Below, in pieces: positions 1 through 64,000 of a stretch of 64,000 nucleotides of DNA. A model generated the notes under the pieces. It did no database searches. It saw only the letters and a program-made list of their open reading frames with translations, and was not told where the DNA came from. How positions within the stretch are numbered: the stretch's first letter is position 1; each line of letters opens with the position of its first letter. A program made the translations under genes and the position numbers. Source of the DNA: Cyclobacterium xiamenense (GTDB lineage Bacteria; Bacteroidota; Bacteroidia; Cytophagales; Cyclobacteriaceae); the NCBI RefSeq assembly GCF_009467825.1, contig NZ_WIOK01000011.1, forward strand, positions 62,001 through 126,000. The letters are read 5' to 3'.

Positions 1-560
1 GCTATGGCTTCTACCGTCTTGCGTACCAGGGCGGCTCCTTTGTGCATGAGTCGGTCGTGAAGCGTGCCCGCGTTGTCTTCGGGTACTATCGGTTCTTCCT
101 CCTGAAACAGGATGTTTCCCGTATCGATTTCCTGTTGGAGAAAAAAGGTGGTCAGCCCTGTTTTTGTTTCACCGTTTATCAATACCCAATTTATCGGGGC
201 AGCTCCCCGGTAATCCGGTAAAAGGGACGCGTGTAGGTTAAAGGTCCCCATTTTCGGCATGGACCAAACGACCTCCGGAAGCATTCGGAATGCCACTATT
301 ACCTGCAGGTCTGCCCTGAATCCACGTAAGGTCTCCAAAAATTCCTGGCTTTTCAGGTTGGGAGGTTGCAATACCGGTAATTGATGCTCCGTTGCAAATG
401 CTTTTACCGGTGAGGGTTTGGGCTTTCTTCCCCTGCCTTGTGGTTTGTCCTGGGCGGTGACTACTGCCACAACGTTCCATCCTTCCTGTACCAGCAGTTT
501 CAGGGAGGCAACGGCAAAATCAGGGGTGCCCATAAAAAGGATTCGCAATTTTTTTTTCAT
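1..560 (-). CDS. fmt: Methionyl-tRNA formyltransferase (3' end outside window)
   Basis: Transfers a formyl group from 10-formyl-tetrahydrofolate to Met-tRNAfMet in the cytoplasm before translation initiation. About 186 codons are visible, read on the minus strand from an ATG at 560; the rest lies left of the window. The start reads MKKKLRILFMGTPDFAVAS, the usual first strand of the formyltransferase fold. The catalytic block is intact: N108, H110 (HASLLPDYRG) and D146 (EIDTG) fit the known Asn-His-Asp set. The muramidase-like gene ends six bases upstream on the same strand, so the two are probably co-transcribed. Only the N-terminal catalytic domain and the start of the linker can be seen. 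Confidence 0.95.
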   Translation of the reverse strand, partial: MKKKLRILFMGTPDFAVASLKLLVQEGWNVVAVVTAQDKPQGRGRKPKPSPVKAFATEHQLPVLQPPNLKSQEFLETLRGFRADLQVIVAFRMLPEVVWSMPKMGTFNLHASLLPDYRGAAPINWVLINGETKTGLTTFFLQQEIDTGNILFQEEEPIVPEDNAGTLHDRLMHKGAALVRKTVEAI

Positions 561-566
561 AATCAA

Positions 567-1781
567 TTAATCATAAATCAGGTAGTTAGCCCGGATTCGT
601 CGGTAGTTGTCCAAATCTTCTTCCCAGGATTCCCTGATTTCTGTCGCCGAAGCTCCGTCTAAAATGGCTTTTCTCAATTGGTCGCTTCCAGCGAGCTTGT
701 CAAAAAAAGCATTGAAGAATCCGGTACCCGTATCGGCTATTCGATAGGCCTCCAGCAGGTAGTCCAGCGTAAACCGATGGCTCAAGGGCTCCGATCGGAG
801 GTCTTTTCCATAACAAACCTTATCTTGCTGCGGAGGGTTTTTGGACATGCCCTCGATGCTTACCGGAGTAAAGGTGAATTCCCCAAATTTCGGATCGGGA
901 TACCCATATACCTGAAAGGGAAACAAGGTGCCTCTACCCAGGCTGATGTCTGTGCCTTCAAAAAAGCAAAGGGAAGGGTAAAGCCGGATGGAAAGGTCGT
1001 TGGGAAGGTTTGGGGAGGGTTTTACAGGAAGTGAATAGGCGTCCGAATGCTGCCAGTTTTTGATGGTGATAATATCGATTTCTGCGTTGATTCCGCCTTT
1101 TAGCCACCCCTCTCCGTTGATCATTTGGGCCAACTCGCCTACGGTAAGCCCATGGACTACCGGTATGGGGTGCATGCCCACAAAACTTTCAAAACCGGGC
1201 TGAAGCACGGGTCCGTCGACGTAATCTCCATTGGGATTTGGGCGATCCATGATCATCAAGGGCTTGCCCTGTTCCGCGCAGGCTTCCATGAGGTAATGAA
1301 GGGTGCTGATAAACGTATAGAAACGAACGCCCACGTCCTGTATGTCGAAAATCACCACATCTACATCCGCCAGGGCTTCCTGCGACGGTTTTTTTGAATC
1401 TCCATAGAGCGATACCAGCGGAAGCCCTGTTTTCGGATCCACCTGGTTTTCTACCTTCTCTCCGGCGTCGGCATTTCCCCGGAAACCGTGTTCCGGCACA
1501 AATACCTTTTGTACGGATATGCCCTCCTCCAGGAGAAAATCAACCAGGTGTTTGGATTCGCGCTGGGTTAACACACTCGTTTGGTTGACCGCCAAGGCCA
1601 CGCGCTTGTTTCTCAGCTTGGGTAGGTAGACCGATGGGCGATCGGCGCCAGGCATGATTTCGGTATCGTTTTGGGAGGGCAGGGGCTCTTTCCTGTCGTC
1701 ATTCGAATCGGTTTTGCTTGTGCAAAATGTCAGGCTACCAAACAAAAATACCGGGAGAAGTATTAATTTTACGTGCTTCAT
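567..1781 (-). CDS. namZ: DUF1343 family lipoprotein, probable exo-beta-N-acetylmuramidase (NamZ-like)
   Basis: Matches the DUF1343/NamZ family, whose characterised members remove N-acetylmuramic acid from the ends of peptidoglycan fragments during wall recycling. The predicted protein has 404 residues from the ATG at 1781. This start is preferred over an in-frame ATG at 1820 because it gives a clean lipoprotein signal (MKHVKLILLPVFLFGSLTFC) with the acylated Cys at residue 20, and because the earlier start would collide with the divergent gene at 1820. Family landmarks include VFVPEHGFRG, FDIQDVGVRFYTF and MDRPNPNG. It is probably anchored in the outer membrane or periplasm. The enzyme activity is inferred from the family only. 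Confidence 0.85.
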   Translation of the reverse strand: MKHVKLILLPVFLFGSLTFCTSKTDSNDDRKEPLPSQNDTEIMPGADRPSVYLPKLRNKRVALAVNQTSVLTQRESKHLVDFLLEEGISVQKVFVPEHGFRGNADAGEKVENQVDPKTGLPLVSLYGDSKKPSQEALADVDVVIFDIQDVGVRFYTFISTLHYLMEACAEQGKPLMIMDRPNPNGDYVDGPVLQPGFESFVGMHPIPVVHGLTVGELAQMINGEGWLKGGINAEIDIITIKNWQHSDAYSLPVKPSPNLPNDLSIRLYPSLCFFEGTDISLGRGTLFPFQVYGYPDPKFGEFTFTPVSIEGMSKNPPQQDKVCYGKDLRSEPLSHRFTLDYLLEAYRIADTGTGFFNAFFDKLAGSDQLRKAILDGASATEIRESWEEDLDNYRRIRANYLIYD

Positions 1782-1819
1782 GTTAATTTGCATTTCAGTT
1801 AACAAAATAAACGACTTCA

Positions 1820-3040
1820 TTGAACCTTTCCTACTTCATTGCAAAAAGAATCAGTTTTAAAAAGACGGGAGGTTTCACCGGTACCATTCACCGGATTGCC
1901 GTAGCCAGCATAGCGTTGGGGCTTTCCATCATGATCGTGTCCTTTTTGATTTTGGAAGGCTTTCAGACGGTCATTGCCGACAAGGTTTTTTCGTTTACAG
2001 GTCATTACCAGGTCAATCGGTTTGTCATGAGTCAGGCGCTTGACGATTCTCCGACCAGTACTTCCAGTAGTTTTTATACCAATTTCGCCTCCCTGGATTA
2101 CATCCGGCACGTTCAGTCCTATGCCAATAAGGCGGGCCTTATTAAAGGAACGGACGAAGTTGAAGGCGTCATGATGAAAGGAGTGGGCCCCGAATTTGAC
2201 AGCTTGTCCTTCAAGGCCTCGTTGATAGATGGTAGGTTCCTGCAATTTTCGCCGACTGGCAACCCTTCGAATGAAATCATTCTCAGTGCAAAAATTGCCC
2301 GGAAAATGCTCCTTTCCGTGGGTGATCAGGTTACGATGTATTTTGTGCAGGATCCACCCCGTTTTAGGCGGTTGAAGGTAGTGGGGATCTACGAGACCTT
2401 TCTTGAGGATTTTGACGATAAAATTGTCATCGGCGACATTCAACTGATACGCGTGCTTAACGATTGGGACGAAGACCAGGTCGGAGGCTTTGAAGTTTTT
2501 TTGAAGGATCCAGCACTAATCGACACCTACGAAGCCGCCCTCTACGACTACATCGATTACGATTTGCGCCTGGTGAAAGCTACCGACAAGTTTATGCAAC
2601 TATTTGACTGGCTCGAGTTGCTAAACAACAACGTGTACGTGTTCTTATCCTTGATTCTTTTTGTTGCAGCCTTCAACATGGTATCCATTCTATTTATTCT
2701 GATTATGGAACGAACGCCCATGGTCGGGCTGCTGAAGGCCTTGGGTGCGAAAAATGCCCAAATCCGGAATATTTTCATTTGGAATGGTATTCGGATTATC
2801 GGCAGGGGCTTGCTATTGGGAAACCTAATCGGTCTGGGTTTCGGATTCATCCAGGACAAAACGCATTGGGTAAGCCTAAATCCAGAAAATTATTACATGA
2901 GTTACGTACCCGTTTTTTGGGATTGGTCCACCATTCTGGGCCTCAATCTGTTGGTCTTGTTGGTCACCACCACGGTGCTGTTTTTACCCGCGATGATCAT
3001 CAGTAACATCAATCCGATTAAATCGATCAAGTTTGATTGA
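1820..3040 (+). CDS. ABC transporter permease, FtsX/LolC-E type
   Basis: A 406-residue inner-membrane permease of the MacB/FtsX family, related to the LolC/LolE subunits that release lipoproteins from the inner membrane. It has the family layout: one membrane segment near residues 23-47, a large periplasmic domain to about 265, then three segments near 270-295, 325-345 and 370-393. The start is TTG at 1820. An in-frame stop at 1808 rules out an earlier start, and the N-terminus MNLSYFIAKRISFKK is typical of the family. No ATPase gene is adjacent, so the partner must lie elsewhere. The 3' end overlaps the convergent glycosyltransferase gene by 14 bp. Confidence 0.88.
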   Translation: MNLSYFIAKRISFKKTGGFTGTIHRIAVASIALGLSIMIVSFLILEGFQTVIADKVFSFTGHYQVNRFVMSQALDDSPTSTSSSFYTNFASLDYIRHVQSYANKAGLIKGTDEVEGVMMKGVGPEFDSLSFKASLIDGRFLQFSPTGNPSNEIILSAKIARKMLLSVGDQVTMYFVQDPPRFRRLKVVGIYETFLEDFDDKIVIGDIQLIRVLNDWDEDQVGGFEVFLKDPALIDTYEAALYDYIDYDLRLVKATDKFMQLFDWLELLNNNVYVFLSLILFVAAFNMVSILFILIMERTPMVGLLKALGAKNAQIRNIFIWNGIRIIGRGLLLGNLIGLGFGFIQDKTHWVSLNPENYYMSYVPVFWDWSTILGLNLLVLLVTTTVLFLPAMIISNINPIKSIKFD

Positions 3041-3776
3041 CTGGGCGGTATTTTTTCACCATGCTTTTGAGCTTCATGTAGATTACTCCAAAAATCGCTT
3101 CCCGAAAGATGTGCTTCGACATCTTGGATTCTCCTTTGGTCCGGTCGGTAAAAATGATCGGGACCTCGTGGATGGAAAACCCCAGTTTCCATGCGGTAAA
3201 TTTCATCTCTATCTGAAACGCGTACCCAATAAACCGGACGTTGGTTAAATCAATGGCTTCCAAAACCCTCCTGCGGTAACAAACAAAACCGGCCGTGGTA
3301 TCCCGTACGGGAATACCGGTGATAAACTGCACGTATTTGCTGGCGAAAAACGACATCAAAACGCGGCCCATTGGCCAATTGACCACATTGACCCCGGAAA
3401 CGTACCGAGAGCCAATCACCAGGTCGTGGCCTTTTTCGCTGGCTGCTGCATACAGACGGCTCAGATCCTGCGGGTTGTGGGAAAAGTCCGCGTCCATTTC
3501 AAAAATAAATGCATAGCCCTTCTCCAGGGCATAAGCAAACCCTTCCAGGTAAGCCGTTCCCAAGCCCAGTTTCCCGGTTCTTTCTTTCAAAAAGACCTTT
3601 CCGGAATACATTTTTTGCATGTCCCGTACCAGGTCCGCTGTTCCATCCGGAGACCCGTCATCGATGACCAACACATCAAAATTATCCGGCAAAGACAAAA
3701 CTTCGCGGATAATGTCCTGGATATTCTCCATTTCATTGTAGGTTGGGATAATGACTAGCTTGGAATTATTCATCAT
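3027..3776 (-). CDS. Polyprenol-phosphate mannosyl/glucosyltransferase, GT2 family
   Basis: A 249-residue cytoplasmic glycosyltransferase of the dolichol/polyprenol monophosphomannose synthase group, which moves a sugar from a nucleotide donor to a lipid phosphate. The GT-A fold signature is clear: LVIIPTYNEMENI at the start, VIDDGSPDGT for nucleotide binding near residue 37, and EMDADFSHNP with the metal-binding DxD near residue 93. There is no C-terminal membrane domain, so it resembles the short DPM1-type enzymes. A -7 box (TACTTTTG) lies about 15 bp upstream of the start. The gene overlaps the convergent permease by 14 bp at its 3' end. The sugar cannot be told from sequence. Confidence 0.88.
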   Translation of the reverse strand: MMNNSKLVIIPTYNEMENIQDIIREVLSLPDNFDVLVIDDGSPDGTADLVRDMQKMYSGKVFLKERTGKLGLGTAYLEGFAYALEKGYAFIFEMDADFSHNPQDLSRLYAAASEKGHDLVIGSRYVSGVNVVNWPMGRVLMSFFASKYVQFITGIPVRDTTAGFVCYRRRVLEAIDLTNVRFIGYAFQIEMKFTAWKLGFSIHEVPIIFTDRTKGESKMSKHIFREAIFGVIYMKLKSMVKKYRPVNQT

Positions 3777-3791
3777 TCAGAATTCAGACAA

Positions 3792-3799
3792 CAAAAGTA
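3792..3799 (-). promoter_or_regulatory. -7 promoter element for the GT2 gene
   Basis: On the minus strand the sequence TACTTTTG matches the Bacteroidota -7 consensus TAnnTTTG exactly and sits 15 bp before the ATG at 3776. No convincing -33 TTTG is seen at the usual distance. Confidence 0.4.
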
Positions 3800-3899
3800 G
3801 AATTAAAAACGGTATTTTCTTTGGGTTAAAGAAATTACTGATCCAAATCGGAAGTTAAAAAATGCAAATGGAAAAGTTTTCCGGAAAATATCCACCGAA

Positions 3900-4706
3900 C
3901 TATCGCGTAGCCGCGCAACGTTGGAGGTTTGCTTTGGCCAAGGGATTTCCATTCAGAGCAGCTGTTTCCAAATCGAAGCAGGCTTGTCTGGGATTTTTTT
4001 CAATCAGGCAGAGAGCCCTTCGCGCAAGCGCTTCGTAGTGCCTGGGGTTTTCTTCCAATACCCGGTCAAAATCCTCCACGGCCCATTCCCTGTACCCTAG
4101 TTTCATCAGGGCAAAACCCCGATTATAATGGGCGGTAAGGTTATCGGGCTCGATTTCCAGGTATTTATTAAATGAAACGATGGTACCTAGTCCATCACCC
4201 GAATAGGCCATGGCAATGCCCATATAAAAATGCGGCATGGGTTCCTCCGGCTTCAGACGAATCGTTTCTTCCAAAAACTCCACGGCACTTTTGTAACGGC
4301 CGTTTTTGATCATTGAGCGAGAAAGCAGCAGCAGTATATCGTAGTCTTTGGGATCGTGCATGGCAGCCAATAAGAGGTTTTTTTCAGCTGTTTTCAGATC
4401 ATTTTGCTCCCAGGCAATTTTCCCAATTCCGGCATAGGCCTGGGCGTGTGTGGGACTTAGCGCCAAAATTTTCCGGTAATCGGCCAATGCCTCCGGGTAG
4501 TTGCCCAATTCTTCGTAAGACCTGGCCCGAAGATGCAGGGCTTTGAGGTCAGTCCCGCTGATAAAAAGCACCTTGTTAAACTCGTCAATGGCCCGTTCGT
4601 ATTGGCCATTCAGGTACAAATTCTCTGCATCCCGGTAGTTTCCGATGCAACTCGAAATCACTAGTAAGATACCTAATATGGTCGGAAATGCGGCGGAACG
4701 GGACAT
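3900..4706 (-). CDS. TPR-repeat lipoprotein
   Basis: A 268-residue protein with a lipoprotein signal ending VISSC (Cys about residue 20), followed by roughly six tetratricopeptide repeats such as AENLYLNGQYERAIDEFNKV and HLRARSYEELGNYPEALADY. TPR arrays are protein-protein scaffolds, so a role in an envelope complex is likely, but no partner can be named. It is similar in build to the TPR lipoprotein at 28477-29079, which suggests paralogues. It stands alone, with its own promoter (TTTTTTG, 19 bp, TATATTTA) immediately upstream. No catalytic residues are apparent. Confidence 0.85.
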   Translation of the reverse strand: MSRSAAFPTILGILLVISSCIGNYRDAENLYLNGQYERAIDEFNKVLFISGTDLKALHLRARSYEELGNYPEALADYRKILALSPTHAQAYAGIGKIAWEQNDLKTAEKNLLLAAMHDPKDYDILLLLSRSMIKNGRYKSAVEFLEETIRLKPEEPMPHFYMGIAMAYSGDGLGTIVSFNKYLEIEPDNLTAHYNRGFALMKLGYREWAVEDFDRVLEENPRHYEALARRALCLIEKNPRQACFDLETAALNGNPLAKANLQRCAATR

Positions 4707-4728
4707 GTTGTCATTAATTAATTAGTTT

Positions 4729-4762
4729 TAAATATACCAATTATTCCTTTTCCAACAAAAAA
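4729..4762 (-). promoter_or_regulatory. Promoter of the TPR lipoprotein gene
   Basis: Minus strand: TTTTTTG at 4762-4756, a 19-bp spacer, then TATATTTA at 4736-4729, one base off the Bacteroidota TAnnTTTG element. The spacing is ideal and the ATG lies 23 bp further on. Confidence 0.55.
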
Positions 4763-4923
4763 TCAATGGAATTTGATCCAGATAAGCAGCCACTTCGTAT
4801 CTACCAACCGAGAGACGCTCGGGATAATGCTGCGCTTAGCTGCCTGGCTTCGCGGCCGAATGTGGCTTCCCAACACACGTTTACGGAAAAGAAGCAATAC
4901 GATAAAAAACGGCTATTTTTTGT

Positions 4924-4962
4924 AAAGGGCTATCCAGAAACAGTGAGGATAGCCCTTTTTTT
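4924..4962 (-). terminator. Terminator at the end of the his operon
   Basis: A perfect 12-bp stem (4924-4935 with 4947-4958; arms begin AAAGGGCTATCC) encloses an 11-base loop directly after the hisB stop codon. The longest T run (4956-4962) is on the plus strand. On the minus strand only a short T stretch within the stem follows, so the hairpin may work in both directions. Nothing is transcribed toward it from the left. Confidence 0.75.
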
Positions 4963-6061
4963 ACAACGATCCCTTGGTACTGGGAAGCTGATCCAGGGCT
5001 TGAAGGTCTTGGCGCACGGCCATTTTGATAGCTCTGGCGAACCCTTTAAAAATGGCTTCGATCTTGTGGTGTTCGTTTTCGCCTTCGGCTTTGATATTCA
5101 GGTTGCATTTGGCGGTATCGCTGAAGGACTTGAAGAAATGGTAAAACATTTCCGTCGGCATATCACCGATTTTTTCGCGCCTGAAGGTTGCCTCCCAAAG
5201 CAGCCAGGGTCTGCCGCCAAAATCCACCGCTACCTGAGCCAGGCAATCGTCCATAGGTAGTAAAAACCCGTAGCGGTAGATTCCCTTTTTGTCGCCCATC
5301 GCCCGAAGATACGCTTCTCCGAGTGCAAGTGCCGTGTCCTCGATGGTATGGTGCTCGTCGATGTGCAGGTCACCCACTACCTGTATATCCAGGTCGGTAC
5401 TTCCGTGTTTGGCCAATTGGTCCAACATGTGATCAAAAAACGGCAGACCGGTATGAATGCAGCTCTTTCCCGTACCATCCAGGTTTAGCTCGATGGCTAT
5501 TTGCGTTTCTGCGGTAGTCCGGGTCACGCTGGCTTTTCTTGCAGGCACTTTCAGAAAAGCGTACAACTCGTCCCAGGACGCCAGGCATAGGTCGGCTTCA
5601 GCGTATGGCTCCTCGTTAAAGTAGATGGATTTGCAGCCCAGGTTTTTGGCTAGTTGAACGTCCGTTTGTCGGTCTCCAATCACGTACGAATTCGCTAAAT
5701 CGTAGTCGCCATTCAGGTAGGAGAGGAGCATGCCCGTTCCGGGTTTGCGGGTGGGAGCGTTTTCATGCGGAAATGTTTTGTCAATGTGAATCGCGGAAAA
5801 AACAACCCCCTCCTGTTCCAGGGTTTTGAGCATTTTGTACTGTGCCGGCCAAAAAGTCTCCTCTGGAAAAGAGGAAGTACCCAGGCCGTCTTGATTACTT
5901 ACGAGTACCAACTCGAAGGCTCCCTCTTCGGCAAGCTTACTCAAATTAGTAATCGCCCGGGGAATAAACTCGAGCTTTTCCAGGCTATCTACCTGAAAAT
6001 CCGTCGGAGGCTCCTTGATGATGGTGCCATCCCGGTCAATAAATAGAACCTTTTTCTTCAT
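4961..6061 (-). CDS. hisB: Bifunctional histidinol-phosphatase / imidazoleglycerol-phosphate dehydratase
   Basis: A 366-residue fusion that carries out the sixth and eighth steps of histidine synthesis. Residues 1-165 form a HAD-type phosphatase with the nucleophile motif DRDGT at 9-13 and the late motif [12 protein letters not shown]. Residues 175-366 form the imidazoleglycerol-phosphate dehydratase, with the metal-binding pairs [10 protein letters not shown] and [12 protein letters not shown]. The Cys zinc ligands of the enterobacterial phosphatase loop are absent (the loop reads [15 protein letters not shown]). It is the last gene of hisGDCB, nine bases after hisC, with a terminator at its stop codon. 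Confidence 0.96.
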
Positions 6062-6070
6062 GCCTAATCG

Positions 6071-7150
6071 TTAGTTTTCTAAACCGGATGCAATGGGTGT
6101 GGCGAGTATTTCCTGCAGAGCACGGATAAATTGCTCGTTTTCTGCCTTGTTTCCCACGGTAATTCGCAGGCAATCACCGCAGTGGTATACGCCAGAGCGA
6201 TCACGAACGATGATTTTCTTAGTAATCAACTGCTGGTATACCGATTTTGCATGGGGAACTTTTACCAAAAAGAAATTGGCATGTGAGGGATAGACTTTTT
6301 CTACACCCGCCGTTTTCTCCAGCTGCAGCCGAAGTTGTTCCTTCTGCACCCGAATCTCTTCGATCATCTGCTCCAATTTGTCGGTATTGCCGAGTGCCTT
6401 GATGACGGTGGCTTGAGTTAGTCCGCTGATGTTATAGGGCGGCTTGATTTTGTTGAGAATGGCGATAATTTCCCTGGAGGCGAATGCCATCCCCAATCGA
6501 AGTGCTGCCAATCCCCAGGCTTTGGATAGGGTTTGCATGACCAACAGGTTGGGAAATTCATCCAAAGCGTGAATAAAGCTGGGCTCGTCACTAAAATCGA
6601 TGTAGGCCTCGTCTACGACCACCAGGCCTTGAAATCCCCGCAGTACGGTCAGAATGGACTCCCGCAACAGTTTATTTCCGCTGGGATTATTGGGTGAGCA
6701 GATAAAGATGATTTTGGTAGCTGCCGTTACGGCTGCTAAAACCTCCTCCGGGTTCAGTTGAAAATCCGGTGTCAGCGGTACTTTCCTGACAGGCACATCG
6801 TTGATACCGGCACTTACTTCATACATGCCATAGGTGGGAGGCATGATGATTACGTTGTCAATACCCGGTCTGCAGAAGGCGCGGAACAAGAGATCAATGG
6901 CTTCATCGCTGCCATTTCCAAGAAAAATGCGTTCGCTGGATACGTTTTTTATGTCGGCGAGTTTTTGTTTGAGCTGGGATTGATAGGGGTCTGGGTACCG
7001 GTTATATGCCTGGCCGGTGATGGATCCCAGAGGGTTTTCGTTGGCATCCAGGAAAATACCCTCGTTTCCACTGTATTCGTCGCGGGCAGAGGAGTAGGGT
7101 TTCAGTGCGGCGATGTGGGGACGCAAAAGCTGTTGCAGATCAAAACTCAT
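6071..7150 (-). CDS. hisC: Histidinol-phosphate aminotransferase
   Basis: A 359-residue fold-type I PLP enzyme that converts imidazole acetol phosphate and glutamate to histidinol phosphate. Visible landmarks are the N-terminal LDANENPLG, the cofactor loop GNGSDEAIDLLFRAF, CSPNNPSGN, the Asp-Tyr pair VVDEAYIDF, the PLP lysine in TLSKAWGLAALRLG and the C-terminal RITVGNKAENE with its substrate Arg. The length is normal for the family. It lies two bases after hisD and nine bases before hisB, so translation is probably coupled along the operon. Confidence 0.96.
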   Translation of the reverse strand: MSFDLQQLLRPHIAALKPYSSARDEYSGNEGIFLDANENPLGSITGQAYNRYPDPYQSQLKQKLADIKNVSSERIFLGNGSDEAIDLLFRAFCRPGIDNVIIMPPTYGMYEVSAGINDVPVRKVPLTPDFQLNPEEVLAAVTAATKIIFICSPNNPSGNKLLRESILTVLRGFQGLVVVDEAYIDFSDEPSFIHALDEFPNLLVMQTLSKAWGLAALRLGMAFASREIIAILNKIKPPYNISGLTQATVIKALGNTDKLEQMIEEIRVQKEQLRLQLEKTAGVEKVYPSHANFFLVKVPHAKSVYQQLITKKIIVRDRSGVYHCGDCLRITVGNKAENEQFIRALQEILATPIASGLEN

Positions 7151-7152
7151 TG

Positions 7153-8445
7153 TTACTTGCGGTTGGCGAGGTAATCTAAACGGACGGTAACGGCACGCTT
7201 ATGGGCTTCCAGGTTTTCGTGTTGCGCCATTACTTCGATGGCGGGACCCAGGGACCGAATTCCTTCGGCGGTGATTTTCTGGTACGTGATTTTCTTCACA
7301 AAACTATCCAGCGAGACGCCGGAATAACTTCGCGCGTACCCGTTGGTAGGCAGGGTATGATTGGTGCCCGATGCGTAATCTCCCGCCGCTTCGGGGGTGT
7401 AATTTCCGATAAACACCGATCCGGCATTCACGATTCCCTGCACGGCTCGTTCCTCTTCTTTCACCGCTAAAATGAGGTGTTCGGGTGCGTAGGCATTGAT
7501 CAGGTCAAGGGCATCTGTCATCTTTTCCATGACGATTGCGACGCTGTTTTCCAATGCCTTTTTGGCAATTTTTTGTCGAGGAAGTTCTTTGAGTTGCTCC
7601 TCCACAGCCGCCAGTACTTTTTTTGCAAACTTTTCACTTGGACATACCAGGACCACCTGACTATCAACCCCGTGTTCGGCCTGCGAGAGCAGGTCGGCAG
7701 CGACAAAATCCGGGATAGCAGTATCATCGGCATAGACCAGTACCTCTGAGGGTCCCGCCGGCATGTCGATGGCTACTCCCTGTCGGGTAGCCAGCTGCTT
7801 TGCAGCGGTGACGTATTGGTTGCCCGGACCGAAAATTTTGTCCACCTGGGGTACCGAGGCAGTTCCATAGCACATGGCAGCAATGGCCTGGGCTCCGCCA
7901 GCCTTGACTATTTTCGTTATTCCAATTAGGGAAGCCGTATAGAGGATGGCGGGGTGAACCGCTCCCTGGGGGTCGGGGGGGGTGCACAAAACAATTTCCT
8001 GACATCCGGCCAACTTTGCCGGAATGCCCAACATCAATACGGTGGAAAACAGGGGGGCGGTGCCGCCGGGGATATACAAGCCCACTTTTTGTATGGCGAC
8101 ACTTCGTCTCATGCAGGTGACTCCCTGCATGATTTCCGAACTTATTGCGGGCATTTCCTGCAGCTTGTGAAATTTTTCGATGTTATACCGGGCCGTTTGG
8201 ATGGCATCTTTCAGTTCGGTACGCAGTTTTGCGCCGGCAGCATTTCTTTCGGCATCTTCTACCAACAAGGAGTCAATTTCCACATGATCGTATTCCAGGG
8301 CAAACTTCTTAAGGGCTTTGTCCCCCTGACGTTTGACCTTCTTCATGATTGGTTTAACGATCTTTTCGATTTCCTTCATTTTATGAACGGGCCGGGCCAG
8401 CTCTTTATTCCAGGTTTTCGTATCGGGATTGATCAGGATTTTCAT
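7153..8445 (-). CDS. hisD: Histidinol dehydrogenase
   Basis: A 430-residue zinc enzyme that performs the last two NAD-dependent oxidations of histidine synthesis, from histidinol to histidine. The sequence contains the family blocks GLYIPGGTAPL, KIFGPGNQYVTAAKQ, IDMPAGPSEVLV, DLLSQAEHG with the catalytic Glu-His pair, and NAYAPEHLIL. The length matches other HisD proteins. It follows hisG after a 92-bp gap, the largest spacing inside the operon, and nearly touches hisC. Confidence 0.96.
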   Translation of the reverse strand: MKILINPDTKTWNKELARPVHKMKEIEKIVKPIMKKVKRQGDKALKKFALEYDHVEIDSLLVEDAERNAAGAKLRTELKDAIQTARYNIEKFHKLQEMPAISSEIMQGVTCMRRSVAIQKVGLYIPGGTAPLFSTVLMLGIPAKLAGCQEIVLCTPPDPQGAVHPAILYTASLIGITKIVKAGGAQAIAAMCYGTASVPQVDKIFGPGNQYVTAAKQLATRQGVAIDMPAGPSEVLVYADDTAIPDFVAADLLSQAEHGVDSQVVLVCPSEKFAKKVLAAVEEQLKELPRQKIAKKALENSVAIVMEKMTDALDLINAYAPEHLILAVKEEERAVQGIVNAGSVFIGNYTPEAAGDYASGTNHTLPTNGYARSYSGVSLDSFVKKITYQKITAEGIRSLGPAIEVMAQHENLEAHKRAVTVRLDYLANRK

Positions 8446-8537
8446 GATGCATGCGTTAAATTTCCCTAAAACTAATGTGAAGCAGGTTGACTGATTCGAT
8501 GAAACTATTCACAAATAAGGCCGAATTTTTTTCCAGA

Positions 8538-9398
8538 TCAAATGACCATTTTTTCAATGGGCACTACCAGGATTCCCTGAGCGCCCGCCGCCCGTAATTC
8601 TTCAATGTTTTCCCAAAATTGATCCTCGCTAATAACCGAGTGTACGGAAGACCATCCCGCTTCCGCCAGGGGTAGAATGGTCGGACTGCGCATTCCGGGA
8701 ATCAGTGAAACAATCGTATCCAGGGAGTGGTTCGGAGCATTCAGCAGCACGTACTTGTTTTTCTTTCCTTTCTGTACCGCGTCCATGCGAAACAGTAGTT
8801 TTTGTACGATTTGTTGCTTTTCCCCGGACAGGCCCCGGTTGCTGATCAATACAGCCTCGGATTGGAAAATTTCCTCTACTTCCTTTAGTCCATTCATCAT
8901 CAGGGTAGAGCCGGAACTTACGATGTCGCAAATGCCTTCGGCCAGGCCGATGCTCGGGGCGATTTCCACCGATCCACTTATCTCGTGAATTTCTGCCTGT
9001 ACCTGCTGGGTCTTGAGGTAGTCCCCCAGTATTTTCGGGTAGGAGGTGGCAATGTTTTTTCCCTCAAAATACTGGATCCCGGGGTAGGTTTCACTCTTGG
9101 GAATGGCCAGGGATAGCCGGCATTTGGAAAAGCCTAGCTTTTTCAAAACGGTCACGTCCTTGTCTTTTTCTACCAGCTCGTTTTCTCCCACAATACCCAA
9201 ATCGGCAACGCCGTCTGCTACGTAGCCAGGAATGTCATCGTCTCTCAAAAAAAGAAACTCAATAGGAAAGTTGGTGGCGGTGGATTTCAGTTTTCCCGTG
9301 CCGTTGTAAAATTTTATTCCACACTCTTTGATTAGTTTAAGCGATTCCTCACTTAACCGCCCGCTTTTCTGAACAGCTATTCGAATACTATTTTCCAT
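8538..9398 (-). CDS. hisG: ATP phosphoribosyltransferase, long form
   Basis: The 286-residue committed enzyme of histidine synthesis, joining ATP and PRPP. It is the long, self-regulated form: a periplasmic-binding-protein-like catalytic domain to about residue 210, with the PRPP loop near SSGSTLMMNGLKEVEEI, then a C-terminal ACT-like domain (about 215-286) that binds histidine for feedback inhibition. No hisZ is therefore needed. The ATG at 9398 begins about 88 bp after the end of a His-rich leader peptide (hisL), so expression is probably set by attenuation as well as by feedback. Confidence 0.96.
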   Translation of the reverse strand: MENSIRIAVQKSGRLSEESLKLIKECGIKFYNGTGKLKSTATNFPIEFLFLRDDDIPGYVADGVADLGIVGENELVEKDKDVTVLKKLGFSKCRLSLAIPKSETYPGIQYFEGKNIATSYPKILGDYLKTQQVQAEIHEISGSVEIAPSIGLAEGICDIVSSGSTLMMNGLKEVEEIFQSEAVLISNRGLSGEKQQIVQKLLFRMDAVQKGKKNKYVLLNAPNHSLDTIVSLIPGMRSPTILPLAEAGWSSVHSVISEDQFWENIEELRAAGAQGILVVPIEKMVI

Positions 9399-9465
9399 GG
9401 ATTACTGATACACTGGTGAATAAATTTTTTAGAGAGGCGAATCGATCGACTGGCACGATCCTTCT

Positions 9466-9497
9466 AAAAAGATCGCATCCGGGATTTAAGCGGAATG
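9466..9497 (-). terminator. Putative attenuator hairpin in the his leader
   Basis: On the transcript the last His codon and following bases (CATTCCG, 9497-9491) can pair with CGGATG (9481-9476), leaving one bulged base, followed after CGATC by five U residues (9470-9466). The 5' arm lies inside the leader reading frame, so a ribosome stalled or moving there could control folding. The hairpin is short and the U tract modest; this is a prediction by eye. Confidence 0.45.
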
Positions 9498-9575
9498 ATG
9501 CCCTGCATGATGCCAACAAGCAGTTGCTGCGTGGAAAAATGAATAGGTATGGCAATTGCTCCCGGAGATTTTCAT
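9486..9575 (-). CDS. hisL: Histidine operon leader peptide, 6 His in 29 residues
   Basis: A 29-codon open frame from the ATG at 9575 to the TAA at 9486. It encodes His at positions 9, 15, 22, 23, 26 and 27, with two HH pairs near the end. It lies between a consensus promoter and hisG. The ATG starts only 7 bases after the -7 box, so the message is leaderless or nearly so. This is the classic layout of a transcription-attenuation leader: scarce charged tRNA-His would stall the ribosome at the His pairs and change folding of the downstream hairpin. The peptide itself probably has no function after synthesis. A longer frame covering the same bases (9388-9669) has no recognisable features. Confidence 0.85.
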   Translation of the reverse strand: MKISGSNCHTYSFFHAATACWHHAGHHSA

Positions 9576-9582
9576 AACGATG

Positions 9583-9614
9583 CAAATTTAATGAGCGATC
9601 GCCAACAAGCAAAA
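9583..9614 (-). promoter_or_regulatory. Promoter of the his operon
   Basis: Minus strand: TTTTG at 9614-9610, a 19-bp spacer, then TAAATTTG at 9590-9583. Both boxes and the spacing match the Bacteroidota primary-sigma consensus (TTTG, about 19 bp, TAnnTTTG). The predicted start of transcription falls next to the hisL ATG at 9575. Confidence 0.85.
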
Positions 9615-9635
9615 TAAAAACGGGATTACTAACGC

Positions 9636-9662
9636 AAAAAAGAGGCTCCAACCGGAGCCTCT
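9636..9662 (-). terminator. Rho-independent terminator after the GluTR-like gene
   Basis: A perfect 9-bp stem (9654-9662 with 9641-9649, sequence AGAGGCTCC) with a four-base loop, followed on the minus strand by six T residues. It separates the GluTR-like gene from the his promoter that starts about 20 bp further on. Confidence 0.9.
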
Positions 9663-9721
9663 CTATCAATAAACCAACCTAACCAAAAAATTATTCGTAT
9701 TATTCCCGCATCTATAAAAAG

Positions 9722-10966
9722 TTAATTGTACAGAAAAAACTCATTAACAAGACGCTGGTAACTGACAAGATCCTTGTAAGGGGTGTGGTTTCGGATTTTA
9801 TCAATCGATTTTTCCAACACCTGTTTATACCCCTGATCCGAGAGGATTTCCTTTTTTACCCGAGGTTTTTGGACGGTTATCACCTTAGGAAAGGGGGGCT
9901 CCAACTCCTCGCCCGGCATCAGGAGAGCCTTTGCCTCCTCGAGAATTTCTTCCGCTTTTTTTTTATCCAGCCAGTGGAAAAAGTGTTTGCTTTGCTGTAC
10001 AAGCAGCGGCTTTACTTTTTTCAACCAGCTTTTGTTTATTTCCATTTTGCCTTCGATCACCTGATAGATGTCCGCAAGTTCAAAAAAGACCACTTGAGAA
10101 TGCGATTGCAGCGAATGGATCAATTCGCTTTTTACCGCCAGGTCAATAAGTATTTTCACGGAGGAAAAACTGGTATTGAAATAGTCGGTAACGATTAGGT
10201 CTTCACCATTCTCCAGCGTGGAAATTAAAATATCATTTTCCCGGATTACATTTGACAGTTGCTCAAAGGGCTCGTAAATAAATTGCTTCAATTCCGAGCC
10301 CCGAAGGTTACCAAATGGCTGAATGCTTTTTTCTACAATCACGATTCGTTCAAATCCCCGGCTTCGTAGGTTTTGGTAAACCTTTTTGCCCATGGCGTTG
10401 AAACCGAGAATTGCGATTTTGGGCTGTTTGATTTTTTTCACCAATTCGGCGACCATGTCCGCTACCGTGAAAGAAACCGAAAACGACGGTGCCTGGTAAC
10501 TCACCTCTTTGCTTAAGTAGGCGTCGGTGCGCTGCAAAAAGCCTTCCCATTCGCTTAGAAGCGTGCCTTTTAATCCTGCTTGCCCGGAGAGGTCAAATGC
10601 CTCTAAAAACTGAGGATATAGCGGTAAGGCGCCATACGTGGTGGCCTGAACGCCAAAGCACAACTCAGAAAGATGGGTAAGCGCGCTTTCCTCGTTGCAG
10701 TTTTGCTGAAAAACATTTTTTTCCGGAAGGTATAGGCCGGTTTTTATTTTTCGAAGGGCCGCGTATATCTCGTCCTCCTGTGGCCCGGCACTGTAGTAAA
10801 GGATTTCGGTTCTCTCGGGGGTAGACACGACCAATGCTTCGGACAGGTCGCAGCACTGCCTAACTTCTTCCAATAATTCCCTTGACTCGGCCTGGGTCAA
10901 CAGGAAGCTGTTTTCCTGATTTTTTTGAAATCCTGCGCTGAAACTCAATAACCTGAACTGTCCCAT
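9722..10966 (-). CDS. Glutamyl-tRNA reductase-like protein lacking the catalytic Cys
   Basis: A 414-residue protein whose layout follows glutamyl-tRNA reductase (HemA): an N-terminal catalytic-like domain to about residue 150, a Rossmann-like domain (IAILGFNAMGKKVYQNL, from about 184) and a helical C-terminal part. Key sites are changed. The signature STCNRTE reads STPERTE, so the nucleophilic Cys at position 50 is Pro. The second signature, normally GLDSMVLGEPQIL, reads GVQATTYGALPLYPQF. The dinucleotide loop GxGxxG is also altered. Reduction of glutamyl-tRNA therefore looks unlikely. It is a single-gene unit with its own terminator. It may be a degenerate paralogue that regulates or binds haem-pathway components; a true hemA should exist elsewhere. 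Confidence 0.7.
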   Translation of the reverse strand: MGQFRLLSFSAGFQKNQENSFLLTQAESRELLEEVRQCCDLSEALVVSTPERTEILYYSAGPQEDEIYAALRKIKTGLYLPEKNVFQQNCNEESALTHLSELCFGVQATTYGALPLYPQFLEAFDLSGQAGLKGTLLSEWEGFLQRTDAYLSKEVSYQAPSFSVSFTVADMVAELVKKIKQPKIAILGFNAMGKKVYQNLRSRGFERIVIVEKSIQPFGNLRGSELKQFIYEPFEQLSNVIRENDILISTLENGEDLIVTDYFNTSFSSVKILIDLAVKSELIHSLQSHSQVVFFELADIYQVIEGKMEINKSWLKKVKPLLVQQSKHFFHWLDKKKAEEILEEAKALLMPGEELEPPFPKVITVQKPRVKKEILSDQGYKQVLEKSIDKIRNHTPYKDLVSYQRLVNEFFLYN

Positions 10967-11260
10967 TGTATGCTGTTTTAATTTGCTGTTTCGACTGGAA
11001 GAACCTACGAAGGCGCTTCCTGCTCCGGATTTCCCGGTTGAAAAATTTTATGATATAAAAGTAACATATCGATTCCAGCCCGAGGAAATTATTCGGTGAA
11101 CGAGATGCATCAATCGGTCAATGGGCTAAAACCGGGGGTAAAAATCGGCGCATTCGATGACAAAGTTTCAAAAATCGCCGGTAAATCGTACCTTGTTGCC
11201 GGTCAAACTGCGTCGAAATATACCCAAGAATGGCGTATAAAACTAGTGGTTGGAGTCGTT
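10967..11260. other. Intergenic region without a recognised gene
   Basis: About 290 bp upstream of the GluTR-like gene and downstream of the DinB-like gene. It contains an A/T-rich patch around 11040-11070 that could hold the GluTR-like promoter (minus-strand TACTTTTA, one base off the -7 consensus). Open frames crossing it look like noise. Confidence 0.5.
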
Positions 11261-11725
11261 TTATTCCGGTATACGTCCGTATTTTACAGCAATTGCAAGT
11301 TGTCCGGCGTGGTAGGCGGTATGAGAGGTAATTCTACCCAATGCTTCTGCCTTGGTTTTTGCGCCAAACTCCTGGGTACGAATACCGGTTTCCCAATCGG
11401 CATCGGTTTGTTGCCGCAAAATTGAGCGCAGCGTTTCAAACGCAGACGAAGCGTAGCTTTTTATTGTATCAAGGTCGGTCCATTCTCCCGTGTCTTTTTT
11501 TGCAATAACGGTTTTAGCCGTCACCGATACGGAAGAATCCCCAAAAACATTTTTTGCAAAGAGCAACTCCACATCTGCAATATGGCGTATGAGAAAGCCC
11601 ACAGAATTTGGCGAGGTGCCCAATTTCTTTCGGAGGTCTTCGGGTTTCAGATCGTCTAGCTGATTCGAAAAACGCGTTCTTGCTTCTTCCCAAAGTGCAA
11701 GTACTAATTCAGTATTTGTTTGCAT
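11261..11725 (-). CDS. DinB-like / DfsB family metal-dependent protein
   Basis: A 154-residue four-helix protein of the DinB superfamily, whose members include thiol-dependent S-transferases and many uncharacterised proteins. A His in the second helix (LIRHIADVELLF) and the pair in SHTAYHAGQLA near the C-terminus fit the His triad that binds a divalent metal. The start at 11725 (MQTNTELVLAL) is chosen because an upstream extension of 51 residues has no family similarity. It lies 97 bp downstream of acr3 on the same strand and might be transcribed with the arsenic genes, but it has no obvious link to arsenic. The substrate is unknown. Confidence 0.75.
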   Translation of the reverse strand: MQTNTELVLALWEEARTRFSNQLDDLKPEDLRKKLGTSPNSVGFLIRHIADVELLFAKNVFGDSSVSVTAKTVIAKKDTGEWTDLDTIKSYASSAFETLRSILRQQTDADWETGIRTQEFGAKTKAEALGRITSHTAYHAGQLAIAVKYGRIPE

Positions 11726-11822
11726 AAAAAACGTTGATTTAATGATATACGTTTCGGTTCCGGATGGACCAATACCTGACCAAGAACCGGAAGAAAGCCA
11801 AAAAGTAGCCGCAGTTTTTTTT

Positions 11823-12842
11823 TCAATACGCCCACCGTTTGGCAAGTTGGACCAGCGAAAGCATGATCGGTACTTCAATCAGCACGCCTACTACCGTCGC
11901 CAGTGCCGCACCCGAACTCAACCCAAACAAGGCGATGGCGACCGCCACGGCCAACTCGAAGAAATTACTGGCACCGATCATGGAGGCCGGAGCGCATACC
12001 CGGTAGGGTAGTTTCAGGTACCTGCCCGCCACCCAACTCAGAAAAAAGATGAGGTAGGTTTGCAGGGCTAATGGAATGGCGATCAAAAGAATGTGCTGGG
12101 GTTGGGCAATTATCTGCTCGCCTTGAAAAGCAAAGAGCAAAACCAGCGTAGTCAATAAGGCAAAAATAGAAAGCGGTTTTAGTTTTGGTAAAAATTTTGT
12201 TTTCAGCCAGTCCGCTCCCTTTTTCTGGATCAGCAGCCGGTTGGTTAGGTAGCCCGCCACCAGTGGAATAAGGACGAATACGATTACTGAGGTGACCAGC
12301 ACGTCGTAGGGGATTTGGAAATCGGTAATGCCCAACAATAATTGTACGAGGGGAACAAAAGCTACCAATAGAATAAGGTCATTGACGGATACCTGTACCA
12401 GGGTGTAAGTGGGATCGCCATTGCTCAGGTAGGACCAGACAAATACCATGGCCGTGCAGGGGGCGGCTCCCAATAAAATGGCCCCGGCAATGTATTGGTC
12501 TGCTTGTTCGGGTGTTAGCCAGGCGCTGTACACCTGGTCAAAAAATATCCAGGCAAAAAAGGCCATGGTAAATGGTTTTACCAGCCAATTGACGACTACT
12601 GTCAGCCCCAGCCCCCTGGCATTCTTTCCAACTTTTTTCAACGAGCTGAAATCCACTTGCACCATCATGGGATAAATCATTAACCAGATAAGTGCCGCTA
12701 CCGGAATGTTTACATGTGCGATTTCCAGGGAGGAAAGGTAGCTCATGTTTTCTCCAAAAATAGCACCGATGCCGATACCTGCTGCAATGCAAAGTATCAC
12801 CCAAATCGTTAGGTATTTTTCAAAAAAGCCGATTTCTTTCAT
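11823..12842 (-). CDS. acr3: Arsenite efflux pump, ACR3 family
   Basis: A 339-residue inner-membrane carrier with about ten helices that exports arsenite using the proton gradient. The conserved Cys of the fourth helix is present (GAAPCTAMVFVW, C129), as is the conserved Glu of a late helix (GASNFFELAVAVAI). It is the last gene of the apparent operon arsR-arsM-arsC-acr3, separated from arsC by 208 bp that hold a GC-rich hairpin. Working with the other products it would remove arsenite produced from arsenate. The length and topology are typical of ACR3. Confidence 0.95.
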   Translation of the reverse strand: MKEIGFFEKYLTIWVILCIAAGIGIGAIFGENMSYLSSLEIAHVNIPVAALIWLMIYPMMVQVDFSSLKKVGKNARGLGLTVVVNWLVKPFTMAFFAWIFFDQVYSAWLTPEQADQYIAGAILLGAAPCTAMVFVWSYLSNGDPTYTLVQVSVNDLILLVAFVPLVQLLLGITDFQIPYDVLVTSVIVFVLIPLVAGYLTNRLLIQKKGADWLKTKFLPKLKPLSIFALLTTLVLLFAFQGEQIIAQPQHILLIAIPLALQTYLIFFLSWVAGRYLKLPYRVCAPASMIGASNFFELAVAVAIALFGLSSGAALATVVGVLIEVPIMLSLVQLAKRWAY

Positions 12843-12935
12843 CCATTTTTGCGTTTGGTGTGTGTTTGTTACCTGTTTTTCAATGCCTTGTTCTGATGCC
12901 TGCGCGTTGTTTCACGGCATTACCGTTAGGAATAG

Positions 12936-12976
12936 CCCGCCCCTCCGGCAACGTTTACCGACGTGAACGGGGCGGG
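12936..12976. repeat. GC-rich hairpin between arsC and acr3
   Basis: An 8-bp perfect stem (CCCGCCCC at 12936-12943 with GGGGCGGG at 12969-12976) around a 25-base loop. No T run follows on the minus strand, so it is more likely an RNA processing or stability element than a terminator. Confidence 0.5.
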
Positions 12977-13050
12977 GATGCCGGGATCGACCTTCTTTGC
13001 ACCGTACAACATCGTGCAGAAAACCAATGCTCGCTACAATCCGGCGGGTA

Positions 13051-13818
13051 TCAGGAATTGACCCGGGACATTATATAAAACATTTCGGTAGCGATTTGAC
13101 GCGTGCGTTCGTCGTAAACCTCGGCTTCTTTGGACGTTCCATCTGCCTCCTTTGGATCCACGTAGGGGATGGGTAAGCGGAGGGATGCACCCGGGATGAA
13201 GGGACAATTTTTATCCGCATCCGAACAGGTCATGATGGCAGCAAAATTTTCAGAAGCGTTAAATGGATCGTCGTATTTTTTAGAAAAACATTCGATTACC
13301 TGTCCTTGATCTGAAAAGCTCACCATGTAATGCGGATTGTCTCCTGTTGTGTGGTTTACCCGGAAACCAGCACGTTCAATGGCAGCTACTGCCCTGGGAT
13401 TAAATGCCGTGGTCTCGGTACCGCCGGAATACGTATGAATTCCTTCCTCCAGCCCGTAATACGCGGCGGCTGTCGCCGCCCAAATCTGGCTTAGGTGACT
13501 TCGTCGGCTATTGTGGGTGCAGATAAAGGTAAGGTTTGCCGGTTCGTTGGCTTGCTTTTTTTCCCGCACAAACAAGGCAACCTCCTGCAGCAGTTCCTTT
13601 CGATCTTCAGGAATAGCCGCCATATCGGGAAGGAGGGATTGTACGTACTGGGCCAATTCGGGGTACAGGGCTGATGTTTCGGTTGTGTTTTCAGTAGACA
13701 TGGTGACTTGAATTGCGTTGATTTCGGATACGTTCATGGCCTGGTTCTTCTTTGTTGAAGGCGTACAGCCAAGAAAGAAGGCGATAAGAAATAATGAAGG
13801 TATGGTGGATTGGCTCAT
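13051..13818 (-). CDS. arsC: ArsC-like low-molecular-weight phosphatase, possible exported form
   Basis: A 255-residue protein with the CX5R loop CTHNSRRS of thioredoxin-linked arsenate reductases and low-molecular-weight tyrosine phosphatases, and a later Cys in AIMTCSDADKNCPF. These would reduce arsenate to arsenite for methylation by ArsM or efflux by ACR3. From the ATG at 13818 the protein begins MSQSTIPSLFLIAFFLGC, which looks like a lipoprotein signal, although it has no positive charge and the lipobox is imperfect. A second start at 13701 (MSTENTTETS) gives a 216-residue cytoplasmic protein of normal family length. The gene follows arsM after 25 bp. The choice of start decides location. 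Confidence 0.8.
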   Translation of the reverse strand: MSQSTIPSLFLIAFFLGCTPSTKKNQAMNVSEINAIQVTMSTENTTETSALYPELAQYVQSLLPDMAAIPEDRKELLQEVALFVREKKQANEPANLTFICTHNSRRSHLSQIWAATAAAYYGLEEGIHTYSGGTETTAFNPRAVAAIERAGFRVNHTTGDNPHYMVSFSDQGQVIECFSKKYDDPFNASENFAAIMTCSDADKNCPFIPGASLRLPIPYVDPKEADGTSKEAEVYDERTRQIATEMFYIMSRVNS

Positions 13819-13843
13819 TACTGTTTGTGTTCGGTGTAAAACA

Positions 13844-14728
13844 TTAGCAACAGCCCGTTCCTTCCTGGCAGGAGGCAGCTTGCTGGGTTGAAAAACGTGT
13901 TTCCTTGCTTTCGTCGGTAGCTCCTGGCTTTTCTGCATAGACGGTAATGCTGTAAATGCCGGTTCCTCCCTGGTTAAACGCCATTAGCTCCTCTGGCCGG
14001 AGGTATTTTCCCAAAATGTCTTCGGGAATGGAAATGGACTTTTCCTTTTGGAGGCGGATGTTTTGAAATCCAGCTTGCTTTATGTGCTGGAGGTAGCTGT
14101 CTTTTTGAATCGCCCCAGCCACGCATCCGGCATACATTTCGGCATCTTCGTTCAGGGCTTCGGGAAGTACGCCCATCAATACGATATCGGAGATACTAAA
14201 GTGACCGCCCGGTTTCAATACCCGGAAAATTTCCCGGATTACCTTTTCCTTATTGGGAACCAGGTTGAGCACGCAATTGCTGACTACTACATCGGCTACT
14301 TCCTCATTTACGGGCATGTTGTCGATATCGCCTTCCCGAAATTCCACGTTGTTATAGCCCATTTTTTCTGCATTGCGTCGTGCTTTTTGGACCATGGCGG
14401 GGGTAAAGTCGATTCCGATCACTTTTCCTTCCGGTCCGGTTTCGTGTCGGGCCACAAAACAATCGTTTCCTGCGCCGGAACCCAAATCGATGACGGTATC
14501 GCCTTTTTTGATTTTGGCAAATTGGGTAGGCAGGCCGCATCCCAGACCGAGGTCGGCTGCTTCCACGTAACCTTTCGTTTCGGAATAATCTTCCATCATG
14601 ATGTTGTAAACCTTATTCGAAGGGGTCGTGGCTCCGCAGCACGAGGCGGCGTTGGTGGTTTTTTCCTGTGTTGCGATTTGCGCGTATCGCGCTTTTACTA
14701 TGTTTTTTAATTCCTGATCGTTGCTCAT
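13844..14728 (-). CDS. arsM: Arsenite S-adenosylmethionine methyltransferase
   Basis: A 294-residue cytoplasmic enzyme that methylates arsenite stepwise using S-adenosylmethionine. The SAM motif [13 protein letters not shown] starts near residue 81. Three Cys positions fit the arsenic-binding set of ArsM: C64 (GLGCGLP), C152 (SNCVLNL) and C202 (YAGCVAGAI). An N-terminal pair C30-C31 and a Cys-rich tail ending GTGCC are also present. It is the second gene of the arsenic operon, 37 bp after arsR and 25 bp before arsC. Confidence 0.94.
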
Positions 14729-14765
14729 GCCTTTGTATTTTTAAATTGTTCATTATGTGACTATT

Positions 14766-15101
14766 TTAACAGCAGTCCCCGGAAAGGGGAGCCGGGTACT
14801 GGTCAAAGAGTTGATTGAATTGGTTTCTAATTTCCGCCCAGCGGACGGGATTGATGCAATAGCTGATACGGGAGCCTTCAATGGTCCCCTGAATAATGCC
14901 AATTGCCTTTAATTCCCGCAGGTGTTGACTGATGGTCGGCTGCGCTAGTCCCAGTTCCTGTACCAGGTCGCCGTTTATGCAGGCGTTTGATTTCAGCAAG
15001 TAGTGAATGATCGCTACCCGTGCGGGGTGGTCAAATGCCTTTGCCGCGAGAGCCAGTTCATTTTGGGTTTCGGAAAATAGATTGGTTTTTGTAACGCCCA
15101 T
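14766..15101 (-). CDS. arsR: ArsR/SmtB-type transcriptional repressor
   Basis: A 111-residue winged-helix repressor that should release DNA when arsenite binds. The recognition helix reads GLAQPTISQHLRELKAIGII. The classical ELCVCDL metal site of enterobacterial ArsR is absent. Candidate ligands are C41, C82 and the vicinal pair C110-C111 at the very C-terminus. It opens the operon arsR-arsM-arsC-acr3 and probably controls it from the palindrome just upstream. Confidence 0.92.
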   Translation of the reverse strand: MGVTKTNLFSETQNELALAAKAFDHPARVAIIHYLLKSNACINGDLVQELGLAQPTISQHLRELKAIGIIQGTIEGSRISYCINPVRWAEIRNQFNQLFDQYPAPLSGDCC

Positions 15102-15115
15102 GTGTGATAATTATT

Positions 15116-15128
15116 TATTGCAATATTA
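15116..15128 (-). promoter_or_regulatory. Probable arsR promoter/operator
   Basis: A perfect 10-bp palindrome (TATTGCAATA, 15116-15125) overlaps a minus-strand -7-like box (TAATATTG, 15128-15121, one base off TAnnTTTG) 20 bp before the arsR ATG. A TTG lies about 20 bp upstream. An ArsR dimer bound here would block transcription. Confidence 0.45.
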
Positions 15129-15589
15129 CGATATGCAGATGAGTGGCGCAAGCGATTCCGTTAGTTTTTTTTTATTTCTACTCATTTACCTTTCCGGCAT
15201 CAGGGACCGATTTACAGCGGTTGTTTTTCCGTATTTTCTTCGGTATACGAGCCGATACAGCTGAAACCCGCCGTGGATTTTTTGGGATTTTCAACCCGGC
15301 TCATCGTAAAAAATGGAACTTTCGGAATATATTCCTATTATTGGGTAGTCGATGCGCGGATGGTTTGAACCACGTTGCGTTAGATTGAGCCGAATACCTG
15401 CAGCTCACCTGCAAGTATCCGTTCAGGCGGGCAATGCATGCGGGGGTACCCGCTGCATGTAAAAGTGGCTAGTCACTGAGTACCGCAGGGAACAATCGGA
15501 AAGTGCAGCGAGGTCTATCGCTCGCACCGCTAGCGTAGGAAAAATTCGACCGGGTATTGTCCCAACGCGTCCATTTTACAAAGCAAGGC
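15129..15589. other. Long intergenic region between arsR and the sialidase-like gene
   Basis: About 460 bp without a convincing gene. It holds an imperfect hairpin around 15434-15460 (ATGCA and GCGGG arms around GGTA). Small open frames here have no family features. The plus-strand promoter for the sialidase-like gene should lie in it, but no consensus copy was seen. Confidence 0.4.
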
Positions 15590-16735
15590 ATGAACTCAAT
15601 TAACAGGAAAAAGGTATTGGGCCTCATTCTCGGTTTCTCCCTTGGCTGCTCCTCTGCGCAGCGCGGAGAAAATGCGTTTTGGAACGAAGGGAACCCGATC
15701 ATGGAAGTGAAAGAACTCTTTCCAACGGAACGGTTTCCCAATGTGGTGACGGCCAAGGACGGATCCATTGTCGCTACCTGGGGAAACCAAAGCTATCAGG
15801 TACGACGAAGCGAAGATGGGGGTAAAACCTGGTCTTCAATTACCACCCTGGCGAAGCCCGGATTTCAGGGAGGAGGCGTCACGGTGGACGAGGAAAGTGG
15901 GGATATCCTGGCTTTTGTCGAAGACAGTCATCCCATCGCGCCGGTTACGCTGTACCGGAGTAGCGACCAGGGTAGAACCTGGAATGCGGAAAAAACGACC
16001 ATCCTGCCTGATAGCCTGGGAAATATTCCTTCCATGCACATGAACGAACACGGTATAACGCTTCGCTTTGGAGATAAAAAAGGGAGATTGATCCGTCCTA
16101 CCCGGTATTACGGAGGCGGCAACGATCGCGAATATTGGGAAACCCACTATACGAACGCCATCTATAGCGATGACGGGGGCAGGACCTGGCAAACCAGTGC
16201 GCCCTTTCCCGCAAAGGGTACCGGTGAAGCAGCCATCGCAGAACTTTCGGATGGGACGCTTTACTACAACTCCCGCAGGCATTTATCGACCGATGGCCTG
16301 AACCCGCGGATGCGGTACATTGCCCGAAGTCGTGATGGAGGGCATACCTGGGAGGAGCTTTCGGTAAGTGAGGTCTTGCCGGATGGGGATCAAAGTAGGG
16401 ATTATGGTCTGATGGCCGGTTTGGTACGGCTTCCGATAGCAGGGCATGATATTCTCCTGTTTAGCAATATTGAATCTCCGGAGGGGAGGACACACGGTAC
16501 GGTATGGGCCAGCTTTGACGGAGGAGAGACCTGGCCGGTAAAAAAATTGGTAGAACCGGGTGGCTTTGCCTATTCTTCTCTGACCGCCGGTAGGGCCGGT
16601 ACGCCTAGCGAAGGGCTGGTGTTTCTGCTGTATGAGGGATCCGGCCATCCCAGCACCGTAGGTAAGATAGCGGTCTTTAACCTTGCTTGGCTGACCGATG
16701 GCAAAGACTGGCGTGCCTTTTTACCAAAGCGGTGA
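15590..16735 (+). CDS. Sialidase-like BNR-repeat lipoprotein (exo-alpha-sialidase family)
   Basis: A 381-residue six-bladed propeller protein. It contains five Asp-box repeats of the form S-x-D-x-G-x-T-W (SEDGGKTW, SSDQGRTW, SDDGGRTW, SRDGGHTW, SFDGGETW) and an Arg-bearing block near the start (TERFPNVV). This is the pattern of GH33-type sialidases and related surface hydrolases. The start at 15590 gives a lipoprotein signal ending LGFSLGC (Cys 20), so it is likely tethered to the outer membrane. It stands alone in the plus orientation. It probably removes terminal sugar acids from glycans, but the exact sugar is uncertain. Confidence 0.8.
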   Translation: MNSINRKKVLGLILGFSLGCSSAQRGENAFWNEGNPIMEVKELFPTERFPNVVTAKDGSIVATWGNQSYQVRRSEDGGKTWSSITTLAKPGFQGGGVTVDEESGDILAFVEDSHPIAPVTLYRSSDQGRTWNAEKTTILPDSLGNIPSMHMNEHGITLRFGDKKGRLIRPTRYYGGGNDREYWETHYTNAIYSDDGGRTWQTSAPFPAKGTGEAAIAELSDGTLYYNSRRHLSTDGLNPRMRYIARSRDGGHTWEELSVSEVLPDGDQSRDYGLMAGLVRLPIAGHDILLFSNIESPEGRTHGTVWASFDGGETWPVKKLVEPGGFAYSSLTAGRAGTPSEGLVFLLYEGSGHPSTVGKIAVFNLAWLTDGKDWRAFLPKR

Positions 16736-16982
16736 GCAAATCGCCCAGTGGCGGTAGTGATACGGGTTCGATCGCTGCATCCCCCGTCCAACATGCATAC
16801 GAGGTCTGCAACCTTTTTTTCTAATTGGGGATTATAAATAGCTGGTAATCAGTATTAGATACTATCTAATTGCATTTAATGGTTGTTACTAAGAAAAGGA
16901 GCATTTGGCGAACTGACGCGCAGGACCTTTGCGGGCTACCGTGAAACGAATTGGCAATTAAAAAAAGTAAAACCGATACAAT
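16736..16982. promoter_or_regulatory. Intergenic region with a 17-bp palindrome (16854-16870)
   Basis: The 247 bp before the alpha/beta hydrolase gene contain a perfect inverted repeat at 16854-16870: arms ATTAGATA and TATCTAAT around a single C. It looks like a dimeric repressor site about 115 bp before the start codon. No consensus promoter boxes stand out. Confidence 0.45.
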
Positions 16983-18020
16983 ATGCTTGTAAGTCGTCCA
17001 TTAGTAACTGGGATTTTTATCGGAATTATCGGAGTCATTTGTAGTATGAGTCCGTTTTGTCGGGCGCTCGCCCAAACCAAATCGATAGCCATGGAAGATT
17101 TTATGACGGAGACCTGGAACAAAGCCGAACAACGGGAGAAACTGTATGCGCTGCTCGGTAGGCTTCCTGACCGGGAAAGACCTATTGGCGTGGAACTGCT
17201 TTCGACCGAGGAAAGGGACGGGGTGATCATCCAAAAATTGCGGCTGGACATCAACGGGAAAGAGTCAGTTCCTGCTTATTTTTCCAAACCCAAAAATGCC
17301 AGCGGTAAACTGCCGGTAGTCCTGTTCAACCATTCCCATTTTGGGCAATACGAAGTAGGAAAGAATGAATTTGTCCTGGGCAGAAAAGAAATGCAGTCAC
17401 CTCCCTTTGCCATTGCCCTTGCAAAAGAAGGATATGCAGGTCTTTGCATCGATTCCTGGGGCTTTGGGGAAAGGTCCGGGAGGGCAGAATTGGATATCTT
17501 CAAAGAAATGTTGTGGAAGGGAGAGGTACTTTTCGGGATGATGGTGTATGACAACCTGCGGGCCCTGGATTACCTGGTTTCCCGGGAGGATATTGATTCC
17601 AACCGCATTGCCACGATGGGGATGTCCATGGGCAGTACCATGTCCTGGTGGTTGGCGGCGTTGGATGAGCGGATCAAGGTGACCATCGACCTGAATTGCC
17701 TGACCGATTTTCATACCTTGGTGGAGCAAGGCGACCTTCGCCTTCACGGGATTTACTACTATGTTCCGGACCTGTTGAACCACTTCACGACATCCTCCAT
17801 CAATGCCCTTATTGCTCCCAGGCCACATTTGGGTCTGGCAGGAGAGTTTGATCCATTGACACCCCTGGAAGGATTGGAAATCATTGACAAAAATTTAAAG
17901 GCTGTTTATGCGCGTGAGGGGGCACCGGATGCTTGGAAATTGAAGATATATCCGGTTGCCCACGAAGAAACCCCGGAAATGCGGGCCGATATTTTGCAGT
18001 TTTTACGGGAATGGTTGTAA
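16983..18020 (+). CDS. Exported alpha/beta hydrolase, dienelactone-hydrolase/acetyl-xylan-esterase-like
   Basis: A 345-residue predicted periplasmic hydrolase. A signal peptide ends at about residue 30 (CRALA). The catalytic triad can be placed: Ser215 in GMSMGS, Asp290 in GEFDPLTP and His327 in PVAHEET. The oxyanion-side block FNHSHFGQYEVGK and the DSWGFGERSG loop resemble esterases that act on plant glycan esters and large Bacteroidota families of unknown substrate. It is monocistronic, with a striking palindrome upstream. The substrate is not known. Confidence 0.8.
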   Translation: MLVSRPLVTGIFIGIIGVICSMSPFCRALAQTKSIAMEDFMTETWNKAEQREKLYALLGRLPDRERPIGVELLSTEERDGVIIQKLRLDINGKESVPAYFSKPKNASGKLPVVLFNHSHFGQYEVGKNEFVLGRKEMQSPPFAIALAKEGYAGLCIDSWGFGERSGRAELDIFKEMLWKGEVLFGMMVYDNLRALDYLVSREDIDSNRIATMGMSMGSTMSWWLAALDERIKVTIDLNCLTDFHTLVEQGDLRLHGIYYYVPDLLNHFTTSSINALIAPRPHLGLAGEFDPLTPLEGLEIIDKNLKAVYAREGAPDAWKLKIYPVAHEETPEMRADILQFLREWL

Positions 18021-18325
18021 CCATAAATCCAAAAACACCTAATTATATTCGTTTTTCGGAAAGACACCGAGTGTGCGAAGTACCGCAGCACTGAGAAAAG
18101 CCAGAACTTATGAAAAACGGACGTGCACGAAAAAAATGCCCCCACGTCTCAAAGACCTCAAGGGTTGTGAAAATTGACCTTTGGGTTTTTCCAATCCCCG
18201 AAGGTCTGGTCAGACCTTCGCCACCTAGCTTTTTATCTGCCGCCGGATCATCGGTATGTTTTTGCTTCTGGGAATAGCGGCATTGACACGCAGGTTTTTT
18301 ATATTTACGAATAAAATCACCGATC
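18021..18325. other. Intergenic region with a strong palindrome
   Basis: About 300 bp without a gene, containing a 22-bp palindromic repeat at 18199-18220. A -7-like box (TATATTTA, one base off consensus) lies about 20 bp before the next gene. Confidence 0.45.
18199..18220. repeat. Palindromic repeat (hairpin), REP-like
   Basis: A 10-bp perfect stem, CGAAGGTCTG with CAGACCTTCG, separated by two bases. It shares the ACCTTCG core with the long palindrome at 23586-23616. No T run follows, so it is more like a dispersed intergenic repeat than a terminator. Confidence 0.55.
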
Positions 18326-18757
18326 ATGAAAAAATTACCTGCTTTTATTTTCCTGCTAGCACTGCTGGCAAACGGATGTGTTTCCCATTCCTCCTCTGAG
18401 GAAATTGACCAATCCCAGACCCAGGCCGTACTGGACCATCATTGGCAAACCTTCCTGGCAAATGACCTGGATGGGGTCATGGAGGACTACACAGAAGAAT
18501 CCATTCTAATCACCCCCAATGGTACCTATCGTGGGTTGGATGAAATCCGGGAAAACTTTGTCAACGCCTTTCGGGCCTTTCCCACCCAGGAAGCCAAGCT
18601 GGCCCTCAACCAAAGCCTGTCGGTGCAGGATGTGGGCTATATTTTGTGGGAGGCCGATACTCCGACGTTTAGCCTGAGCTTTGCTACGGATACCTTTATC
18701 ATCCGAAACGGAAAAATCATTCGGCAAACCTACGCCGGAGTTCGAGTGGGGAAGTAG
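18326..18757 (+). CDS. NTF2-like (SnoaL/DUF4440) lipoprotein
   Basis: A 143-residue protein with a lipoprotein signal (MKKLPAFIFLLALLANGC, Cys 18) followed by one NTF2-like domain. Landmarks are HHWQTFLANDLDGVMEDYTEESILITPNG, split here as the helix HHWQTFLANDLDGVM and the strand ILITPNG, and the strand FIIRNGKIIRQT. Such domains bind small ligands or act as isomerases and carriers; no catalytic residue is evident here. It is monocistronic. The function is unknown. Confidence 0.75.
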   Translation: MKKLPAFIFLLALLANGCVSHSSSEEIDQSQTQAVLDHHWQTFLANDLDGVMEDYTEESILITPNGTYRGLDEIRENFVNAFRAFPTQEAKLALNQSLSVQDVGYILWEADTPTFSLSFATDTFIIRNGKIIRQTYAGVRVGK

Positions 18758-18976
18758 GACTTCGACTCCTTCCGATTTACATGGCTTACCTGGCAACAGG
18801 CTTAGAAACTTGTTCCTGGAGATTTACGTGAAGGAACTCGCGTAGGCATCGCTTCTGAATGCTTCCTGGGTCCTCTGGTCTGGTTTCAGTTGGTATGCCT
18901 TCAGCAGCTTTCCTCCAGGCTTCGGAATCGTTTTGGCTAGAGTGCTGGCTAATTTTTCAATGCTTGTAACCACCAA

Positions 18977-19657
18977 TCATTCCAGGATATAATCAGCAGC
19001 CATCCGGGCATGTAGCGTGGTGGTCGCAAGTAGCGGTAATGCGAACGCCGTTTTGTCCATCAGGATAGGCAATTCGGTACATCCGAGAATAATGCCTTCG
19101 GCCCCTTTTTTTTGAAGCAGGTGCATTTGTTCCAGAAAGAACGATTTTGCCGCTTCGCTAAACACACCCTGCGTGAGTTCGTTGGACACATACCAATGAT
19201 TTTGTGCGAGATAACGTTCGTCGGGGATAATTGTTTGGATACCAAATTTCGTTGCCAAACGACTGGAAACGAAGGCGCCGGTCATGGTCGGCCGGTTGCC
19301 CAAAAGGCCGAGGGTTTTTAGCCCTTTTTTCTTCGCCTCTTTTCCCACGGCGTCTGCGATGTGAAGTAGGGGTATGGCTAGGTGTGGTTGCACGAATTCG
19401 TAGACCATATGGGGCGTGTTGGCACAGATGACCAGGGCTTCGGCACCGGCTGTTTGCAGGGTTAGGGCAATTTCCAGGTACCTGGCATTGATTTTTTCTT
19501 TGTCCTGCGCCCGCATCAGTTCGATATTCAGGCTGTAGATAAGCAATTCCGGATTTGCCTGCGTGCCGATCTGTTCGCTCACCATTTCGTTGATCAGGCG
19601 GTAGTAGACGATGGTCGCGTGCCAGGAAGTACCGCCAATTAATCCGATTTTTTTCAT
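18977..19657 (-). CDS. Aspartate/glutamate racemase family protein
   Basis: A 226-residue cytoplasmic racemase with two symmetric domains, each supplying a catalytic Cys: LVICANTPH in the first half and IILGCTELPIL in the second. The start MKKIGLIGGTSWHAT is the usual opening of the RacX/YgeA aspartate-racemase group. An in-frame ATG 26 codons upstream is rejected because that extension is not part of the fold. The product is likely to racemise aspartate or another amino acid, perhaps to supply D-amino acids. It is monocistronic. Confidence 0.88.
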   Translation of the reverse strand: MKKIGLIGGTSWHATIVYYRLINEMVSEQIGTQANPELLIYSLNIELMRAQDKEKINARYLEIALTLQTAGAEALVICANTPHMVYEFVQPHLAIPLLHIADAVGKEAKKKGLKTLGLLGNRPTMTGAFVSSRLATKFGIQTIIPDERYLAQNHWYVSNELTQGVFSEAAKSFFLEQMHLLQKKGAEGIILGCTELPILMDKTAFALPLLATTTLHARMAADYILE

Positions 19658-20094
19658 AGATACCTCGCTGAAATGTTTGTTCAAAGTAAGAAAAAGAGAG
19701 GTCTTTTCCTTGCTTCTCGGATCATTTCCTGGCAAATCGGGTACCTCGATGAGCCGCTAACGGCATGGAGGTAGCAGGCAACCCAATGAATTTTCACGGA
19801 ACGTAATGCAGTATCAACGCGTGTTTCAGCGCAGGATATCAGTGTTTTATTTGGTTTCAGGGATAGTTATACGGCCTTTTTTTTCCTATGGAACAAATTT
19901 ACTGGTTTTTGGAACATATGGCACAACCCATTTGCTGCCTATTCCCTAGGTTTGTTCAGACGCTGCAGAACGTAAAGAAAAATTCCTTGTGATTTCCGAC
20001 CTAAGCTAAAATTGAAAAAAAATGGAATATATACCCTTTCCATGCAGCCATACATTCGCATACTACTTATCCAATTAACCTTAAACTTACTACA
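19658..20094. other. Intergenic region, probable promoter of the aldehyde dehydrogenase gene
   Basis: About 440 bp without a convincing gene. A perfect plus-strand -7 box (TAGGTTTG, 19947-19954) and a second near match (TAAAATTG near 20005) are candidate promoters, although neither has a clear -33 box. The sequence GGAACA recurs twice around 19890-19915. Confidence 0.4.
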
Positions 20095-21435
20095 ATGGAG
20101 ACACAAACACTTTCGAAAGTTGACCTTGCTGCCGTATTTCAAAGTCAGCAGCGCAAAGCACTGCAATTGAAGAAATCCACCGCTCAGGAGCGGATTGCCA
20201 GGTTGCTTACCTTCAAAGAAGCCGTTATTGCCAACATGGACAATGTCTATGAGGCGCTTTACAAGGATTACAAGAAACCAAAGGAAGAGGCGTCCGAGAC
20301 AGATTCGGTTATTGTGGAAATTGACTTTGTTGTCGGCTTTTTGGAAAAATGGATGAAACCTCAGGTGGTTCCCACACCCGAAGGTTTGGGTGGCGCTGCA
20401 TCCGTATCAAAAATTATTGTAGAGCCCAAAGGAGTTTGTTTGTTCTTAACTCCCTGGAATTACCCGATACTGCTAACCCTCAGACCGCTCGTTGCCTGTT
20501 TGGCAGCGGGAAATACAGTCATCATCAAACCTTCTGAACTGACGCCTCATTCGTCCAAATTAATCAAAGAGATTATTGAATCGGTGTTTCCGAAAGAGGA
20601 AGTATTCGTGATGGAGGGAGGCGCAGATGTAGCATCGGAGTTATTGGAATTACCATTCAACCATATTTTTTATACAGGCGGCACACGGGTTGGTAAAATC
20701 GTGATGAAAGCCGCTGCCAATCATATGGCTTCGGTAACGATGGAACTTGGGGGCAAATGCCCTTCCATCATCGATGATTCAGCGGATTTCGCCGATGCGG
20801 CTGGTAAAATTGTGTGGACTAAATTTTACAACTGTGGTCAAACCTGTATTACCACGGATTATATTTTGGTATCGGAAAATTGCAAAGATGAGTTTATTGC
20901 TCATTTAAAAGGCACAATTGAACACCTGTATGGCGTTGGTGGACCCGGAATTGAAAGTTTAAACTATGGGCGATTGGTCAACAACAATCATTATCAGCGT
21001 GTAAAAAAGCTGCTTGATGATGCGCTTGAACATGGGGCTACATTAGTGATTGGAGGGAAGACAAATGATGGGGAAAACTATATTTCCCCTACGTTGCTTG
21101 ATAATGTCGATCCGGATCTTGCTATTATGAAAGAGGAAATATTTGGGCCTTTACTTCCGGTGTTAAGCTACAAAACCCTGGATGATGCCATTGACTTTGT
21201 CAATCAAAGAGAACGGCCGCTGGGGCTTTATGTGTATAGCAAAGACAAAGGTGCAGCCGATAAAGTTATAAATAGCACCACCGCGGGAGGAAGTGTTATC
21301 AATCATACATCGGTACATTATATGTCGCCTCATCTTCCCTTTGGAGGAGTAGGTACTAGCGGCATAGGAAGAGGCAATGGATATTTTGGGTTTATGGATT
21401 TCTCAAATCAACGGCCTGTTTTGGAGATGCCCTAG
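20095..21435 (+). CDS. NAD(P)-dependent aldehyde dehydrogenase
   Basis: A 446-residue member of the aldehyde dehydrogenase superfamily, closest in length and pattern to the class-3 (short) group. Landmarks are FLTPWNYPILL, IIKPSELTPHSS, MELGGKCP with the general base Glu217, and the nucleophile Cys251 in FYNCGQTC. It oxidises an aldehyde to a carboxylate; the substrate is probably hydrophobic or medium-chain, by family analogy. The gene looks A/T-richer than its flanks. A strong terminator follows. It lies just upstream of a lipid-modifying methyltransferase. Confidence 0.92.
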   Translation: METQTLSKVDLAAVFQSQQRKALQLKKSTAQERIARLLTFKEAVIANMDNVYEALYKDYKKPKEEASETDSVIVEIDFVVGFLEKWMKPQVVPTPEGLGGAASVSKIIVEPKGVCLFLTPWNYPILLTLRPLVACLAAGNTVIIKPSELTPHSSKLIKEIIESVFPKEEVFVMEGGADVASELLELPFNHIFYTGGTRVGKIVMKAAANHMASVTMELGGKCPSIIDDSADFADAAGKIVWTKFYNCGQTCITTDYILVSENCKDEFIAHLKGTIEHLYGVGGPGIESLNYGRLVNNNHYQRVKKLLDDALEHGATLVIGGKTNDGENYISPTLLDNVDPDLAIMKEEIFGPLLPVLSYKTLDDAIDFVNQRERPLGLYVYSKDKGAADKVINSTTAGGSVINHTSVHYMSPHLPFGGVGTSGIGRGNGYFGFMDFSNQRPVLEMP

Positions 21436-21443
21436 GCGATGCA

Positions 21444-21485
21444 AAAGAAGGAAAGTAAGCGAGCACTACTTTCCTTCTTTTTTTT
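21444..21485 (+). terminator. Rho-independent terminator after the aldehyde dehydrogenase
   Basis: A 14-bp stem (21444-21457 with 21467-21480; arm AAAGAAGGAAAGTA) and nine-base loop, followed by eight T residues including those in the stem. Confidence 0.9.
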
Positions 21486-22141
21486 GATAGGTTCCACCGA
21501 TGCGGACCGTATTTCGGATAGGCAACTAGCGCGATTGACCTAAATAAAAATCGGTAGCAAAACGGGCGCTTTTTTTCAGGCCCGAAAACCAACACAGCGG
21601 TACTTATCAAACCTACTTAAAAACAATGCGGGCTCATTTCTTTCTCATTTATCTTTTTCCGGCGCTCGCCGCTTCAAAAATAAAATGTACACCAGGAAGG
21701 CAGTGCGCCTAGCCGTTGGATCCTGGAAGACAAAAATATCAACGGGAATCACCGGTGTCGGTTACTTTCGGATTCAGAACCTATACAAATTTATTTATCA
21801 ATAAGTTAACCTTTTGGTGGCACAAATCCTGTAGCCGATTATGCAGTTTTTTTTCTGAAAAATCCGTAGCTGGAATTATTCCCCCGGGATAAGTCATTTA
21901 TTGTTATTAATCGCTAACTTTAAGAAAGCGTACAATAGGAACGGAGATAACGAGTAAAAAAAAGAACCGATCAGTTTGTAAGCCGGCAAGATGAAACCAG
22001 TGTCGGTAAAATAGATGCCCTTCGAAAATACGCTATGGAATCGGCCTATCATTGGGATTGGGAAAAAACTGGAATCTAAATTAAAACGCTCGGAGGCTGA
22101 TAGTAAAAGCGGGAGGGTGATCACAAAAAACATCATTGACC
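21486..22141. other. Long A/T-rich intergenic region
   Basis: About 650 bp with no confident gene. It contains one minus-strand frame of 80 codons listed separately. The composition and lack of coding signals suggest degraded or recently rearranged DNA next to the methyltransferase gene. Confidence 0.4.
21894..22136 (-). CDS. Possible small membrane protein or C-terminal gene remnant
   Basis: An 80-codon frame with two hydrophobic stretches (residues 1-14 and about 50-76, the latter FILPAYKLIGSFFYSLSPF onward) and a basic, Asn-rich tail. The composition looks protein-like and the second segment would span a membrane. I recognise no family. It is divergent from the methyltransferase gene and could be the tail of a lost membrane-protein gene. 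It may also not be expressed. Confidence 0.25.
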   Translation of the reverse strand: MMFFVITLPLLLSASERFNLDSSFFPIPMIGRFHSVFSKGIYFTDTGFILPAYKLIGSFFYSLSPFLLYAFLKLAINNNK

Positions 22142-23050
22142 ATGGTCAGCAAGCAGGATATCGATTATACCTATTCCAAAATGGACAAAATATGGAGATG
22201 GAGTGTTGGCGAAACGGCTGATTTTACCGGGGCTAAGTATGATGGTGATTTTTCACTCTCCCTGGAAGCGGCCCAGCAAAATAAGCATGCATTTATTGCT
22301 GAAAACCTGGAAATAAAAGCGGGTGATCGGGTACTGGATATCGGTTCGGGTTGGGGTCCGTTTTTAACTTATATCAAAGAATTGGGTGCAATAGGAACTG
22401 GAATTACACTTTCGGAGGGGCAATACAATGCTTGTAGGCGCAATGGCCTTGATGTACATATTTGTAATTACCGCGACCTGACCCCCGATACATTTGGAAT
22501 ATTTGATGCCATTGCATCGGTGGGGGCATTCGAGCATTTTTGTTCAGTGGATGAGTACAGGGCGGGTAAACAAGATGAGGTTTATCAAAACTTTTTTAAA
22601 ATTGTCAGCAGCCTCATACCGGTGGGCAAACGATGTTTTATCCAATCCATGGTATTTGATAAGGGCATGATAGACATTGACACTGCCGATATCCATGCAC
22701 CTAAGGATTCTAATGAATATTTGTTAGCGCTGATTATGAATGAATTTCCCGGTTCCTGGATCCCGTATGGAAAAGAGCAGATCATAAAAAACGCCGCTCC
22801 GTATTTTACGCTCGTTACCGAACACAGTGGCAGGCTGGACTACATTGAAACCATCAAAGTTTGGCGGCAAAAACTGAAATCTTTTGGCTGGAAGAAGTAC
22901 TGGGCCTACCTACAGCTTGTTCCACAACTATTTACTGACCCTTCGATGCGTAAACGCCTGAGCAACTTGAAAGTAGCCCCTATCAAAGTTGCTTTTGAGC
23001 GAGGAATTTGGGATCACCACCGCCTGGTGTTTGAAAAAGTAAGTGATTAG
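22142..23050 (+). CDS. Cyclopropane-fatty-acyl-phospholipid synthase family methyltransferase
   Basis: A 302-residue SAM-dependent methyltransferase of the cyclopropane synthase group, acting on double bonds of membrane lipids. Motif I (RVLDIGSGWGPF) is near residue 65, followed by GITLSEGQYNACR and SVGAFEHFCS, which are the family's second and third blocks. It is shorter than the roughly 380-residue E. coli enzyme because the N-terminal lipid-binding domain is missing, as in mycolic-acid synthases. The ATG at 22142 is preferred to a TTG six bases earlier. The 3' end runs into a decayed gene on the other strand. Confidence 0.8.
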   Translation: MVSKQDIDYTYSKMDKIWRWSVGETADFTGAKYDGDFSLSLEAAQQNKHAFIAENLEIKAGDRVLDIGSGWGPFLTYIKELGAIGTGITLSEGQYNACRRNGLDVHICNYRDLTPDTFGIFDAIASVGAFEHFCSVDEYRAGKQDEVYQNFFKIVSSLIPVGKRCFIQSMVFDKGMIDIDTADIHAPKDSNEYLLALIMNEFPGSWIPYGKEQIIKNAAPYFTLVTEHSGRLDYIETIKVWRQKLKSFGWKKYWAYLQLVPQLFTDPSMRKRLSNLKVAPIKVAFERGIWDHHRLVFEKVSD

Positions 23051-23054
23051 TTTC

Positions 23055-23582
23055 AACCTCAACCTTCTCCGAGGGGATTTTCCTTCCATCCTTCCTACTC
23101 ATCGTTTTTTCAGAGGTATAAAACGTAAAATCAATGACCGCAAAACCCAATTCGTCTTCGATATTGACATAGGACCATGTAGACTATTGGCCAGTTTGGA
23201 GTCAATTCCTTCCGGCACCACTTGTAGACTTTCGGCCATTTCTCCGTTGGTACTAAATATTCCCTTCGTTTTATTGCCGCTAATAAATAATTCCCCTTCT
23301 GGTCCCAACTGAAACCTAACCCTGTAAGGCTCCCCGACTCCATTCGGCCCTTCTTTCTAAAATGGTGTTTTACGAACCAACTTGAGGTCATTCAAATCTA
23401 CTTCTACCAAATTCAATGGTTCATTTTCAAAAAACAGCAGTTTGCTTTCGTTTTGGTTAAGGGCTTTAGCTCCTAGTCCTGAGCTAAGGATGAAAATATC
23501 ATCCCCTGAATCTACCGGGCTAATTCTTCAACGATCATTTTAGGGTTTGTTAAAACCGAGGGTCTATCACTAATTTTCACGG
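23055..23582 (-). pseudogene. Decayed DUF4221-like beta-propeller gene
   Basis: Read on the minus strand, three successive frames give one continuous protein-like sequence. The first runs from about 23580 (ISDRPSVLTNPKMIVEELAR). After a shift near 23515 the second reads DSGDDIFILSSGLG to VEVDLNDLKLVRKTPF. A TAG stop follows at 23359-23357, then the same frame continues KEGPNGVGEPYRVRFQLG. A further shift near 23170 leads to ELGFAVIDFTFYTSEK. The DLxxLxLxxKxPFxKEGPNGxG pattern resembles DUF4221-type lipoproteins common in Cytophagales. The 5' part with the signal peptide is missing, and the 3' part merges into the methyltransferase gene. Confidence 0.65.
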
Positions 23583-23585
23583 TGA

Positions 23586-23616
23586 AACCTTCGAGGTTTT
23601 GAAAACCTCAAAGGTT
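23586..23616. repeat. Long palindrome at the mnmE 3' end
   Basis: A 31-bp near-perfect palindrome (AACCTTCGAGGTTTT, then its complement with one wobble) overlaps the mnmE stop codon. It could act as a terminator or mRNA 3' stabiliser, but lacks a T run. It shares its ACCTTCG core with the palindrome at 18199-18220. Confidence 0.6.
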
Positions 23617-24997
23617 ACTTTCCGATACAAAACTTACTAAAAATATTCGCCAATAAATCGTCTGTTGTAATCTCTCCCGTTATTTCGCCCAGGTAATGCA
23701 GGGAACGGCGGATATCCATGGCCAGAAAGTCATTGCTCACTTCCTGATCCAAGCCGCCCAAAACATCTAGCAGCGATTCCCGGGTACGGGTCAGGGAATC
23801 AAAGTGCCGGATATTGGTGACTACCGTATTGCCGGTTCGGAATTTGTCCAAATTGACCTGTTCCAGGATCTTCTCTTTCAATTCCTCCAGGTTTTCTTTT
23901 TTTCCCGCGGAAATGAAAAGGGTATCTGGGTGGGCCTCTTTTAAAATATTGATAAATTGCGGATTACCCTTATCCAGTTTATTCGCTACTTTAATAAAGG
24001 GTACCCCGATGTTTTCCAGTTTGTTTAGGTCTCGGTTGATTTCCACCAGATCGGTATCCCCCAAATCAAACAAATACAGAATCAGCGAGGCGGATTTCAT
24101 TTTTTCCCGGGTGCGGCTGACCCCCATGGCTTCGATGGTATCGGTGGTCTCACGAAGTCCGGCGGTATCGATAAAGCGAAATACCACGCCGCCCAGGGTG
24201 ATTTCGTCCTCAATGCTATCCCGGGTGGTACCGGCAATATCGGAAACAAGAGCCTTCTCTTCGTTGAGCAGGGCATTGAGCAGGGTGGATTTACCGGCAT
24301 TGGGTTTTCCGGCAATCACCGTGGGAACTCCATTTTTGATCACGTTGCCCAGGTCAAAGCTGCTGATTAGCTGCTCCACCACACGTAGCAGTTTTTCTAC
24401 CAGTAGCCGCAAATCGTCCCTACTGGCAAATTCCACGTCTTCTTCCGTAAAATCCAGCTCCAATTCGATCATGGAAGCAAAATGAATCAACTTTTCCCGT
24501 AATTCCCGGATATCCGAACTAAAACCGCCGCGCATCTGGTGCAGGGCAGCTTGATGAGAGGTCTCCGAATCGGAATGGATCAGGTCGGCCACGGCCTCTG
24601 CCTGGGCCAGGTCAAACTGCCCATTTAAAAAAGCCCGCTGGGTAAACTCTCCAGGCTCGGCAGGCCGCGCGCCCTGGCGTACCAACAAGCGCAATACCTG
24701 ATTGACAATATAGGAAGATCCGTGGGTGGAGATTTCCACGACGTTTTCTTTGGTAAAGGAATGGGGCGCGACAAACAGGGATACCAGCACTTCGTCGATA
24801 ATCCGGTCTCCGTCCCGGATTGTTCCAAAGTGAATGGTGTGGCTGGCCTGCACCTCCAGATTTTTCCCAAAAAATACCCGGTTTGCCATTTGTATGGCTT
24901 CTTTTCCGGAGAGGCGAATAACGGCAATCGCCCCCACGCCCTGCGGGGTGGCCAGTGCTACGATGGTATCATCGACGCGACGCAGATAGGTAGCCAT
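23615..24997 (-). CDS. mnmE: tRNA uridine-5-carboxymethylaminomethyl modification GTPase
   Basis: The 460-residue MnmE, which with MnmG modifies the wobble uridine of certain tRNAs. The N-terminal folate-binding domain covers about residues 1-120, helical parts flank it, and the G domain carries GKPNAGKSTLLN (P-loop), IAGTTRDSIED, DTAGLRET and NKLD. The C-terminus ends FCIGK, the conserved C-x-G-K tail that takes part in the modification chemistry. The gene starts on the base next to the stop of the thioredoxin-like gene, which implies translational coupling. Confidence 0.97.
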   Translation of the reverse strand: MATYLRRVDDTIVALATPQGVGAIAVIRLSGKEAIQMANRVFFGKNLEVQASHTIHFGTIRDGDRIIDEVLVSLFVAPHSFTKENVVEISTHGSSYIVNQVLRLLVRQGARPAEPGEFTQRAFLNGQFDLAQAEAVADLIHSDSETSHQAALHQMRGGFSSDIRELREKLIHFASMIELELDFTEEDVEFASRDDLRLLVEKLLRVVEQLISSFDLGNVIKNGVPTVIAGKPNAGKSTLLNALLNEEKALVSDIAGTTRDSIEDEITLGGVVFRFIDTAGLRETTDTIEAMGVSRTREKMKSASLILYLFDLGDTDLVEINRDLNKLENIGVPFIKVANKLDKGNPQFINILKEAHPDTLFISAGKKENLEELKEKILEQVNLDKFRTGNTVVTNIRHFDSLTRTRESLLDVLGGLDQEVSNDFLAMDIRRSLHYLGEITGEITTDDLLANIFSKFCIGK

Positions 24998-25450
24998 TTA
25001 TTGCTTGAAATTTTCCAGCAGGGCTACCAGGGAGGAAACAAAAGGTTTGGCTTCCCGGTATCCCGGCAATTGGGTGATGTTTTCCATGGCTGCATCCATG
25101 ATCACAAAATTGGGGTAGGACTGAACCCGCATGGCCCGGGCCATGTCTTCCTCGGAATACTCCCGGCCCCGAAACTCAAATTTTTTCTTGCTGTCTTCGG
25201 CGTTCAACTTTACTGCATAAAAATTCTCATTCACGTAGGCAATCACTTCCTCATCGGTGAATGTTTCTTTGTCCATTTTCTTGCACCACCCACACCAATC
25301 GGTATACACGTCGATCAGGATCATCTTGGGAGTTGCTTCTACCTTGTCGATCACCTCCTCAAAACTATACCAGGTAATCTCCTGCGCTTGTGCCTTTAGC
25401 TGCGTTGACACCAGCAACCCGATTACCAGGATTCCCACCATTTTCTTCAT
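24998..25450 (-). CDS. Exported thioredoxin-like protein
   Basis: A 150-residue protein with a signal peptide (cleavage around KAQAQ, residue 20-22) and a thioredoxin fold. The active site is WCGWCK with C53 and C56, and the cis-proline strand reads VQSYPNFVIMD. It resembles the periplasmic DUF255/thioredoxin_7 proteins that reduce or shuffle disulfides in envelope proteins. The stop codon abuts the mnmE ATG with no gap. The partnership with a tRNA-modification enzyme is probably only transcriptional. Confidence 0.88.
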   Translation of the reverse strand: MKKMVGILVIGLLVSTQLKAQAQEITWYSFEEVIDKVEATPKMILIDVYTDWCGWCKKMDKETFTDEEVIAYVNENFYAVKLNAEDSKKKFEFRGREYSEEDMARAMRVQSYPNFVIMDAAMENITQLPGYREAKPFVSSLVALLENFKQ

Positions 25451-25556
25451 AGCTGTTATGTTTGTTTTCTTTAATTACAATAACTCTTCTATACGTTCAC
25501 TCGCGTAGGAAGTTGACAAATAAACCAAAAAACGATTCGTACGGTTCCGTTCCTGC

Positions 25557-26228
25557 TTAGGAGGGATGCAGGCGTACTTGCAGGTTGGCCGCTACCTCCC
25601 GGGACAAGTAGACGGTTTTGCCTCCGTCAATCCGCAATTCCACCGAGCCATCAAATTCAATTTTGTCCAGCACCTCGACCTTTGCGCCGATGTAAATCCC
25701 CACCTTATCGAGGTAGCTCAAAAACGCGGCGCTGCTATTGGTCACCGCTACAACTTTGCCGGCTTTGCCAGGAGCCACCTCCTGTAAGAGTACCCGGGGG
25801 CTGCTTTCCCATTCCCCAAATTCATCGGGAATGGGATCGCCATGCGGATCAAATTTCGGAAAACCCAGGTACTCGTCCAGGCGACGTACGAGCACTGGCG
25901 CTTTTACGTGCTCCAATTCCTCGGCAATGGCCGCAACCTCGTCCCAGGCAAACTTTAATTTTTCAACCAAAAAAACCTCCCATAGTCGCTGCCGGCGTAG
26001 GATAAGTAGGGCCGTTTTTGTGCCTTCTTCGGTCAGGCTTACGCCATGGTATTTCCGGTAGGAGAGGAGCTGCTTCTCAGCCAGCTTTTTCAACATGTCA
26101 CTCACCGACGCTGCTTTGGTTCCGGTCAGGGCTGCGATTTCGTTGGTCCCCACTTTTTCCCCGCCCTCCGCCAATAAGCGATAGATGTTTTTCAGGTAAT
26201 TCTCTTCCGTACTGCTGAGCTGTATCAT
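25557..26228 (-). CDS. DtxR/MntR-family metal-dependent repressor
   Basis: A 223-residue cytoplasmic repressor that binds Fe or Mn. An N-terminal winged helix (KVGTNEIAALTG, VSDMLKKLAEKQLLSYRKY) is followed by the metal-binding dimerisation domain, with ligand-type residues in EVAAIAEELEHVKAPVLVRRLDEYL (split here: Glu and His of EELEHV). A C-terminal FeoA/SH3-like domain runs from about residue 150. The start at 26228 (MIQLSSTEENYLKNIY) is the family's usual one, so a 30-codon upstream extension is dropped. Three TTTAG/CTAAA boxes upstream suggest it regulates itself. No metal transporter is adjacent. Confidence 0.9.
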   Translation of the reverse strand: MIQLSSTEENYLKNIYRLLAEGGEKVGTNEIAALTGTKAASVSDMLKKLAEKQLLSYRKYHGVSLTEEGTKTALLILRRQRLWEVFLVEKLKFAWDEVAAIAEELEHVKAPVLVRRLDEYLGFPKFDPHGDPIPDEFGEWESSPRVLLQEVAPGKAGKVVAVTNSSAAFLSYLDKVGIYIGAKVEVLDKIEFDGSVELRIDGGKTVYLSREVAANLQVRLHPS

Positions 26229-26261
26229 CCGCTTGTTGTCAAGTTTTTTGTAAATATACGA

Positions 26262-26354
26262 TTTAGGGTTGTCTAAAAAAATATTTAAATCGAGTCTAAA
26301 GCGAGTGTGGATGACCAAAAATTCGATGGGTAATAAAATTTAGATTAGTCTAAA
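26262..26354 (-). promoter_or_regulatory. Three operator-like boxes in front of the DtxR/MntR gene
   Basis: Three 16-bp elements lie upstream of the regulator. TTTAGGGTTGTCTAAA (26262-26277) and TTTAGATTAGTCTAAA (26339-26354) are inverted repeats with TTTAG/CTAAA ends; a weaker copy, TTAAATCGAGTCTAAA, is at 26285-26300. The form resembles known DtxR/MntR operators. Confidence 0.6.
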
Positions 26355-26482
26355 AATAAATTACCAATCAGCTAAAAAAGATATAAAACACTAATAGTAA
26401 GGTATTTACAACAGGAATTCAGTGACATGACGGCATCCCATGGCTGTCAGGAGGTGTATTGGAAAAGTACAATTTACTTATT

Positions 26483-27598
26483 TCAGAGGGTATCTAAAAA
26501 GGCAAGGAAGCGTTTTTTTTCTTCTTCCCAGCTTACTTCGTTGCCGGGAGGCTGTTGGTAAAACTCCATGGACGTGAAGCGCTGCCAGGTCTCGGCGATG
26601 TCCAGGTGATCCAAAAAGTCGACTTCCATACCGGCCGGATAGGAATCCATCAGGGCCTTCCATACCGGATTGCATGAGATCAAAAGGGGTTTCTGCCGGG
26701 CGATTCCCTCGTACAATTTGGTGGGGATTTTGGCGGCAATACTTGGCAGTAAGCGGTAGGGCAAGAGTAGTACATCGGCATCCTGAATGCGTTGTTCAAT
26801 CCAGCTGCCTGGGACGGGGTTTGCGGAGAGATGCAGGTGGATTTGTGGGTGGCTGCTCGCTTCGTGCCGGAGCTGTTCGGCAAAGCCTCGCAGGGGGCAG
26901 TGTCCCAGGATTTCCAGGCGTGCACCGGGCAGTAGTTCGGCGAGTTTACTAAACCAGCGGACGGCATCTAGCGTGCCATATGCCTCCGTGATGGTGCCCG
27001 TAATCAATAATTTTGGGGCTGTTGGCCGAGCTAGTTTAAACGGTGGCACCTGACCAAGTGGTTGCACGGCCTTGTTTTCGAGCACAAGGGCCCGTTTTAA
27101 CTTGGGCATTTCCCGAAGGTAACAAGCTTCTGCTAGGAGATGTGCGTCTACAAATGGACGGGTCGTAGTTTCCGCTATCCAAACCAGTGCCTCTGCCATG
27201 GGGCGGATCAGGGCTGGCAGGCTGTGGTTGTAGCGAATATTCTTCCGGTAGTTTTCCTGAACGTCGTAAATAAGTCGGTAGCCGAGTAGCCATTTTCCAA
27301 GCATGCCAGCCGGTAACAGCTCAAAAGTGGTGACAATCAGGAGACGAGGTTTGATACGAAAAAGATGAAAGAGAAACGGGAAGGATACCAGAATTCGGGC
27401 GGGGTGCATCCTGGATTTGGAAAAAATTTCGATAAAACGGATATTTTTTATTTTTGGCGTTTTTTTTGAAGAAAAACCTATGATGTTTAGGTGGTATTTA
27501 TTTGTTTCACGCATTGAAAATCCCAGCTTATGCAACATTCTGGAATCGTCTACAGGTTTGAGGACGGAAGCTATGGCTACCGGGATTTTTTTGCGCAT
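26483..27598 (-). CDS. Glycosyltransferase, GT4-like
   Basis: A 371-residue GT-B type glycosyltransferase. The N-terminal half carries the acceptor domain (DVQENYRKNIRYN). The C-terminal half shows the donor-binding strand KLLITGTITEAYGTLDAV, then ADVLLLPYRLL and PTKLYEGIARQKPLL, in which a Glu equivalent to the conserved E-x7-E second Glu is seen. The start at 27598 (MRKKIPVAI) is preferred to an ATG at 27613, because a perfect -7 box ends only six bases before the latter. The sugar is unknown; surface polysaccharide synthesis is likely. It stands alone, divergent from dapD. Confidence 0.8.
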   Translation of the reverse strand: MRKKIPVAIASVLKPVDDSRMLHKLGFSMRETNKYHLNIIGFSSKKTPKIKNIRFIEIFSKSRMHPARILVSFPFLFHLFRIKPRLLIVTTFELLPAGMLGKWLLGYRLIYDVQENYRKNIRYNHSLPALIRPMAEALVWIAETTTRPFVDAHLLAEACYLREMPKLKRALVLENKAVQPLGQVPPFKLARPTAPKLLITGTITEAYGTLDAVRWFSKLAELLPGARLEILGHCPLRGFAEQLRHEASSHPQIHLHLSANPVPGSWIEQRIQDADVLLLPYRLLPSIAAKIPTKLYEGIARQKPLLISCNPVWKALMDSYPAGMEVDFLDHLDIAETWQRFTSMEFYQQPPGNEVSWEEEKKRFLAFLDTL

Positions 27599-27618
27599 AG
27601 TAGTAAGAACCATTCAAA

Positions 27619-27626
27619 CAAAGCTA
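27619..27626 (-). promoter_or_regulatory. -7 promoter element for the glycosyltransferase gene
   Basis: Minus-strand TAGCTTTG matches TAnnTTTG exactly, 20 bp before the chosen ATG at 27598. No clear -33 box is seen. Confidence 0.45.
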
Positions 27627-27640
27627 ACAGTTTATAACTT

Positions 27641-28459
27641 ATGGAAGAATTACAGCACATTATAGAAAAAGCCTGGGAAAATAGGGATTTATTGAATGAA
27701 AAAGACGTACAGATAGCCATAAAAACTGTAATTGCCGATTTGGACAACGGTTCCCTGCGTGTGGCTACCCCTGCTGAGGATGGGTCCTGGAAGGTAAACG
27801 ATTGGGTTAAAAAAGCTGTAATTCTTTATTTCCCAATTCAGAAAATGCGAACCATCGAGGTGGGACCCTTTGAATTTCACGATAAAATGGCACTAAAAAC
27901 CAACTATGCCAAGCAAGGTGTACGGGTGGTACCCCACGCGGTTGCGAGGTATGGCGCGTTTCTTGCTAAAGGTGTGGTGATGATGCCTTCCTATGTAAAC
28001 ATCGGAGCTTACGTGGACAGCGGTACCATGGTAGACACCTGGGCTACGGTCGGTTCCTGCGCCCAAATTGGAAAAAATGTCCACCTGAGCGGCGGTGTAG
28101 GCATTGGAGGCGTGTTGGAACCCATTCAGGCAGCGCCGGTGATCGTGGAAGACGGGGCATTTATCGGTTCCCGGGCCATCATCGTAGAAGGCGTTCGTAT
28201 CGGGCGTGAGGCGGTTGTTGGCGCAGGGGTGACCCTTACCGCCAGTTCAAAAATAATCGACGTCACCGGAGATTCTCCTGTAGAACACAGGGGTTATGTA
28301 CCTGAAAGATCGGTAGTTATACCAGGTTCTATAAACAAAAAGTTTAAGGCTGGAGATTTTCAGGTACCCTGCGCGCTAATCATCGGGAAGCGAAAAGCTT
28401 CCACGGATCTAAAAACTTCACTGAACGAAGCCTTGCGGGAAAACAGTGTAGCTGTCTAA
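27641..28459 (+). CDS. dapD: Tetrahydrodipicolinate N-succinyltransferase
   Basis: A 272-residue left-handed beta-helix enzyme of lysine and diaminopimelate synthesis by the succinylase route. Hexapeptide repeats cover residues 100-200 (VMMPSYVNIGAYVDSGTMV, VHLSGGVGIGGVLEP, IGSRAIIVEGVRIGREAV). The N-terminal helices and the C-terminal NKKFKAGDFQVPCALIIGK block are complete. The length is normal. It is followed after 17 bp by a TPR lipoprotein gene and probably shares its transcript. Confidence 0.96.
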   Translation: MEELQHIIEKAWENRDLLNEKDVQIAIKTVIADLDNGSLRVATPAEDGSWKVNDWVKKAVILYFPIQKMRTIEVGPFEFHDKMALKTNYAKQGVRVVPHAVARYGAFLAKGVVMMPSYVNIGAYVDSGTMVDTWATVGSCAQIGKNVHLSGGVGIGGVLEPIQAAPVIVEDGAFIGSRAIIVEGVRIGREAVVGAGVTLTASSKIIDVTGDSPVEHRGYVPERSVVIPGSINKKFKAGDFQVPCALIIGKRKASTDLKTSLNEALRENSVAV

Positions 28460-28476
28460 AGAATTTGAATCAACCT

Positions 28477-29079
28477 ATGAATTTAAGTAAAAACCTATTG
28501 ACCCTGATTGGGGTAACGTATTTAGTTGTCTCCTGTGGAGACAGTTCTTCCATGAAGGGGGACGAGTATTACAGCGATGGCCAATACGAGGAAGCGATCG
28601 TTGCCTATGCAAGTTATTTGGAAAAAAAGCCAGGCAATGTGAAGGCCCTTTACAATAAGGGGCGAGCCCATGAGGAATTGGCCGAGTTCAAAGAAGCGGA
28701 AACGAGTTTCAAGGCGGCACTTGAACAAGAGCCTAAAAACATACAGGTACTGCTTAGCCTGTCCAATTTGTACCACCGAAACGGAAATCCTGAATTAGCA
28801 CTCATGTATGCAGACAATGCGGTGGAAATATCCGGGGCACCTTCCATGGCTTATTTTTTAAAGGCCAGGTCCATGCACCGCATAGGAAATGTAAAGGAGG
28901 CATTGCGCGAGTATAACGCGGCGATAAAAATGAGTCCAAAAAACGGGCAATACTTTTACTACCGGGGAATGTTATATGCGGCTACTGAGGATATGGCTAA
29001 AGCTTGCAGTGATTTTAAGACGGCCTTGGAGAACGGGTACGAGGAAGCACAGGCATCCATTGCAACGTACTGCCCCTAA
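28477..29079 (+). CDS. TPR-repeat lipoprotein
   Basis: A 200-residue protein with a lipoprotein signal (MNLSKNLLTLIGVTYLVVSC, Cys 20) and about five tetratricopeptide repeats (DEYYSDGQYEEAIVAYASYL, LYNKGRAHEELAEFKEAE, FLKARSMHRIGNVKEALREY). A TTG 12 bases upstream is a possible but less likely start. It resembles the TPR lipoprotein at 3900-4706. It lies 17 bp after dapD, so it is probably co-expressed with it, but a functional link is not evident. It is expected to scaffold envelope proteins. Confidence 0.85.
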   Translation: MNLSKNLLTLIGVTYLVVSCGDSSSMKGDEYYSDGQYEEAIVAYASYLEKKPGNVKALYNKGRAHEELAEFKEAETSFKAALEQEPKNIQVLLSLSNLYHRNGNPELALMYADNAVEISGAPSMAYFLKARSMHRIGNVKEALREYNAAIKMSPKNGQYFYYRGMLYAATEDMAKACSDFKTALENGYEEAQASIATYCP

Positions 29080-29110
29080 TGATCGGAATGACTGCTCCCT
29101 TATTGCCCGA

Positions 29111-29833
29111 TTAAGGGGCGGTAAAAGTCGCGGCTTCTTCCGTATGTACGTGGTCGCATACCGTTTCCGAGCCGATCGTCCCATTCCCGCCACAGGTGGG
29201 ACAGTCGCCATGTTCGAGCAGGCTTCCTTCGCATTGCGTACAGGTAAGTCTTCCCTGGCCCTTACACCGTTCACATTCGAAGTATTCCACAATATTGAAT
29301 ACGTTCTTTTTGGTCACCATTCCGTCTCCAGCACAACGGCTGCAGCCGATGATCCCCCTGCCTCGGCATAGCGAACAGGCCTGATCGGTGTGTCCTTCTC
29401 CATCGCAGGTTGTACAGGTAGCATAGCGATATCCTTTCGCATCGCAGAGATTGCAGGCTTTTATGGCCGCAAGGGGGGACTCAAGCTTCTGCAACAAATC
29501 TCTTGCTTCGCTGTAATGTTCTCCCTTAAAACCGTTTAGGTCCAGGTATTTCCTGACAAAGTTTTCGCTATTATGGTACTGTCCTAGCTGGTAGAGGGTT
29601 TCCGCAAAATGGAAGGGCATTTCAGGCGGTATGGGCAGGTTACTGGCAATAAGTTCCCGAAAATGGCCATTCGCCTCCGTGTATTTTTCATTGGACATGG
29701 CTGCGAGCGCCATTTCCATAAGCCTTGCGGTGGACCCCAGGCTGGGTTGGTGCTGTGCCCAGGCGGTGATTGGCCCCAAAATAAGAAACAGTGCTAGCAG
29801 AAAATTTTTATAGTTATTCAAACCACTCGTCAT
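29111..29833 (-). CDS. Exported protein with TPR-like helices and a DnaJ-type zinc-finger domain
   Basis: A 240-residue protein with a signal peptide cleaved near residue 27 (TAWAQ). Residues 35-120 look like TPR helices. Residues 127-225 hold seven CxxC pairs (CNLC, CTTC, CSLC, CSRC, CERC, CTQC, CPTC), several followed by GxG as in the DnaJ cysteine-rich domain, which binds two zinc ions. There is no J domain. A zinc-ribbon chaperone or scaffold in the periplasm would be unusual. The gene is convergent to the TPR lipoprotein gene and stands alone. The function is unknown. Confidence 0.75.
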   Translation of the reverse strand: MTSGLNNYKNFLLALFLILGPITAWAQHQPSLGSTARLMEMALAAMSNEKYTEANGHFRELIASNLPIPPEMPFHFAETLYQLGQYHNSENFVRKYLDLNGFKGEHYSEARDLLQKLESPLAAIKACNLCDAKGYRYATCTTCDGEGHTDQACSLCRGRGIIGCSRCAGDGMVTKKNVFNIVEYFECERCKGQGRLTCTQCEGSLLEHGDCPTCGGNGTIGSETVCDHVHTEEAATFTAP

Positions 29834-30175
29834 AGGTTGCCTTTTTTTTCTAACTCTAATACCATGCTATCCGGAAGATGAAAAAAGCAGTCGATCCCGG
29901 AAAATTATTCTAAACTATCTACTGATGGGAGATAATCCAATAAAGGTCGGTTTGATTTTTCATTTTTTAACAAAAAGGCCAGCATTTTATACGAAGGGAT
30001 GGTGGATATCGAAAAGCACCTTGAAAAAACAAACGGGTACCACCGCATCGATCTGTCCAAAACGTTTCGGTTTTTCTTTCGGTGTATTTTTTTTCGACGA
30101 TTGGGCATGAAATTCTTTAAAAAGGGATAATTTTGAGATCATTTCAGACATTCACCAGTAAAATTGCGGAATCGT
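29834..30175. promoter_or_regulatory. Intergenic region with a -7 box for the BaiN-like gene
   Basis: About 340 bp without a gene. A perfect plus-strand -7 element (TAATTTTG, 30128-30135) lies 40 bp before the BaiN-like ATG. Nothing else is recognised. Confidence 0.45.
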
Positions 30176-31390
30176 ATGATAATCGGTGTAGTTGGCGGAG
30201 GTGCAGCAGGTTTTTTTGCCGCCATACATGCCGCATATTCCGGACACAACGTTATACTCTTTGAGAAACACCGGAAAGTACTTTCAAAAGTATTGATCTC
30301 CGGTGGGGGTAGGTGCAATGTTACCCAGGGAATAGCCAATGCAAACGAGCTTCTGAAGGGCTATCCCAGAGGGCGCCGTTTTTTGAAAAAAGTGTTTGCG
30401 CATTTCGGTACAACGGATACGCTGTCCTGGTTTGAGAATCGGGGTGTACCACTAAAAACGGAAGCCGATGGCCGCGTATTTCCAAAGAGCGACGATTCGC
30501 GCTCCATCGTATCTGCGCTTGTTAACGAGGCAGAACGGCTGGGGATACGTGTGGAATTAAACCGGGGAGTGGAAAGTGTCGAAGCATTGACGCCGGGTTT
30601 TCGGGTACGGGGAAAGGATTTTTCGGAGCGCTTAGACCGCTTGATTGTTTGTTCGGGAGGAAGTAGCAAACGGGAAGGCTATGGGTTTCTGGAAAAACTT
30701 GGGCTCAACCTGGTTCCTCCCATACCTTCCTTATTCACATTCAATACGCCGGAAACCGAATTGAAAAAACTTCGAGGGCTGAGTGTGCCGAGTGGGCACA
30801 TTCGCTTTGAAGGAAGCAAACTCAACTATTCCGGCCCGATTTTAATCACCCATTGGGGCCTTAGTGGTCCGGCAGTTCTGAAACTATCTGCCTTTGGTGC
30901 CAGTTGGCTGCACGAAAAGTCGTATCAGGCCGTGGCCTTGATTCGCTGGGACGCGGACTTTACACCCGAGGGGCTGCTGCAAGCCTTGCAGGCATATAAA
31001 AGCAATCATCCCCGCAAAATCATTCACAGAAACCCGCTGTTTGGATTGCCCGCCCGGCTGTGGGGATTTTTGGCATCGGTAGCGGAAATCGAGGAGGAAT
31101 TGAAGTGGGAAGCGGTCAGCAAAAAAAAAATAAATAAATTGATAGAAAATCTTTTCAAGTTTTCATTAAAAATCTCAGGAAAAACTACCTTTAAGGAAGA
31201 ATTTGTTACTGCCGGTGGGATTGCCCTCGATGAAATTGACCCGAATACGCTAGAAAGCAGAAAATACCCGGGTTTGTTTTTTGCCGGGGAGGTCATTGAT
31301 GTGGATGGGATTACCGGGGGATACAATTTTCAAGCCGCCTGGAGTACCGGATTTTTGGCAGGTAAATCGTCAACGATCGAAGAATTATGA
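30176..31390 (+). CDS. BaiN/HI0933-like FAD-dependent oxidoreductase
   Basis: A 404-residue flavoprotein of the HI0933/BaiN family. The FAD-binding GxGxxG reads VVGGGAAGFFAA at the very N-terminus, and the family motif KVLISGGGRCNVTQ is near residue 44. The C-terminal part has EEFVTAGGIALDEI and the second FAD block FFAGEVIDVDGITGGYNFQ, split here at the Gly pair. Family members are poorly characterised; one reduces bile-acid intermediates. A TTG at 30164 is a possible earlier start, but the ATG at 30176 places the Rossmann strand correctly. Its last four bases overlap the Hpt gene (ATGA). Confidence 0.88.
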   Translation: MIIGVVGGGAAGFFAAIHAAYSGHNVILFEKHRKVLSKVLISGGGRCNVTQGIANANELLKGYPRGRRFLKKVFAHFGTTDTLSWFENRGVPLKTEADGRVFPKSDDSRSIVSALVNEAERLGIRVELNRGVESVEALTPGFRVRGKDFSERLDRLIVCSGGSSKREGYGFLEKLGLNLVPPIPSLFTFNTPETELKKLRGLSVPSGHIRFEGSKLNYSGPILITHWGLSGPAVLKLSAFGASWLHEKSYQAVALIRWDADFTPEGLLQALQAYKSNHPRKIIHRNPLFGLPARLWGFLASVAEIEEELKWEAVSKKKINKLIENLFKFSLKISGKTTFKEEFVTAGGIALDEIDPNTLESRKYPGLFFAGEVIDVDGITGGYNFQAAWSTGFLAGKSSTIEEL

Positions 31391-31734
31391 ATAAACCATT
31401 TAAGAATATCGATTTCCACAAAATTGAAGCCATGGTGGAAGACGATGAGGACTTCAAAAACCAGCTTTTGGAGGCCATTGAAATAGCCGTAACGGAATTG
31501 GAAGCCAGTTATCTCCGTGGAATTGAGGAAAAAAGCATGGCTATCATCAAGCAAGCACGGCACAAAATAAAGCCCACGTTGGGATTGTTTGATTTGGAGC
31601 GATTGGGAGTCTCCCTGGGGAATGGAAAGCGGCTCATGATAGAGCATGGATTTGGGGAAGGCATCGACGGCCATATACAGGAATTTCGGGAAGCGGTGCA
31701 GGCGGTTTTGGAAGAAGTGAAGACCTATCGGTGA
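31387..31734 (+). CDS. Histidine phosphotransfer (Hpt) domain protein
   Basis: A 115-residue single-domain helical protein. His59 in QARHKIKPTLGLF fits the phosphoacceptor motif of Hpt domains, which relay phosphate between receivers and histidine kinases. It starts in the ATGA overlap with the flavoprotein gene. A receiver-only response regulator follows 223 bp later, so they may form part of one phosphorelay. The partner hybrid kinase is not in the window. Confidence 0.8.
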   Translation: MNKPFKNIDFHKIEAMVEDDEDFKNQLLEAIEIAVTELEASYLRGIEEKSMAIIKQARHKIKPTLGLFDLERLGVSLGNGKRLMIEHGFGEGIDGHIQEFREAVQAVLEEVKTYR

Positions 31735-31864
31735 CGATCCTACACCGAAATGCGCCATTTCATCGCATCCCTGGCCTTCCTGTACGATGGTCCCTGCAAA
31801 AATAAAAAGGAATACCGGTCCGGTATAGTTTCCCTGAAAAGTAGATGAAATCAATTGCATCGGC

Positions 31865-31872
31865 TATATTTG
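31865..31872 (+). promoter_or_regulatory. -7 promoter element before the response regulator
   Basis: TATATTTG matches TAnnTTTG exactly, 85 bp upstream of the receiver ATG. No -33 box is clear. Confidence 0.35.
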
Positions 31873-31957
31873 TCGTGAACAGAGGGCTCGTTGCCTGCAC
31901 GTGCCTGGAAAGGTACGTACCCGGTTTCTGGCTGGATTTAAACAGGATGTGTTGCGT

Positions 31958-32359
31958 ATGAGCATAAATTTAATGATGGTTGACGATAGTGAAGTTGATA
32001 CCCTACTCGTGGAAAACGCCCTTTTAACCGATTGTGAGCCCGTTGATTTTCAATCGTTTAGCGATCCGGAAGATTTTTTGGCCCATATTACCTCCGTTCC
32101 ACTGTCGAATACCAGCCTGGTTTTACTGGACATCAACATGCCGAAAATTAACGGCTTTGAAGTATTGGAAAAAATCAGGTCTTCCCCGGCCTGGAATTTG
32201 GTCCCTGTCATCATTTTTTCCACCAGTTCCAACGAGCAGGATGCGCAAAAGGCCCTGCAGCTTGGTGCCAATGCCTATTTAACCAAGCCACTAAAAATAG
32301 ACGATTACCAACAGATGATTCGCTCCATGCTTGCCTTTTGGAAATTCCATCGGCAATAA
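31958..32359 (+). CDS. Single-domain response regulator (CheY-like receiver)
   Basis: A 133-residue receiver without an output domain. Asp9, Asp10, the phosphoacceptor Asp58 (LVLLDINMPKINGFEV), Thr89 and Lys110 (YLTKPLK) are all present. It resembles the Rcp1-type receivers that work with phytochrome-like or other histidine kinases. The start MSINLMMVDDSEVD is chosen over an ATG 19 codons upstream because it opens directly on the first strand. The neighbouring Hpt gene suggests a shared relay. The output is unknown. Confidence 0.9.
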   Translation: MSINLMMVDDSEVDTLLVENALLTDCEPVDFQSFSDPEDFLAHITSVPLSNTSLVLLDINMPKINGFEVLEKIRSSPAWNLVPVIIFSTSSNEQDAQKALQLGANAYLTKPLKIDDYQQMIRSMLAFWKFHRQ

Positions 32360-32371
32360 TCTACTGATTTC

Positions 32372-33571
32372 TCAAAGTTTAGCCAAAACCATCGCAGAAA
32401 CCTTGTCGCCAATTGACAAAGCACTGGTGGCGGCCGGAGATGGAGCATTGAGCACGTGTACCGCCTGGGCTGTTTCGTAAATCGCAAAGTCATCCAACAA
32501 GCCACCAAATTTATCGCAGGCCTGAGCCCGTACACCGGCGCCGCCTGCTTCGAGATCGGATTCCTGAATATCCGGAAGCAATGCCTGCAAAGCCCTGGTA
32601 AAGGCCTTTTTTGAAAACGAACGTTTGTACTCGCCCAAGCCGGTTTTCCAGTATTTGGCGGCCACTTTTTGCAAGCCTGGCCAACTCACCGCTTCGTAAA
32701 ATTCCTTTAGGTTAAAATCGCTTTTTTTGTACCCTTCTTTTTTAAACGCCAATACGGCATTGGGTCCTGCTTCCACGCCTCCTTTTATCATGCGGGTGAA
32801 ATGCACACCCAAAAATGGAAAATTAGGGTCTGGAACCGGATAGATCAGGTTTTTTACCAGGTATTGCCGTTCTTTTTTGATCTTGAAGTATTCTCCCCGA
32901 AAGGGGATAATGCGAATGTCAGGGGCTACCTCCTCATGCAAGGCCGCAATCTTGTCTGCGTACAAGCCGGCACAATTTACCAGCATCCTGGTTTGGATCT
33001 CTGAAGCCGAAGTAGTGAGTAAAATACTGTCCCTTAGATTACTTATTTTCAGCACCTTATTCCCTGTTAAAATAACGCCACCGAGTTGCTCAAATTCCCG
33101 GGCATAGGCAAGCGCAACAGCCTTGTAATCGACGATCCCTGTCTGTGGTACGTGCAGGGCACCTACGCCCTCGCAGTAGGGTTCGTACTCTTTTAATTCT
33201 TCACGTGTAATCGACCGGACCCCTACCAACCCATTTTGCAAGCCCCTATCCAATAACATGTTGAGTTGAGGCAACTGCTCTTTTTCCGTGGCAACTACTA
33301 CCTTTCCCGTGATTTCAAACGGCACGGCATGGCGCTCACAAAATGCCACCAATTGCCGGTAGCCATCGATGCAGTTTTTTGCTTTCAGGCTTCCAGGTTT
33401 GTAGTAGAGGCCTGAATGTATCACCCCGCTATTGTTGCCGGTCTGGTGGCGGGCAACGGCCGGTTCTTTTTCAACAATCAAAACCGAGAGGTCGGGTCGG
33501 TGGGATTTCAATTTCATTCCGGTGGCCAGGCCGACAATGCCTCCGCCAATAATGGTAATATCGTATCGCAT
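32372..33571 (-). CDS. lhgO: L-2-hydroxyglutarate oxidase
   Basis: A 399-residue FAD-dependent oxidase that converts L-2-hydroxyglutarate to 2-oxoglutarate. The FAD motif ITIIGGGIVGLATGMKL opens the protein. The family block RHQTGNNSGVIHSGLYYKPGS and the C-terminal GGAGVRAQACDKFGGLLDDF are present, matching LhgO/YgaF in order and length. It converges on the receiver gene with only 12 bp between stops. A perfect -7 box (TATCTTTG) lies 22 bp upstream. Confidence 0.92.
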   Translation of the reverse strand: MRYDITIIGGGIVGLATGMKLKSHRPDLSVLIVEKEPAVARHQTGNNSGVIHSGLYYKPGSLKAKNCIDGYRQLVAFCERHAVPFEITGKVVVATEKEQLPQLNMLLDRGLQNGLVGVRSITREELKEYEPYCEGVGALHVPQTGIVDYKAVALAYAREFEQLGGVILTGNKVLKISNLRDSILLTTSASEIQTRMLVNCAGLYADKIAALHEEVAPDIRIIPFRGEYFKIKKERQYLVKNLIYPVPDPNFPFLGVHFTRMIKGGVEAGPNAVLAFKKEGYKKSDFNLKEFYEAVSWPGLQKVAAKYWKTGLGEYKRSFSKKAFTRALQALLPDIQESDLEAGGAGVRAQACDKFGGLLDDFAIYETAQAVHVLNAPSPAATSALSIGDKVSAMVLAKL

Positions 33572-33592
33572 ACTCCTTGTTTACGTCGAAAA

Positions 33593-33600
33593 CAAAGATA
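33593..33600 (-). promoter_or_regulatory. -7 promoter element for lhgO
   Basis: Minus-strand TATCTTTG matches TAnnTTTG exactly and is 22 bp before the lhgO ATG. No -33 match was found at 19 bp. Confidence 0.45.
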
Positions 33601-33669
33601 AGGCTAGCAAGCCAAAATGTATCCATGCCTGCCCCGAAGTTGGATAATATTTTTACAAGCTCCCAGGCC

Positions 33670-34365
33670 TCACCAGTTTTCGTCTTCCGCTTCTCCCAGC
33701 TGCGTTCCCGATTCGGGTGGATTCCGAAACCAACCAGCCTGTTCCGGTTCAAAATCCAATGTAGCGCTTAGCAATCGTTCGTTGGTTTCCAAAAGCACCT
33801 GGTAGGTGGGATGCTGCACGTGTTTTGGGATCTTGCAGAGTCTGGGATCGTCCTTTTGTATACCAGAACCGGCGGTGAATAGAAAGGGCCAGAGGGTCTT
33901 GGAACAGGAATACCCGATGCGGTCTACCGGATAATGGGCCAGGTAAGCGCTCACTTTTTCGTTAATCTCCCTAAAAAACTGTTCGGATTCCCCCAGGCGT
34001 ACTCGGGAACCTGCCCGGGATTTCCCCTTGGTTTTGAGGTATTTTATCTGGCTTTTTCCCTGCTTTTTCCGAACCATGTAAGCGCGAAAGACATGGTGGG
34101 AGAGATTGTTCCCGTTTTCAAAATAGCCGACTGCCGCGATTCCAGCTCGGATTAAAAACAGCACCCAATTCTTTTCCTCGGGAGTCGCGCGCTTGGATAC
34201 CGGATCCCAGCTATAATTCCAGGGCAGGCGCAATCCACCGATCCGCGATCCTTCCTTGAGTAGCGAAAGCTTGTGCCGGGAAGGAAGGTATTCCAATTCC
34301 ATATCGTGTTCTGCGGTCCATTGGATCCATGCGTTGATGAAATGAGGCTTGATGAATTGATGCAT
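33670..34365 (-). CDS. VLRF1 (Vms1/ANKZF1-like) release-factor family protein
   Basis: A 231-residue protein that resembles the catalytic domain of eukaryotic Vms1/ANKZF1, which cleaves peptidyl-tRNA on stalled large ribosomal subunits. The core HHVFRAYMVRKKQGKSQ (residues 90-106) has the basic helix end and the G-x-x-Q motif, with Gln106 at the place of the catalytic Gln. After it come KGKSRAGSRVR and then, near the C-terminus, the block QKDDPRLCKIP, which is also a Vms1 hallmark. The yeast zinc finger, ankyrin and VIM parts are absent. The start at 34365 (MHQFIKPHF) is preferred to an ATG 26 codons upstream. It may rescue stalled ribosomes; no rescue partner is adjacent. Confidence 0.8.
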   Translation of the reverse strand: MHQFIKPHFINAWIQWTAEHDMELEYLPSRHKLSLLKEGSRIGGLRLPWNYSWDPVSKRATPEEKNWVLFLIRAGIAAVGYFENGNNLSHHVFRAYMVRKKQGKSQIKYLKTKGKSRAGSRVRLGESEQFFREINEKVSAYLAHYPVDRIGYSCSKTLWPFLFTAGSGIQKDDPRLCKIPKHVQHPTYQVLLETNERLLSATLDFEPEQAGWFRNPPESGTQLGEAEDENW

Positions 34366-34504
34366 GCGGCTTGTGAAAAGGGTTGCATTAGCAGTTCTCC
34401 GACATTTCTTTTGATCCGGGAAAAAGAGATAGATTCGAAGCAATAATTTTCATTACCGGTCAATTTTACTATTTTTAATTCGCTAACCCAAAAATACGAA
34501 CCGA

Positions 34505-35698
34505 ATGAATATTGCCATGCTTGGTTCGGGCTTTATTGCCCGTTTTTACGCCACTACCCTACATGCCCAACGACGGAAGGACCGCATCCATTCAGTCTAT
34601 TCCCGAAACCTGACCCATGCCAAAACCTTTGCTGCCGATTTTGGGCTGGAAAGGTACAGCAGCACGATGGACGAGATCATCCAGGACCCCGAGGTAAATG
34701 CGGTGATCGTTGCGTTACCCAATCATTTGCACGAGGATGCGGTACTGGCCTGTGCGGCTGCAGGAAAGGCCGTGCTGTGCACCAAACCGCTTGGCAGAAA
34801 TGCAGCGGAGGCCAAGTGCATGCTGGAAGCCGTGGAAACCGCCGGGGTATTTGCCGGCTACCTGGAAGACTTGTGCTATACCTCAAAGTTTCTGAAGTCG
34901 CTGGCAAGCGTGAATGCTGGAAGTTTGGGCAACATTCTGTGGACAAAGTCTCGGGAAGCCCATCCGGGTCCCCACAGCGACTGGTTTTGGGACAAGGAAC
35001 AGTCGGGTGGGGGAGCCATCATTGATCTGGGCTGCCATTGCGTGGAGATCGGAAGGAACTTTATCGGGAAAGCGATCCGGCCGGTAGAAGTGATGTGCTG
35101 GGCAGACACCCAGGTTCACCCCATTGATGCGGAGGATCATGCCATTGGATTGGTTCGGTATGAAAACGGTGCAATCGGCCAATTTGAGGTGAGCTGGACC
35201 TTCCGGGGGGGAATGGACCTGCGGGATGAGGTGATGGGAACGGAAGGCACCATCTGGCTGAACAGCTTTTTGCGCACGGGCTTCGAAATGTTCACCACCG
35301 GCAAAGGGGCAAATTACGTCGCTGAAAAGGCGGAATCCGACGCGGGTTGGCTTTTTCCTGTTGGAGACGAGGCGCACGAACTCGGTTATCCACAGATGTT
35401 TAGCGATATGTTTGATGCCATGGAACAGGGTCGGGAACCCCAGGAAACCTTTTACGACGGGTATGTGGTGAATGCGATTCTGGACGCTGCTTTTCTTTCC
35501 GCCAAAACTAAAAAATGGGAGACCGTGCAGTTGGAGGACTGGAGAGGTGCAGGTACGGTTGCAGTGGATAAGGACTGGGTCTCCTACAACGAAACGTACT
35601 ACCTGATCAAAAAAGAAATTTTGCCGAATGGGGTGGAAAAAGTGATCCTCAAAGATAAGGTTACCGGAGAGATCCGACAGGAGACGGTGGGCGACTGA
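34505..35698 (+). CDS. Gfo/Idh/MocA-family oxidoreductase
   Basis: A 397-residue NAD(P)-dependent dehydrogenase. An N-terminal Rossmann fold (NIAMLGSGFIARFYATTL) is followed by the C-terminal alpha/beta domain. The motif CTKPLG near residue 96 holds the conserved Lys of the EKP signature, and DLGCHCVEIGR holds the catalytic-type His. Members act on sugars, inositols or related polyols. The C-terminus is about 50 residues longer than the minimal family. It is monocistronic; the substrate cannot be assigned. Confidence 0.88.
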   Translation: MNIAMLGSGFIARFYATTLHAQRRKDRIHSVYSRNLTHAKTFAADFGLERYSSTMDEIIQDPEVNAVIVALPNHLHEDAVLACAAAGKAVLCTKPLGRNAAEAKCMLEAVETAGVFAGYLEDLCYTSKFLKSLASVNAGSLGNILWTKSREAHPGPHSDWFWDKEQSGGGAIIDLGCHCVEIGRNFIGKAIRPVEVMCWADTQVHPIDAEDHAIGLVRYENGAIGQFEVSWTFRGGMDLRDEVMGTEGTIWLNSFLRTGFEMFTTGKGANYVAEKAESDAGWLFPVGDEAHELGYPQMFSDMFDAMEQGREPQETFYDGYVVNAILDAAFLSAKTKKWETVQLEDWRGAGTVAVDKDWVSYNETYYLIKKEILPNGVEKVILKDKVTGEIRQETVGD

Positions 35699-35859
35699 CC
35701 ACTTATACCCTTCACCAGCAGTCAACGTAATTTTCGCCGCTTTTTCCAAAAACAGCCGGACAAAAAGTTCGTAATTCTATATTTTAGTCTATTATTGCGC
35801 TTTAAAAATTATTTTAAGCTTGGGAGCAGGCAATTGGATGGATTGGCTGCTAATTTCGT

Positions 35860-38049
35860 ATGGGAAAAAAAATAGGGAACGGTTGCTGCATATTGCTGGG
35901 GATTCTGCTAAGCATTCCGGTTTTGGGGCAGAAGATCAACGAGGACTACAAATTACATATCAAACGTGCGAGTTCGCCGGTAATCATAGACGGCATCGTG
36001 GATGAACAAGCCTGGAAAGATGCCGAAGTAGCCAAGGATTTTTACATGATCTTGCCCATGGATACCAGCTTTTCGCAGGTAGAGACGGAGGTGATGATGA
36101 CCTTTGATGAGGAACGTCTGTATTTGTTGGTAATCAATCACCATGCCGTACCGGGACCCTACTACGTGGAATCCCTTCGCAGGGATTTTTCTTTTGGCAA
36201 AAACGACAATTTCCTACTATTTATGGACACCTTCGACGATCAAACGAACGGGTTCTCCTTTGGCGCCAACGCAGCAGGGGCGCAATGGGATGGCATCATG
36301 TACGAAGGCGGTAGGGTGGATTTAAGTTGGGACAACAAATGGGTGTCAAAAGTAAAAAATTACGAAGACAAATGGGTGTTTGAAGCGGCGATACCGTTCA
36401 AGTCCATTCGCTACAAAAAAGGCATACGGGAATGGGGAATCAATTTTAGTCGCCTGGACCTGAAGACCACTGAAAAATCTTCCTGGGCTCCGGTGCCCAG
36501 GCAGTTTCCTTCTGCCTCCCTGGCCTATACCGGCGTGCTGGTCTGGGAAGAGGCGCCGCCCGAACCGGGTATGAACGTATCGGTAATCCCCTATGTCATG
36601 GGAGGCCGGGTAAAGGACCACGAGGGTGGCCTGCCTACCGATTACCAAAACAGGGTGGGGGTAGACGCCAAAATCGCGGTCAGTTCTTCCCTAAATCTGG
36701 ATTTGACGGTAAATCCGGATTTTTCTCAGGTGGAAGTCGATCGGCAGATCACCAACTTGGATCGCTTTGAATTATTTTTTCCGGAACGAAGGCAGTTTTT
36801 TCTGGAAAACGGTGATTTGTTCGCCAATTTTGGGTACGAGACCATCCGGCCCTTTTTCTCCCGGAGAATTGGCCTGAATGCCCCCATACAATTTGGTGCA
36901 CGGCTAAGTGGAAAGATCAACCGGGATTGGCGGATTGGGGCCATGAACATGCAAACCGGACAGGTAGAAGAAACGTTAACTCCTGCGCAAAATTTCACCG
37001 TCATGTCCGCACAAAGGCGGGTGGGACAACGCTCCAACATCGCCGCTATATTTGTTAATAAAACATCCATGGGCGAACTTCCAGGCAACAATGGAGTCGA
37101 TGCCGCTACAAACGGTGCCTACAACCGAAACCTGGGACTGGAATACAACCTGGCCTCTTCCAATAATCTCTGGACAGGGAAAGCCCTCTTTCTGAAATCA
37201 TTTAGCCCCAATCAATCCGGGGAAAGCATGGTGCATGCAGCCAACCTTAAGTATGCCAGCGGGAACCTTACCTGGGAATGGAAACACGAATACGTGTCCC
37301 CCCAATACACGGCGGAGGTCGGCTACGTACCGAGAAACGGCTATTACCGGGTTAATCCCAACGCAGCGTATTTGTTTTTTCCCAAAAGTAAAAAAATACT
37401 GAACCACGGTCCTACAGTAAACACCTCCTTGTTTTACAACACGGGTTGGGAACAAACCGATAACATCACCGAATTGGGCTATACGATGCGGTTTCGAAGC
37501 CAAAGCACCCTGACGGCCCGGTATACCTATAACCGTATTTTATTGCAACAAGCATTTGATCCGACGAATTTTAGCGGAGATACCCTGGCAGCCTTTACCG
37601 ATCATACCTGGAACTCGGTGGGGGTGCAGTACGTCTCCAAGCCCCAAAGTCTCTTTACCTACTCGATTTCCTCCCAGTACGGGGGGTACTTTGCTCAAGG
37701 CGAGCGGTTCAACCTTACGGGCGAAATTGGTTACCGGTTTCAGCCCTACGTAGGCCTTTCCCTTACTGGAAATTACAACCAATTGGACCTGCCTGAACCC
37801 TGGGGTGACACGCGATTTTGGCTGGTAGGACCCCGGGTGGATGTCACCTTTACCAACACGCTGTTTTTCACGGCCTTTGCCCAGTACAACGAGCAGATCG
37901 ATAACATTAACCTCAACACCCGGTTTCAGTGGCGTTTTAAGCCAGCTTCAGACTTGTACCTGGTGTTTACCGACAACTACCTGCCGGCTCCTTTTTATGT
38001 CAAAAACCGGACGCTGGCTTTGAAATTTACCTACTGGTGGACCTGGTAG
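35860..38049 (+). CDS. CBM9-like / DUF5916 outer-membrane barrel protein
   Basis: A 729-residue exported protein. After a signal peptide (to about residue 24, IPVLGQ) comes a carbohydrate-binding family 9-like domain (ASSPVIIDGIVDEQAWKDAE, to about residue 210). The rest is a long DUF5916 beta-strand region, with VDRQITNLDRFELFFPERRQFFLENGD near residues 285-310 and repeated aromatic strands ending FTYWWTW, as expected for an outer-membrane barrel. It may take up or process glycans or peptides; the family has no defined activity. It converges on the PhyH gene with two bases between stop codons. Confidence 0.85.
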   Translation: MGKKIGNGCCILLGILLSIPVLGQKINEDYKLHIKRASSPVIIDGIVDEQAWKDAEVAKDFYMILPMDTSFSQVETEVMMTFDEERLYLLVINHHAVPGPYYVESLRRDFSFGKNDNFLLFMDTFDDQTNGFSFGANAAGAQWDGIMYEGGRVDLSWDNKWVSKVKNYEDKWVFEAAIPFKSIRYKKGIREWGINFSRLDLKTTEKSSWAPVPRQFPSASLAYTGVLVWEEAPPEPGMNVSVIPYVMGGRVKDHEGGLPTDYQNRVGVDAKIAVSSSLNLDLTVNPDFSQVEVDRQITNLDRFELFFPERRQFFLENGDLFANFGYETIRPFFSRRIGLNAPIQFGARLSGKINRDWRIGAMNMQTGQVEETLTPAQNFTVMSAQRRVGQRSNIAAIFVNKTSMGELPGNNGVDAATNGAYNRNLGLEYNLASSNNLWTGKALFLKSFSPNQSGESMVHAANLKYASGNLTWEWKHEYVSPQYTAEVGYVPRNGYYRVNPNAAYLFFPKSKKILNHGPTVNTSLFYNTGWEQTDNITELGYTMRFRSQSTLTARYTYNRILLQQAFDPTNFSGDTLAAFTDHTWNSVGVQYVSKPQSLFTYSISSQYGGYFAQGERFNLTGEIGYRFQPYVGLSLTGNYNQLDLPEPWGDTRFWLVGPRVDVTFTNTLFFTAFAQYNEQIDNINLNTRFQWRFKPASDLYLVFTDNYLPAPFYVKNRTLALKFTYWWTW

Positions 38050-38051
38050 TC

Positions 38052-38996
38052 TTACCAGGGGTCTAAGCCCAGGAGTTTTTTGCCCAGCGGACTCAATTCG
38101 GCTCTGGAATATCGTGTCTGTTCCCAATTCCTGGGATCACCCGGAAAGGCATAGCCCTCGGGTGCAATCCGGTTTCTCCAGGAGGATATGCGCCAGTTTC
38201 GCAAGGCTTCGTCTTCGTTGGCTGCCGGCATCATGGTCAGGTATTGGGCCATCCGAACCTTGTTTTCGCTGTAATTGGGGCGAATGCCGTGAGGAAGCCT
38301 GCTATTAAAGATTAACAAATCACCTTCTTCCAGCCGTACTTTGGTAAGCTCAAACCCCGAAATGTCGGGTTTAAACCTGTCCCGGTCGGCCGGCTGGCTA
38401 ACTTTCCAGCTGTCGTAGTTTCGGTACAATTCAGGTACACATTGGAAACCACCCACGTTCGGATCGGTTTGATCATTCAAAGCGACCAGCCCCTGCACGT
38501 TGTCCTGGCCCAACTCGGGGTCATAATCCCAATGGATAAATCCATTAAATTCAAAATCGGGACGGGCAGGTAGATTAAGGTTGGCACGATCGATGGTCAC
38601 CCATAAATCCTCCCTTCCCCAAATATCCGTGAACGTTTCGTAGACCTTGGGGTATTGGCGAATGTCCCACAGGTACTGGTGATTGTAGATTTCCACCATG
38701 CCGCTGTTGGTGAGCTCTTTCATCTGCATCTCGCTCTTTGGGGAGGCATACCAGCTTTCGGGCTGGTTGGGGTCCATCTCCTCAAATTCCCACAAGAGGT
38801 CTTGCAGACGACGGGTATAACTTTTGGGAACGGCTTTTTTAATGATCACGTACCCGTTGTCCCACCAAAAATTCCAATCTTCATCCGTAAGTACCTTGAG
38901 TGGCCTGTGACGGAATCGATCGTTCAATGTGGCTTGTTTCGCGGCCGAAGTGGACGGATTTCCCGGAATATCTTTGTGTTTTTTCGTTATGGCCAT
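38052..38996 (-). CDS. Phytanoyl-CoA dioxygenase (PhyH) family protein
   Basis: A 314-residue Fe(II)/2-oxoglutarate-dependent oxygenase. The metal triad is visible as H-x-D in FIHWDYDPELG and the distal His in LPHGIRPNYSEN, with the 2-oxoglutarate-binding Arg shortly after. The N-terminus contains FWWDNGYVIIKKAVP, the usual first strand of this family. It hydroxylates a small molecule that cannot be named; several Bacteroidota members act on lipids or natural products. It is monocistronic and converges on the DUF5916 gene. Confidence 0.88.
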   Translation of the reverse strand: MAITKKHKDIPGNPSTSAAKQATLNDRFRHRPLKVLTDEDWNFWWDNGYVIIKKAVPKSYTRRLQDLLWEFEEMDPNQPESWYASPKSEMQMKELTNSGMVEIYNHQYLWDIRQYPKVYETFTDIWGREDLWVTIDRANLNLPARPDFEFNGFIHWDYDPELGQDNVQGLVALNDQTDPNVGGFQCVPELYRNYDSWKVSQPADRDRFKPDISGFELTKVRLEEGDLLIFNSRLPHGIRPNYSENKVRMAQYLTMMPAANEDEALRNWRISSWRNRIAPEGYAFPGDPRNWEQTRYSRAELSPLGKKLLGLDPW

Positions 38997-39154
38997 GGCA
39001 AAATTTACTTATCTTACAGGCAGAATATAGCGTAAAATAAAAACACATGCAAGGAAATAACCCGAATCGGAAAGTCTTTTTAGATTTAATCTGCTTATTT
39101 CTCCATTAATGTAATTTAGTTTTACGATCGCTGTCACAATGCTTAGCTTGAACC

Positions 39155-41647
39155 ATGATACCTACACCAACCCGTTATTTGGCTCCCGTTTTGTCAGGGC
39201 TCTTGTATTTTATGGCATTTTTGCCGCTAGTCGGATCGGTTTCGTTCGCACAGAGTAGCTCTGAAATATACCATGAGCTGTTACGGCTCCGTGAAACGAA
39301 GCGCGTATTGTATGTAGCGGCTCATCCCGACGACGAAAATACCCGCTTGATCGCCTACCTGGCAAATGGCCTGCACGCCGAGGTGGGCTACCTGTCCCTC
39401 ACCCGGGGAGACGGTGGACAAAACCTTATTGGCAAAGAATTAGGCATTGAATTGGGCATGATCCGAACGCAGGAATTGCTCAAAGCCCGCGAAACAGACG
39501 GAGGAAAGCAGTTCTTTTCCAGGGCAATCGATTTCGGATACAGCCGAAATCCTGACGAAACACTTAGCAACTGGGACAGAAATAAACTCCTTTCCGATTT
39601 GGTTTGGGTCATTCGCAATTTTCAGCCGGATTTGATTATTACCCGGTTCAATACCACCCCCGGCACCACGCACGGGCACCACACGACCTCTGCCATCCTG
39701 GCGGCTGAGGCTTTTGAACGCTCGGGACAGGCCGATGCCTTTCCCGAACAGTTACACGAGGTCGAGCCCTGGTCTGCCAAACGCATTTTTTGGAACGCTT
39801 ACAGCTGGGGAAGCCAATACGAGCCCAAACCGGATATACCCTACCATACATTTCCGGTTGGCGAATACAATGCGCTGTTAGGGACCAGTTATTCCCAGAT
39901 TGCAGCGGACAGTCGCACCATGCATAAGTCCCAGGGCTTTGGTTCTACGGCAAGTATTGGCGAGGGAAAAGACTTTATCGAATTTGTAGGAGGAGAGCCG
40001 TTTGATTCCGATCCCTTTGAGGGCATTTCCGACCGCTGGCAGCAGTTGTCCGAAGGTCGGGAAATTTTGAATCGAATAGAGGAGTTACTAGAGATTTTCG
40101 ATTTTGCCACACCCGCCAATAACCTACCCGAGCTGCTGGAAATTCGAACAATGCTGAACCAGGCTCAAGAAAACTTTCCCTGGGTCAGTGAAAAACAACG
40201 TCAGGTGGAGCAACTCATTTTGGACGTTCTGGGATGGAAGGCCTTGTTTTTGGCAAATAAAGAGCTATCGTTTCCATCCGACCGGATTAATGCACGGCTG
40301 ATTGTGAATCAACCCGGCGACGAACGCCTTGAGTTGGACCATTTCGAAGTATTGGGTACCCGGTACCCGATCAACGCAGGTCTTTCCAACAACCAACCTG
40401 TCGAATGGGAGCAGGAATTGCGAATTCCGTCCACGCACCCGGTCTCTCAGCCCTATTGGCTGAAAAGTCCGGCCGAAGATAATCTCTACACCGTAGCCGA
40501 GCAAAATGCTATCGGGAAGCCTTTTAACGATCCGGCCGTTAGCGGAATCCTTCGTTTTCGGCTTTACGATCAGGAAATGGAAGTACGCCTTCCCCTTCAG
40601 TACCGGTACAATGACCAGGTCAACGGGGAAATCATTCAGCCATTTACACTGGTTCCAAAGATTTCTCTGGCAGTGGATCAGGAGAACGTCTTTTTGCTCG
40701 GACAGCAGGAAGCCCGTATCGGGGTGACGGTGTCTTTTGAAGGAGCGATCGAACCTGGTGCGCTGGGAATCGAAGGATTGGAATCGGGTGATTACACGGT
40801 ACTGGATAGCCTGGCTGATCCGAGCAGCAATCTCCTATTTTTTAATGTCGCATTGAGAAACCCCAATGGCGAATCCAAATCACAGCATACCGTGTTTTAC
40901 AAAACGAGGGAAGGGTCGGTCTACACGCAAGGAAAAAAGCGGATCGTCCATCCGCACATCCCCAATCTGACCTATTTTCCTGAAGCTTCCTTTAATTTAA
41001 TTCGCCTCAACATGGATCTCCGGAAACAGACCATTGGCTATATTCCCGGGGCCGGGGACGAAATTCCGGATATTTTGCGAAACCTGGGCTATACGGTAGA
41101 AATTCTCGAAAGCGGGAACCTGGGAGGATCGGTATTTGGAAAGTACACCACCTTAATTGTTGGCATCCGGGCCTTCAACGTTAACCAGGGGTTGGCCAAC
41201 CAAACCGCTGCCCTGATGGATTACGTAAAGCAAGGTGGCAACCTGATCGTGCAGTACAATACCAGTTCTCCCTTGCTATCCCGGCAGTTGGGTCCCTATC
41301 CGCTGGAATTGTCCCGAGACCGGATTACGGTAGAGGATTCGCCGGTTTCCCTGATCCTGAAAGACCATCCGGTATTGACGCAGCCGAACACAATTGAGGA
41401 AAGTGATTTTAACGGTTGGGTCCAGGAAAGGGGCTTGTATTTTCCCGGTAGTTGGGATGAAGCGTACCAGACACCCCTGCAAATGCAAGATCCCAACGAG
41501 CCTCCGACAAAAGGAGCGCTATTGGTAGCCCGTTACGGGGAAGGGACCTATACCTATTCCGGCATTTCCTGGTTCCGATTGCTGCCTGCCGGTGTACCGG
41601 GCGCAATAAAGTTATTTGTAAACCTCATCGAACAAGCCCATGAGTAA
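39155..41647 (+). CDS. Exported PIG-L family deacetylase with C-terminal domains
   Basis: An 830-residue protein with a signal peptide (to about residue 33, VSFAQ). Residues 47-250 form a PIG-L/LmbE zinc deacetylase: AHPDDEN at 56-62 supplies His, Asp and Asp, and TTHGHHTTSA supplies the third His. The long remainder has beta-sandwich-like segments and, from about residue 620, an alpha/beta part resembling the glutamine-amidotransferase-like ThuA fold (VGIRAFNVNQGLANQTAALM). It probably removes acetyl groups from amino sugars outside the cytoplasm. Its stop overlaps the start of a 36-codon gene and a symporter gene follows, so deacetylation and uptake seem linked. Confidence 0.88.
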   Translation: MIPTPTRYLAPVLSGLLYFMAFLPLVGSVSFAQSSSEIYHELLRLRETKRVLYVAAHPDDENTRLIAYLANGLHAEVGYLSLTRGDGGQNLIGKELGIELGMIRTQELLKARETDGGKQFFSRAIDFGYSRNPDETLSNWDRNKLLSDLVWVIRNFQPDLIITRFNTTPGTTHGHHTTSAILAAEAFERSGQADAFPEQLHEVEPWSAKRIFWNAYSWGSQYEPKPDIPYHTFPVGEYNALLGTSYSQIAADSRTMHKSQGFGSTASIGEGKDFIEFVGGEPFDSDPFEGISDRWQQLSEGREILNRIEELLEIFDFATPANNLPELLEIRTMLNQAQENFPWVSEKQRQVEQLILDVLGWKALFLANKELSFPSDRINARLIVNQPGDERLELDHFEVLGTRYPINAGLSNNQPVEWEQELRIPSTHPVSQPYWLKSPAEDNLYTVAEQNAIGKPFNDPAVSGILRFRLYDQEMEVRLPLQYRYNDQVNGEIIQPFTLVPKISLAVDQENVFLLGQQEARIGVTVSFEGAIEPGALGIEGLESGDYTVLDSLADPSSNLLFFNVALRNPNGESKSQHTVFYKTREGSVYTQGKKRIVHPHIPNLTYFPEASFNLIRLNMDLRKQTIGYIPGAGDEIPDILRNLGYTVEILESGNLGGSVFGKYTTLIVGIRAFNVNQGLANQTAALMDYVKQGGNLIVQYNTSSPLLSRQLGPYPLELSRDRITVEDSPVSLILKDHPVLTQPNTIEESDFNGWVQERGLYFPGSWDEAYQTPLQMQDPNEPPTKGALLVARYGEGTYTYSGISWFRLLPAGVPGAIKLFVNLIEQAHE

Positions 41648-41750
41648 GGAGAGAGAATTCCGTCACTGGAACCGATTGTACTGGATGCAGGTAGTGGTTT
41701 TGACCCTGTTAATCGCGTTGTTTTACTGGTTGACCCGCGCTTTTTCATGA
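41640..41750 (+). CDS. 36-residue membrane protein between deacetylase and symporter
   Basis: A very short gene that overlaps the deacetylase stop by eight bases and the symporter start by four (ATGA). The peptide has a basic head (MSKEREFRHWNRLYWMQ) and one hydrophobic helix (about residues 17-32) ending in TRAFS. The coupling on both sides argues for real translation. It has the look of the small accessory subunits that pair with sodium:solute symporters (for example the DUF997 and DUF4212 types), but I cannot assign it to either. The exact role, perhaps assembly or gating of the symporter, is an inference. Confidence 0.65.
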   Translation: MSKEREFRHWNRLYWMQVVVLTLLIALFYWLTRAFS

Positions 41751-43483
41751 GCTACCTGGACTGGTCCGTCATGTTTGGCACCTTGCTGGCGATTGCTGCG
41801 TATGGTGTGTACAAAACCTATGGTCCAAAGGACATGGACAAGTACCTGCGGGGTGGGGATGATCTCAATTGGTGGACCATTGGGCTTTCCATTATGGCCA
41901 CGCAAGCTTCGGCCATTACTTTTTTGAGTACGCCAGGACAGGCCTATGCAGATGGCATGCGGTTCATTCAGTTTTATTTTGGCTTGCCCGTGGCCATGAT
42001 CATTATTTCGGTGGTTTTCCTGCCGATCTACTACCGGCTAAAGGTCTATACCGCTTATGAATTTCTCGAATCACGGTTTGACCTGAAAACACGGACCCTG
42101 ACGGCGGGCTTGTTTTTGGTACAGCGGGGCCTGGCTGCGGGGATCACCATTTATGCACCTTCCATAATTTTGTCCACCCTGTTGGGATGGAACCTGACCA
42201 TCACCAATGTATTTATTGGCATGATGGTGATCATTTATACGGTTTCTGGCGGTACCAAGGCCGTATCCATTACGCAAAAGCAACAAATGGCTGTGATGAT
42301 GGGAGGAATGGTTTTGGCGGGTATCATCGTCATTCAACTGATCCCGGTAAAATTTACCGAAGCGCTGCACCTTGCCGGCAAGATGGAGAAATTGAACATC
42401 GTTAATTTCGAATTTGACCTTTCGGACCGGTATAATTTTTGGTCGGGGGTCACGGGCGCTTTGTTTTTGTTTCTTTCCTATTTTGGAACAGACCAGTCCC
42501 AGGTCCAACGGTACCTGAGTGGGCGCTCCCTTACCCAAAGCCGCATGGGCTTGATGATGAACGGGTTCTTGAAAGTCCCCATGCAGTTCGTAATTTTATT
42601 TATCGGGGTGATGGTCTTTGTGTTTTACCAGTTTTTTCAGCCCCCGGTCATCTTCAATACCATCCAACTGGATAAGCTCAAGCAAAGTGAATACGTCGAG
42701 CAACTGCAAGGCTTGGAGGAGGATTACAGCGAGGTATTTGCGCGCAAAAGTCAGCATATACAGGAATTGTTGGGGGCAATTGAATCGGAAGACGATCAGG
42801 AAGTTCGGCGGCAGCAAGCGCAGCTTGCGGAGCAATCCCAAAAGCAGGAGGAAGTACGCGATCAGGTGAAAGCCTTGATCGTCCAGCACGACCCGCTGGC
42901 AGAAACCAACGATACGGACTATGTGTTCATGCGTTTTGTCATGGATTATTTGCCCCAGGGTATCGTAGGGCTCTTATTTGCCGTGATTTTCAGCGCGGCG
43001 ATGTCCTCTACCGCCTCCGAATTGAATGCCTTGTCGGCTACTACCACTATGGATATCTATAAGCGGTCCTTGTACCGATCCGGAAGTTCCCGGCATTACA
43101 TGTTGTCCTCGAAGTGGTTTACCGCTCTTTGGGGCTTGTTTGCCGTGTTGTTCGCTACCTATGCTACCTTGTTTGAAAACCTGATACAGGCCGTCAATTT
43201 ATTGGGTTCCTTATTTTATGGAACCATATTGGGTATCTTTTTGGTTGGATTTTTCTTAAAGTGGGTAGGGGGTAGAGCTGTATTTTCAGCGGCGATTCTT
43301 ACGGAAGTACTGATTTTGTTGCTCCATTACTTCAACGGAACAACGGTATACGGTTGGGATATCGACGTGGGGTATTTGTGGTACAATGCCATTGGCTGCC
43401 TGCTGGTCATGCTTATTTCCATGCTGATTCAGCTTGGTACGGGCGCAGGGCCACAAGGAAAACCGGCGTTAGATAAAGAATAG
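41747..43483 (+). CDS. Sodium:solute symporter with an extramembrane coiled-coil insert
   Basis: A 578-residue inner-membrane SSS-family transporter with about thirteen helices. The sodium-site region (TIGLSIMATQASAITFLSTPGQ, split here at the SIMATQAS core) and QRYLSGRSLTQSR are typical of sugar or sialate-type members. Between the helices ending near residue 297 and starting near 395 lies a charged, helical stretch of about 90 residues (E/Q-rich, DDQEVRRQQAQLAEQSQ) that is unlike the short loop of standard members. It is coupled by ATGA to the 36-residue gene. It probably imports the product of the PIG-L deacetylase; the substrate is unknown. Confidence 0.9.
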   Translation: MSYLDWSVMFGTLLAIAAYGVYKTYGPKDMDKYLRGGDDLNWWTIGLSIMATQASAITFLSTPGQAYADGMRFIQFYFGLPVAMIIISVVFLPIYYRLKVYTAYEFLESRFDLKTRTLTAGLFLVQRGLAAGITIYAPSIILSTLLGWNLTITNVFIGMMVIIYTVSGGTKAVSITQKQQMAVMMGGMVLAGIIVIQLIPVKFTEALHLAGKMEKLNIVNFEFDLSDRYNFWSGVTGALFLFLSYFGTDQSQVQRYLSGRSLTQSRMGLMMNGFLKVPMQFVILFIGVMVFVFYQFFQPPVIFNTIQLDKLKQSEYVEQLQGLEEDYSEVFARKSQHIQELLGAIESEDDQEVRRQQAQLAEQSQKQEEVRDQVKALIVQHDPLAETNDTDYVFMRFVMDYLPQGIVGLLFAVIFSAAMSSTASELNALSATTTMDIYKRSLYRSGSSRHYMLSSKWFTALWGLFAVLFATYATLFENLIQAVNLLGSLFYGTILGIFLVGFFLKWVGGRAVFSAAILTEVLILLLHYFNGTTVYGWDIDVGYLWYNAIGCLLVMLISMLIQLGTGAGPQGKPALDKE

Positions 43484-43491
43484 AAGGTAAT

Positions 43492-43518
43492 AAGAGCTGC
43501 CGGGGGTCGGCAGCTCTT
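43492..43518. terminator. Bidirectional hairpin between converging genes
   Basis: A perfect 11-bp stem (AAGAGCTGCCG at 43492-43502 with its complement at 43508-43518) and a five-base loop between the symporter and DUF2911 stops. It probably ends both transcripts, although the T runs are short. Confidence 0.7.
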
Positions 43519-43526
43519 GCTGTGGA

Positions 43527-44375
43527 TTATTTTAGCGATTCAATCAATCGTTCGTTCAAGCCAATATAATCCGGATTGTTGGCCTCTTCGGCCATGTTCA
43601 TGGATTTTTTGGCCGTTTCTTCAGCTTCCGCTTTCATACCCAGTTTGGCCTGGATTTTTGCCATCAAATGTACGGTGTAGTACTTCGGGTCTTTCTCCAC
43701 CGATTTGCTGATCCATTCCAATGCGGTAGTTAGGTCTTTATCGTTGGTGAAATAGTAATTGGCCGCCTGAAAATTGAGACCGGGATTGTCGTTTTCCTGG
43801 TCGATCAGTAATTCTTTAATTTGTTTCATGACAATGGGATCCACTTCCGATTCCAACCGAAACCCAATCTGGGTCTTGTCCCAGGAAAGGTTTAATGTGG
43901 CTCCGGAATCGGTTAGGTCTGCAAATGCCATGGTCATGGTTTCCACTGGCTCTTTTAGCTTTTGGGCGGGTACTTGAATCCGTAAGGCGTCGTCGCTGGA
44001 ATCGTAGCCCATGGCACCCCATAATTCGGTATTTTTGGAGAAGATCACGGTCCACTGACTTTTTCCAGGGATCGAATACAAGGCATATTTTCCTGCGGGG
44101 AGGGCTTGTCCGTTTACGGTTATTTCGGTATCGAATTCGAGGGTACTGGGATTATTGGCCCCGGTACGCCATACTTGTCCGTAAGGCACCAGTTCCCCAA
44201 AAATTTTTCTTTCCCGTTTTCCGGGACGGCTGTAGTCCAGGTGGAGTACTGTGAGTCCCATTTGCTGACTGATTTTGCTACTCGGGCTGGCCTGTGGCAT
44301 GCTGATCTGCGCCGAGACAGAAAATTGCACCAATGACAAAATAGCGATTAGAAAAAGCATTTTTTTTGTTTTCAT
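43527..44375 (-). CDS. DUF2911 family exported protein
   Basis: A 282-residue protein with a signal peptide (to about residue 22, FSVSAQ) and the DUF2911 domain: LDYSRPGKRERKIFGELVPYG, VWRTGANNPSTLEF and PAGKYALYSIPG, which together recur through this Bacteroidota family. A C-terminal helical, TPR-like part (ALEWISKSVEKDPKYYTVHL) follows from about residue 200. It is monocistronic. The function of the family is not known. Confidence 0.88.
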   Translation of the reverse strand: MKTKKMLFLIAILSLVQFSVSAQISMPQASPSSKISQQMGLTVLHLDYSRPGKRERKIFGELVPYGQVWRTGANNPSTLEFDTEITVNGQALPAGKYALYSIPGKSQWTVIFSKNTELWGAMGYDSSDDALRIQVPAQKLKEPVETMTMAFADLTDSGATLNLSWDKTQIGFRLESEVDPIVMKQIKELLIDQENDNPGLNFQAANYYFTNDKDLTTALEWISKSVEKDPKYYTVHLMAKIQAKLGMKAEAEETAKKSMNMAEEANNPDYIGLNERLIESLK

Positions 44376-44488
44376 AGTTATTTTAATTTAGATTGTCTGT
44401 ATGATTGCCTTGAAATTCAACTCGGGATTGCAGCCTGGGTTTACTTTACATTAACGGTTCTATAAATGTGGGCAAAGATAGTTAAATT

Positions 44489-44522
44489 GCAGGAATTACG
44501 TTGAAAAATTCAATATTCCTGC
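44489..44522. repeat. Nested inverted repeat before the hydroxyacid dehydrogenase
   Basis: Outer arms GCAGGAAT (44489-44496) and ATTCCTGC (44515-44522) enclose an inner pair TTGAA/TTCAA (44501-44513). The core TTGCAGGAATT occurs again at 44551-44561. It may be a tandem regulator site upstream of the gene at 44612. Confidence 0.45.
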
Positions 44523-44611
44523 CCGGTATTCGTGTGTGTACGGTGTAGGGTTGCAGGAATTTTGGGCGATCATTTTTAACTTGTTTTATTTCTAACAGGA
44601 TTATTCTTTCA

Positions 44612-45538
44612 ATGGGACTAGCAATTGTTGCGCCAAATAAATCGGAAAAAGAAATCGCGAACTGGATCGCAGTTTTTAATGAGTTGGACCCGGGTATTGA
44701 CCTTCAGGTGTATCCGGAAGTCGGCAGGCCGGAGGATGTGGAAGTGGTAGTTCTTTGGCAACACCCAAAGGGGATCCTCAAGAGATTTCCCCATTTGAAA
44801 CTGATTTGTTCCATGGGCTCCGGGGTAGACCATATCCTGGCCGATTATGTGCCCGATAAGGTGCCGATCACCCGGATCGTGGACCCTCGGCTTACCTATT
44901 CGATGACCAATTACGTGGTGATGGGCGTTCTCAATTTCCACCGGCAAATCCTCCGCTACATTCGAGACAAACGGTCCAAAACCTGGGATATGAGCCAGCC
45001 CGAGATCCCGATCACGGTAGGCGTGATGGGAGTGGGTGAACTCGGGGGAGATGCACTCGATAAGCTTGCTGGCTTAGGGATTCCGGTGGTCGGATACGGC
45101 AACCGTCCCAAGGCCGATTTCCGGCACCCTTATTTTTACGGAGAACAATTGCAGGCCTTTCTAGACAAGGTGAACGTGCTGGTCTGCCTGCTTCCGCTGA
45201 CGGAGAAGACGGAGGGTTTTCTAAACAGCGCATTCTTTCAGAAATGTACGCCGGGTACCTACCTGATCAACGTGGCCCGAGGCAAACACCTGGTGGAAGC
45301 GGATCTGATCCCGGCCATTGAATCCGGTCGAATTTCAGGAGCCTTACTGGACGTATTTCAGCAGGAACCCTTGCCCCCGGAGCATCCCTTTTGGACACAA
45401 GAGCAAATTACCATTACTCCGCATATAGCCAGTATTACCAACTACCGGGCTGCAGCCCCCCAAATTATAGAAAACTATAAAAATTTGCTGCAAAACAGAC
45501 CCCTGATCAATCAAATAAGTAAGACACAGGGGTATTAA
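44612..45538 (+). CDS. D-2-hydroxyacid dehydrogenase, GhrA-type
   Basis: A 308-residue NAD(P)H-dependent dehydrogenase resembling glyoxylate/hydroxypyruvate reductase A. The dinucleotide motif reads VGVMGVGELGGDALDKL near residue 133. The catalytic Arg is in LINVARGKHLVE and the Glu-His pair in PLPPEHPFWTQ and ITPHIAS. It would reduce glyoxylate, hydroxypyruvate or a related 2-keto acid. A universal stress protein gene follows after 15 bp and is probably in the same transcript. Confidence 0.88.
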   Translation: MGLAIVAPNKSEKEIANWIAVFNELDPGIDLQVYPEVGRPEDVEVVVLWQHPKGILKRFPHLKLICSMGSGVDHILADYVPDKVPITRIVDPRLTYSMTNYVVMGVLNFHRQILRYIRDKRSKTWDMSQPEIPITVGVMGVGELGGDALDKLAGLGIPVVGYGNRPKADFRHPYFYGEQLQAFLDKVNVLVCLLPLTEKTEGFLNSAFFQKCTPGTYLINVARGKHLVEADLIPAIESGRISGALLDVFQQEPLPPEHPFWTQEQITITPHIASITNYRAAAPQIIENYKNLLQNRPLINQISKTQGY

Positions 45539-45553
45539 ACCTATTGATTCTTT

Positions 45554-46390
45554 ATGAAAACCTATACCATCCTTTGTCCTACCGACTTTTCGGAATGTTC
45601 GTTAAATGCGATCGAATATGCCGCAAAATTGGGTGAAAAATGGAATGCAAATCTATTTTTGCTACACGTTCCGGATAAGGAAGACTACGAGAAGCTTTTT
45701 CCGGGGGCTGCGCCGGGCGAAGGCCTTCAGACAGCCAAAAAAAAGCTAGAATCCCTGGTGGCGGCAGTGCGGGAAGAAAGCCTTTCCCGGGGCCTTAATT
45801 CCTGTAGCGGACTCCTAAAAGAAGGAAAAACCATCTCCACCATCTTAAACTGTGCCGAAGTTGAAGCGGCAGATTTGATCGTGATGGGCACGGAAGGTAT
45901 CAATGAATTTAAGAAAAATTACATCGGCACCAAGTCAAGCAAGGTGGTGCAAAGCGCAGACTGCGACGTTTTTATCGTTCCCAGAAAAGTCTTTTTCAAG
46001 ATCCCCAGAAAGGTGGTGTATGCTACCAACTACCAGGAAGAGGACAAGCTGGCCATTCAGCGCGTGGTGGGTTTTGCGAAAGTCTTTGATTCAGAGCTAG
46101 ATGTCGTGCACGTAAGTACACGAATTCACACCATCGACAAGGCGCTCCATTTGACCATGGTGGAGGAAGTAGAACCGTTTGTTGCCATGGAAAAGGTGAA
46201 TTTTGTCCTAAAATCCTACCGGGATGACCCTGGCCTGGGACTAGAAAACTACCTCATCACGGCAAAGGGAAACGTGCTCTTTACGCTGAGTAAAAAGAAA
46301 ACCTTTTTTGAACAGTTGTTTACAAAAAATTTGTCAAAAAAAATGTCCTACTTCATCAACAAGCCGCTCTACGTGATCAAGCGCCTTTGA
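45554..46390 (+). CDS. Universal stress protein, two tandem domains
   Basis: A 278-residue cytoplasmic UspA-family protein. The first domain (about 1-145) starts TILCPTDFSECSLNAIEYA and ends with the GxxGxxxF-type stretch TEGINEFKKNYIGTKSS, consistent with ATP binding. The second (about 150-278, KVVYATNYQEEDKLAIQ) lacks the glycine-rich nucleotide loop and looks degenerate. It is placed 15 bp after the GhrA-like gene. Its 3' end overlaps a convergent TPR gene by 14 bp. Confidence 0.9.
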   Translation: MKTYTILCPTDFSECSLNAIEYAAKLGEKWNANLFLLHVPDKEDYEKLFPGAAPGEGLQTAKKKLESLVAAVREESLSRGLNSCSGLLKEGKTISTILNCAEVEAADLIVMGTEGINEFKKNYIGTKSSKVVQSADCDVFIVPRKVFFKIPRKVVYATNYQEEDKLAIQRVVGFAKVFDSELDVVHVSTRIHTIDKALHLTMVEEVEPFVAMEKVNFVLKSYRDDPGLGLENYLITAKGNVLFTLSKKKTFFEQLFTKNLSKKMSYFINKPLYVIKRL

Positions 46391-47075
46391 TTTTTGATCG
46401 GATGAAATTTTTAAACTCCCTACGGGTGGCCTTGTCAGTCACCAATTTATTGAGTATCGCGAAAAAGTGCCGGATGGTGAGTGGTTTGGCCTTTTCTGGT
46501 TTCGGTTGAGAGTCGCTGCCCGGTAGGGACTGTTCGTTTCCCTTATCCGGCTGCCGTTGTTCCGGAGGCGTATAGCCGGTTAGTCGGTCCGATTTGGAAA
46601 AGCTCTGCCGCGCTGCACCCAGGTAGCCCAACTTTTCCTCTACCAACCCTTTATTATTCAACGATACTGCATCTTCTGGATCCATCTCAATCGCACGTTC
46701 GTAATCTTCGATAGCGCCTTTCAGATCGCCGATCCGGTCCTTGAAATAGGCCCTGCTGGAATAGCGGTACGGATTCTGTGGGTCCAGATTTAGGGCCTGG
46801 TCGAAGGCTTGCATGGCTTCTTCGTTTCGCCTCAATAAATGCAAAACCACCGCACGGTCACTAATAAAGGTAGTATTGTAGGGCTCAAGTTGTAGGAGCG
46901 CATCGAAATCAGCGATTGCCTGATCCAATGCGCCCAACCGGGACTGAATGCGCGCCCGGTAATGCAGGTGCTCGGGTAGCGGCCCCTCCGATTCAACGAG
47001 CTGATTAAAGACCTTTAGGGCCTCTTCAAATTTACCCTCCTTGTAATAGGCAATGCCAATTTCCAATGATTTCAA
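46377..47075 (-). CDS. Cytoplasmic TPR-repeat protein
   Basis: A 232-residue protein without a signal peptide. It has about five tetratricopeptide repeats to residue 165 (GIAYYKEGKFEEALKVFNQL, AIADFDALLQLEPYNTTF, AIEDYERAIEMDPEDAVSL), then a low-complexity Gln/Pro/Lys linker (residues 170-197) and a basic C-terminal helix bundle (FFAILNKLVTDKATRREF). A scaffold role is likely. It shares a short divergent promoter region with holA, and its tail overlaps the universal stress protein gene by 14 bp on the other strand. Confidence 0.82.
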   Translation of the reverse strand: MKSLEIGIAYYKEGKFEEALKVFNQLVESEGPLPEHLHYRARIQSRLGALDQAIADFDALLQLEPYNTTFISDRAVVLHLLRRNEEAMQAFDQALNLDPQNPYRYSSRAYFKDRIGDLKGAIEDYERAIEMDPEDAVSLNNKGLVEEKLGYLGAARQSFSKSDRLTGYTPPEQRQPDKGNEQSLPGSDSQPKPEKAKPLTIRHFFAILNKLVTDKATRREFKNFIRSKIKGA

Positions 47076-47138
47076 TGTCGCTACATTTTGGTTACGCTAT
47101 AGATACAAAAGTAAGGAAGGTATTGTTTCCATCCACCC

Positions 47139-47167
47139 TTGATAATCCTTTATTCTTTTTATATTTG
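47139..47167 (+). promoter_or_regulatory. Promoter of holA and the downstream envelope cluster
   Basis: TTG at 47139-47141, an 18-bp spacer and TATATTTG at 47160-47167, a perfect -7 element, 31 bp before the holA ATG. This also supports the ATG at 47198 over the upstream in-frame start at 47066. Confidence 0.65.
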
Positions 47168-47197
47168 AACTCTTATCGCGATATTTTTAATTCAGGT

Positions 47198-48220
47198 ATG
47201 CCCAGTAAACCGGAAAGTATTCTCAAAGATCTGGAAGCAAATAACTTTGCACCCGTCTATTTTCTTCAGGGAGAAGAGCCCTATTTCATCGATAAAATAA
47301 CCGGGTATATTGAAAACAATGCCCTTGCTCACCAAGACCGTGGATTCAATCAGATCATTCTTTACGGGAAAGAAACGAACATGGCTACTATTCTGACCAA
47401 CGCCAAACGGTTTCCCATGATGTCTGAACGACAGGTAGTCATCGTAAAGGAGGCCCAGGCCATCCAGGATTTGGGCAGGGAGCAGGCCGATCAGCAACTG
47501 ATCCATTACCTAAAAAATCCCCTTCCAAGCACCATCCTCGTTTTTGCCCACAAATACAAGGTCTTGGATGGAAGGAAGGCCCTGGCGAAAGAACTGGACA
47601 AGCGGGCCGTTTTTGTGAAATCCGATAAGGTACCCGAATACAAATTGGCCCCCTACATTGACGACTATGTCAAAGGAAAAGGGTTTACCATCGAGACCCG
47701 GGCCTGTCAGGTGCTTGCCGAGTCCATTGGTAACAACATGGAGGTGCTCACCAATGAAATCGATAAGATGCTTATCAATTTTGATGAGCCGGTAGCGATC
47801 AATACCGGGCACATTCAGCAGTTCATCGGAATCAGCAAGGACTTCAATAATTTTGAGTTGACCAATTCACTTAGCTATAAGGATGTACAAAAGGCGAATA
47901 CCATCATTCAGTATTTTGCGCAAAACCCAAAATCCCACCCCTTGATTCCCCTATTAAGCCTGCTTTATTTGCATTTTAGTCGCCTGCTTCAGGTAAAGGC
48001 TAGTAAGGGAATGGGAGACCGTGAATTGGCCGCTGCGCTGAAAGTAAACCCCTATTTTATAAAAGAATACACGACTGCGGCAAAAAATTACCCCTTAGGC
48101 AAGATTATTGATATCATCGGATACCTAAGAGAGGCAGATTTGCGTTCCAAAGGTGTCTTAGCCAACAATCTGGACGAGTCACAAATTCTTAAAGAACTCA
48201 TTTTTAAAATTCTACATTGA
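47198..48220 (+). CDS. holA: DNA polymerase III subunit delta
   Basis: The 340-residue clamp-loader subunit that opens the sliding clamp. It has the N-terminal degenerate AAA+ domain (APVYFLQGEEPYFIDKI, ERQVVIVKEAQ) and the C-terminal collar domain (LIPLLSLLYLHFSRLLQVK). The start MPSKPESILKDLEANN matches the family; a 44-codon upstream extension crosses the promoter. It heads a run of plus-strand genes, and the TPR gene begins eight bases after its stop, so the replication gene and envelope genes may share a transcript. Confidence 0.92.
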   Translation: MPSKPESILKDLEANNFAPVYFLQGEEPYFIDKITGYIENNALAHQDRGFNQIILYGKETNMATILTNAKRFPMMSERQVVIVKEAQAIQDLGREQADQQLIHYLKNPLPSTILVFAHKYKVLDGRKALAKELDKRAVFVKSDKVPEYKLAPYIDDYVKGKGFTIETRACQVLAESIGNNMEVLTNEIDKMLINFDEPVAINTGHIQQFIGISKDFNNFELTNSLSYKDVQKANTIIQYFAQNPKSHPLIPLLSLLYLHFSRLLQVKASKGMGDRELAAALKVNPYFIKEYTTAAKNYPLGKIIDIIGYLREADLRSKGVLANNLDESQILKELIFKILH

Positions 48221-48228
48221 TCCGAGCG

Positions 48229-51200
48229 ATGAAAAGAAAACGGATAGGATTGCTAGCAGTGTATTTGGTTTTGGGAGTACAGCTGCTTGCTTCAGGACAG
48301 GCCACCCTACACCAGCAGGAGGTCGAACCCGCCTTTCAGGATGCATTGGATTTGTTCTACAAAGACCAGTTTGCCGCTTCCCGCGAGGCCTTTGAGCAGT
48401 TGCGCCTTCACGAACTGAGCCAGGAGAAATCCATTGAGGTACACTATTACCAGGGACTTTCTTCACTAAGGGGGGATTTTCCGGAGGGCACGTCTTCACT
48501 CGAAGCCTTTGTACTGGATTATCCGGAAGAGCCCCTGGCTCATGAAGCGGCATGGGTTCTGGGTAATCATTACTTTACCGGACGGAATTACCGGGAAGCC
48601 ATTGAAAATTTTGGCCGCTTGCGCGGAATTCCCTTAAGCCAGGAGCGGCATCCGGAGCTATTATTCAAAACGGGTTACAGTTTTTTTCAATTGAAAAATT
48701 ACTCACAGGCCCAAAACTACTTCGAACGGGCCAAACGTTACAAAAGCCCTTTTTTAGCCAGCGCGTATTACTATGCGGGTTTTAGTGCCTTTCAACAGAA
48801 AGATTTTGAGACGGCTGTCACAAATTTTAAAGAAGCCGAAAAGTCCAGGGAATTTAGCCTGAAGGTTCCCTACATGTTGACGGCACTGTATTACCAACAA
48901 GGAGACTTGCCCCAGGTAATTGCCTACGCCGCGCCCATCATCGATAAAGCCGGACTTGAAAAGCGGGAGCAGGTGCATTTATTGCTCGCGGAGGCGTATT
49001 ACGCGGATAATGCCTACGAACAAGCCGCTTACCATTACCAATCGTTTGTTTCCGCGAAAAAAGGTGCCTTGTCCCGGGACCAACAGTACAAGGCGGGAGT
49101 AGCCCATTATGAAATCAGCCAATTTCAAATCGCCAGTAATTTTTTCAAAGAGGTAGCGCTCCTAAGCGACGCTTTGGGTCAGGTATCCAGCTATTTTCTG
49201 AGCCATGCCTACATTCAATTAGAGAACTTGCCCTTTGCGGCCAATAGTTTTAGTGCGGCCTATAAAATGGACTTCAATCCGGAGATAAAAGAAGAAGCCC
49301 TGTTTAATTACGCCAAGGTAAACCTGGAAATGGGCAAATTTCAGGAGGCGGTTACAGCGCTGGACCAATACCTGAATGATTATCCCCGGGGAACTCGTTT
49401 CGCGCAAGCCGAAGACTTGCTCAGCGACGCGCTGATCAATACCAACAATTACCTGCGGGCGATCCAGCACATGGAACGCATGCAGCAGCCGTCGGCGCGT
49501 ATACGGGAGGCCTACCAAAAAGTAACCTTCTACCAGGCGATGGCCTATTTCCGGGACAATAATCCCTCGGGTACCTTGCAGCTTTTGGACAAGTCGCTCC
49601 GTTACCCCGAGGACAAGTCCCTGCAGGTTTTGGCGCAATTTTGGAAAGGTGAGGCAAATGCGGTAGCGAATAAGCCGGAAGCGGCCATACAGGCGTATGA
49701 ACGTGTATTGGCCATGAACCCCCCCAGCTCCGATCCTGCGCTCATTAAAACCCACTATGGCCTGGGATATGCTTATTTTAACCAGGGGAGTTACAATAAG
49801 GCCGAAAGGCAGTTCAAAGCCTATACGGACAAATTGCGAAACAACCGCGAAAAAGAACAGTACCACGATGCCCTGTTGCGCCTGGGAGACGTGTATTACA
49901 TACAGAAAAAATTTGATGCAGCAGCCACTACTTTTCAGCGAGCCATTGAAGAAAGCAGTCCGTATAGCGATTATGCCTATTTCAGGGGCGGCGTTGTGGC
50001 CAATTTTCAAAATAGAAACCTCGAAGCGATCCGGCTATTGGACCAGGTGGCAAACCGCTTCCCCAACAGCCTTTACCTGGAAGATGCGCTGTTTCAAAAG
50101 GCCCAAATTCACATGGAGGATCTAAATTACCGGCAGGGAAGGGAGGTTTTCAGTACCCTGATAGCCCAGAAACCCAATAGTCCGTTTATCCCCTTTGCGC
50201 TGGAGGGCAGGGCGGTAGCCAATTATTCCCTGAAGGAATACGACCAGGCAATTGCGGATTATAAAAGGATTCTGGACGACTACCCCAATGCTTCCAACGG
50301 AGAAACAGCCCTGGTGGGACTCCAGGAGAGTCTCTCCCTGCAAGGGAGACCGGAGGAGTTTTCTACGTACCTGTCGGAATACCGCAAATCGAATCCCAGC
50401 AGCAGTAATTTGGAAAACGTGGAATTTGAAGCGGCCAAAAGTCTGGTATTCAATCAATCGTACGAACAGGCAATCCGCTCGTTGGAAAGCTTTCTGCGAA
50501 ATTACCCGAATTCCAGCCAGGTACCCGAGGCCAGCTATTACCTGGCGGACGCGCATTACCGGCAAGGCAGTACCGACAAAGCCCTGGAGCGCTACTACCA
50601 ATTGGAAAACACTTCCGATATCAACCTGAAAACCCGGGTATTTCAAAAAATAGCGATCATCGAATTTGAACGGGAAAATTATGCCAAAGCCATTCCGTAT
50701 TTTGAGTTTACCGCCGAAAACGCCCGAAGTGTTGCGGAGGAGTACGATGCCTATTCCGGACTAATGACAGCCACCTTTGAAATCGGGAATTTTTCAGAGG
50801 CCGTTAGCTGGGCCGATAAGATCGTTGCATTGGGCAATATTACGGTAGATGCGGTACCAAGAGCCTTGCTAATCAAAGGAAAATCACTGGAATCCAATGG
50901 TAATCCGACCGAGGCGGCAGCGGCATACCGGCAATTGGTCGAAAATTATACCTCGGAGCAGGGTGCCGAGGCGTTGTATCGACTCGCATGGATACGAAAT
51001 CAAGCGGGTGAATACGAAGCTTCCAACGAACTGATTTTCAGCTATTCGCAGCCCTTTGCCTCGTACGAACGTTGGTACGGGATGCAGTTTGTGCTACTGG
51101 CAAAAAATTACATCGCCATGGATGAAACCTTTCAAGCGAAGGCAACGCTTGAATCCATTGTCGAGAATTCCTCCGTTCCGGAAGTTGTAAATGAAGCCGA

Positions 51201-51237
51201 AGAATTATTGCAAACCATCAACACCACCACAGAATGA
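48229..51237 (+). CDS. Large exported TPR-repeat protein
   Basis: A 1002-residue protein with a signal peptide (to about residue 23, LLASGQ) and TPR-type helical repeats over nearly its whole length, for example LFYKDQFAASREAFEQLRL, YYAGFSAFQQKDFETAVTNF and YYLADAHYRQGSTDKALERY. It should form a long periplasmic superhelix. It is coupled by an ATGA overlap to a beta-barrel gene and lies upstream of SPOR, ExbB, ExbD and TonB genes. The likely role is to join an outer-membrane barrel to the proton-driven complex. An ATG at 48229 is preferred to a TTG at 48217. Confidence 0.85.
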   Translation: MKRKRIGLLAVYLVLGVQLLASGQATLHQQEVEPAFQDALDLFYKDQFAASREAFEQLRLHELSQEKSIEVHYYQGLSSLRGDFPEGTSSLEAFVLDYPEEPLAHEAAWVLGNHYFTGRNYREAIENFGRLRGIPLSQERHPELLFKTGYSFFQLKNYSQAQNYFERAKRYKSPFLASAYYYAGFSAFQQKDFETAVTNFKEAEKSREFSLKVPYMLTALYYQQGDLPQVIAYAAPIIDKAGLEKREQVHLLLAEAYYADNAYEQAAYHYQSFVSAKKGALSRDQQYKAGVAHYEISQFQIASNFFKEVALLSDALGQVSSYFLSHAYIQLENLPFAANSFSAAYKMDFNPEIKEEALFNYAKVNLEMGKFQEAVTALDQYLNDYPRGTRFAQAEDLLSDALINTNNYLRAIQHMERMQQPSARIREAYQKVTFYQAMAYFRDNNPSGTLQLLDKSLRYPEDKSLQVLAQFWKGEANAVANKPEAAIQAYERVLAMNPPSSDPALIKTHYGLGYAYFNQGSYNKAERQFKAYTDKLRNNREKEQYHDALLRLGDVYYIQKKFDAAATTFQRAIEESSPYSDYAYFRGGVVANFQNRNLEAIRLLDQVANRFPNSLYLEDALFQKAQIHMEDLNYRQGREVFSTLIAQKPNSPFIPFALEGRAVANYSLKEYDQAIADYKRILDDYPNASNGETALVGLQESLSLQGRPEEFSTYLSEYRKSNPSSSNLENVEFEAAKSLVFNQSYEQAIRSLESFLRNYPNSSQVPEASYYLADAHYRQGSTDKALERYYQLENTSDINLKTRVFQKIAIIEFERENYAKAIPYFEFTAENARSVAEEYDAYSGLMTATFEIGNFSEAVSWADKIVALGNITVDAVPRALLIKGKSLESNGNPTEAAAAYRQLVENYTSEQGAEALYRLAWIRNQAGEYEASNELIFSYSQPFASYERWYGMQFVLLAKNYIAMDETFQAKATLESIVENSSVPEVVNEAEELLQTINTTTE

Positions 51238-52913
51238 AGCATGGGAAACAGCGATTGATCGGGGGAGTCTTACTGGCGGCCGTGCTTGCCGGACCCCTAC
51301 AGGCACAAGATCAGCCCGAATCCCAACGGGGGGAGATTCGGGATACGGAGTTTATCATCCGAAAAGACCGGGTATTGACGCTTCCCAAACAGTCCCGGGT
51401 TTTCGAAAATAGCCCGGCATTGCCCCCGGTCTCCACTACGCCCAATTACACCTACGAGGTAACCAACTATTTTCTTCCCCTGGCCCCGGTAGCGCTAGAA
51501 ACCCAACCCTTCCAAAAGGATTTTCCCCGGCCGGAAACGGACCAAACCATGGGAATTGCCAAACTTGGATTTGGTAACTATGCCTCACCGTTGATTCAAC
51601 TGGATCTTTTTCCCCAGGTTGATCCGGAGCTTTCCTACGGGCTCCACTTGAAGCACCAGGGCTACTATACCGGTCCGGTCGATGGGGAAAACTCCGCCGA
51701 GACCCATACCCGGGTACGGCTAACCGGTAGTATGTACAAAGACATCGTGGAAATCTACGGGAAGTTTGGCTACGAAAGAGATACCTATCATTTCTACGGC
51801 TATACCCCCCAACCCGAGACACAAGTGCTTGCCGATACGATTCGGCAGGTTTTTCATACCATTCGGACGCAGGTAGGTATCCGGAGAATTGAACAGACGG
51901 AACCCTTTAACTACGGAGCCAGCCTTTCGTTGCGGTTGTTTGACGATCGGTACGAAGCGCAGGAGACCGAAGCCCTGGTGAACGCAAACGTGGGTTTTCG
52001 CGCCAATGAAAACCTAAATGGGGGAATTGAATCCCTGTTGGCCTTTACTTCCCCAAGGGATGTGAATTACGAGTCCATTACCAGAAACTATTTCAAATTG
52101 CATCCCTATGCACAGTACATTCGCGAGGGACTACAGGTGAAAATCGGGGCAAATGTGGTTCACGAAAACGACATCGTTCCGAATAAGTTGAAGGAGTTTT
52201 ATGTGTTTCCGACGGTCTTTCTGTCGTACCACCTGCTGCCGGAGTTTGGCATTTACGGTAGGTATGCCGGTGATGTCAACCGAACCACCTATTACGATTT
52301 CGTACAGGAAAATCCGTTTCTGGGTCCCTCCGAACAACTTCGGAATGCCATACAGAACTTTCAGGTAGATGCAGGTATTTCTGGAAAGGTCAACGATCTG
52401 GTCAATTACCGGCTGGGCTTCAAATATGGGGACTTTACCAATTTGCATTTCTTTGGAAACAACGCCATGGATAGCACCCGGTTTCAGCTAATTTACGACA
52501 ACAACACCAAGGTATTGGAGTACCACGGTACGGTCAACTATACCTACGACAATGCCTATCGACTCGATGCCTCCCTTCATTACTACCAATACACCCTGGA
52601 TGACATTGCTTCCGCCTGGCACCGTCCGGAGTGGGAGGCCCATATCAACAATTCCTTTACCCCGGATGAGCACTGGACCATCCATGCCAACCTTCATGCG
52701 ATGGGAGGTATTCGGGCCATCAATCTGGCTTCGGACACCGAACGAAGACTGGATCCCCTGCTGGACCTGCACCTGCACGCGGATTATGCATTTACCCGCC
52801 GGTTTTCCGCCTTTGTTAAAGGAAACAACCTGCTCAATCAGCGCTACGAACGGTTTAACTACTATCCCGTCCGAACCATTCAGGTTCTTGGAGGTATCGG
52901 GTTCAAGTTTTAG
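51234..52913 (+). CDS. Outer-membrane beta-barrel, TonB-receptor-like
   Basis: A 559-residue exported protein (signal peptide to about residue 25, GPLQAQ). The rest is rich in alternating aromatic strands. The C-terminus FVKGNNLLNQRYERFN and the final Phe of GGIGFKF match the last strands of TonB-dependent receptors. The usual plug domain is absent or very short; only a stretch up to about residue 60 (EIRDTEFIIRKDRVL) could hold a TonB-box-like segment. It starts in the ATGA overlap with the TPR gene and presumably works with the ExbBD-TonB set just downstream. Confidence 0.82.
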   Translation: MKHGKQRLIGGVLLAAVLAGPLQAQDQPESQRGEIRDTEFIIRKDRVLTLPKQSRVFENSPALPPVSTTPNYTYEVTNYFLPLAPVALETQPFQKDFPRPETDQTMGIAKLGFGNYASPLIQLDLFPQVDPELSYGLHLKHQGYYTGPVDGENSAETHTRVRLTGSMYKDIVEIYGKFGYERDTYHFYGYTPQPETQVLADTIRQVFHTIRTQVGIRRIEQTEPFNYGASLSLRLFDDRYEAQETEALVNANVGFRANENLNGGIESLLAFTSPRDVNYESITRNYFKLHPYAQYIREGLQVKIGANVVHENDIVPNKLKEFYVFPTVFLSYHLLPEFGIYGRYAGDVNRTTYYDFVQENPFLGPSEQLRNAIQNFQVDAGISGKVNDLVNYRLGFKYGDFTNLHFFGNNAMDSTRFQLIYDNNTKVLEYHGTVNYTYDNAYRLDASLHYYQYTLDDIASAWHRPEWEAHINNSFTPDEHWTIHANLHAMGGIRAINLASDTERRLDPLLDLHLHADYAFTRRFSAFVKGNNLLNQRYERFNYYPVRTIQVLGGIGFKF

Positions 52914-53011
52914 GTCGGTTTAGCAAGATCCTTGGTCGGGAAATATGGTGCCATTATTGCCGATTTGATCGTTTTACTTTAGCTTAGCAAATTGAAACAA
53001 TCTTTTTTGAT

Positions 53012-53701
53012 ATGTCTGAAAATAAATCCAAGGATCAAAACAGCCAAGCAGATAACGATGAGGACTTTGGGTTGCCTCCGGTTTCCATCAACCCACTGGA
53101 GTCCACACCTGCTGAAAAGCCTCCGGTAGCCCCGGTAGCGGAGAAAAAATCCGTGCCAACGAAACCGAAGATCGCAGCCACTACGGGCGGAAAAAAAACC
53201 AGTGCACCGGAGAAAAAGAAAAGCCGATCCTCCAACTGGGCGTTTGTATGGATTTTGCTTTTGGTTCTACTTATCGGATTTGGGGCGTATTATTGGGGTA
53301 ATTGGGGAGATTTTTCCAGCGACCAAGCAAGCGAAACGCCGGTTGCAGTTGAGGAACCGGTGCTGGATAACCCCGCTCCGCCAGCCCCTGTAGAGCCGGA
53401 GGAGGAAGTACCGGTTGCAGAAGACCCGGTGACCGAACCCGTGCTCACGGAGATCGATGGACGTGGGACCTCGGCCCGTTATTTTTTGGTCGTGGGAAGT
53501 TTTATTGACGACGACCTGGCAAGAGATTATTCAGCAAAACTCAATAAAGATGGACTGCAGACGTTTTTGATTCATCCGTATGGAGACATTCATTTTTACC
53601 GCCTGGCAGTTGGGCAGTACGAGAATGTAGACCTGGCCCTTGAGGCGAGGGAGGCTTCTCAAGAAGCGTATAATGAAAACTTATGGGTTTTGAAATATTA
53701 A
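53012..53701 (+). CDS. SPOR-domain membrane protein
   Basis: A 229-residue protein with a charged Pro/Lys-rich cytoplasmic part, one membrane helix (about residues 75-93, FVWILLLVLLIGFGAYYW), a Pro/Glu-rich linker and a C-terminal SPOR domain (YFLVVGSFIDDDLARDYSAKL and later strands). SPOR domains bind denuded peptidoglycan at division sites. It is followed at once (one base gap) by the ExbB gene. This suggests that the proton-driven complex is positioned on the wall or at the septum. Confidence 0.88.
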   Translation: MSENKSKDQNSQADNDEDFGLPPVSINPLESTPAEKPPVAPVAEKKSVPTKPKIAATTGGKKTSAPEKKKSRSSNWAFVWILLLVLLIGFGAYYWGNWGDFSSDQASETPVAVEEPVLDNPAPPAPVEPEEEVPVAEDPVTEPVLTEIDGRGTSARYFLVVGSFIDDDLARDYSAKLNKDGLQTFLIHPYGDIHFYRLAVGQYENVDLALEAREASQEAYNENLWVLKY

Positions 53702-53702
53702 T

Positions 53703-54404
53703 ATGATCCTAGCACAAACGTTGTCTACCAGTGACGGCCAACAGGCCGTTGATTCACTTGCCCTGTTAGAGGGATCCGGTTCTGCGGACATTGGCCTTTT
53801 GGAATTATTGGTAAAGGGGGGCTACATGATGATTCCGCTGTATCTGCTCTTTATACTGGCCATCTTTATATTTATCGAGCGGGTGATTACATTGAAAAAA
53901 GCCTCAAAAACACCCAAGGGTATGATTGATCAGGTCAAAATGATGGTGCAGAGCGGGAATATTGAGCAAGCAAAACTGATTTGCCAGGGCGAAGAAACGC
54001 CGGTCGCACACATGATCGCCAAGGGATTGGAGCGAATCGGTAGCCCCTTAAAAAACATCGAAGTGGCCATCGAAAATGTCGGAAAGATTGAGATCTATAA
54101 ACTGGAGAAAAACCTGGGATTGCTCGCTACCGTTTCTGGTGCCGCCCCCATGATCGGGTTTTTGGGTACCGTGGCCGGTATGATTCGGGCCTTTATTGGC
54201 GTAGCCCAGGAAGAGGGGATGGTTTCCCCAAAACTCCTTTCCACCGGGATTTACGAGGCGATGATTACTACGGCCACCGGACTCGTGGTGGGTATCGTTG
54301 CCTATTTGGGGTACAATTACCTGGTAACCCAGGTTTCCAAGTTGATACATAACATGGAGTACACCACCATCGAATTTATCGATTTACTTCAGGACAAGAA
54401 ATAG
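53703..54404 (+). CDS. exbB: MotA/TolQ/ExbB proton channel protein
   Basis: A 233-residue inner-membrane protein with three helices: near 38-60 (MMIPLYLLFILAIFIFIERV), near 130-155 and near 175-200. The conserved pore block GLLATVSGAAPMIGFLGTVAGM and TTATGLVVGI are present, with the TolQ/ExbB threonines. It forms a proton channel with ExbD. An N-terminal exported segment of about 35 residues precedes the first helix, as in Bacteroidota copies. It is a close neighbour of exbD and TonB genes in the same operon. Confidence 0.92.
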   Translation: MILAQTLSTSDGQQAVDSLALLEGSGSADIGLLELLVKGGYMMIPLYLLFILAIFIFIERVITLKKASKTPKGMIDQVKMMVQSGNIEQAKLICQGEETPVAHMIAKGLERIGSPLKNIEVAIENVGKIEIYKLEKNLGLLATVSGAAPMIGFLGTVAGMIRAFIGVAQEEGMVSPKLLSTGIYEAMITTATGLVVGIVAYLGYNYLVTQVSKLIHNMEYTTIEFIDLLQDKK

Positions 54405-54405
54405 C

Positions 54406-54798
54406 ATGGGCCTTCAGTCAAAAAACAAAATCGAAGCAGCATTCAGCATGTCGTCCATGACCGATATTATTTTCTTGCTGTTGATCTTTTTTATGCTTAC
54501 CTCTTCCTTTATTACACCCTCTGGATTGCCGGTCAACTTACCCTCCAGTGAAACCTCGGATATCGTGATGCAGGAGGTAACCGTAAGCATTACCAAAGAT
54601 CTGAAATATGCCGTCAACGACCGACAGGTGAGCAGAAATGAAATTAAAAACGAATTGACAGCGTTACTAAAAGACAAGCAAGGGTACGTGGTATTGCATA
54701 TCGACAAAGAGGTGCCTGTAGAACATTTGGTAGAGGTAGGTGGGATAGCGGCCTCGCTGGAAGCCAATGTCACCATCGCAACAAAACCGTTTCAGTAA
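54406..54798 (+). CDS. exbD: ExbD/TolR biopolymer transport protein
   Basis: A 130-residue protein with one N-terminal helix (about 18-42, TDIIFLLLIFFMLTSSF) that carries the essential Asp of TDI, then a small periplasmic domain (VTVSITKDLKYAVNDRQV). With ExbB it couples the proton gradient to movement of the TonB protein. It starts one base after exbB ends. Confidence 0.92.
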   Translation: MGLQSKNKIEAAFSMSSMTDIIFLLLIFFMLTSSFITPSGLPVNLPSSETSDIVMQEVTVSITKDLKYAVNDRQVSRNEIKNELTALLKDKQGYVVLHIDKEVPVEHLVEVGGIAASLEANVTIATKPFQ

Positions 54799-54801
54799 TC
54801 C

Positions 54802-55761
54802 ATGGAAGTTTGGGAAGACCGAAAAGAAACCCTGGACAACAAAAAAAAGGCAGTCCTGATTACGTTTATTTTAAACGTGCTGATACTGCTCGGATTTTAC
54901 TTTATCGTGGTGTGGAAGCAACCGGTGCCGCCCATGTCGCAGTTTGGTCTGGAATTGAATCTGGGCTTTTCCGATACGGGCATGGATAACGAACAAGCAG
55001 CTACCACCGCCACGAGTGCCTCCGAAGTGTCAGAAGAGGCACCCGCACCGGGTGACCCTTCTTCTCAGCCTTCTGAAAACATCGTACCCGTCAGCCCTCC
55101 CGAATCCACCCCCTCTCCGGCACAACCCAGTCCGAGCCAACCCAGGCAGGAAATTCAATCCAATGTACCCAGTCCTGTAAAGGCCGATACACAGCCTCAG
55201 CCCGCTGCCGAGCAGCCCAGGGAAACCCCCGAAAGGCCCGCAGAAACCCCCGTGACGGAAACCCCTGCCGAAGCAGAACCTGCGCCGGAGAAGGTGGAAG
55301 AAAAGAAACCGACCGTGGACCAGCGGGCGATATTTGGCGCAGGAGGCAATACCGGCTCTTCGAATCGGCCCTCCTCGGGTGATAACCAGGGAAGCTCCGG
55401 TCAGCCGGGCAACGAAGGCAACCCTCAGGGGACCGTGGATGGTCGATCCATTTTGCAATCCGGAAGCGGAAACACCGGAGACGGAGCGGGCTATAACCTG
55501 GATTTGGCAGGTTGGGATTTCGCTTCCAGGCCGCAGATTCAAGACAGACTATCCAACCGAAATGGGAGAATTGTTTTTCGGATAACGGTGAACGACAATG
55601 GGCGCATCGTTCAGGCTATCCCGCTTGAATACAACGTTAGTAACGAGGTGTTGAATTACTACCGTACCGTAGTCACCGGGCTTTCCTTTAAACGGCAGAG
55701 CGACAATCCCACCGCCGATTATTCCACCGGTCGAATTACCTTTATCATCCGGGTAGATTAA
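54802..55761 (+). CDS. Energy transducer TonB family protein
   Basis: A 319-residue protein with a cytoplasmic head, one membrane helix (about 14-36, VLITFILNVLILLGFYFIVVW), a Pro/Glu/Ser-rich linker (about 50-200) and a Gly/Ser-rich stretch, then a C-terminal TonB-like domain (RIVFRITVNDNGRIVQAI). It should transmit force from ExbBD to the outer membrane. The length of the linker exceeds that of E. coli TonB, and the last domain is short. It could equally be TolA-like, since it sits with a SPOR protein. Confidence 0.85.
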   Translation: MEVWEDRKETLDNKKKAVLITFILNVLILLGFYFIVVWKQPVPPMSQFGLELNLGFSDTGMDNEQAATTATSASEVSEEAPAPGDPSSQPSENIVPVSPPESTPSPAQPSPSQPRQEIQSNVPSPVKADTQPQPAAEQPRETPERPAETPVTETPAEAEPAPEKVEEKKPTVDQRAIFGAGGNTGSSNRPSSGDNQGSSGQPGNEGNPQGTVDGRSILQSGSGNTGDGAGYNLDLAGWDFASRPQIQDRLSNRNGRIVFRITVNDNGRIVQAIPLEYNVSNEVLNYYRTVVTGLSFKRQSDNPTADYSTGRITFIIRVD

Positions 55762-55770
55762 TCCCTCTCC

Positions 55771-57072
55771 ATGACGTACCAGGAATCCCTTGACTTTTTG
55801 TATCAGGCCTTGCCCATGTTTCAACGGGTAGGGGCGCCGGCCTTTAAGAAAGACCTCAGCAATACGCTTATGCTTTGCGATCGGTTGGGAAATCCCCAGC
55901 AAGCGCTTCGGAGCATTCATATCGCCGGGACCAACGGAAAAGGCAGTACATCCCATGCACTGGCCTCGGTACTCCAGACCGCCGGTTATAAGACCGGACT
56001 GTACACCTCGCCCCATTTGAAATCCTTTCGGGAACGAATAAAAATCAACGGACAGGAAATACCCGAGGCGGAAGTATGTCGCTTTGTGGAAGCCCATCGT
56101 GCCTTTTTGGAGGAGTTGAAGCCCAGCTTTTTTGAAATGACGGTTGCCATGGCTTTGGATTACTTCGTCCGGGAAGCGGTAGATTATGCCGTCATTGAGA
56201 CGGGCATGGGAGGGAGGTTTGATAGCACCAATGTGGTGACTCCTTTGCTCAGTGTCATTACCAACATCGGGATGGACCACATGCAATTTCTGGGAGACAG
56301 CCTGGAAAAAATTGCCGGTGAAAAAGCCGGTATTATCAAACAAGGCGTACCGGTCGTCATTGGGCAAACCCAGTCAGAGACGGTTGCGGTTTTCCGGCAA
56401 ACAGCCGCTCAAAAAAACGCCTCCATAGTATTCGCCGATCAGCACATGGAGGTGGTTCCGAAAGGCATCGTTGCCGGCCAGCTACCTCTTCGGGCGGTTT
56501 TTGAGATTCGACCAGTCGGTGGGAAAACCTGGGATCTCCCTATGGATTTGTTGGGCGATTACCAGGCCCGAAACCTTCCGGCAATCCTGCTGGCCCTCGA
56601 CAGTCTGAAAAGCATGGGCCTACGCATCCGGGAGGAAGCCATCCGAGACGGTTTGGCCAACACACAGGCAAGTACTGGCTTAAAGGGCCGATGGCAAATT
56701 TTAGGAAAAAATCCGACGATCATCTGTGATACGGGCCACAATATCGATGGGTTTCGGGTAATCCTGGATCAGCTTTTGAACCTTTCTTACCGCCAGTTGA
56801 CGCTGGTTCTCGGGATGGTTCGGGACAAAGATGTGGATGAGATTCTGGCATTGCTCCCGAAGGATGCAGCCTATATTTTTTGTCAGGCGGATCAACCAAG
56901 GTCGCTGCCTGCCGATGTGCTACAGCAAAAAGCGCTGGCATACGGACTTAGCGGGTGGGTTATTTCGGATGTAAACGAAGCCCTTGAATTTGCTAAAAAA
57001 AATGCCGTGGCAGATGACCTGATCTTCGTCGGAGGCAGTACATTTGTCGTCGCAGAAATCAACGGACTTTAA
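55771..57072 (+). CDS. folC: Folylpolyglutamate / dihydrofolate synthase
   Basis: A 433-residue cytoplasmic ligase of the Mur family that adds glutamate to folates and may also make dihydrofolate. The P-loop GTNGKGSTSHALASVL is near residue 53. ETGMGGRFDSTNVV and NIGMDHMQFLGDSLEKIAGEK provide Mg and ATP sites, and GNxHNI-type DTGHNIDGF is in the C-terminal domain. It lies nine bases after the TonB gene and five bases before trmB, and so may be part of the same transcript. Confidence 0.93.
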   Translation: MTYQESLDFLYQALPMFQRVGAPAFKKDLSNTLMLCDRLGNPQQALRSIHIAGTNGKGSTSHALASVLQTAGYKTGLYTSPHLKSFRERIKINGQEIPEAEVCRFVEAHRAFLEELKPSFFEMTVAMALDYFVREAVDYAVIETGMGGRFDSTNVVTPLLSVITNIGMDHMQFLGDSLEKIAGEKAGIIKQGVPVVIGQTQSETVAVFRQTAAQKNASIVFADQHMEVVPKGIVAGQLPLRAVFEIRPVGGKTWDLPMDLLGDYQARNLPAILLALDSLKSMGLRIREEAIRDGLANTQASTGLKGRWQILGKNPTIICDTGHNIDGFRVILDQLLNLSYRQLTLVLGMVRDKDVDEILALLPKDAAYIFCQADQPRSLPADVLQQKALAYGLSGWVISDVNEALEFAKKNAVADDLIFVGGSTFVVAEINGL

Positions 57073-57076
57073 AAAA

Positions 57077-57742
57077 ATGGGTAGAAAAAAACTGGAACGT
57101 TTTGCGCAAAACGAAGTCAATCCAAATGTGGTGCAACCGGGAAAGGAAATCTTTGAAACGATTAAGGGGAACTGGAAGCGGCAGCAATTTAAAAACGAGC
57201 ATCCCCTGGTAGTGGAACTGGCCTGCGGCAGGGGAGAGTTTACCGTCGGTTTGGGCAGACGGTACCCGGACAAGAACTTCGTTGGTGTGGACATCAAAGG
57301 CTCCCGTATTTGGAAAGGAAGTTCTCAGGCCTCGGAAGAAGGGCTGGAAAACGTAGCCTTTTTGCGAACACAGATTGAACGATTGGAAGAATCCTTTGCT
57401 CCGGGAGAAGTAGACGAGTTGTGGATAACCTTTCCCGACCCCCGGCCAAAGGATAGAGACGAAAAAAAGCGACTTACTTCCCCTCGTTTTTTGCAGCTTT
57501 ACAAGCAAATCATGCATCCCGGTGGACACATCCATTTCAAAACGGACAACACAGGGCTTTTTTCCTACACCGAAGAACTATTTTCCAGCCGTTCCGATAT
57601 TCGGGTGGAGCGACAGACCAGGGATTTTTATTCGTCCGAATGGAAGGATGCGCACCATGGAATCCAAACGCGCTACGAAAAGTTATTTATGGACAAAGGA
57701 GAAACCATCAAATACCTGGAATTCTCCTTCGTCCGGGATTAA
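57077..57742 (+). CDS. trmB: tRNA (guanine-46-N7)-methyltransferase
   Basis: A 221-residue SAM-dependent enzyme that methylates G46 of tRNAs. The SAM motif is VELACGRGEFTVGLG, followed by NFVGVDIKGSRIWKG, and the catalytic WITFPDPRPKDRDEKKRL is the family signature. The start at 57077 (MGRKKLERFAQNEVNP) follows the folC stop by four bases; an earlier start at 57044 lies inside folC. The gene ends with a four-base overlap with the convergent TrpF-like gene. Confidence 0.93.
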   Translation: MGRKKLERFAQNEVNPNVVQPGKEIFETIKGNWKRQQFKNEHPLVVELACGRGEFTVGLGRRYPDKNFVGVDIKGSRIWKGSSQASEEGLENVAFLRTQIERLEESFAPGEVDELWITFPDPRPKDRDEKKRLTSPRFLQLYKQIMHPGGHIHFKTDNTGLFSYTEELFSSRSDIRVERQTRDFYSSEWKDAHHGIQTRYEKLFMDKGETIKYLEFSFVRD

Positions 57743-58368
57743 TCTTCCAGTTCCAGGGCCTCTAATATGTCTGCCAGCTCGTCAAAATCCTTGATTCCAG
57801 GCCGGATTTCGTGCCCTCCCTTCATGCTGATGCCCTTTATTCCGGTAGCCTCCAACAATTCGCCGATGTTTTCAGCATCAAAGCCAAAGCCCAACAAAAC
57901 CTCGCAATTTTGGGCCAGGGAGCGGATGGATTTGATATCCTCGTCCTGAAGTTCCCGGTTTGAATCGGACTCCAGATTGAGTACGATTTGTTGTTTTCCG
58001 AGACTTTTGGAAAAGGATAAGATTTCCTCCCAGTCGCCTTCGGCAGGTAAGGTATAACGATAAATAAGTCCGTAACTACTATTATCCAGGAGTTGCAGGT
58101 GGTGCTTTTCTTCCACCTGTATCCAGCTGAAGCCTTCGTAGGCAGTCAGTGTTTGCAAAATTTCGTCAGGGTGTGTCAGGGAAAACTCCGCCACGTATTC
58201 CAGGCCCGAAAGCCAGTTGGTGATTTCTTTGAATTCAACCGGCGAAACATAGTGTTCGGAATGCTCCTCCAGCGAAAACCCCATTAGGTTTACATACATC
58301 CCGGAACAATACCTGGCATCGCTTAAATTATTTACATTGCTTATCTTTACAAAAGTTTTTAAAGCCAT
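57739..58368 (-). CDS. Phosphoribosylanthranilate isomerase-like protein lacking the catalytic Cys
   Basis: A 209-residue protein with the TIM-barrel pattern of TrpF. The opening FVKISNVNNLSDARYCSGM aligns with the TrpF start V-K-I-C-G-x-N-x-x-D-A, and the end GISMKGGHEIRPGIKDFDEL with the TrpF phosphate-site strand. The catalytic Cys is replaced by Ser10, and the Asp acid is not seen in its expected block. The chain is also divergent in the middle. A different reaction or a binding role is more likely than tryptophan synthesis. The start is the ATG at 58368; an upstream ATG would add 14 residues that do not fit. Confidence 0.6.
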   Translation of the reverse strand: MALKTFVKISNVNNLSDARYCSGMYVNLMGFSLEEHSEHYVSPVEFKEITNWLSGLEYVAEFSLTHPDEILQTLTAYEGFSWIQVEEKHHLQLLDNSSYGLIYRYTLPAEGDWEEILSFSKSLGKQQIVLNLESDSNRELQDEDIKSIRSLAQNCEVLLGFGFDAENIGELLEATGIKGISMKGGHEIRPGIKDFDELADILEALELED

Positions 58369-58419
58369 TTCAGTTTTGCGTATTATTTGTGTAATTTTAA
58401 CGGATTTCAAAGATAGAGA

Positions 58420-59109
58420 ATGAATGGTTTGGATAAAAGGTATTGTTTTCTCCCATTCCTGATTTTTACGATTGGTTGTGAGGTGTTGCGAGAAGATCCT
58501 TCGGTGATTACGTCGACTTTTTTACCGTTGGCTGTTGGAAATTTCTGGGAATACCGCGTCGAAAATACCCGGTATTTTGGGGAAGATGATTTTGAATCCG
58601 AGACGTTTTTTTACCGGGATCAAATAACCGATCAAACCCTCAATGCAGAAAACGAGCTCGTATTTTGGGTGCGAAGACAGCGATCCGCAGATCGGAATAT
58701 CTGGGATAATGAAAAGGCGTATACGCTGACTTTTTCGGGAGGAAGAGTGATTCGCCAAGACAATAACCTCCTGGAAATCATTTTGGTTTACCCCCTCCAT
58801 GTGGAAAGTAGTTGGGATGGGAACACCTATAATTCGCTACCTGCGAAATTCTTTTTCGTCGAAAGTGCGGGGGATCTACTGGTGGAAAACACCTATTTTC
58901 CGGAAACGATGACCATTCGGCAGAGCGAGGAAGACGATCTCATTACCCTTCGGGACAACCGCTACGAGGTTTTTGCCAGGGAAGTTGGGCTGATAGAAAG
59001 CTACTACGAAGTATTTCGCTACTGTTCCAGAAACGACTGCCTGGGACAACAAATCATTCAGGAGGGACGTTTTACTCATTTAAAACTAATCCGCCATGGG
59101 AAAGAGTAG
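58420..59109 (+). CDS. Hypothetical lipoprotein
   Basis: A 229-residue protein with a lipoprotein signal ending IFTIGC (Cys 20), then a beta-rich, acidic body (FLPLAVGNFWEYRVENT, FFYRDQITDQTL). No domain is recognised. Its last 14 bases overlap the start of the subtilase gene, so the two are co-translated and the lipoprotein might serve the protease, for example as an export partner or inhibitor. That link is an inference from position. Confidence 0.75.
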   Translation: MNGLDKRYCFLPFLIFTIGCEVLREDPSVITSTFLPLAVGNFWEYRVENTRYFGEDDFESETFFYRDQITDQTLNAENELVFWVRRQRSADRNIWDNEKAYTLTFSGGRVIRQDNNLLEIILVYPLHVESSWDGNTYNSLPAKFFFVESAGDLLVENTYFPETMTIRQSEEDDLITLRDNRYEVFAREVGLIESYYEVFRYCSRNDCLGQQIIQEGRFTHLKLIRHGKE

Positions 59110-60721
59110 CTTGTTTGCATGTGTATTTGTGCTGTTTTGCAGCGGAACCCAGCTGGTGGGTCAGGACCGATATGCCGTTCATTACAGCTATAAACCCACC
59201 GATCGATACAGCCTCAACCGGCCGCTGGAATTGGTAAGTGAGGCGTCCCTGGAGCGGAGAGCGAAGGAAAACAGTGCGTTGGACAGCACAGATATCCCGG
59301 TTTCCGAAAAGTACATTGCCGCAATAAGGGGCGACGTACAGGAAATCCTATACCATTCCAAATGGCTGAATGCCTCTCTGGTAGCCGCCGATTCCGCAGC
59401 AGTGGAGAAAATTGCTTCTTTGCCCTTTGTTTCCAAGGTGGTATATGTTGGCCGTGGGGGGAAGCAGCATGGACAAAACGGAACACTAAGTTACACGGGC
59501 AACGACCCCATCTTTGCGGAAACTCCCTCGGAAACGACTTTTGATTTTCAAAATCATATTCTGGGTATCCCCGAAATGCATGCGGATGGATTCAATGGGG
59601 AAGGCATCAAAATAGCCGTTTTTGACGCCGGTTTTTTAAATACCGATGCCATCGGTGGCCTGCAGCATCTGTTTAACGAAAACCGTATCCTGGCCACTCG
59701 AGACTTTGTACGGCCTGGATCCGGCGACGTATTCCGGACCGACACCCACGGAACAGGCGCCCTTTCCTTGTTGGCCTCCTTTGATCCCAGTCGGTTGATA
59801 GGAGGAGCCTACGCGGCATCGTACGTGCTGTGCATCACCGAAGACGTGGATTCAGAATACCGAATAGAAGAATACAATTGGGTGCGGGCGGCTGAATTTG
59901 CCGACAGTCTGGGCGTGCAGGTGATCAATAGCTCGCTTGGGTACAATTTATTTGACGACCCGGAAATGAATTACAGCCGGGAAGACCTCGATGGCGAAAC
60001 GGCCATTATCTCGATTGGGGCCGGAATGGCAGCCAATAAGGGAATACTGGTCGTCAGCAGTTCTGGAAACGAGGGAAACATCAGCTGGCAGACAATCACT
60101 GTACCTGCCGACGCCCGGGGAATTTTGGCCGTGGGTGCGATCAATAACCGATTTACTAAGGCTGGATTTAGCTCCATTGGCCCTAGCAGTGACGGCCGTA
60201 TCAAGCCGGAATTGGTGGCTTACGGATCTGGGGTAACCCTCTGGAGGCAGGTTGAGGGTACCAGTTTTTCCAGCGGTACCTCTTTCTCCGCACCGCAGAT
60301 AGCTGCTTTGGCAGCAGGGCTCTGGCAAGCCAACCCGGAGTGGACACGTGCCGAACTCAAAGACCGCCTGATACAAAGCGGGTCGCAGGCGAAAAATCCG
60401 GATTTTGAATTGGGATACGGGGTTCCGAATTACCTCAGGGCCTTGTATGGTGGGGAGGAGGGGACGTTGGTCGATGTACCTTCCCGGGTTTATCCCAACC
60501 CGCTGGATGACCAGGAACTTTTTGTGGAATTTGGGCAGGAAAATTCTTGCCAACTGACGCTTTACGACCTGCAAGGGAAAATGATCAGCTCGCTTCGCCT
60601 GGATCGTCCATTTCTACGAGACCCTTATCGGGTGGACATGGGCACCCTCATTCCGGGAATCTATTGGCTTGAGGTAGAGGACAATTCCGATGCTGCCCGC
60701 ATGAAGTTGTGGAAGAAATAA
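59096..60721 (+). CDS. S8 family serine protease with a type IX secretion tail
   Basis: A 541-residue subtilase. A signal peptide ends near residue 23 (QLVGQ) and an N-terminal propeptide-like part covers about 24-160. The triad is Asp177 (IAVFDAGF), His218 (TDTHGTGALS) and Ser396 (SGTSFSAPQIAAL), with oxyanion Asn325 in SSGNEGN. From about residue 460, VYPNPLDDQELFVEF through GIYWLEVE matches the type A sorting domain of the type IX secretion system, so the enzyme is likely exported across the outer membrane. It is co-transcribed with the lipoprotein gene upstream. Confidence 0.92.
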   Translation: MGKSSLFACVFVLFCSGTQLVGQDRYAVHYSYKPTDRYSLNRPLELVSEASLERRAKENSALDSTDIPVSEKYIAAIRGDVQEILYHSKWLNASLVAADSAAVEKIASLPFVSKVVYVGRGGKQHGQNGTLSYTGNDPIFAETPSETTFDFQNHILGIPEMHADGFNGEGIKIAVFDAGFLNTDAIGGLQHLFNENRILATRDFVRPGSGDVFRTDTHGTGALSLLASFDPSRLIGGAYAASYVLCITEDVDSEYRIEEYNWVRAAEFADSLGVQVINSSLGYNLFDDPEMNYSREDLDGETAIISIGAGMAANKGILVVSSSGNEGNISWQTITVPADARGILAVGAINNRFTKAGFSSIGPSSDGRIKPELVAYGSGVTLWRQVEGTSFSSGTSFSAPQIAALAAGLWQANPEWTRAELKDRLIQSGSQAKNPDFELGYGVPNYLRALYGGEEGTLVDVPSRVYPNPLDDQELFVEFGQENSCQLTLYDLQGKMISSLRLDRPFLRDPYRVDMGTLIPGIYWLEVEDNSDAARMKLWKK

Positions 60722-60801
60722 GGAAAAGAAAATAATTTTTCTTTTTTTTGCAATGATTCACACCAGTTACTTTCAATTTTCAATCGAACTTCCCTGCTCC
60801 C

Positions 60802-61455
60802 ATGAACCCTCTGATCGCCCCCTCCGTGCTCGCTGCCGATTTTGCTAATTTGCAACGTGAGGTAGAAATGATAAACGAATCCGAGTCGGATTTTATCCAT
60901 GTCGATATCATGGATGGGGTCTTTGTGCCCAATATATCCATGGGCTTACCGGTAGTAGAAGCCATCAATCGTCATGCGAAAAAACCATTGGATGTACATT
61001 TGATGATTGTGAATCCGGAAAGATACCTTAGTGATTTTAAAAAAGCCGGAGCGGCGCACATCACCGTTCATTTGGAAGCCTGTCCTCATTTGCACCGAAC
61101 GGTGCAGACCATCAAAGATTTGGGTTGCCGGGCAGGTGTGGCAGTGAATCCTCATAGCCCCATTTCCCAACTCGAAGACATTATCCGGGAGGTGGATATT
61201 GTATTGCTGATGTCGGTTAACCCCGGTTTTGGCGGGCAATCGTTTATAGAAAATACCTATGCGAAAGTTCAGAAGCTCAAGAAACTGATCGTTGAGACGG
61301 GGTCCCATGCGAAAATTGAAATCGATGGGGGAGTAAGCATGGAGAATGCAAAGAAACTAGTTGATACAGGTGCAACAATTTTGGTCGCCGGTAACTTTGT
61401 CTTTTCCTCAAAAAATCCACAGGAAACCATTAAAAAGCTAAAAAATATTGGTTAA
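60802..61455 (+). CDS. rpe: Ribulose-phosphate 3-epimerase
   Basis: A 217-residue TIM-barrel enzyme of the pentose phosphate pathway, interconverting ribulose 5-phosphate and xylulose 5-phosphate. The blocks IAPSVLAADFANLQ, FIHVDIMDGVFVPN, LDVHLMIVNPERY, LLMSVNPGFGGQSF and IEIDGGVSMENAK carry the metal and phosphate ligands. The length is normal. It is a separate unit after the subtilase gene. Confidence 0.96.
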   Translation: MNPLIAPSVLAADFANLQREVEMINESESDFIHVDIMDGVFVPNISMGLPVVEAINRHAKKPLDVHLMIVNPERYLSDFKKAGAAHITVHLEACPHLHRTVQTIKDLGCRAGVAVNPHSPISQLEDIIREVDIVLLMSVNPGFGGQSFIENTYAKVQKLKKLIVETGSHAKIEIDGGVSMENAKKLVDTGATILVAGNFVFSSKNPQETIKKLKNIG

Positions 61456-61472
61456 GTGTAAGATTCAAGCTG

Positions 61473-61515
61473 TTCACATAAAAATTGGCGTATTTTTTGC
61501 CAATTAACTTGTGAA
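61473..61515. repeat. Nested hairpin after rpe
   Basis: An outer stem TTCACA/TGTGAA (61473-61478 with 61510-61515) and an inner stem AATTGGC/GCCAATT (61483-61489 with 61499-61505) are separated by four-base internal loops on each side. It could be the rpe terminator or a regulatory RNA structure; the T run lies in the loop and not after the stem. Confidence 0.5.
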
Positions 61516-61575
61516 ATAAGTGGATTCTAATTTAATTCGTATGTATAAAGGGTTTTATAAACAGAAATAGAAATT

Positions 61576-62091
61576 ATGAAAAAAGTATTTGTATTGGCTT
61601 TCTTATTGGTTGGACTGATCGGATTTCACACACAAGCCCAGGACGAAGCAGCAGAAGAAATTACCGATGAAGAATTGGCAAAGTTTGCTGCCATGGAAGA
61701 TTCTGTCATGGCGTTTTACGAGCAAAAAAACGAGGAACTGGTATCCATGATTAAGGATAACGAGGTGATCGATGGTGCCGCCCGGTACAATGAAATTAAA
61801 GATGCCTGGGACGACGAAGAAAAAATGGCTGAGATCGAGGTCACCGACGAAGAAAAAGGGGCATACGAAGCAATCATGGAATTTATGGGTTCGTTGAGTA
61901 ATGAAGTAAGGGACCTGAAAATAGGCCTCATTAAAAACGACGATGTGTTGGGTGTAGCTACGTACAACAAGGTCAACAAAGCCATCAAAGAAAACCCGGA
62001 GATCAAGGAAAAAGTAGATACCTTGATTGCCGAATTGAAAGAGAAGCGAAGTACCGAATCTGCAGAAGGAGAAGCAGATGCCGGCGAATAG
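61576..62091 (+). CDS. Acidic exported protein of unknown function
   Basis: A 171-residue protein with a signal peptide cut near residue 21 (HTQAQ). The mature chain is acidic and almost fully helical, with Glu/Asp-rich stretches (DEAAEEITDEELAKF) and two similar halves around MIKDNEVIDGAARYNEIKDA and LIKNDDVLGVATYNKVNKAI, which read as an internal repeat. This suggests a small periplasmic helix bundle. I recognise no family. The terminator at 62125-62156 closes the gene. Confidence 0.75.
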   Translation: MKKVFVLAFLLVGLIGFHTQAQDEAAEEITDEELAKFAAMEDSVMAFYEQKNEELVSMIKDNEVIDGAARYNEIKDAWDDEEKMAEIEVTDEEKGAYEAIMEFMGSLSNEVRDLKIGLIKNDDVLGVATYNKVNKAIKENPEIKEKVDTLIAELKEKRSTESAEGEADAGE

Positions 62092-62124
62092 AATCGCGAT
62101 TTTTAATAAAAAAATAAAAAAACA

Positions 62125-62156
62125 AAAAAACCCTCTCGTTATGTGAGGGTTTTTTT
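62125..62156 (+). terminator. Rho-independent terminator after the acidic exported protein
   Basis: A stem with A-run/CCCTC and GAGGG/T-run arms around a nine-base loop (core 62131-62149), ending in seven T residues. Confidence 0.85.
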
Positions 62157-62186
62157 GTTTTTTACGTTTAGTAGAAAAAAACTGGT

Positions 62187-63176
62187 ATGAACGCTTCGTG
62201 GAAACGACTTCTTTTTTTTGTGGGTGGACTGCTTACCTGCCTTCTTTTTCTCCATCCTGCGGTGGCGCAGGAAGATATTTTCGGTATTGAACGTAAATTG
62301 AAAGGAAGAAAAAGCGAGAACGAACTGGGAAACGTTTTTCGAAACATGGTAAGCAATTTCTCCTTTGAACTTACCACCGGGGCAGGGTACCAACAAAAGT
62401 TGTTTGACTTTGCTAGTGAGACGCCCGGTGCCTATGCCATTAGCGGTAATCCGGAAGGAGCACTGGATCCTGCTGCCGGAGACACGCTCGCTTTCAGGAG
62501 TGCTGGCAACCTTTCCTTTCCTTTGGCAGTAGGCGTGCGGGTCAATGTGTTTGATTTTTTGACATTCGGTGCCGGCTACGGCCGGGAGACCGGCCGCATT
62601 TCTCCGTTAACCGCCTCTGGATACACGTTTGAATTTCAGGATCAGGCCTACACCTACGATAAATTGTTCGGGACGGTAGGGTTAATACTCTGGGATGCCG
62701 GAAAACGCGGTTCGTTTTTGCGATGGCGGTACCGGAACTATTCGGAAAATAACATTTACATGCAGTCCGAATTAAAGCAGCGGGCGCGTCAGATATACCC
62801 CTGGCGGTTTATCTTGGAAGGAGAATTCGGATCCTTGTTTCTCCGAAGATCCCCCGATCCCAACCTTACTGCCCCGGATCCCTATTACGGACTCGCTGCC
62901 CGCTTGGAGTACGATTTTTCAGAGTACACCAAGGTATTTGTACGACCCGCCGTCGAATTCCGGCCGTTTACCTACACCAATCCAGCGATTCCGGAATCCC
63001 AAAGCCTGCGGCAACAAGTTTATGCCTTGCAGGTAGGGGTTGCCTTGAATCTCCCCGGTACCAAGCGCTGCAAAGTAGGGGGATGCCGGGTGGTTATGAA
63101 GCACCTGCACAATGGGGTCGAATACCGGGGAAGTTCCATTTGGCACAGGCAGCACAGAAAAGTAGGTCAATGGTAG
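62187..63176 (+). CDS. Outer-membrane barrel protein with a conserved Cys-His tail
   Basis: A 329-residue exported protein (signal peptide to about residue 28, HPAVAQ). The body shows alternating polar and aromatic strands typical of an outer-membrane barrel (GVRVNVFDFLTFGAGYGR, FILEGEFGSLFLRRS). The last 37 residues are a distinct tail, beginning near GTKRCKVGGCRVVMKHLHNG and ending KVGQW, with two Cys and several His and Arg residues. I believe this tail recurs in Cytophagales proteins, but cannot name its function. Loss of the barrel's terminal Phe to the tail is unusual. The gene lies just before gyrA. Confidence 0.72.
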   Translation: MNASWKRLLFFVGGLLTCLLFLHPAVAQEDIFGIERKLKGRKSENELGNVFRNMVSNFSFELTTGAGYQQKLFDFASETPGAYAISGNPEGALDPAAGDTLAFRSAGNLSFPLAVGVRVNVFDFLTFGAGYGRETGRISPLTASGYTFEFQDQAYTYDKLFGTVGLILWDAGKRGSFLRWRYRNYSENNIYMQSELKQRARQIYPWRFILEGEFGSLFLRRSPDPNLTAPDPYYGLAARLEYDFSEYTKVFVRPAVEFRPFTYTNPAIPESQSLRQQVYALQVGVALNLPGTKRCKVGGCRVVMKHLHNGVEYRGSSIWHRQHRKVGQW

Positions 63177-63352
63177 AAAACTGTCCAATACGGGGCATTG
63201 CTCCCTACTTTTCCAAATTTTCTGAAAAAAAATTGCTCATTAACTCCATGAAAATAAATTGGATACCTGATTCCATAAATGTTAGAAAAATTATATTTTT
63301 CTAAACCTGTTCTTTTTGCTATCTTGCAGGTTATTAGCGAGAAATTTTAATT

Positions 63353-64000
63353 ATGGCTCAAGGAGAGAACGAGAATATTATCCCGATCAATATTGAGGAA
63401 GAAATGCGCGGTGCCTACATCGATTATTCGATGTCGGTCATTGTTTCCAGGGCGTTACCCGATGTGAGGGATGGTTTGAAGCCAGTTCACCGCAGAATCT
63501 TGTATGGGATGCAGGAATTGGGTGTCAGCCACAACAAGCCTTACAAGAAATCAGCAAGAATCGTGGGAGAAGTCCTGGGTAAATACCACCCCCACGGAGA
63601 CTCCGCTGTTTACGAGACGCTGGTACGGATGGCCCAGCATTGGTCGCTTCGGTATCCATTGGTGGATCCGCAGGGGAACTTCGGATCTGTGGATGGGGAC
63701 AATCCTGCAGCCATGAGGTATACGGAGGCAAGGCTGCGACGAATCGCCGAAGAACTGCTGATTGATATCAACAAGGATACGGTTGATTTTCAATTGAACT
63801 TTGACGATACGCTGAAGGAGCCCGTCGTACTGCCCGCAAAAATCCCTGCCCTACTTTTGAACGGCGCATCGGGAATAGCCGTGGGCATGGCTACCAACAT
63901 GGCTCCCCATCATTTGGGGGAAGTAATCGATGGGATTCACGCCTACATTGATAACAACGACATTACCATCCCGGAGCTGATGGAGCACATTACGGCTCCG
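63353..64000 (+). CDS. gyrA: DNA gyrase subunit A (3' end outside window)
   Basis: The first 216 codons of the gyrase A subunit, starting at the ATG at 63353. It cuts and rejoins DNA to introduce supercoils. The opening [19 protein letters not shown], the DNA-binding motif RKILYG-type [12 protein letters not shown] and the catalytic Tyr123 in [12 protein letters not shown] are present. In the quinolone-resistance region the sequence [12 protein letters not shown] keeps the Ser at position 84 and has Glu at 88, which is a common natural variant and not evidence of resistance. The gene runs off the right edge. Confidence 0.96.

Follow-up and report, generated by a model that had tools for sequence, protein, structure and literature searches.

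The histidine biosynthesis operon of Cyclobacterium xiamenense lies on the minus strand of the window, by which we mean the whole 64,000-nucleotide stretch of contig NZ_WIOK01000011.1 that was analyzed. Four genes follow one another in the order hisG, hisD, hisC-type aminotransferase, and hisB. The first, hisG (8538..9398), matched PF01634 (6.5e-53) and PF08029 (1.1e-26), hisD (7153..8445) matched PF00815 (8.7e-166), and the aminotransferase gene (6071..7150) matched PF00155 (7.2e-62), its name hisC being taken from its position in the operon. The last gene, hisB (4961..6061), is of the two-part type and joins an N-terminal phosphatase-like portion (PF13242 and PF08645) to the IGP dehydratase (PF00475, 1.4e-60). 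Among the matches listed, the closest named relatives of the HisG protein, at 89-92%, came from species of Cyclobacterium and from one metagenome bin of that genus. The gene upstream of hisG (9722-10966) has a weak glutamyl-tRNA-reductase signature and is followed on the same strand by a terminator-like hairpin (9664-9639) that lies ahead of the his promoter. At 11823-14728 (minus strand), neighboring genes resemble an arsenic cluster, presumably encoding a permease, a phosphatase-like reductase, and a methyltransferase with CC motifs, to judge by their translations.

The his promoter is of the Bacteroidota type, with TTTTG as the -33 element (9610..9614, minus strand), a 19-nt spacer, and TAAATTTG as the -7 element (9583..9590, minus strand), after which seven bases (9576..9582) lead to an ATG at 9575. 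A first-pass annotation of this DNA had given the same promoter, spacing, and seven-base gap, all of which were as read. The ATG opens a frame of 29 codons (9486..9575, minus strand) that ends with TAA at 9488-9486 and encodes the peptide MKISGSNCHTYSFFHAATACWHHAGHHSA, with His codons at positions 9, 15, 22, 23, 26, and 27; the frame, the number and positions of its His codons, and its place between promoter and hisG were confirmed by reading. Codons 22, 23, 26, and 27 (9495..9512, minus strand) are located 2-7 codons ahead of the last sense codon and are the likely regulatory ones. Between the leader stop and hisG lies an untranslated spacer (9399..9485, minus strand) that has more C than G and is rich in YC dimers, and which we propose as a Rho-loading region.

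Because TAnnTTTG is located at -12 to -5 in F. psychrophilum, according to an excerpt of PMC9723704, transcription of the his operon is predicted to start near 9578, which would leave a 5′ UTR of about 3 nt before the leader ATG. The earlier statement that the peptide is translated from the extreme 5′ end of the mRNA therefore stands as a prediction from the position of the -7 box. Short or absent 5′ UTRs account for a small share of messages in the excerpts available for the phylum, with about 3.7% of 5′ UTRs shorter than 10 nt in B. thetaiotaomicron (PMC7366714) and 5.5% leaderless messages in F. psychrophilum (PMC9723704). In the window, the box occurs within 10 nt of the ATG in one of 56 genes. 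That gene (26483-27613, minus strand, 376 aa), in which TAnnTTTG is 5 nt from the ATG, is a candidate leaderless message.

Conservation of the leader frame and of its distance to the promoter

Several sets of hisG loci were compared. The genus sample comprised 12 of 12 genomes, C. xiamenense included, the family sample held hisG loci from 57 of 60 same-family genomes, and the phylum sample held 82 further genomes of the 103 with a match among 118 (29 as loci and 53 by stretches). Out of 150 drawn hisG loci, 126 encoded a HisG at least 42% identical to that of the window. Counts of His clusters were made on 125 of them (L086 was omitted, with too little upstream sequence), and counts of terminators and the tree on 121 (L025, L057, L087, L100, and L102 were omitted, having no cluster of three His). 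For L025 and L093, in which no start codon lies close to where hisG should begin, the expected position was used. Automatic calls were replaced by box-anchored ones for the his leaders of L149 and L155, and were corrected for the trp leaders of L240 and L241. From the loci with a named source, 80 of 135 were kept and 79 were analyzed, L231 being left out; all but two of the 79 came from genera that NCBI lists under Cyclobacteriaceae or were titled Cyclobacteriaceae bacterium, the exceptions being Rhodonellum and a Cytophagales bacterium.

In all 12 genus genomes, the TTTTG element is at the same place, the -7 box is identical, and the ATG and a frame of 29-31 codons are retained with a His-His pair near its end, followed by one or two more His after one or two residues. 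The first-pass annotation had named loss of the His frame in relatives that keep the promoter and hisG as the observation that would speak against a leader; box, spacing, and frame were instead kept in 12 of 12. The distance from box to ATG is exactly 7 nt in every genome and the bases of those 7 nt vary, for which reason the near-leaderless layout of the his leader is probably under constraint. The number of His codons ranges from 3 to 7, with just three in four of the 12 leaders. Among the eight leaders of 29 codons, differences at codon positions 1, 2, and 3 numbered 211, 270, and 269, with no concentration at the third position. In the sequences compared, the frame and its distance to the promoter are held within the genus and the peptide is otherwise not.

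Six His codons in 29 had been described as far above chance, a view that shuffling upheld. When the 240 nt ahead of hisG were dinucleotide-shuffled 5000 times, no shuffle had a short ATG frame with six His codons, and the best reached five, in 12 of the 5000. In the wider set, we defined a His cluster as at least four His among 12 consecutive open codons no more than 230 nt from hisG, with no start codon required. Such a cluster preceded hisG in 107 of 125 genomes. None of the 125 reverse complements had one, nor did any of 24 genomes in which HisG identity fell below 42%, and among 2500 shuffles it arose in 147. When the cut-off was lowered to three His, clusters were present in 119 of 125 genomes, 11 of 125 reverse complements, 823 of 2500 shuffles, and 11 of the 24 genomes with a distant HisG. 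The proposal of a His-codon leader peptide ahead of hisGDCB is borne out by the frame in every genus genome and the clusters in these 107. A short frame with clustered codons for the operon's own amino acid, the mark of amino-acid-operon leader peptides, was found here, and this frame very probably serves the cell as a sensor of histidine shortage.

The position of the box was also followed outside the genus sample. Among the 79 named loci, which are not independent of the genus genomes as several share identical leaders, the box lies 6-10 nt ahead of the start in 76, and no box was found in the other three. In a second clade, with the family code f21, all 13 his leaders have TAnnTTnn, a loosened and permissive form of the box, 4-5 nt before a GTG (11 leaders) or ATG (two leaders); the strict box is present in six of the 13, and in two (L043 and L113) an in-frame upstream ATG was skipped in favor of the GTG that fits the box. 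With this spacing, the start codon itself would be approximately the first base of the message in f21.

Terminators in his and trp leaders

An intrinsic terminator had been read into the end of the leader, formed by a hairpin with five U residues (9466..9513, minus strand). The U5 exists (9470-9466); the hairpin is weak, with -3.3 kcal/mol for the stem 9501-9475 and -6.5 kcal/mol for the longer stem 9513-9475, ends four bases ahead of the U5, and is not conserved. Neither stem was listed by a terminator scan of 9300-9800, and the hairpin is absent from the minimum free energy (MFE) structure of the leader. The MFE and centroid structures contain a competing hairpin, CGATCTTTTTAGAAGGATCG (9456..9475, minus strand, -6.5 kcal/mol), that encloses the U5. 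Both hairpins use base 9475 and are hence mutually exclusive, and the competing one was not seen in the genus sequences inspected by eye. The leader RNA was not clearly more stable than shuffles (z of -1.51 for 122 nt and -0.09 for 178 nt), and RNAalifold on 18 family leaders, run to look for a covarying antiterminator, gave only three pairs, with the spacer aligning poorly; we did not count this as evidence. Rfam covariance models (4227 families, E up to 5) returned seven matches in 9300-9800, none of them to an amino-acid leader.

A terminator was counted as strong at -12 kcal/mol or better with at least five T in eight, and the search covered each locus from the last 25 nt ahead of the leader stop through the first 20 nt of hisG. 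By this measure, no his leader had a strong intrinsic terminator in the 12 genus genomes or in the 79 named loci. The attenuator with an intrinsic terminator, as first proposed, is not upheld, its hairpin reaching -6.5 kcal/mol at most and having no strong counterpart in any of the 12 genomes. The scan is able to detect terminators, since Trp-codon leaders before trpE scored a strong one in 29 of 30 family loci, the C. xiamenense genome included (L260 belongs to this set; L257 has no such leader). At trpE in C. xiamenense (L241 1309-1356; C29), the Trp leader MKQTNQIWWWLSYFF has a terminator of -17.9 kcal/mol with T7, and a box, TATATTTG, lies 9 nt ahead of its ATG. An intrinsic terminator as a conserved part of the his leader was rejected on the genus comparison and this positive control.

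Comparison of the two leaders genome by genome showed a terminator-less his leader in 19 of the 30 trp genomes, and 18 of these, C. xiamenense among them, had a trp terminator; nine had a terminator in both leaders and two had no usable his leader. In f21, a trp terminator was present in 14 of 14 genomes and a strong his terminator in 0 of 13, with 13 genomes common to both counts. As read from their sequences, these genomes rely on terminators at trp but not at his. The covariance model of the Bacteroid-trp RNA (RF01692) matched one of 59 relatives and did not match the C. xiamenense genome, despite its clear Trp leader. Candidate leaders rich in Ile, Val, and Leu were also seen at ilvD (L264, L267, and L273; for example, MSLLVSILSIVVVLIVVPTPAYG) and candidate Phe-rich leaders at pheA (L295 and L298; for example, MKAHNTFFYFYYFFSAPAGL), with a box 17-28 nt before the start; they were found in few genomes, and only box-anchored frames were listed, so their absence says little. 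Homoserine dehydrogenase loci were left out, as the match falls late in the gene and the start lay beyond reach.

Across the 121 drawn genomes with a leader, a strong terminator was found in 50 and none in 71. The 52 genomes with a box within 10 nt comprised six with a strong terminator and 46 without, and the other 69 comprised 44 with a terminator and 25 without. Those 44 make the earlier wording, which spoke of the phylum as one where the leader appears leaderless, too broad, and 17 of them carry the window's own family code. A link between a near-leaderless start and a missing terminator is strong in these raw counts but bound to clades, and we do not claim it: in a HisG tree with 121 rows, seven changes of terminator state leave just four supported independent pairs, too few to judge this link, or one between terminator and skew, beyond clades. 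A near-leaderless start was rejected as the cause of the missing terminator, given nine trp leaders that have the box 4-9 nt before the start and terminators as well, and the C. xiamenense trp leader with its box at 9 nt and its terminator. The two traits are separable, because six genomes have a strong terminator at a his leader whose box lies within 10 nt of the start, and near-leaderless trp leaders have terminators.

Composition of the spacer

Untranslated RNA that is rich in C and poor in G is the signature expected of Rho loading, and Rho is encoded in the C. xiamenense genome (PF07497, 1.3e-33). Genus spacers had a C/G ratio of 1.98, with C exceeding G in 12 of 12, and their mean (C-G)/n was 0.095 vs -0.003 (sd 0.068) for 36 upstream regions of the window, including that of hisG. 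The spacer of the window itself, with 21 C and 16 G, has the lowest C/G ratio in the genus. Its 88 nt before hisG contain 17 YC dimers, tied for the most among the 36 upstream regions, and the C excess of the hisG upstream region is surpassed by five of the 36.

In f21, the spacer had a C/G ratio of 4.27 (about 4.3) with 5% G, and C exceeded G in 13 of 13 loci. The controls for this clade gave 0.95 in the 80 nt around and above the promoter and, in 11 loci, 0.87 for the stretch from trp terminator to trpE; the ratio over the initial 80 nt of hisG was 1.33, with C exceeding G in 13 of 13. Terminator-less loci of the window's family had a spacer ratio of 1.63 (C over G in 45 of 51) vs 0.82 upstream (19 of 52), and terminator-type loci had 0.91 before the terminator (14 loci long enough) and 1.41 after it (25 loci). 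Skew and terminator do not split cleanly, as 20 of 50 terminator-type genomes exceed a cut of 0.05 and 17 of 71 terminator-less genomes do not. The combination sought for a Rho-type attenuator, no strong terminator together with a C-rich, G-poor stretch, was found in strong form in f21, in moderate form in the genus, and in weak form in the window. For the terminator-less types, the composition of the spacer circumstantially suggests Rho-dependent attenuation.

Proposed mechanism, alternatives, and related systems

We propose that hisGDCB is governed by a histidine-sensing leader peptide, with Rho, rather than an intrinsic hairpin, most likely ending transcription ahead of hisG, and we judge the chances of this proposal to be about even. 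Rho is preferred because the skew of the spacer fits the loading signature. Transcription would start about 3 nt before the leader ATG, and a ribosome would be loaded right at the 5′ end or directly beside it. With ample His-tRNA, the ribosome would pass the His codons, reach the stop at 9486, and depart, leaving naked the 87-nt spacer with its excess of C over G, where transcription would be halted before hisG, most likely by Rho. With scarce His-tRNA, the ribosome would wait at codons 22-27, just ahead of the stop, so that termination would not occur and polymerase would reach hisG. We infer the start site, the stalling, the role of Rho, and the blocking of termination by the stalled ribosome from sequence features. 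A point against Rho is that a ribosome at codons 22-27 would cover just the first bases of the spacer.

Alternatively, the locus could be a classical attenuator, in which the hairpin ending at 9475 with its U5, or another hairpin, terminates transcription once the leader is finished, a stalled ribosome favors an alternative structure, and the terminator has diverged beyond recognition in relatives. The window does contain a hairpin with five U at four bases' distance and a second one that excludes it through base 9475, strong terminators are found in 50 of 121 his leaders and in the trp leader of C. xiamenense, and some genus members have a hairpin with a moderately U-rich tail (for example, CATTTATTTTC in L146, by eye). 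We nevertheless regard a classical attenuator as unlikely, although it deserves serious consideration, given that the window's hairpin reaches only -6.5 kcal/mol and stands four bases from the U5, that the scan of 9300-9800 lists none, that nothing at -12 kcal/mol or better was found in any of the 12 genus genomes or 79 named loci, and that the 178-nt leader did not exceed shuffles in stability.

It is also conceivable, though distinctly improbable, that control is exerted after initiation through mRNA structure, a stalled ribosome altering the folding at the hisG start or shielding the mRNA from decay with no premature termination. Among the 50 terminator-less loci with HisG identity of 64% or more, which include the 12 of the genus, 26 have a hairpin of -5 kcal/mol or better enclosing the leader stop, vs 88 of 500 shuffles; such a hairpin need not be a terminator. 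Within the genus alone there is no enrichment (3 of 12 vs 24 of 120 shuffles). Such leader-peptide modes are known, according to excerpts on the LEU element (PMC1262725) and toiL (PMC12121999). The hisG start lies about 87 nt from the leader stop, and occlusion of it was rejected, with no sign in the 12 genus genomes, where it is unpaired to about the same degree as leader and spacer (0.55 vs 0.52). As for a frame that is rich in His by chance, or that encodes an unrelated small protein and no regulator, the lack of conservation outside the His codons among the eight 29-codon genus leaders would suit it; we consider it very improbable in view of the His clusters before hisG in 107 of 125 genomes, the frame and spacing kept throughout the 12 genus genomes, the 0 of 5000 shuffles, and the parallel Trp-rich leaders before trpE, along with Ile/Val/Leu- or Phe-rich ones in some genomes.

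The proposal of a leader peptide acting through Rho may extend to two separate groups of Bacteroidota, namely those members of the window's family that lack a terminator, and f21. Both would combine a leaderless or near-leaderless leader peptide with a Rho attenuator for histidine, the trp attenuators of these genomes being intrinsic, and the spacing from box to start would be held because the ribosome must load at the emerging 5′ end. We put this forward tentatively, as somewhat short of an even chance. If true, loading at the 5′ end would let translation be coupled to Rho control in a phylum whose initiation is not Shine-Dalgarno-led. The locus offers a conserved Bacteroidota regulatory frame that apparently starts at the 5′ end of its message, in a phylum where leaderless messages are rare, and sets attenuators with a terminator beside ones that lack it within single genomes. 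It makes testable both ribosome loading without Shine-Dalgarno pairing and a part for Rho in the amino-acid attenuation of this phylum.

The leader of the enterobacterial his operon is a short frame rich in His codons before hisG and responds through ribosome stalling. The window shares with it the His-codon frame ahead of hisG and the idea of stalling, but has no match to an Rfam amino-acid leader and no conserved intrinsic terminator, and its start codon is predicted to lie near the 5′ end, whereas that of enterobacteria lies behind a ribosome binding site. In tnaC-type leaders, Rho termination in the spacer depends on a ribosome near the leader stop. The signal there is an inducer at the stop codon, unlike the lack of His-tRNA at sense codons that is proposed for the window. 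Mycobacterial cys frames resemble the window in having cognate codons near the stop and no conserved terminator, and their leaderless starts have a predicted counterpart in it. Canestrari 2020, to go by its title, is reportedly a later test of leaderless Cys-codon frames upstream of these operons. In an excerpt of PMC1262725, mycobacterial cys operons are described with Cys codons just before the stop, no conserved terminator, and pyrimidine-rich spacer motifs, and Rho is proposed as a weak prediction. The same excerpt names tnaC-type leaders, with which the window would share the decision on Rho in the spacer by a ribosome near the stop, Rho being proposed here. Cys-rich upstream frames are discussed among leaderless transcripts in an excerpt of PMC4633059. 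The mycobacterial case differs in phylum, amino acid, and operon, and leaderless transcripts are common there, as the title of PMC4633059 indicates, but rare in Bacteroidota.

Within the phylum, the Bacteroid-trp RNA (RF01692; PMC2864571, from its Table 1) is likewise an amino-acid operon element, and differs in that its model misses the C. xiamenense trp leader. Excerpts of PMC9723704 report, for F. psychrophilum, strong clues for leader-peptide attenuation ahead of amino-acid operons and a new structured element without Rfam match upstream of hisG, which is found in other Flavobacteriaceae genera too. This element is like ours in phylum and gene. Among the full-text, largely open-access literature matches listed, no report of a near-leaderless or terminator-less his leader in Bacteroidota was found. 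Leader-peptide attenuation and a hisG 5′ element in flavobacteria are known, and the near-leaderless, terminator-less version for histidine looks like a new one.

Other arrangements were seen at his leaders in the sample. The family coded f6, which we guess to be Flavobacteriaceae, has, unlike the window, a strong terminator in 10 of 10 his leaders and the box 11-45 nt before the start in six of the 10; three of the others have no box, and one has it within 10 nt. In three f6 loci (L048, L055, and L089), the complement GTACTCAA of the terminator stem GTTTGAGTAC recurs just before hisG, and a third pairing partner may exist there. In four loci (L007, L015, L022, and L028), a hairpin, UUCCUCC UAA GGAGGAA, encloses the leader stop after a final His-His-Ser-Ser. 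Five loci (L007, L008, L012, L016, and L072) share a conserved stretch, CCAAAAT ... ATTTTGATA.TAAACGTATATTGCA, 0-60 nt before hisG, and this stretch holds the inverted repeat CAAAAT/ATTTTG.
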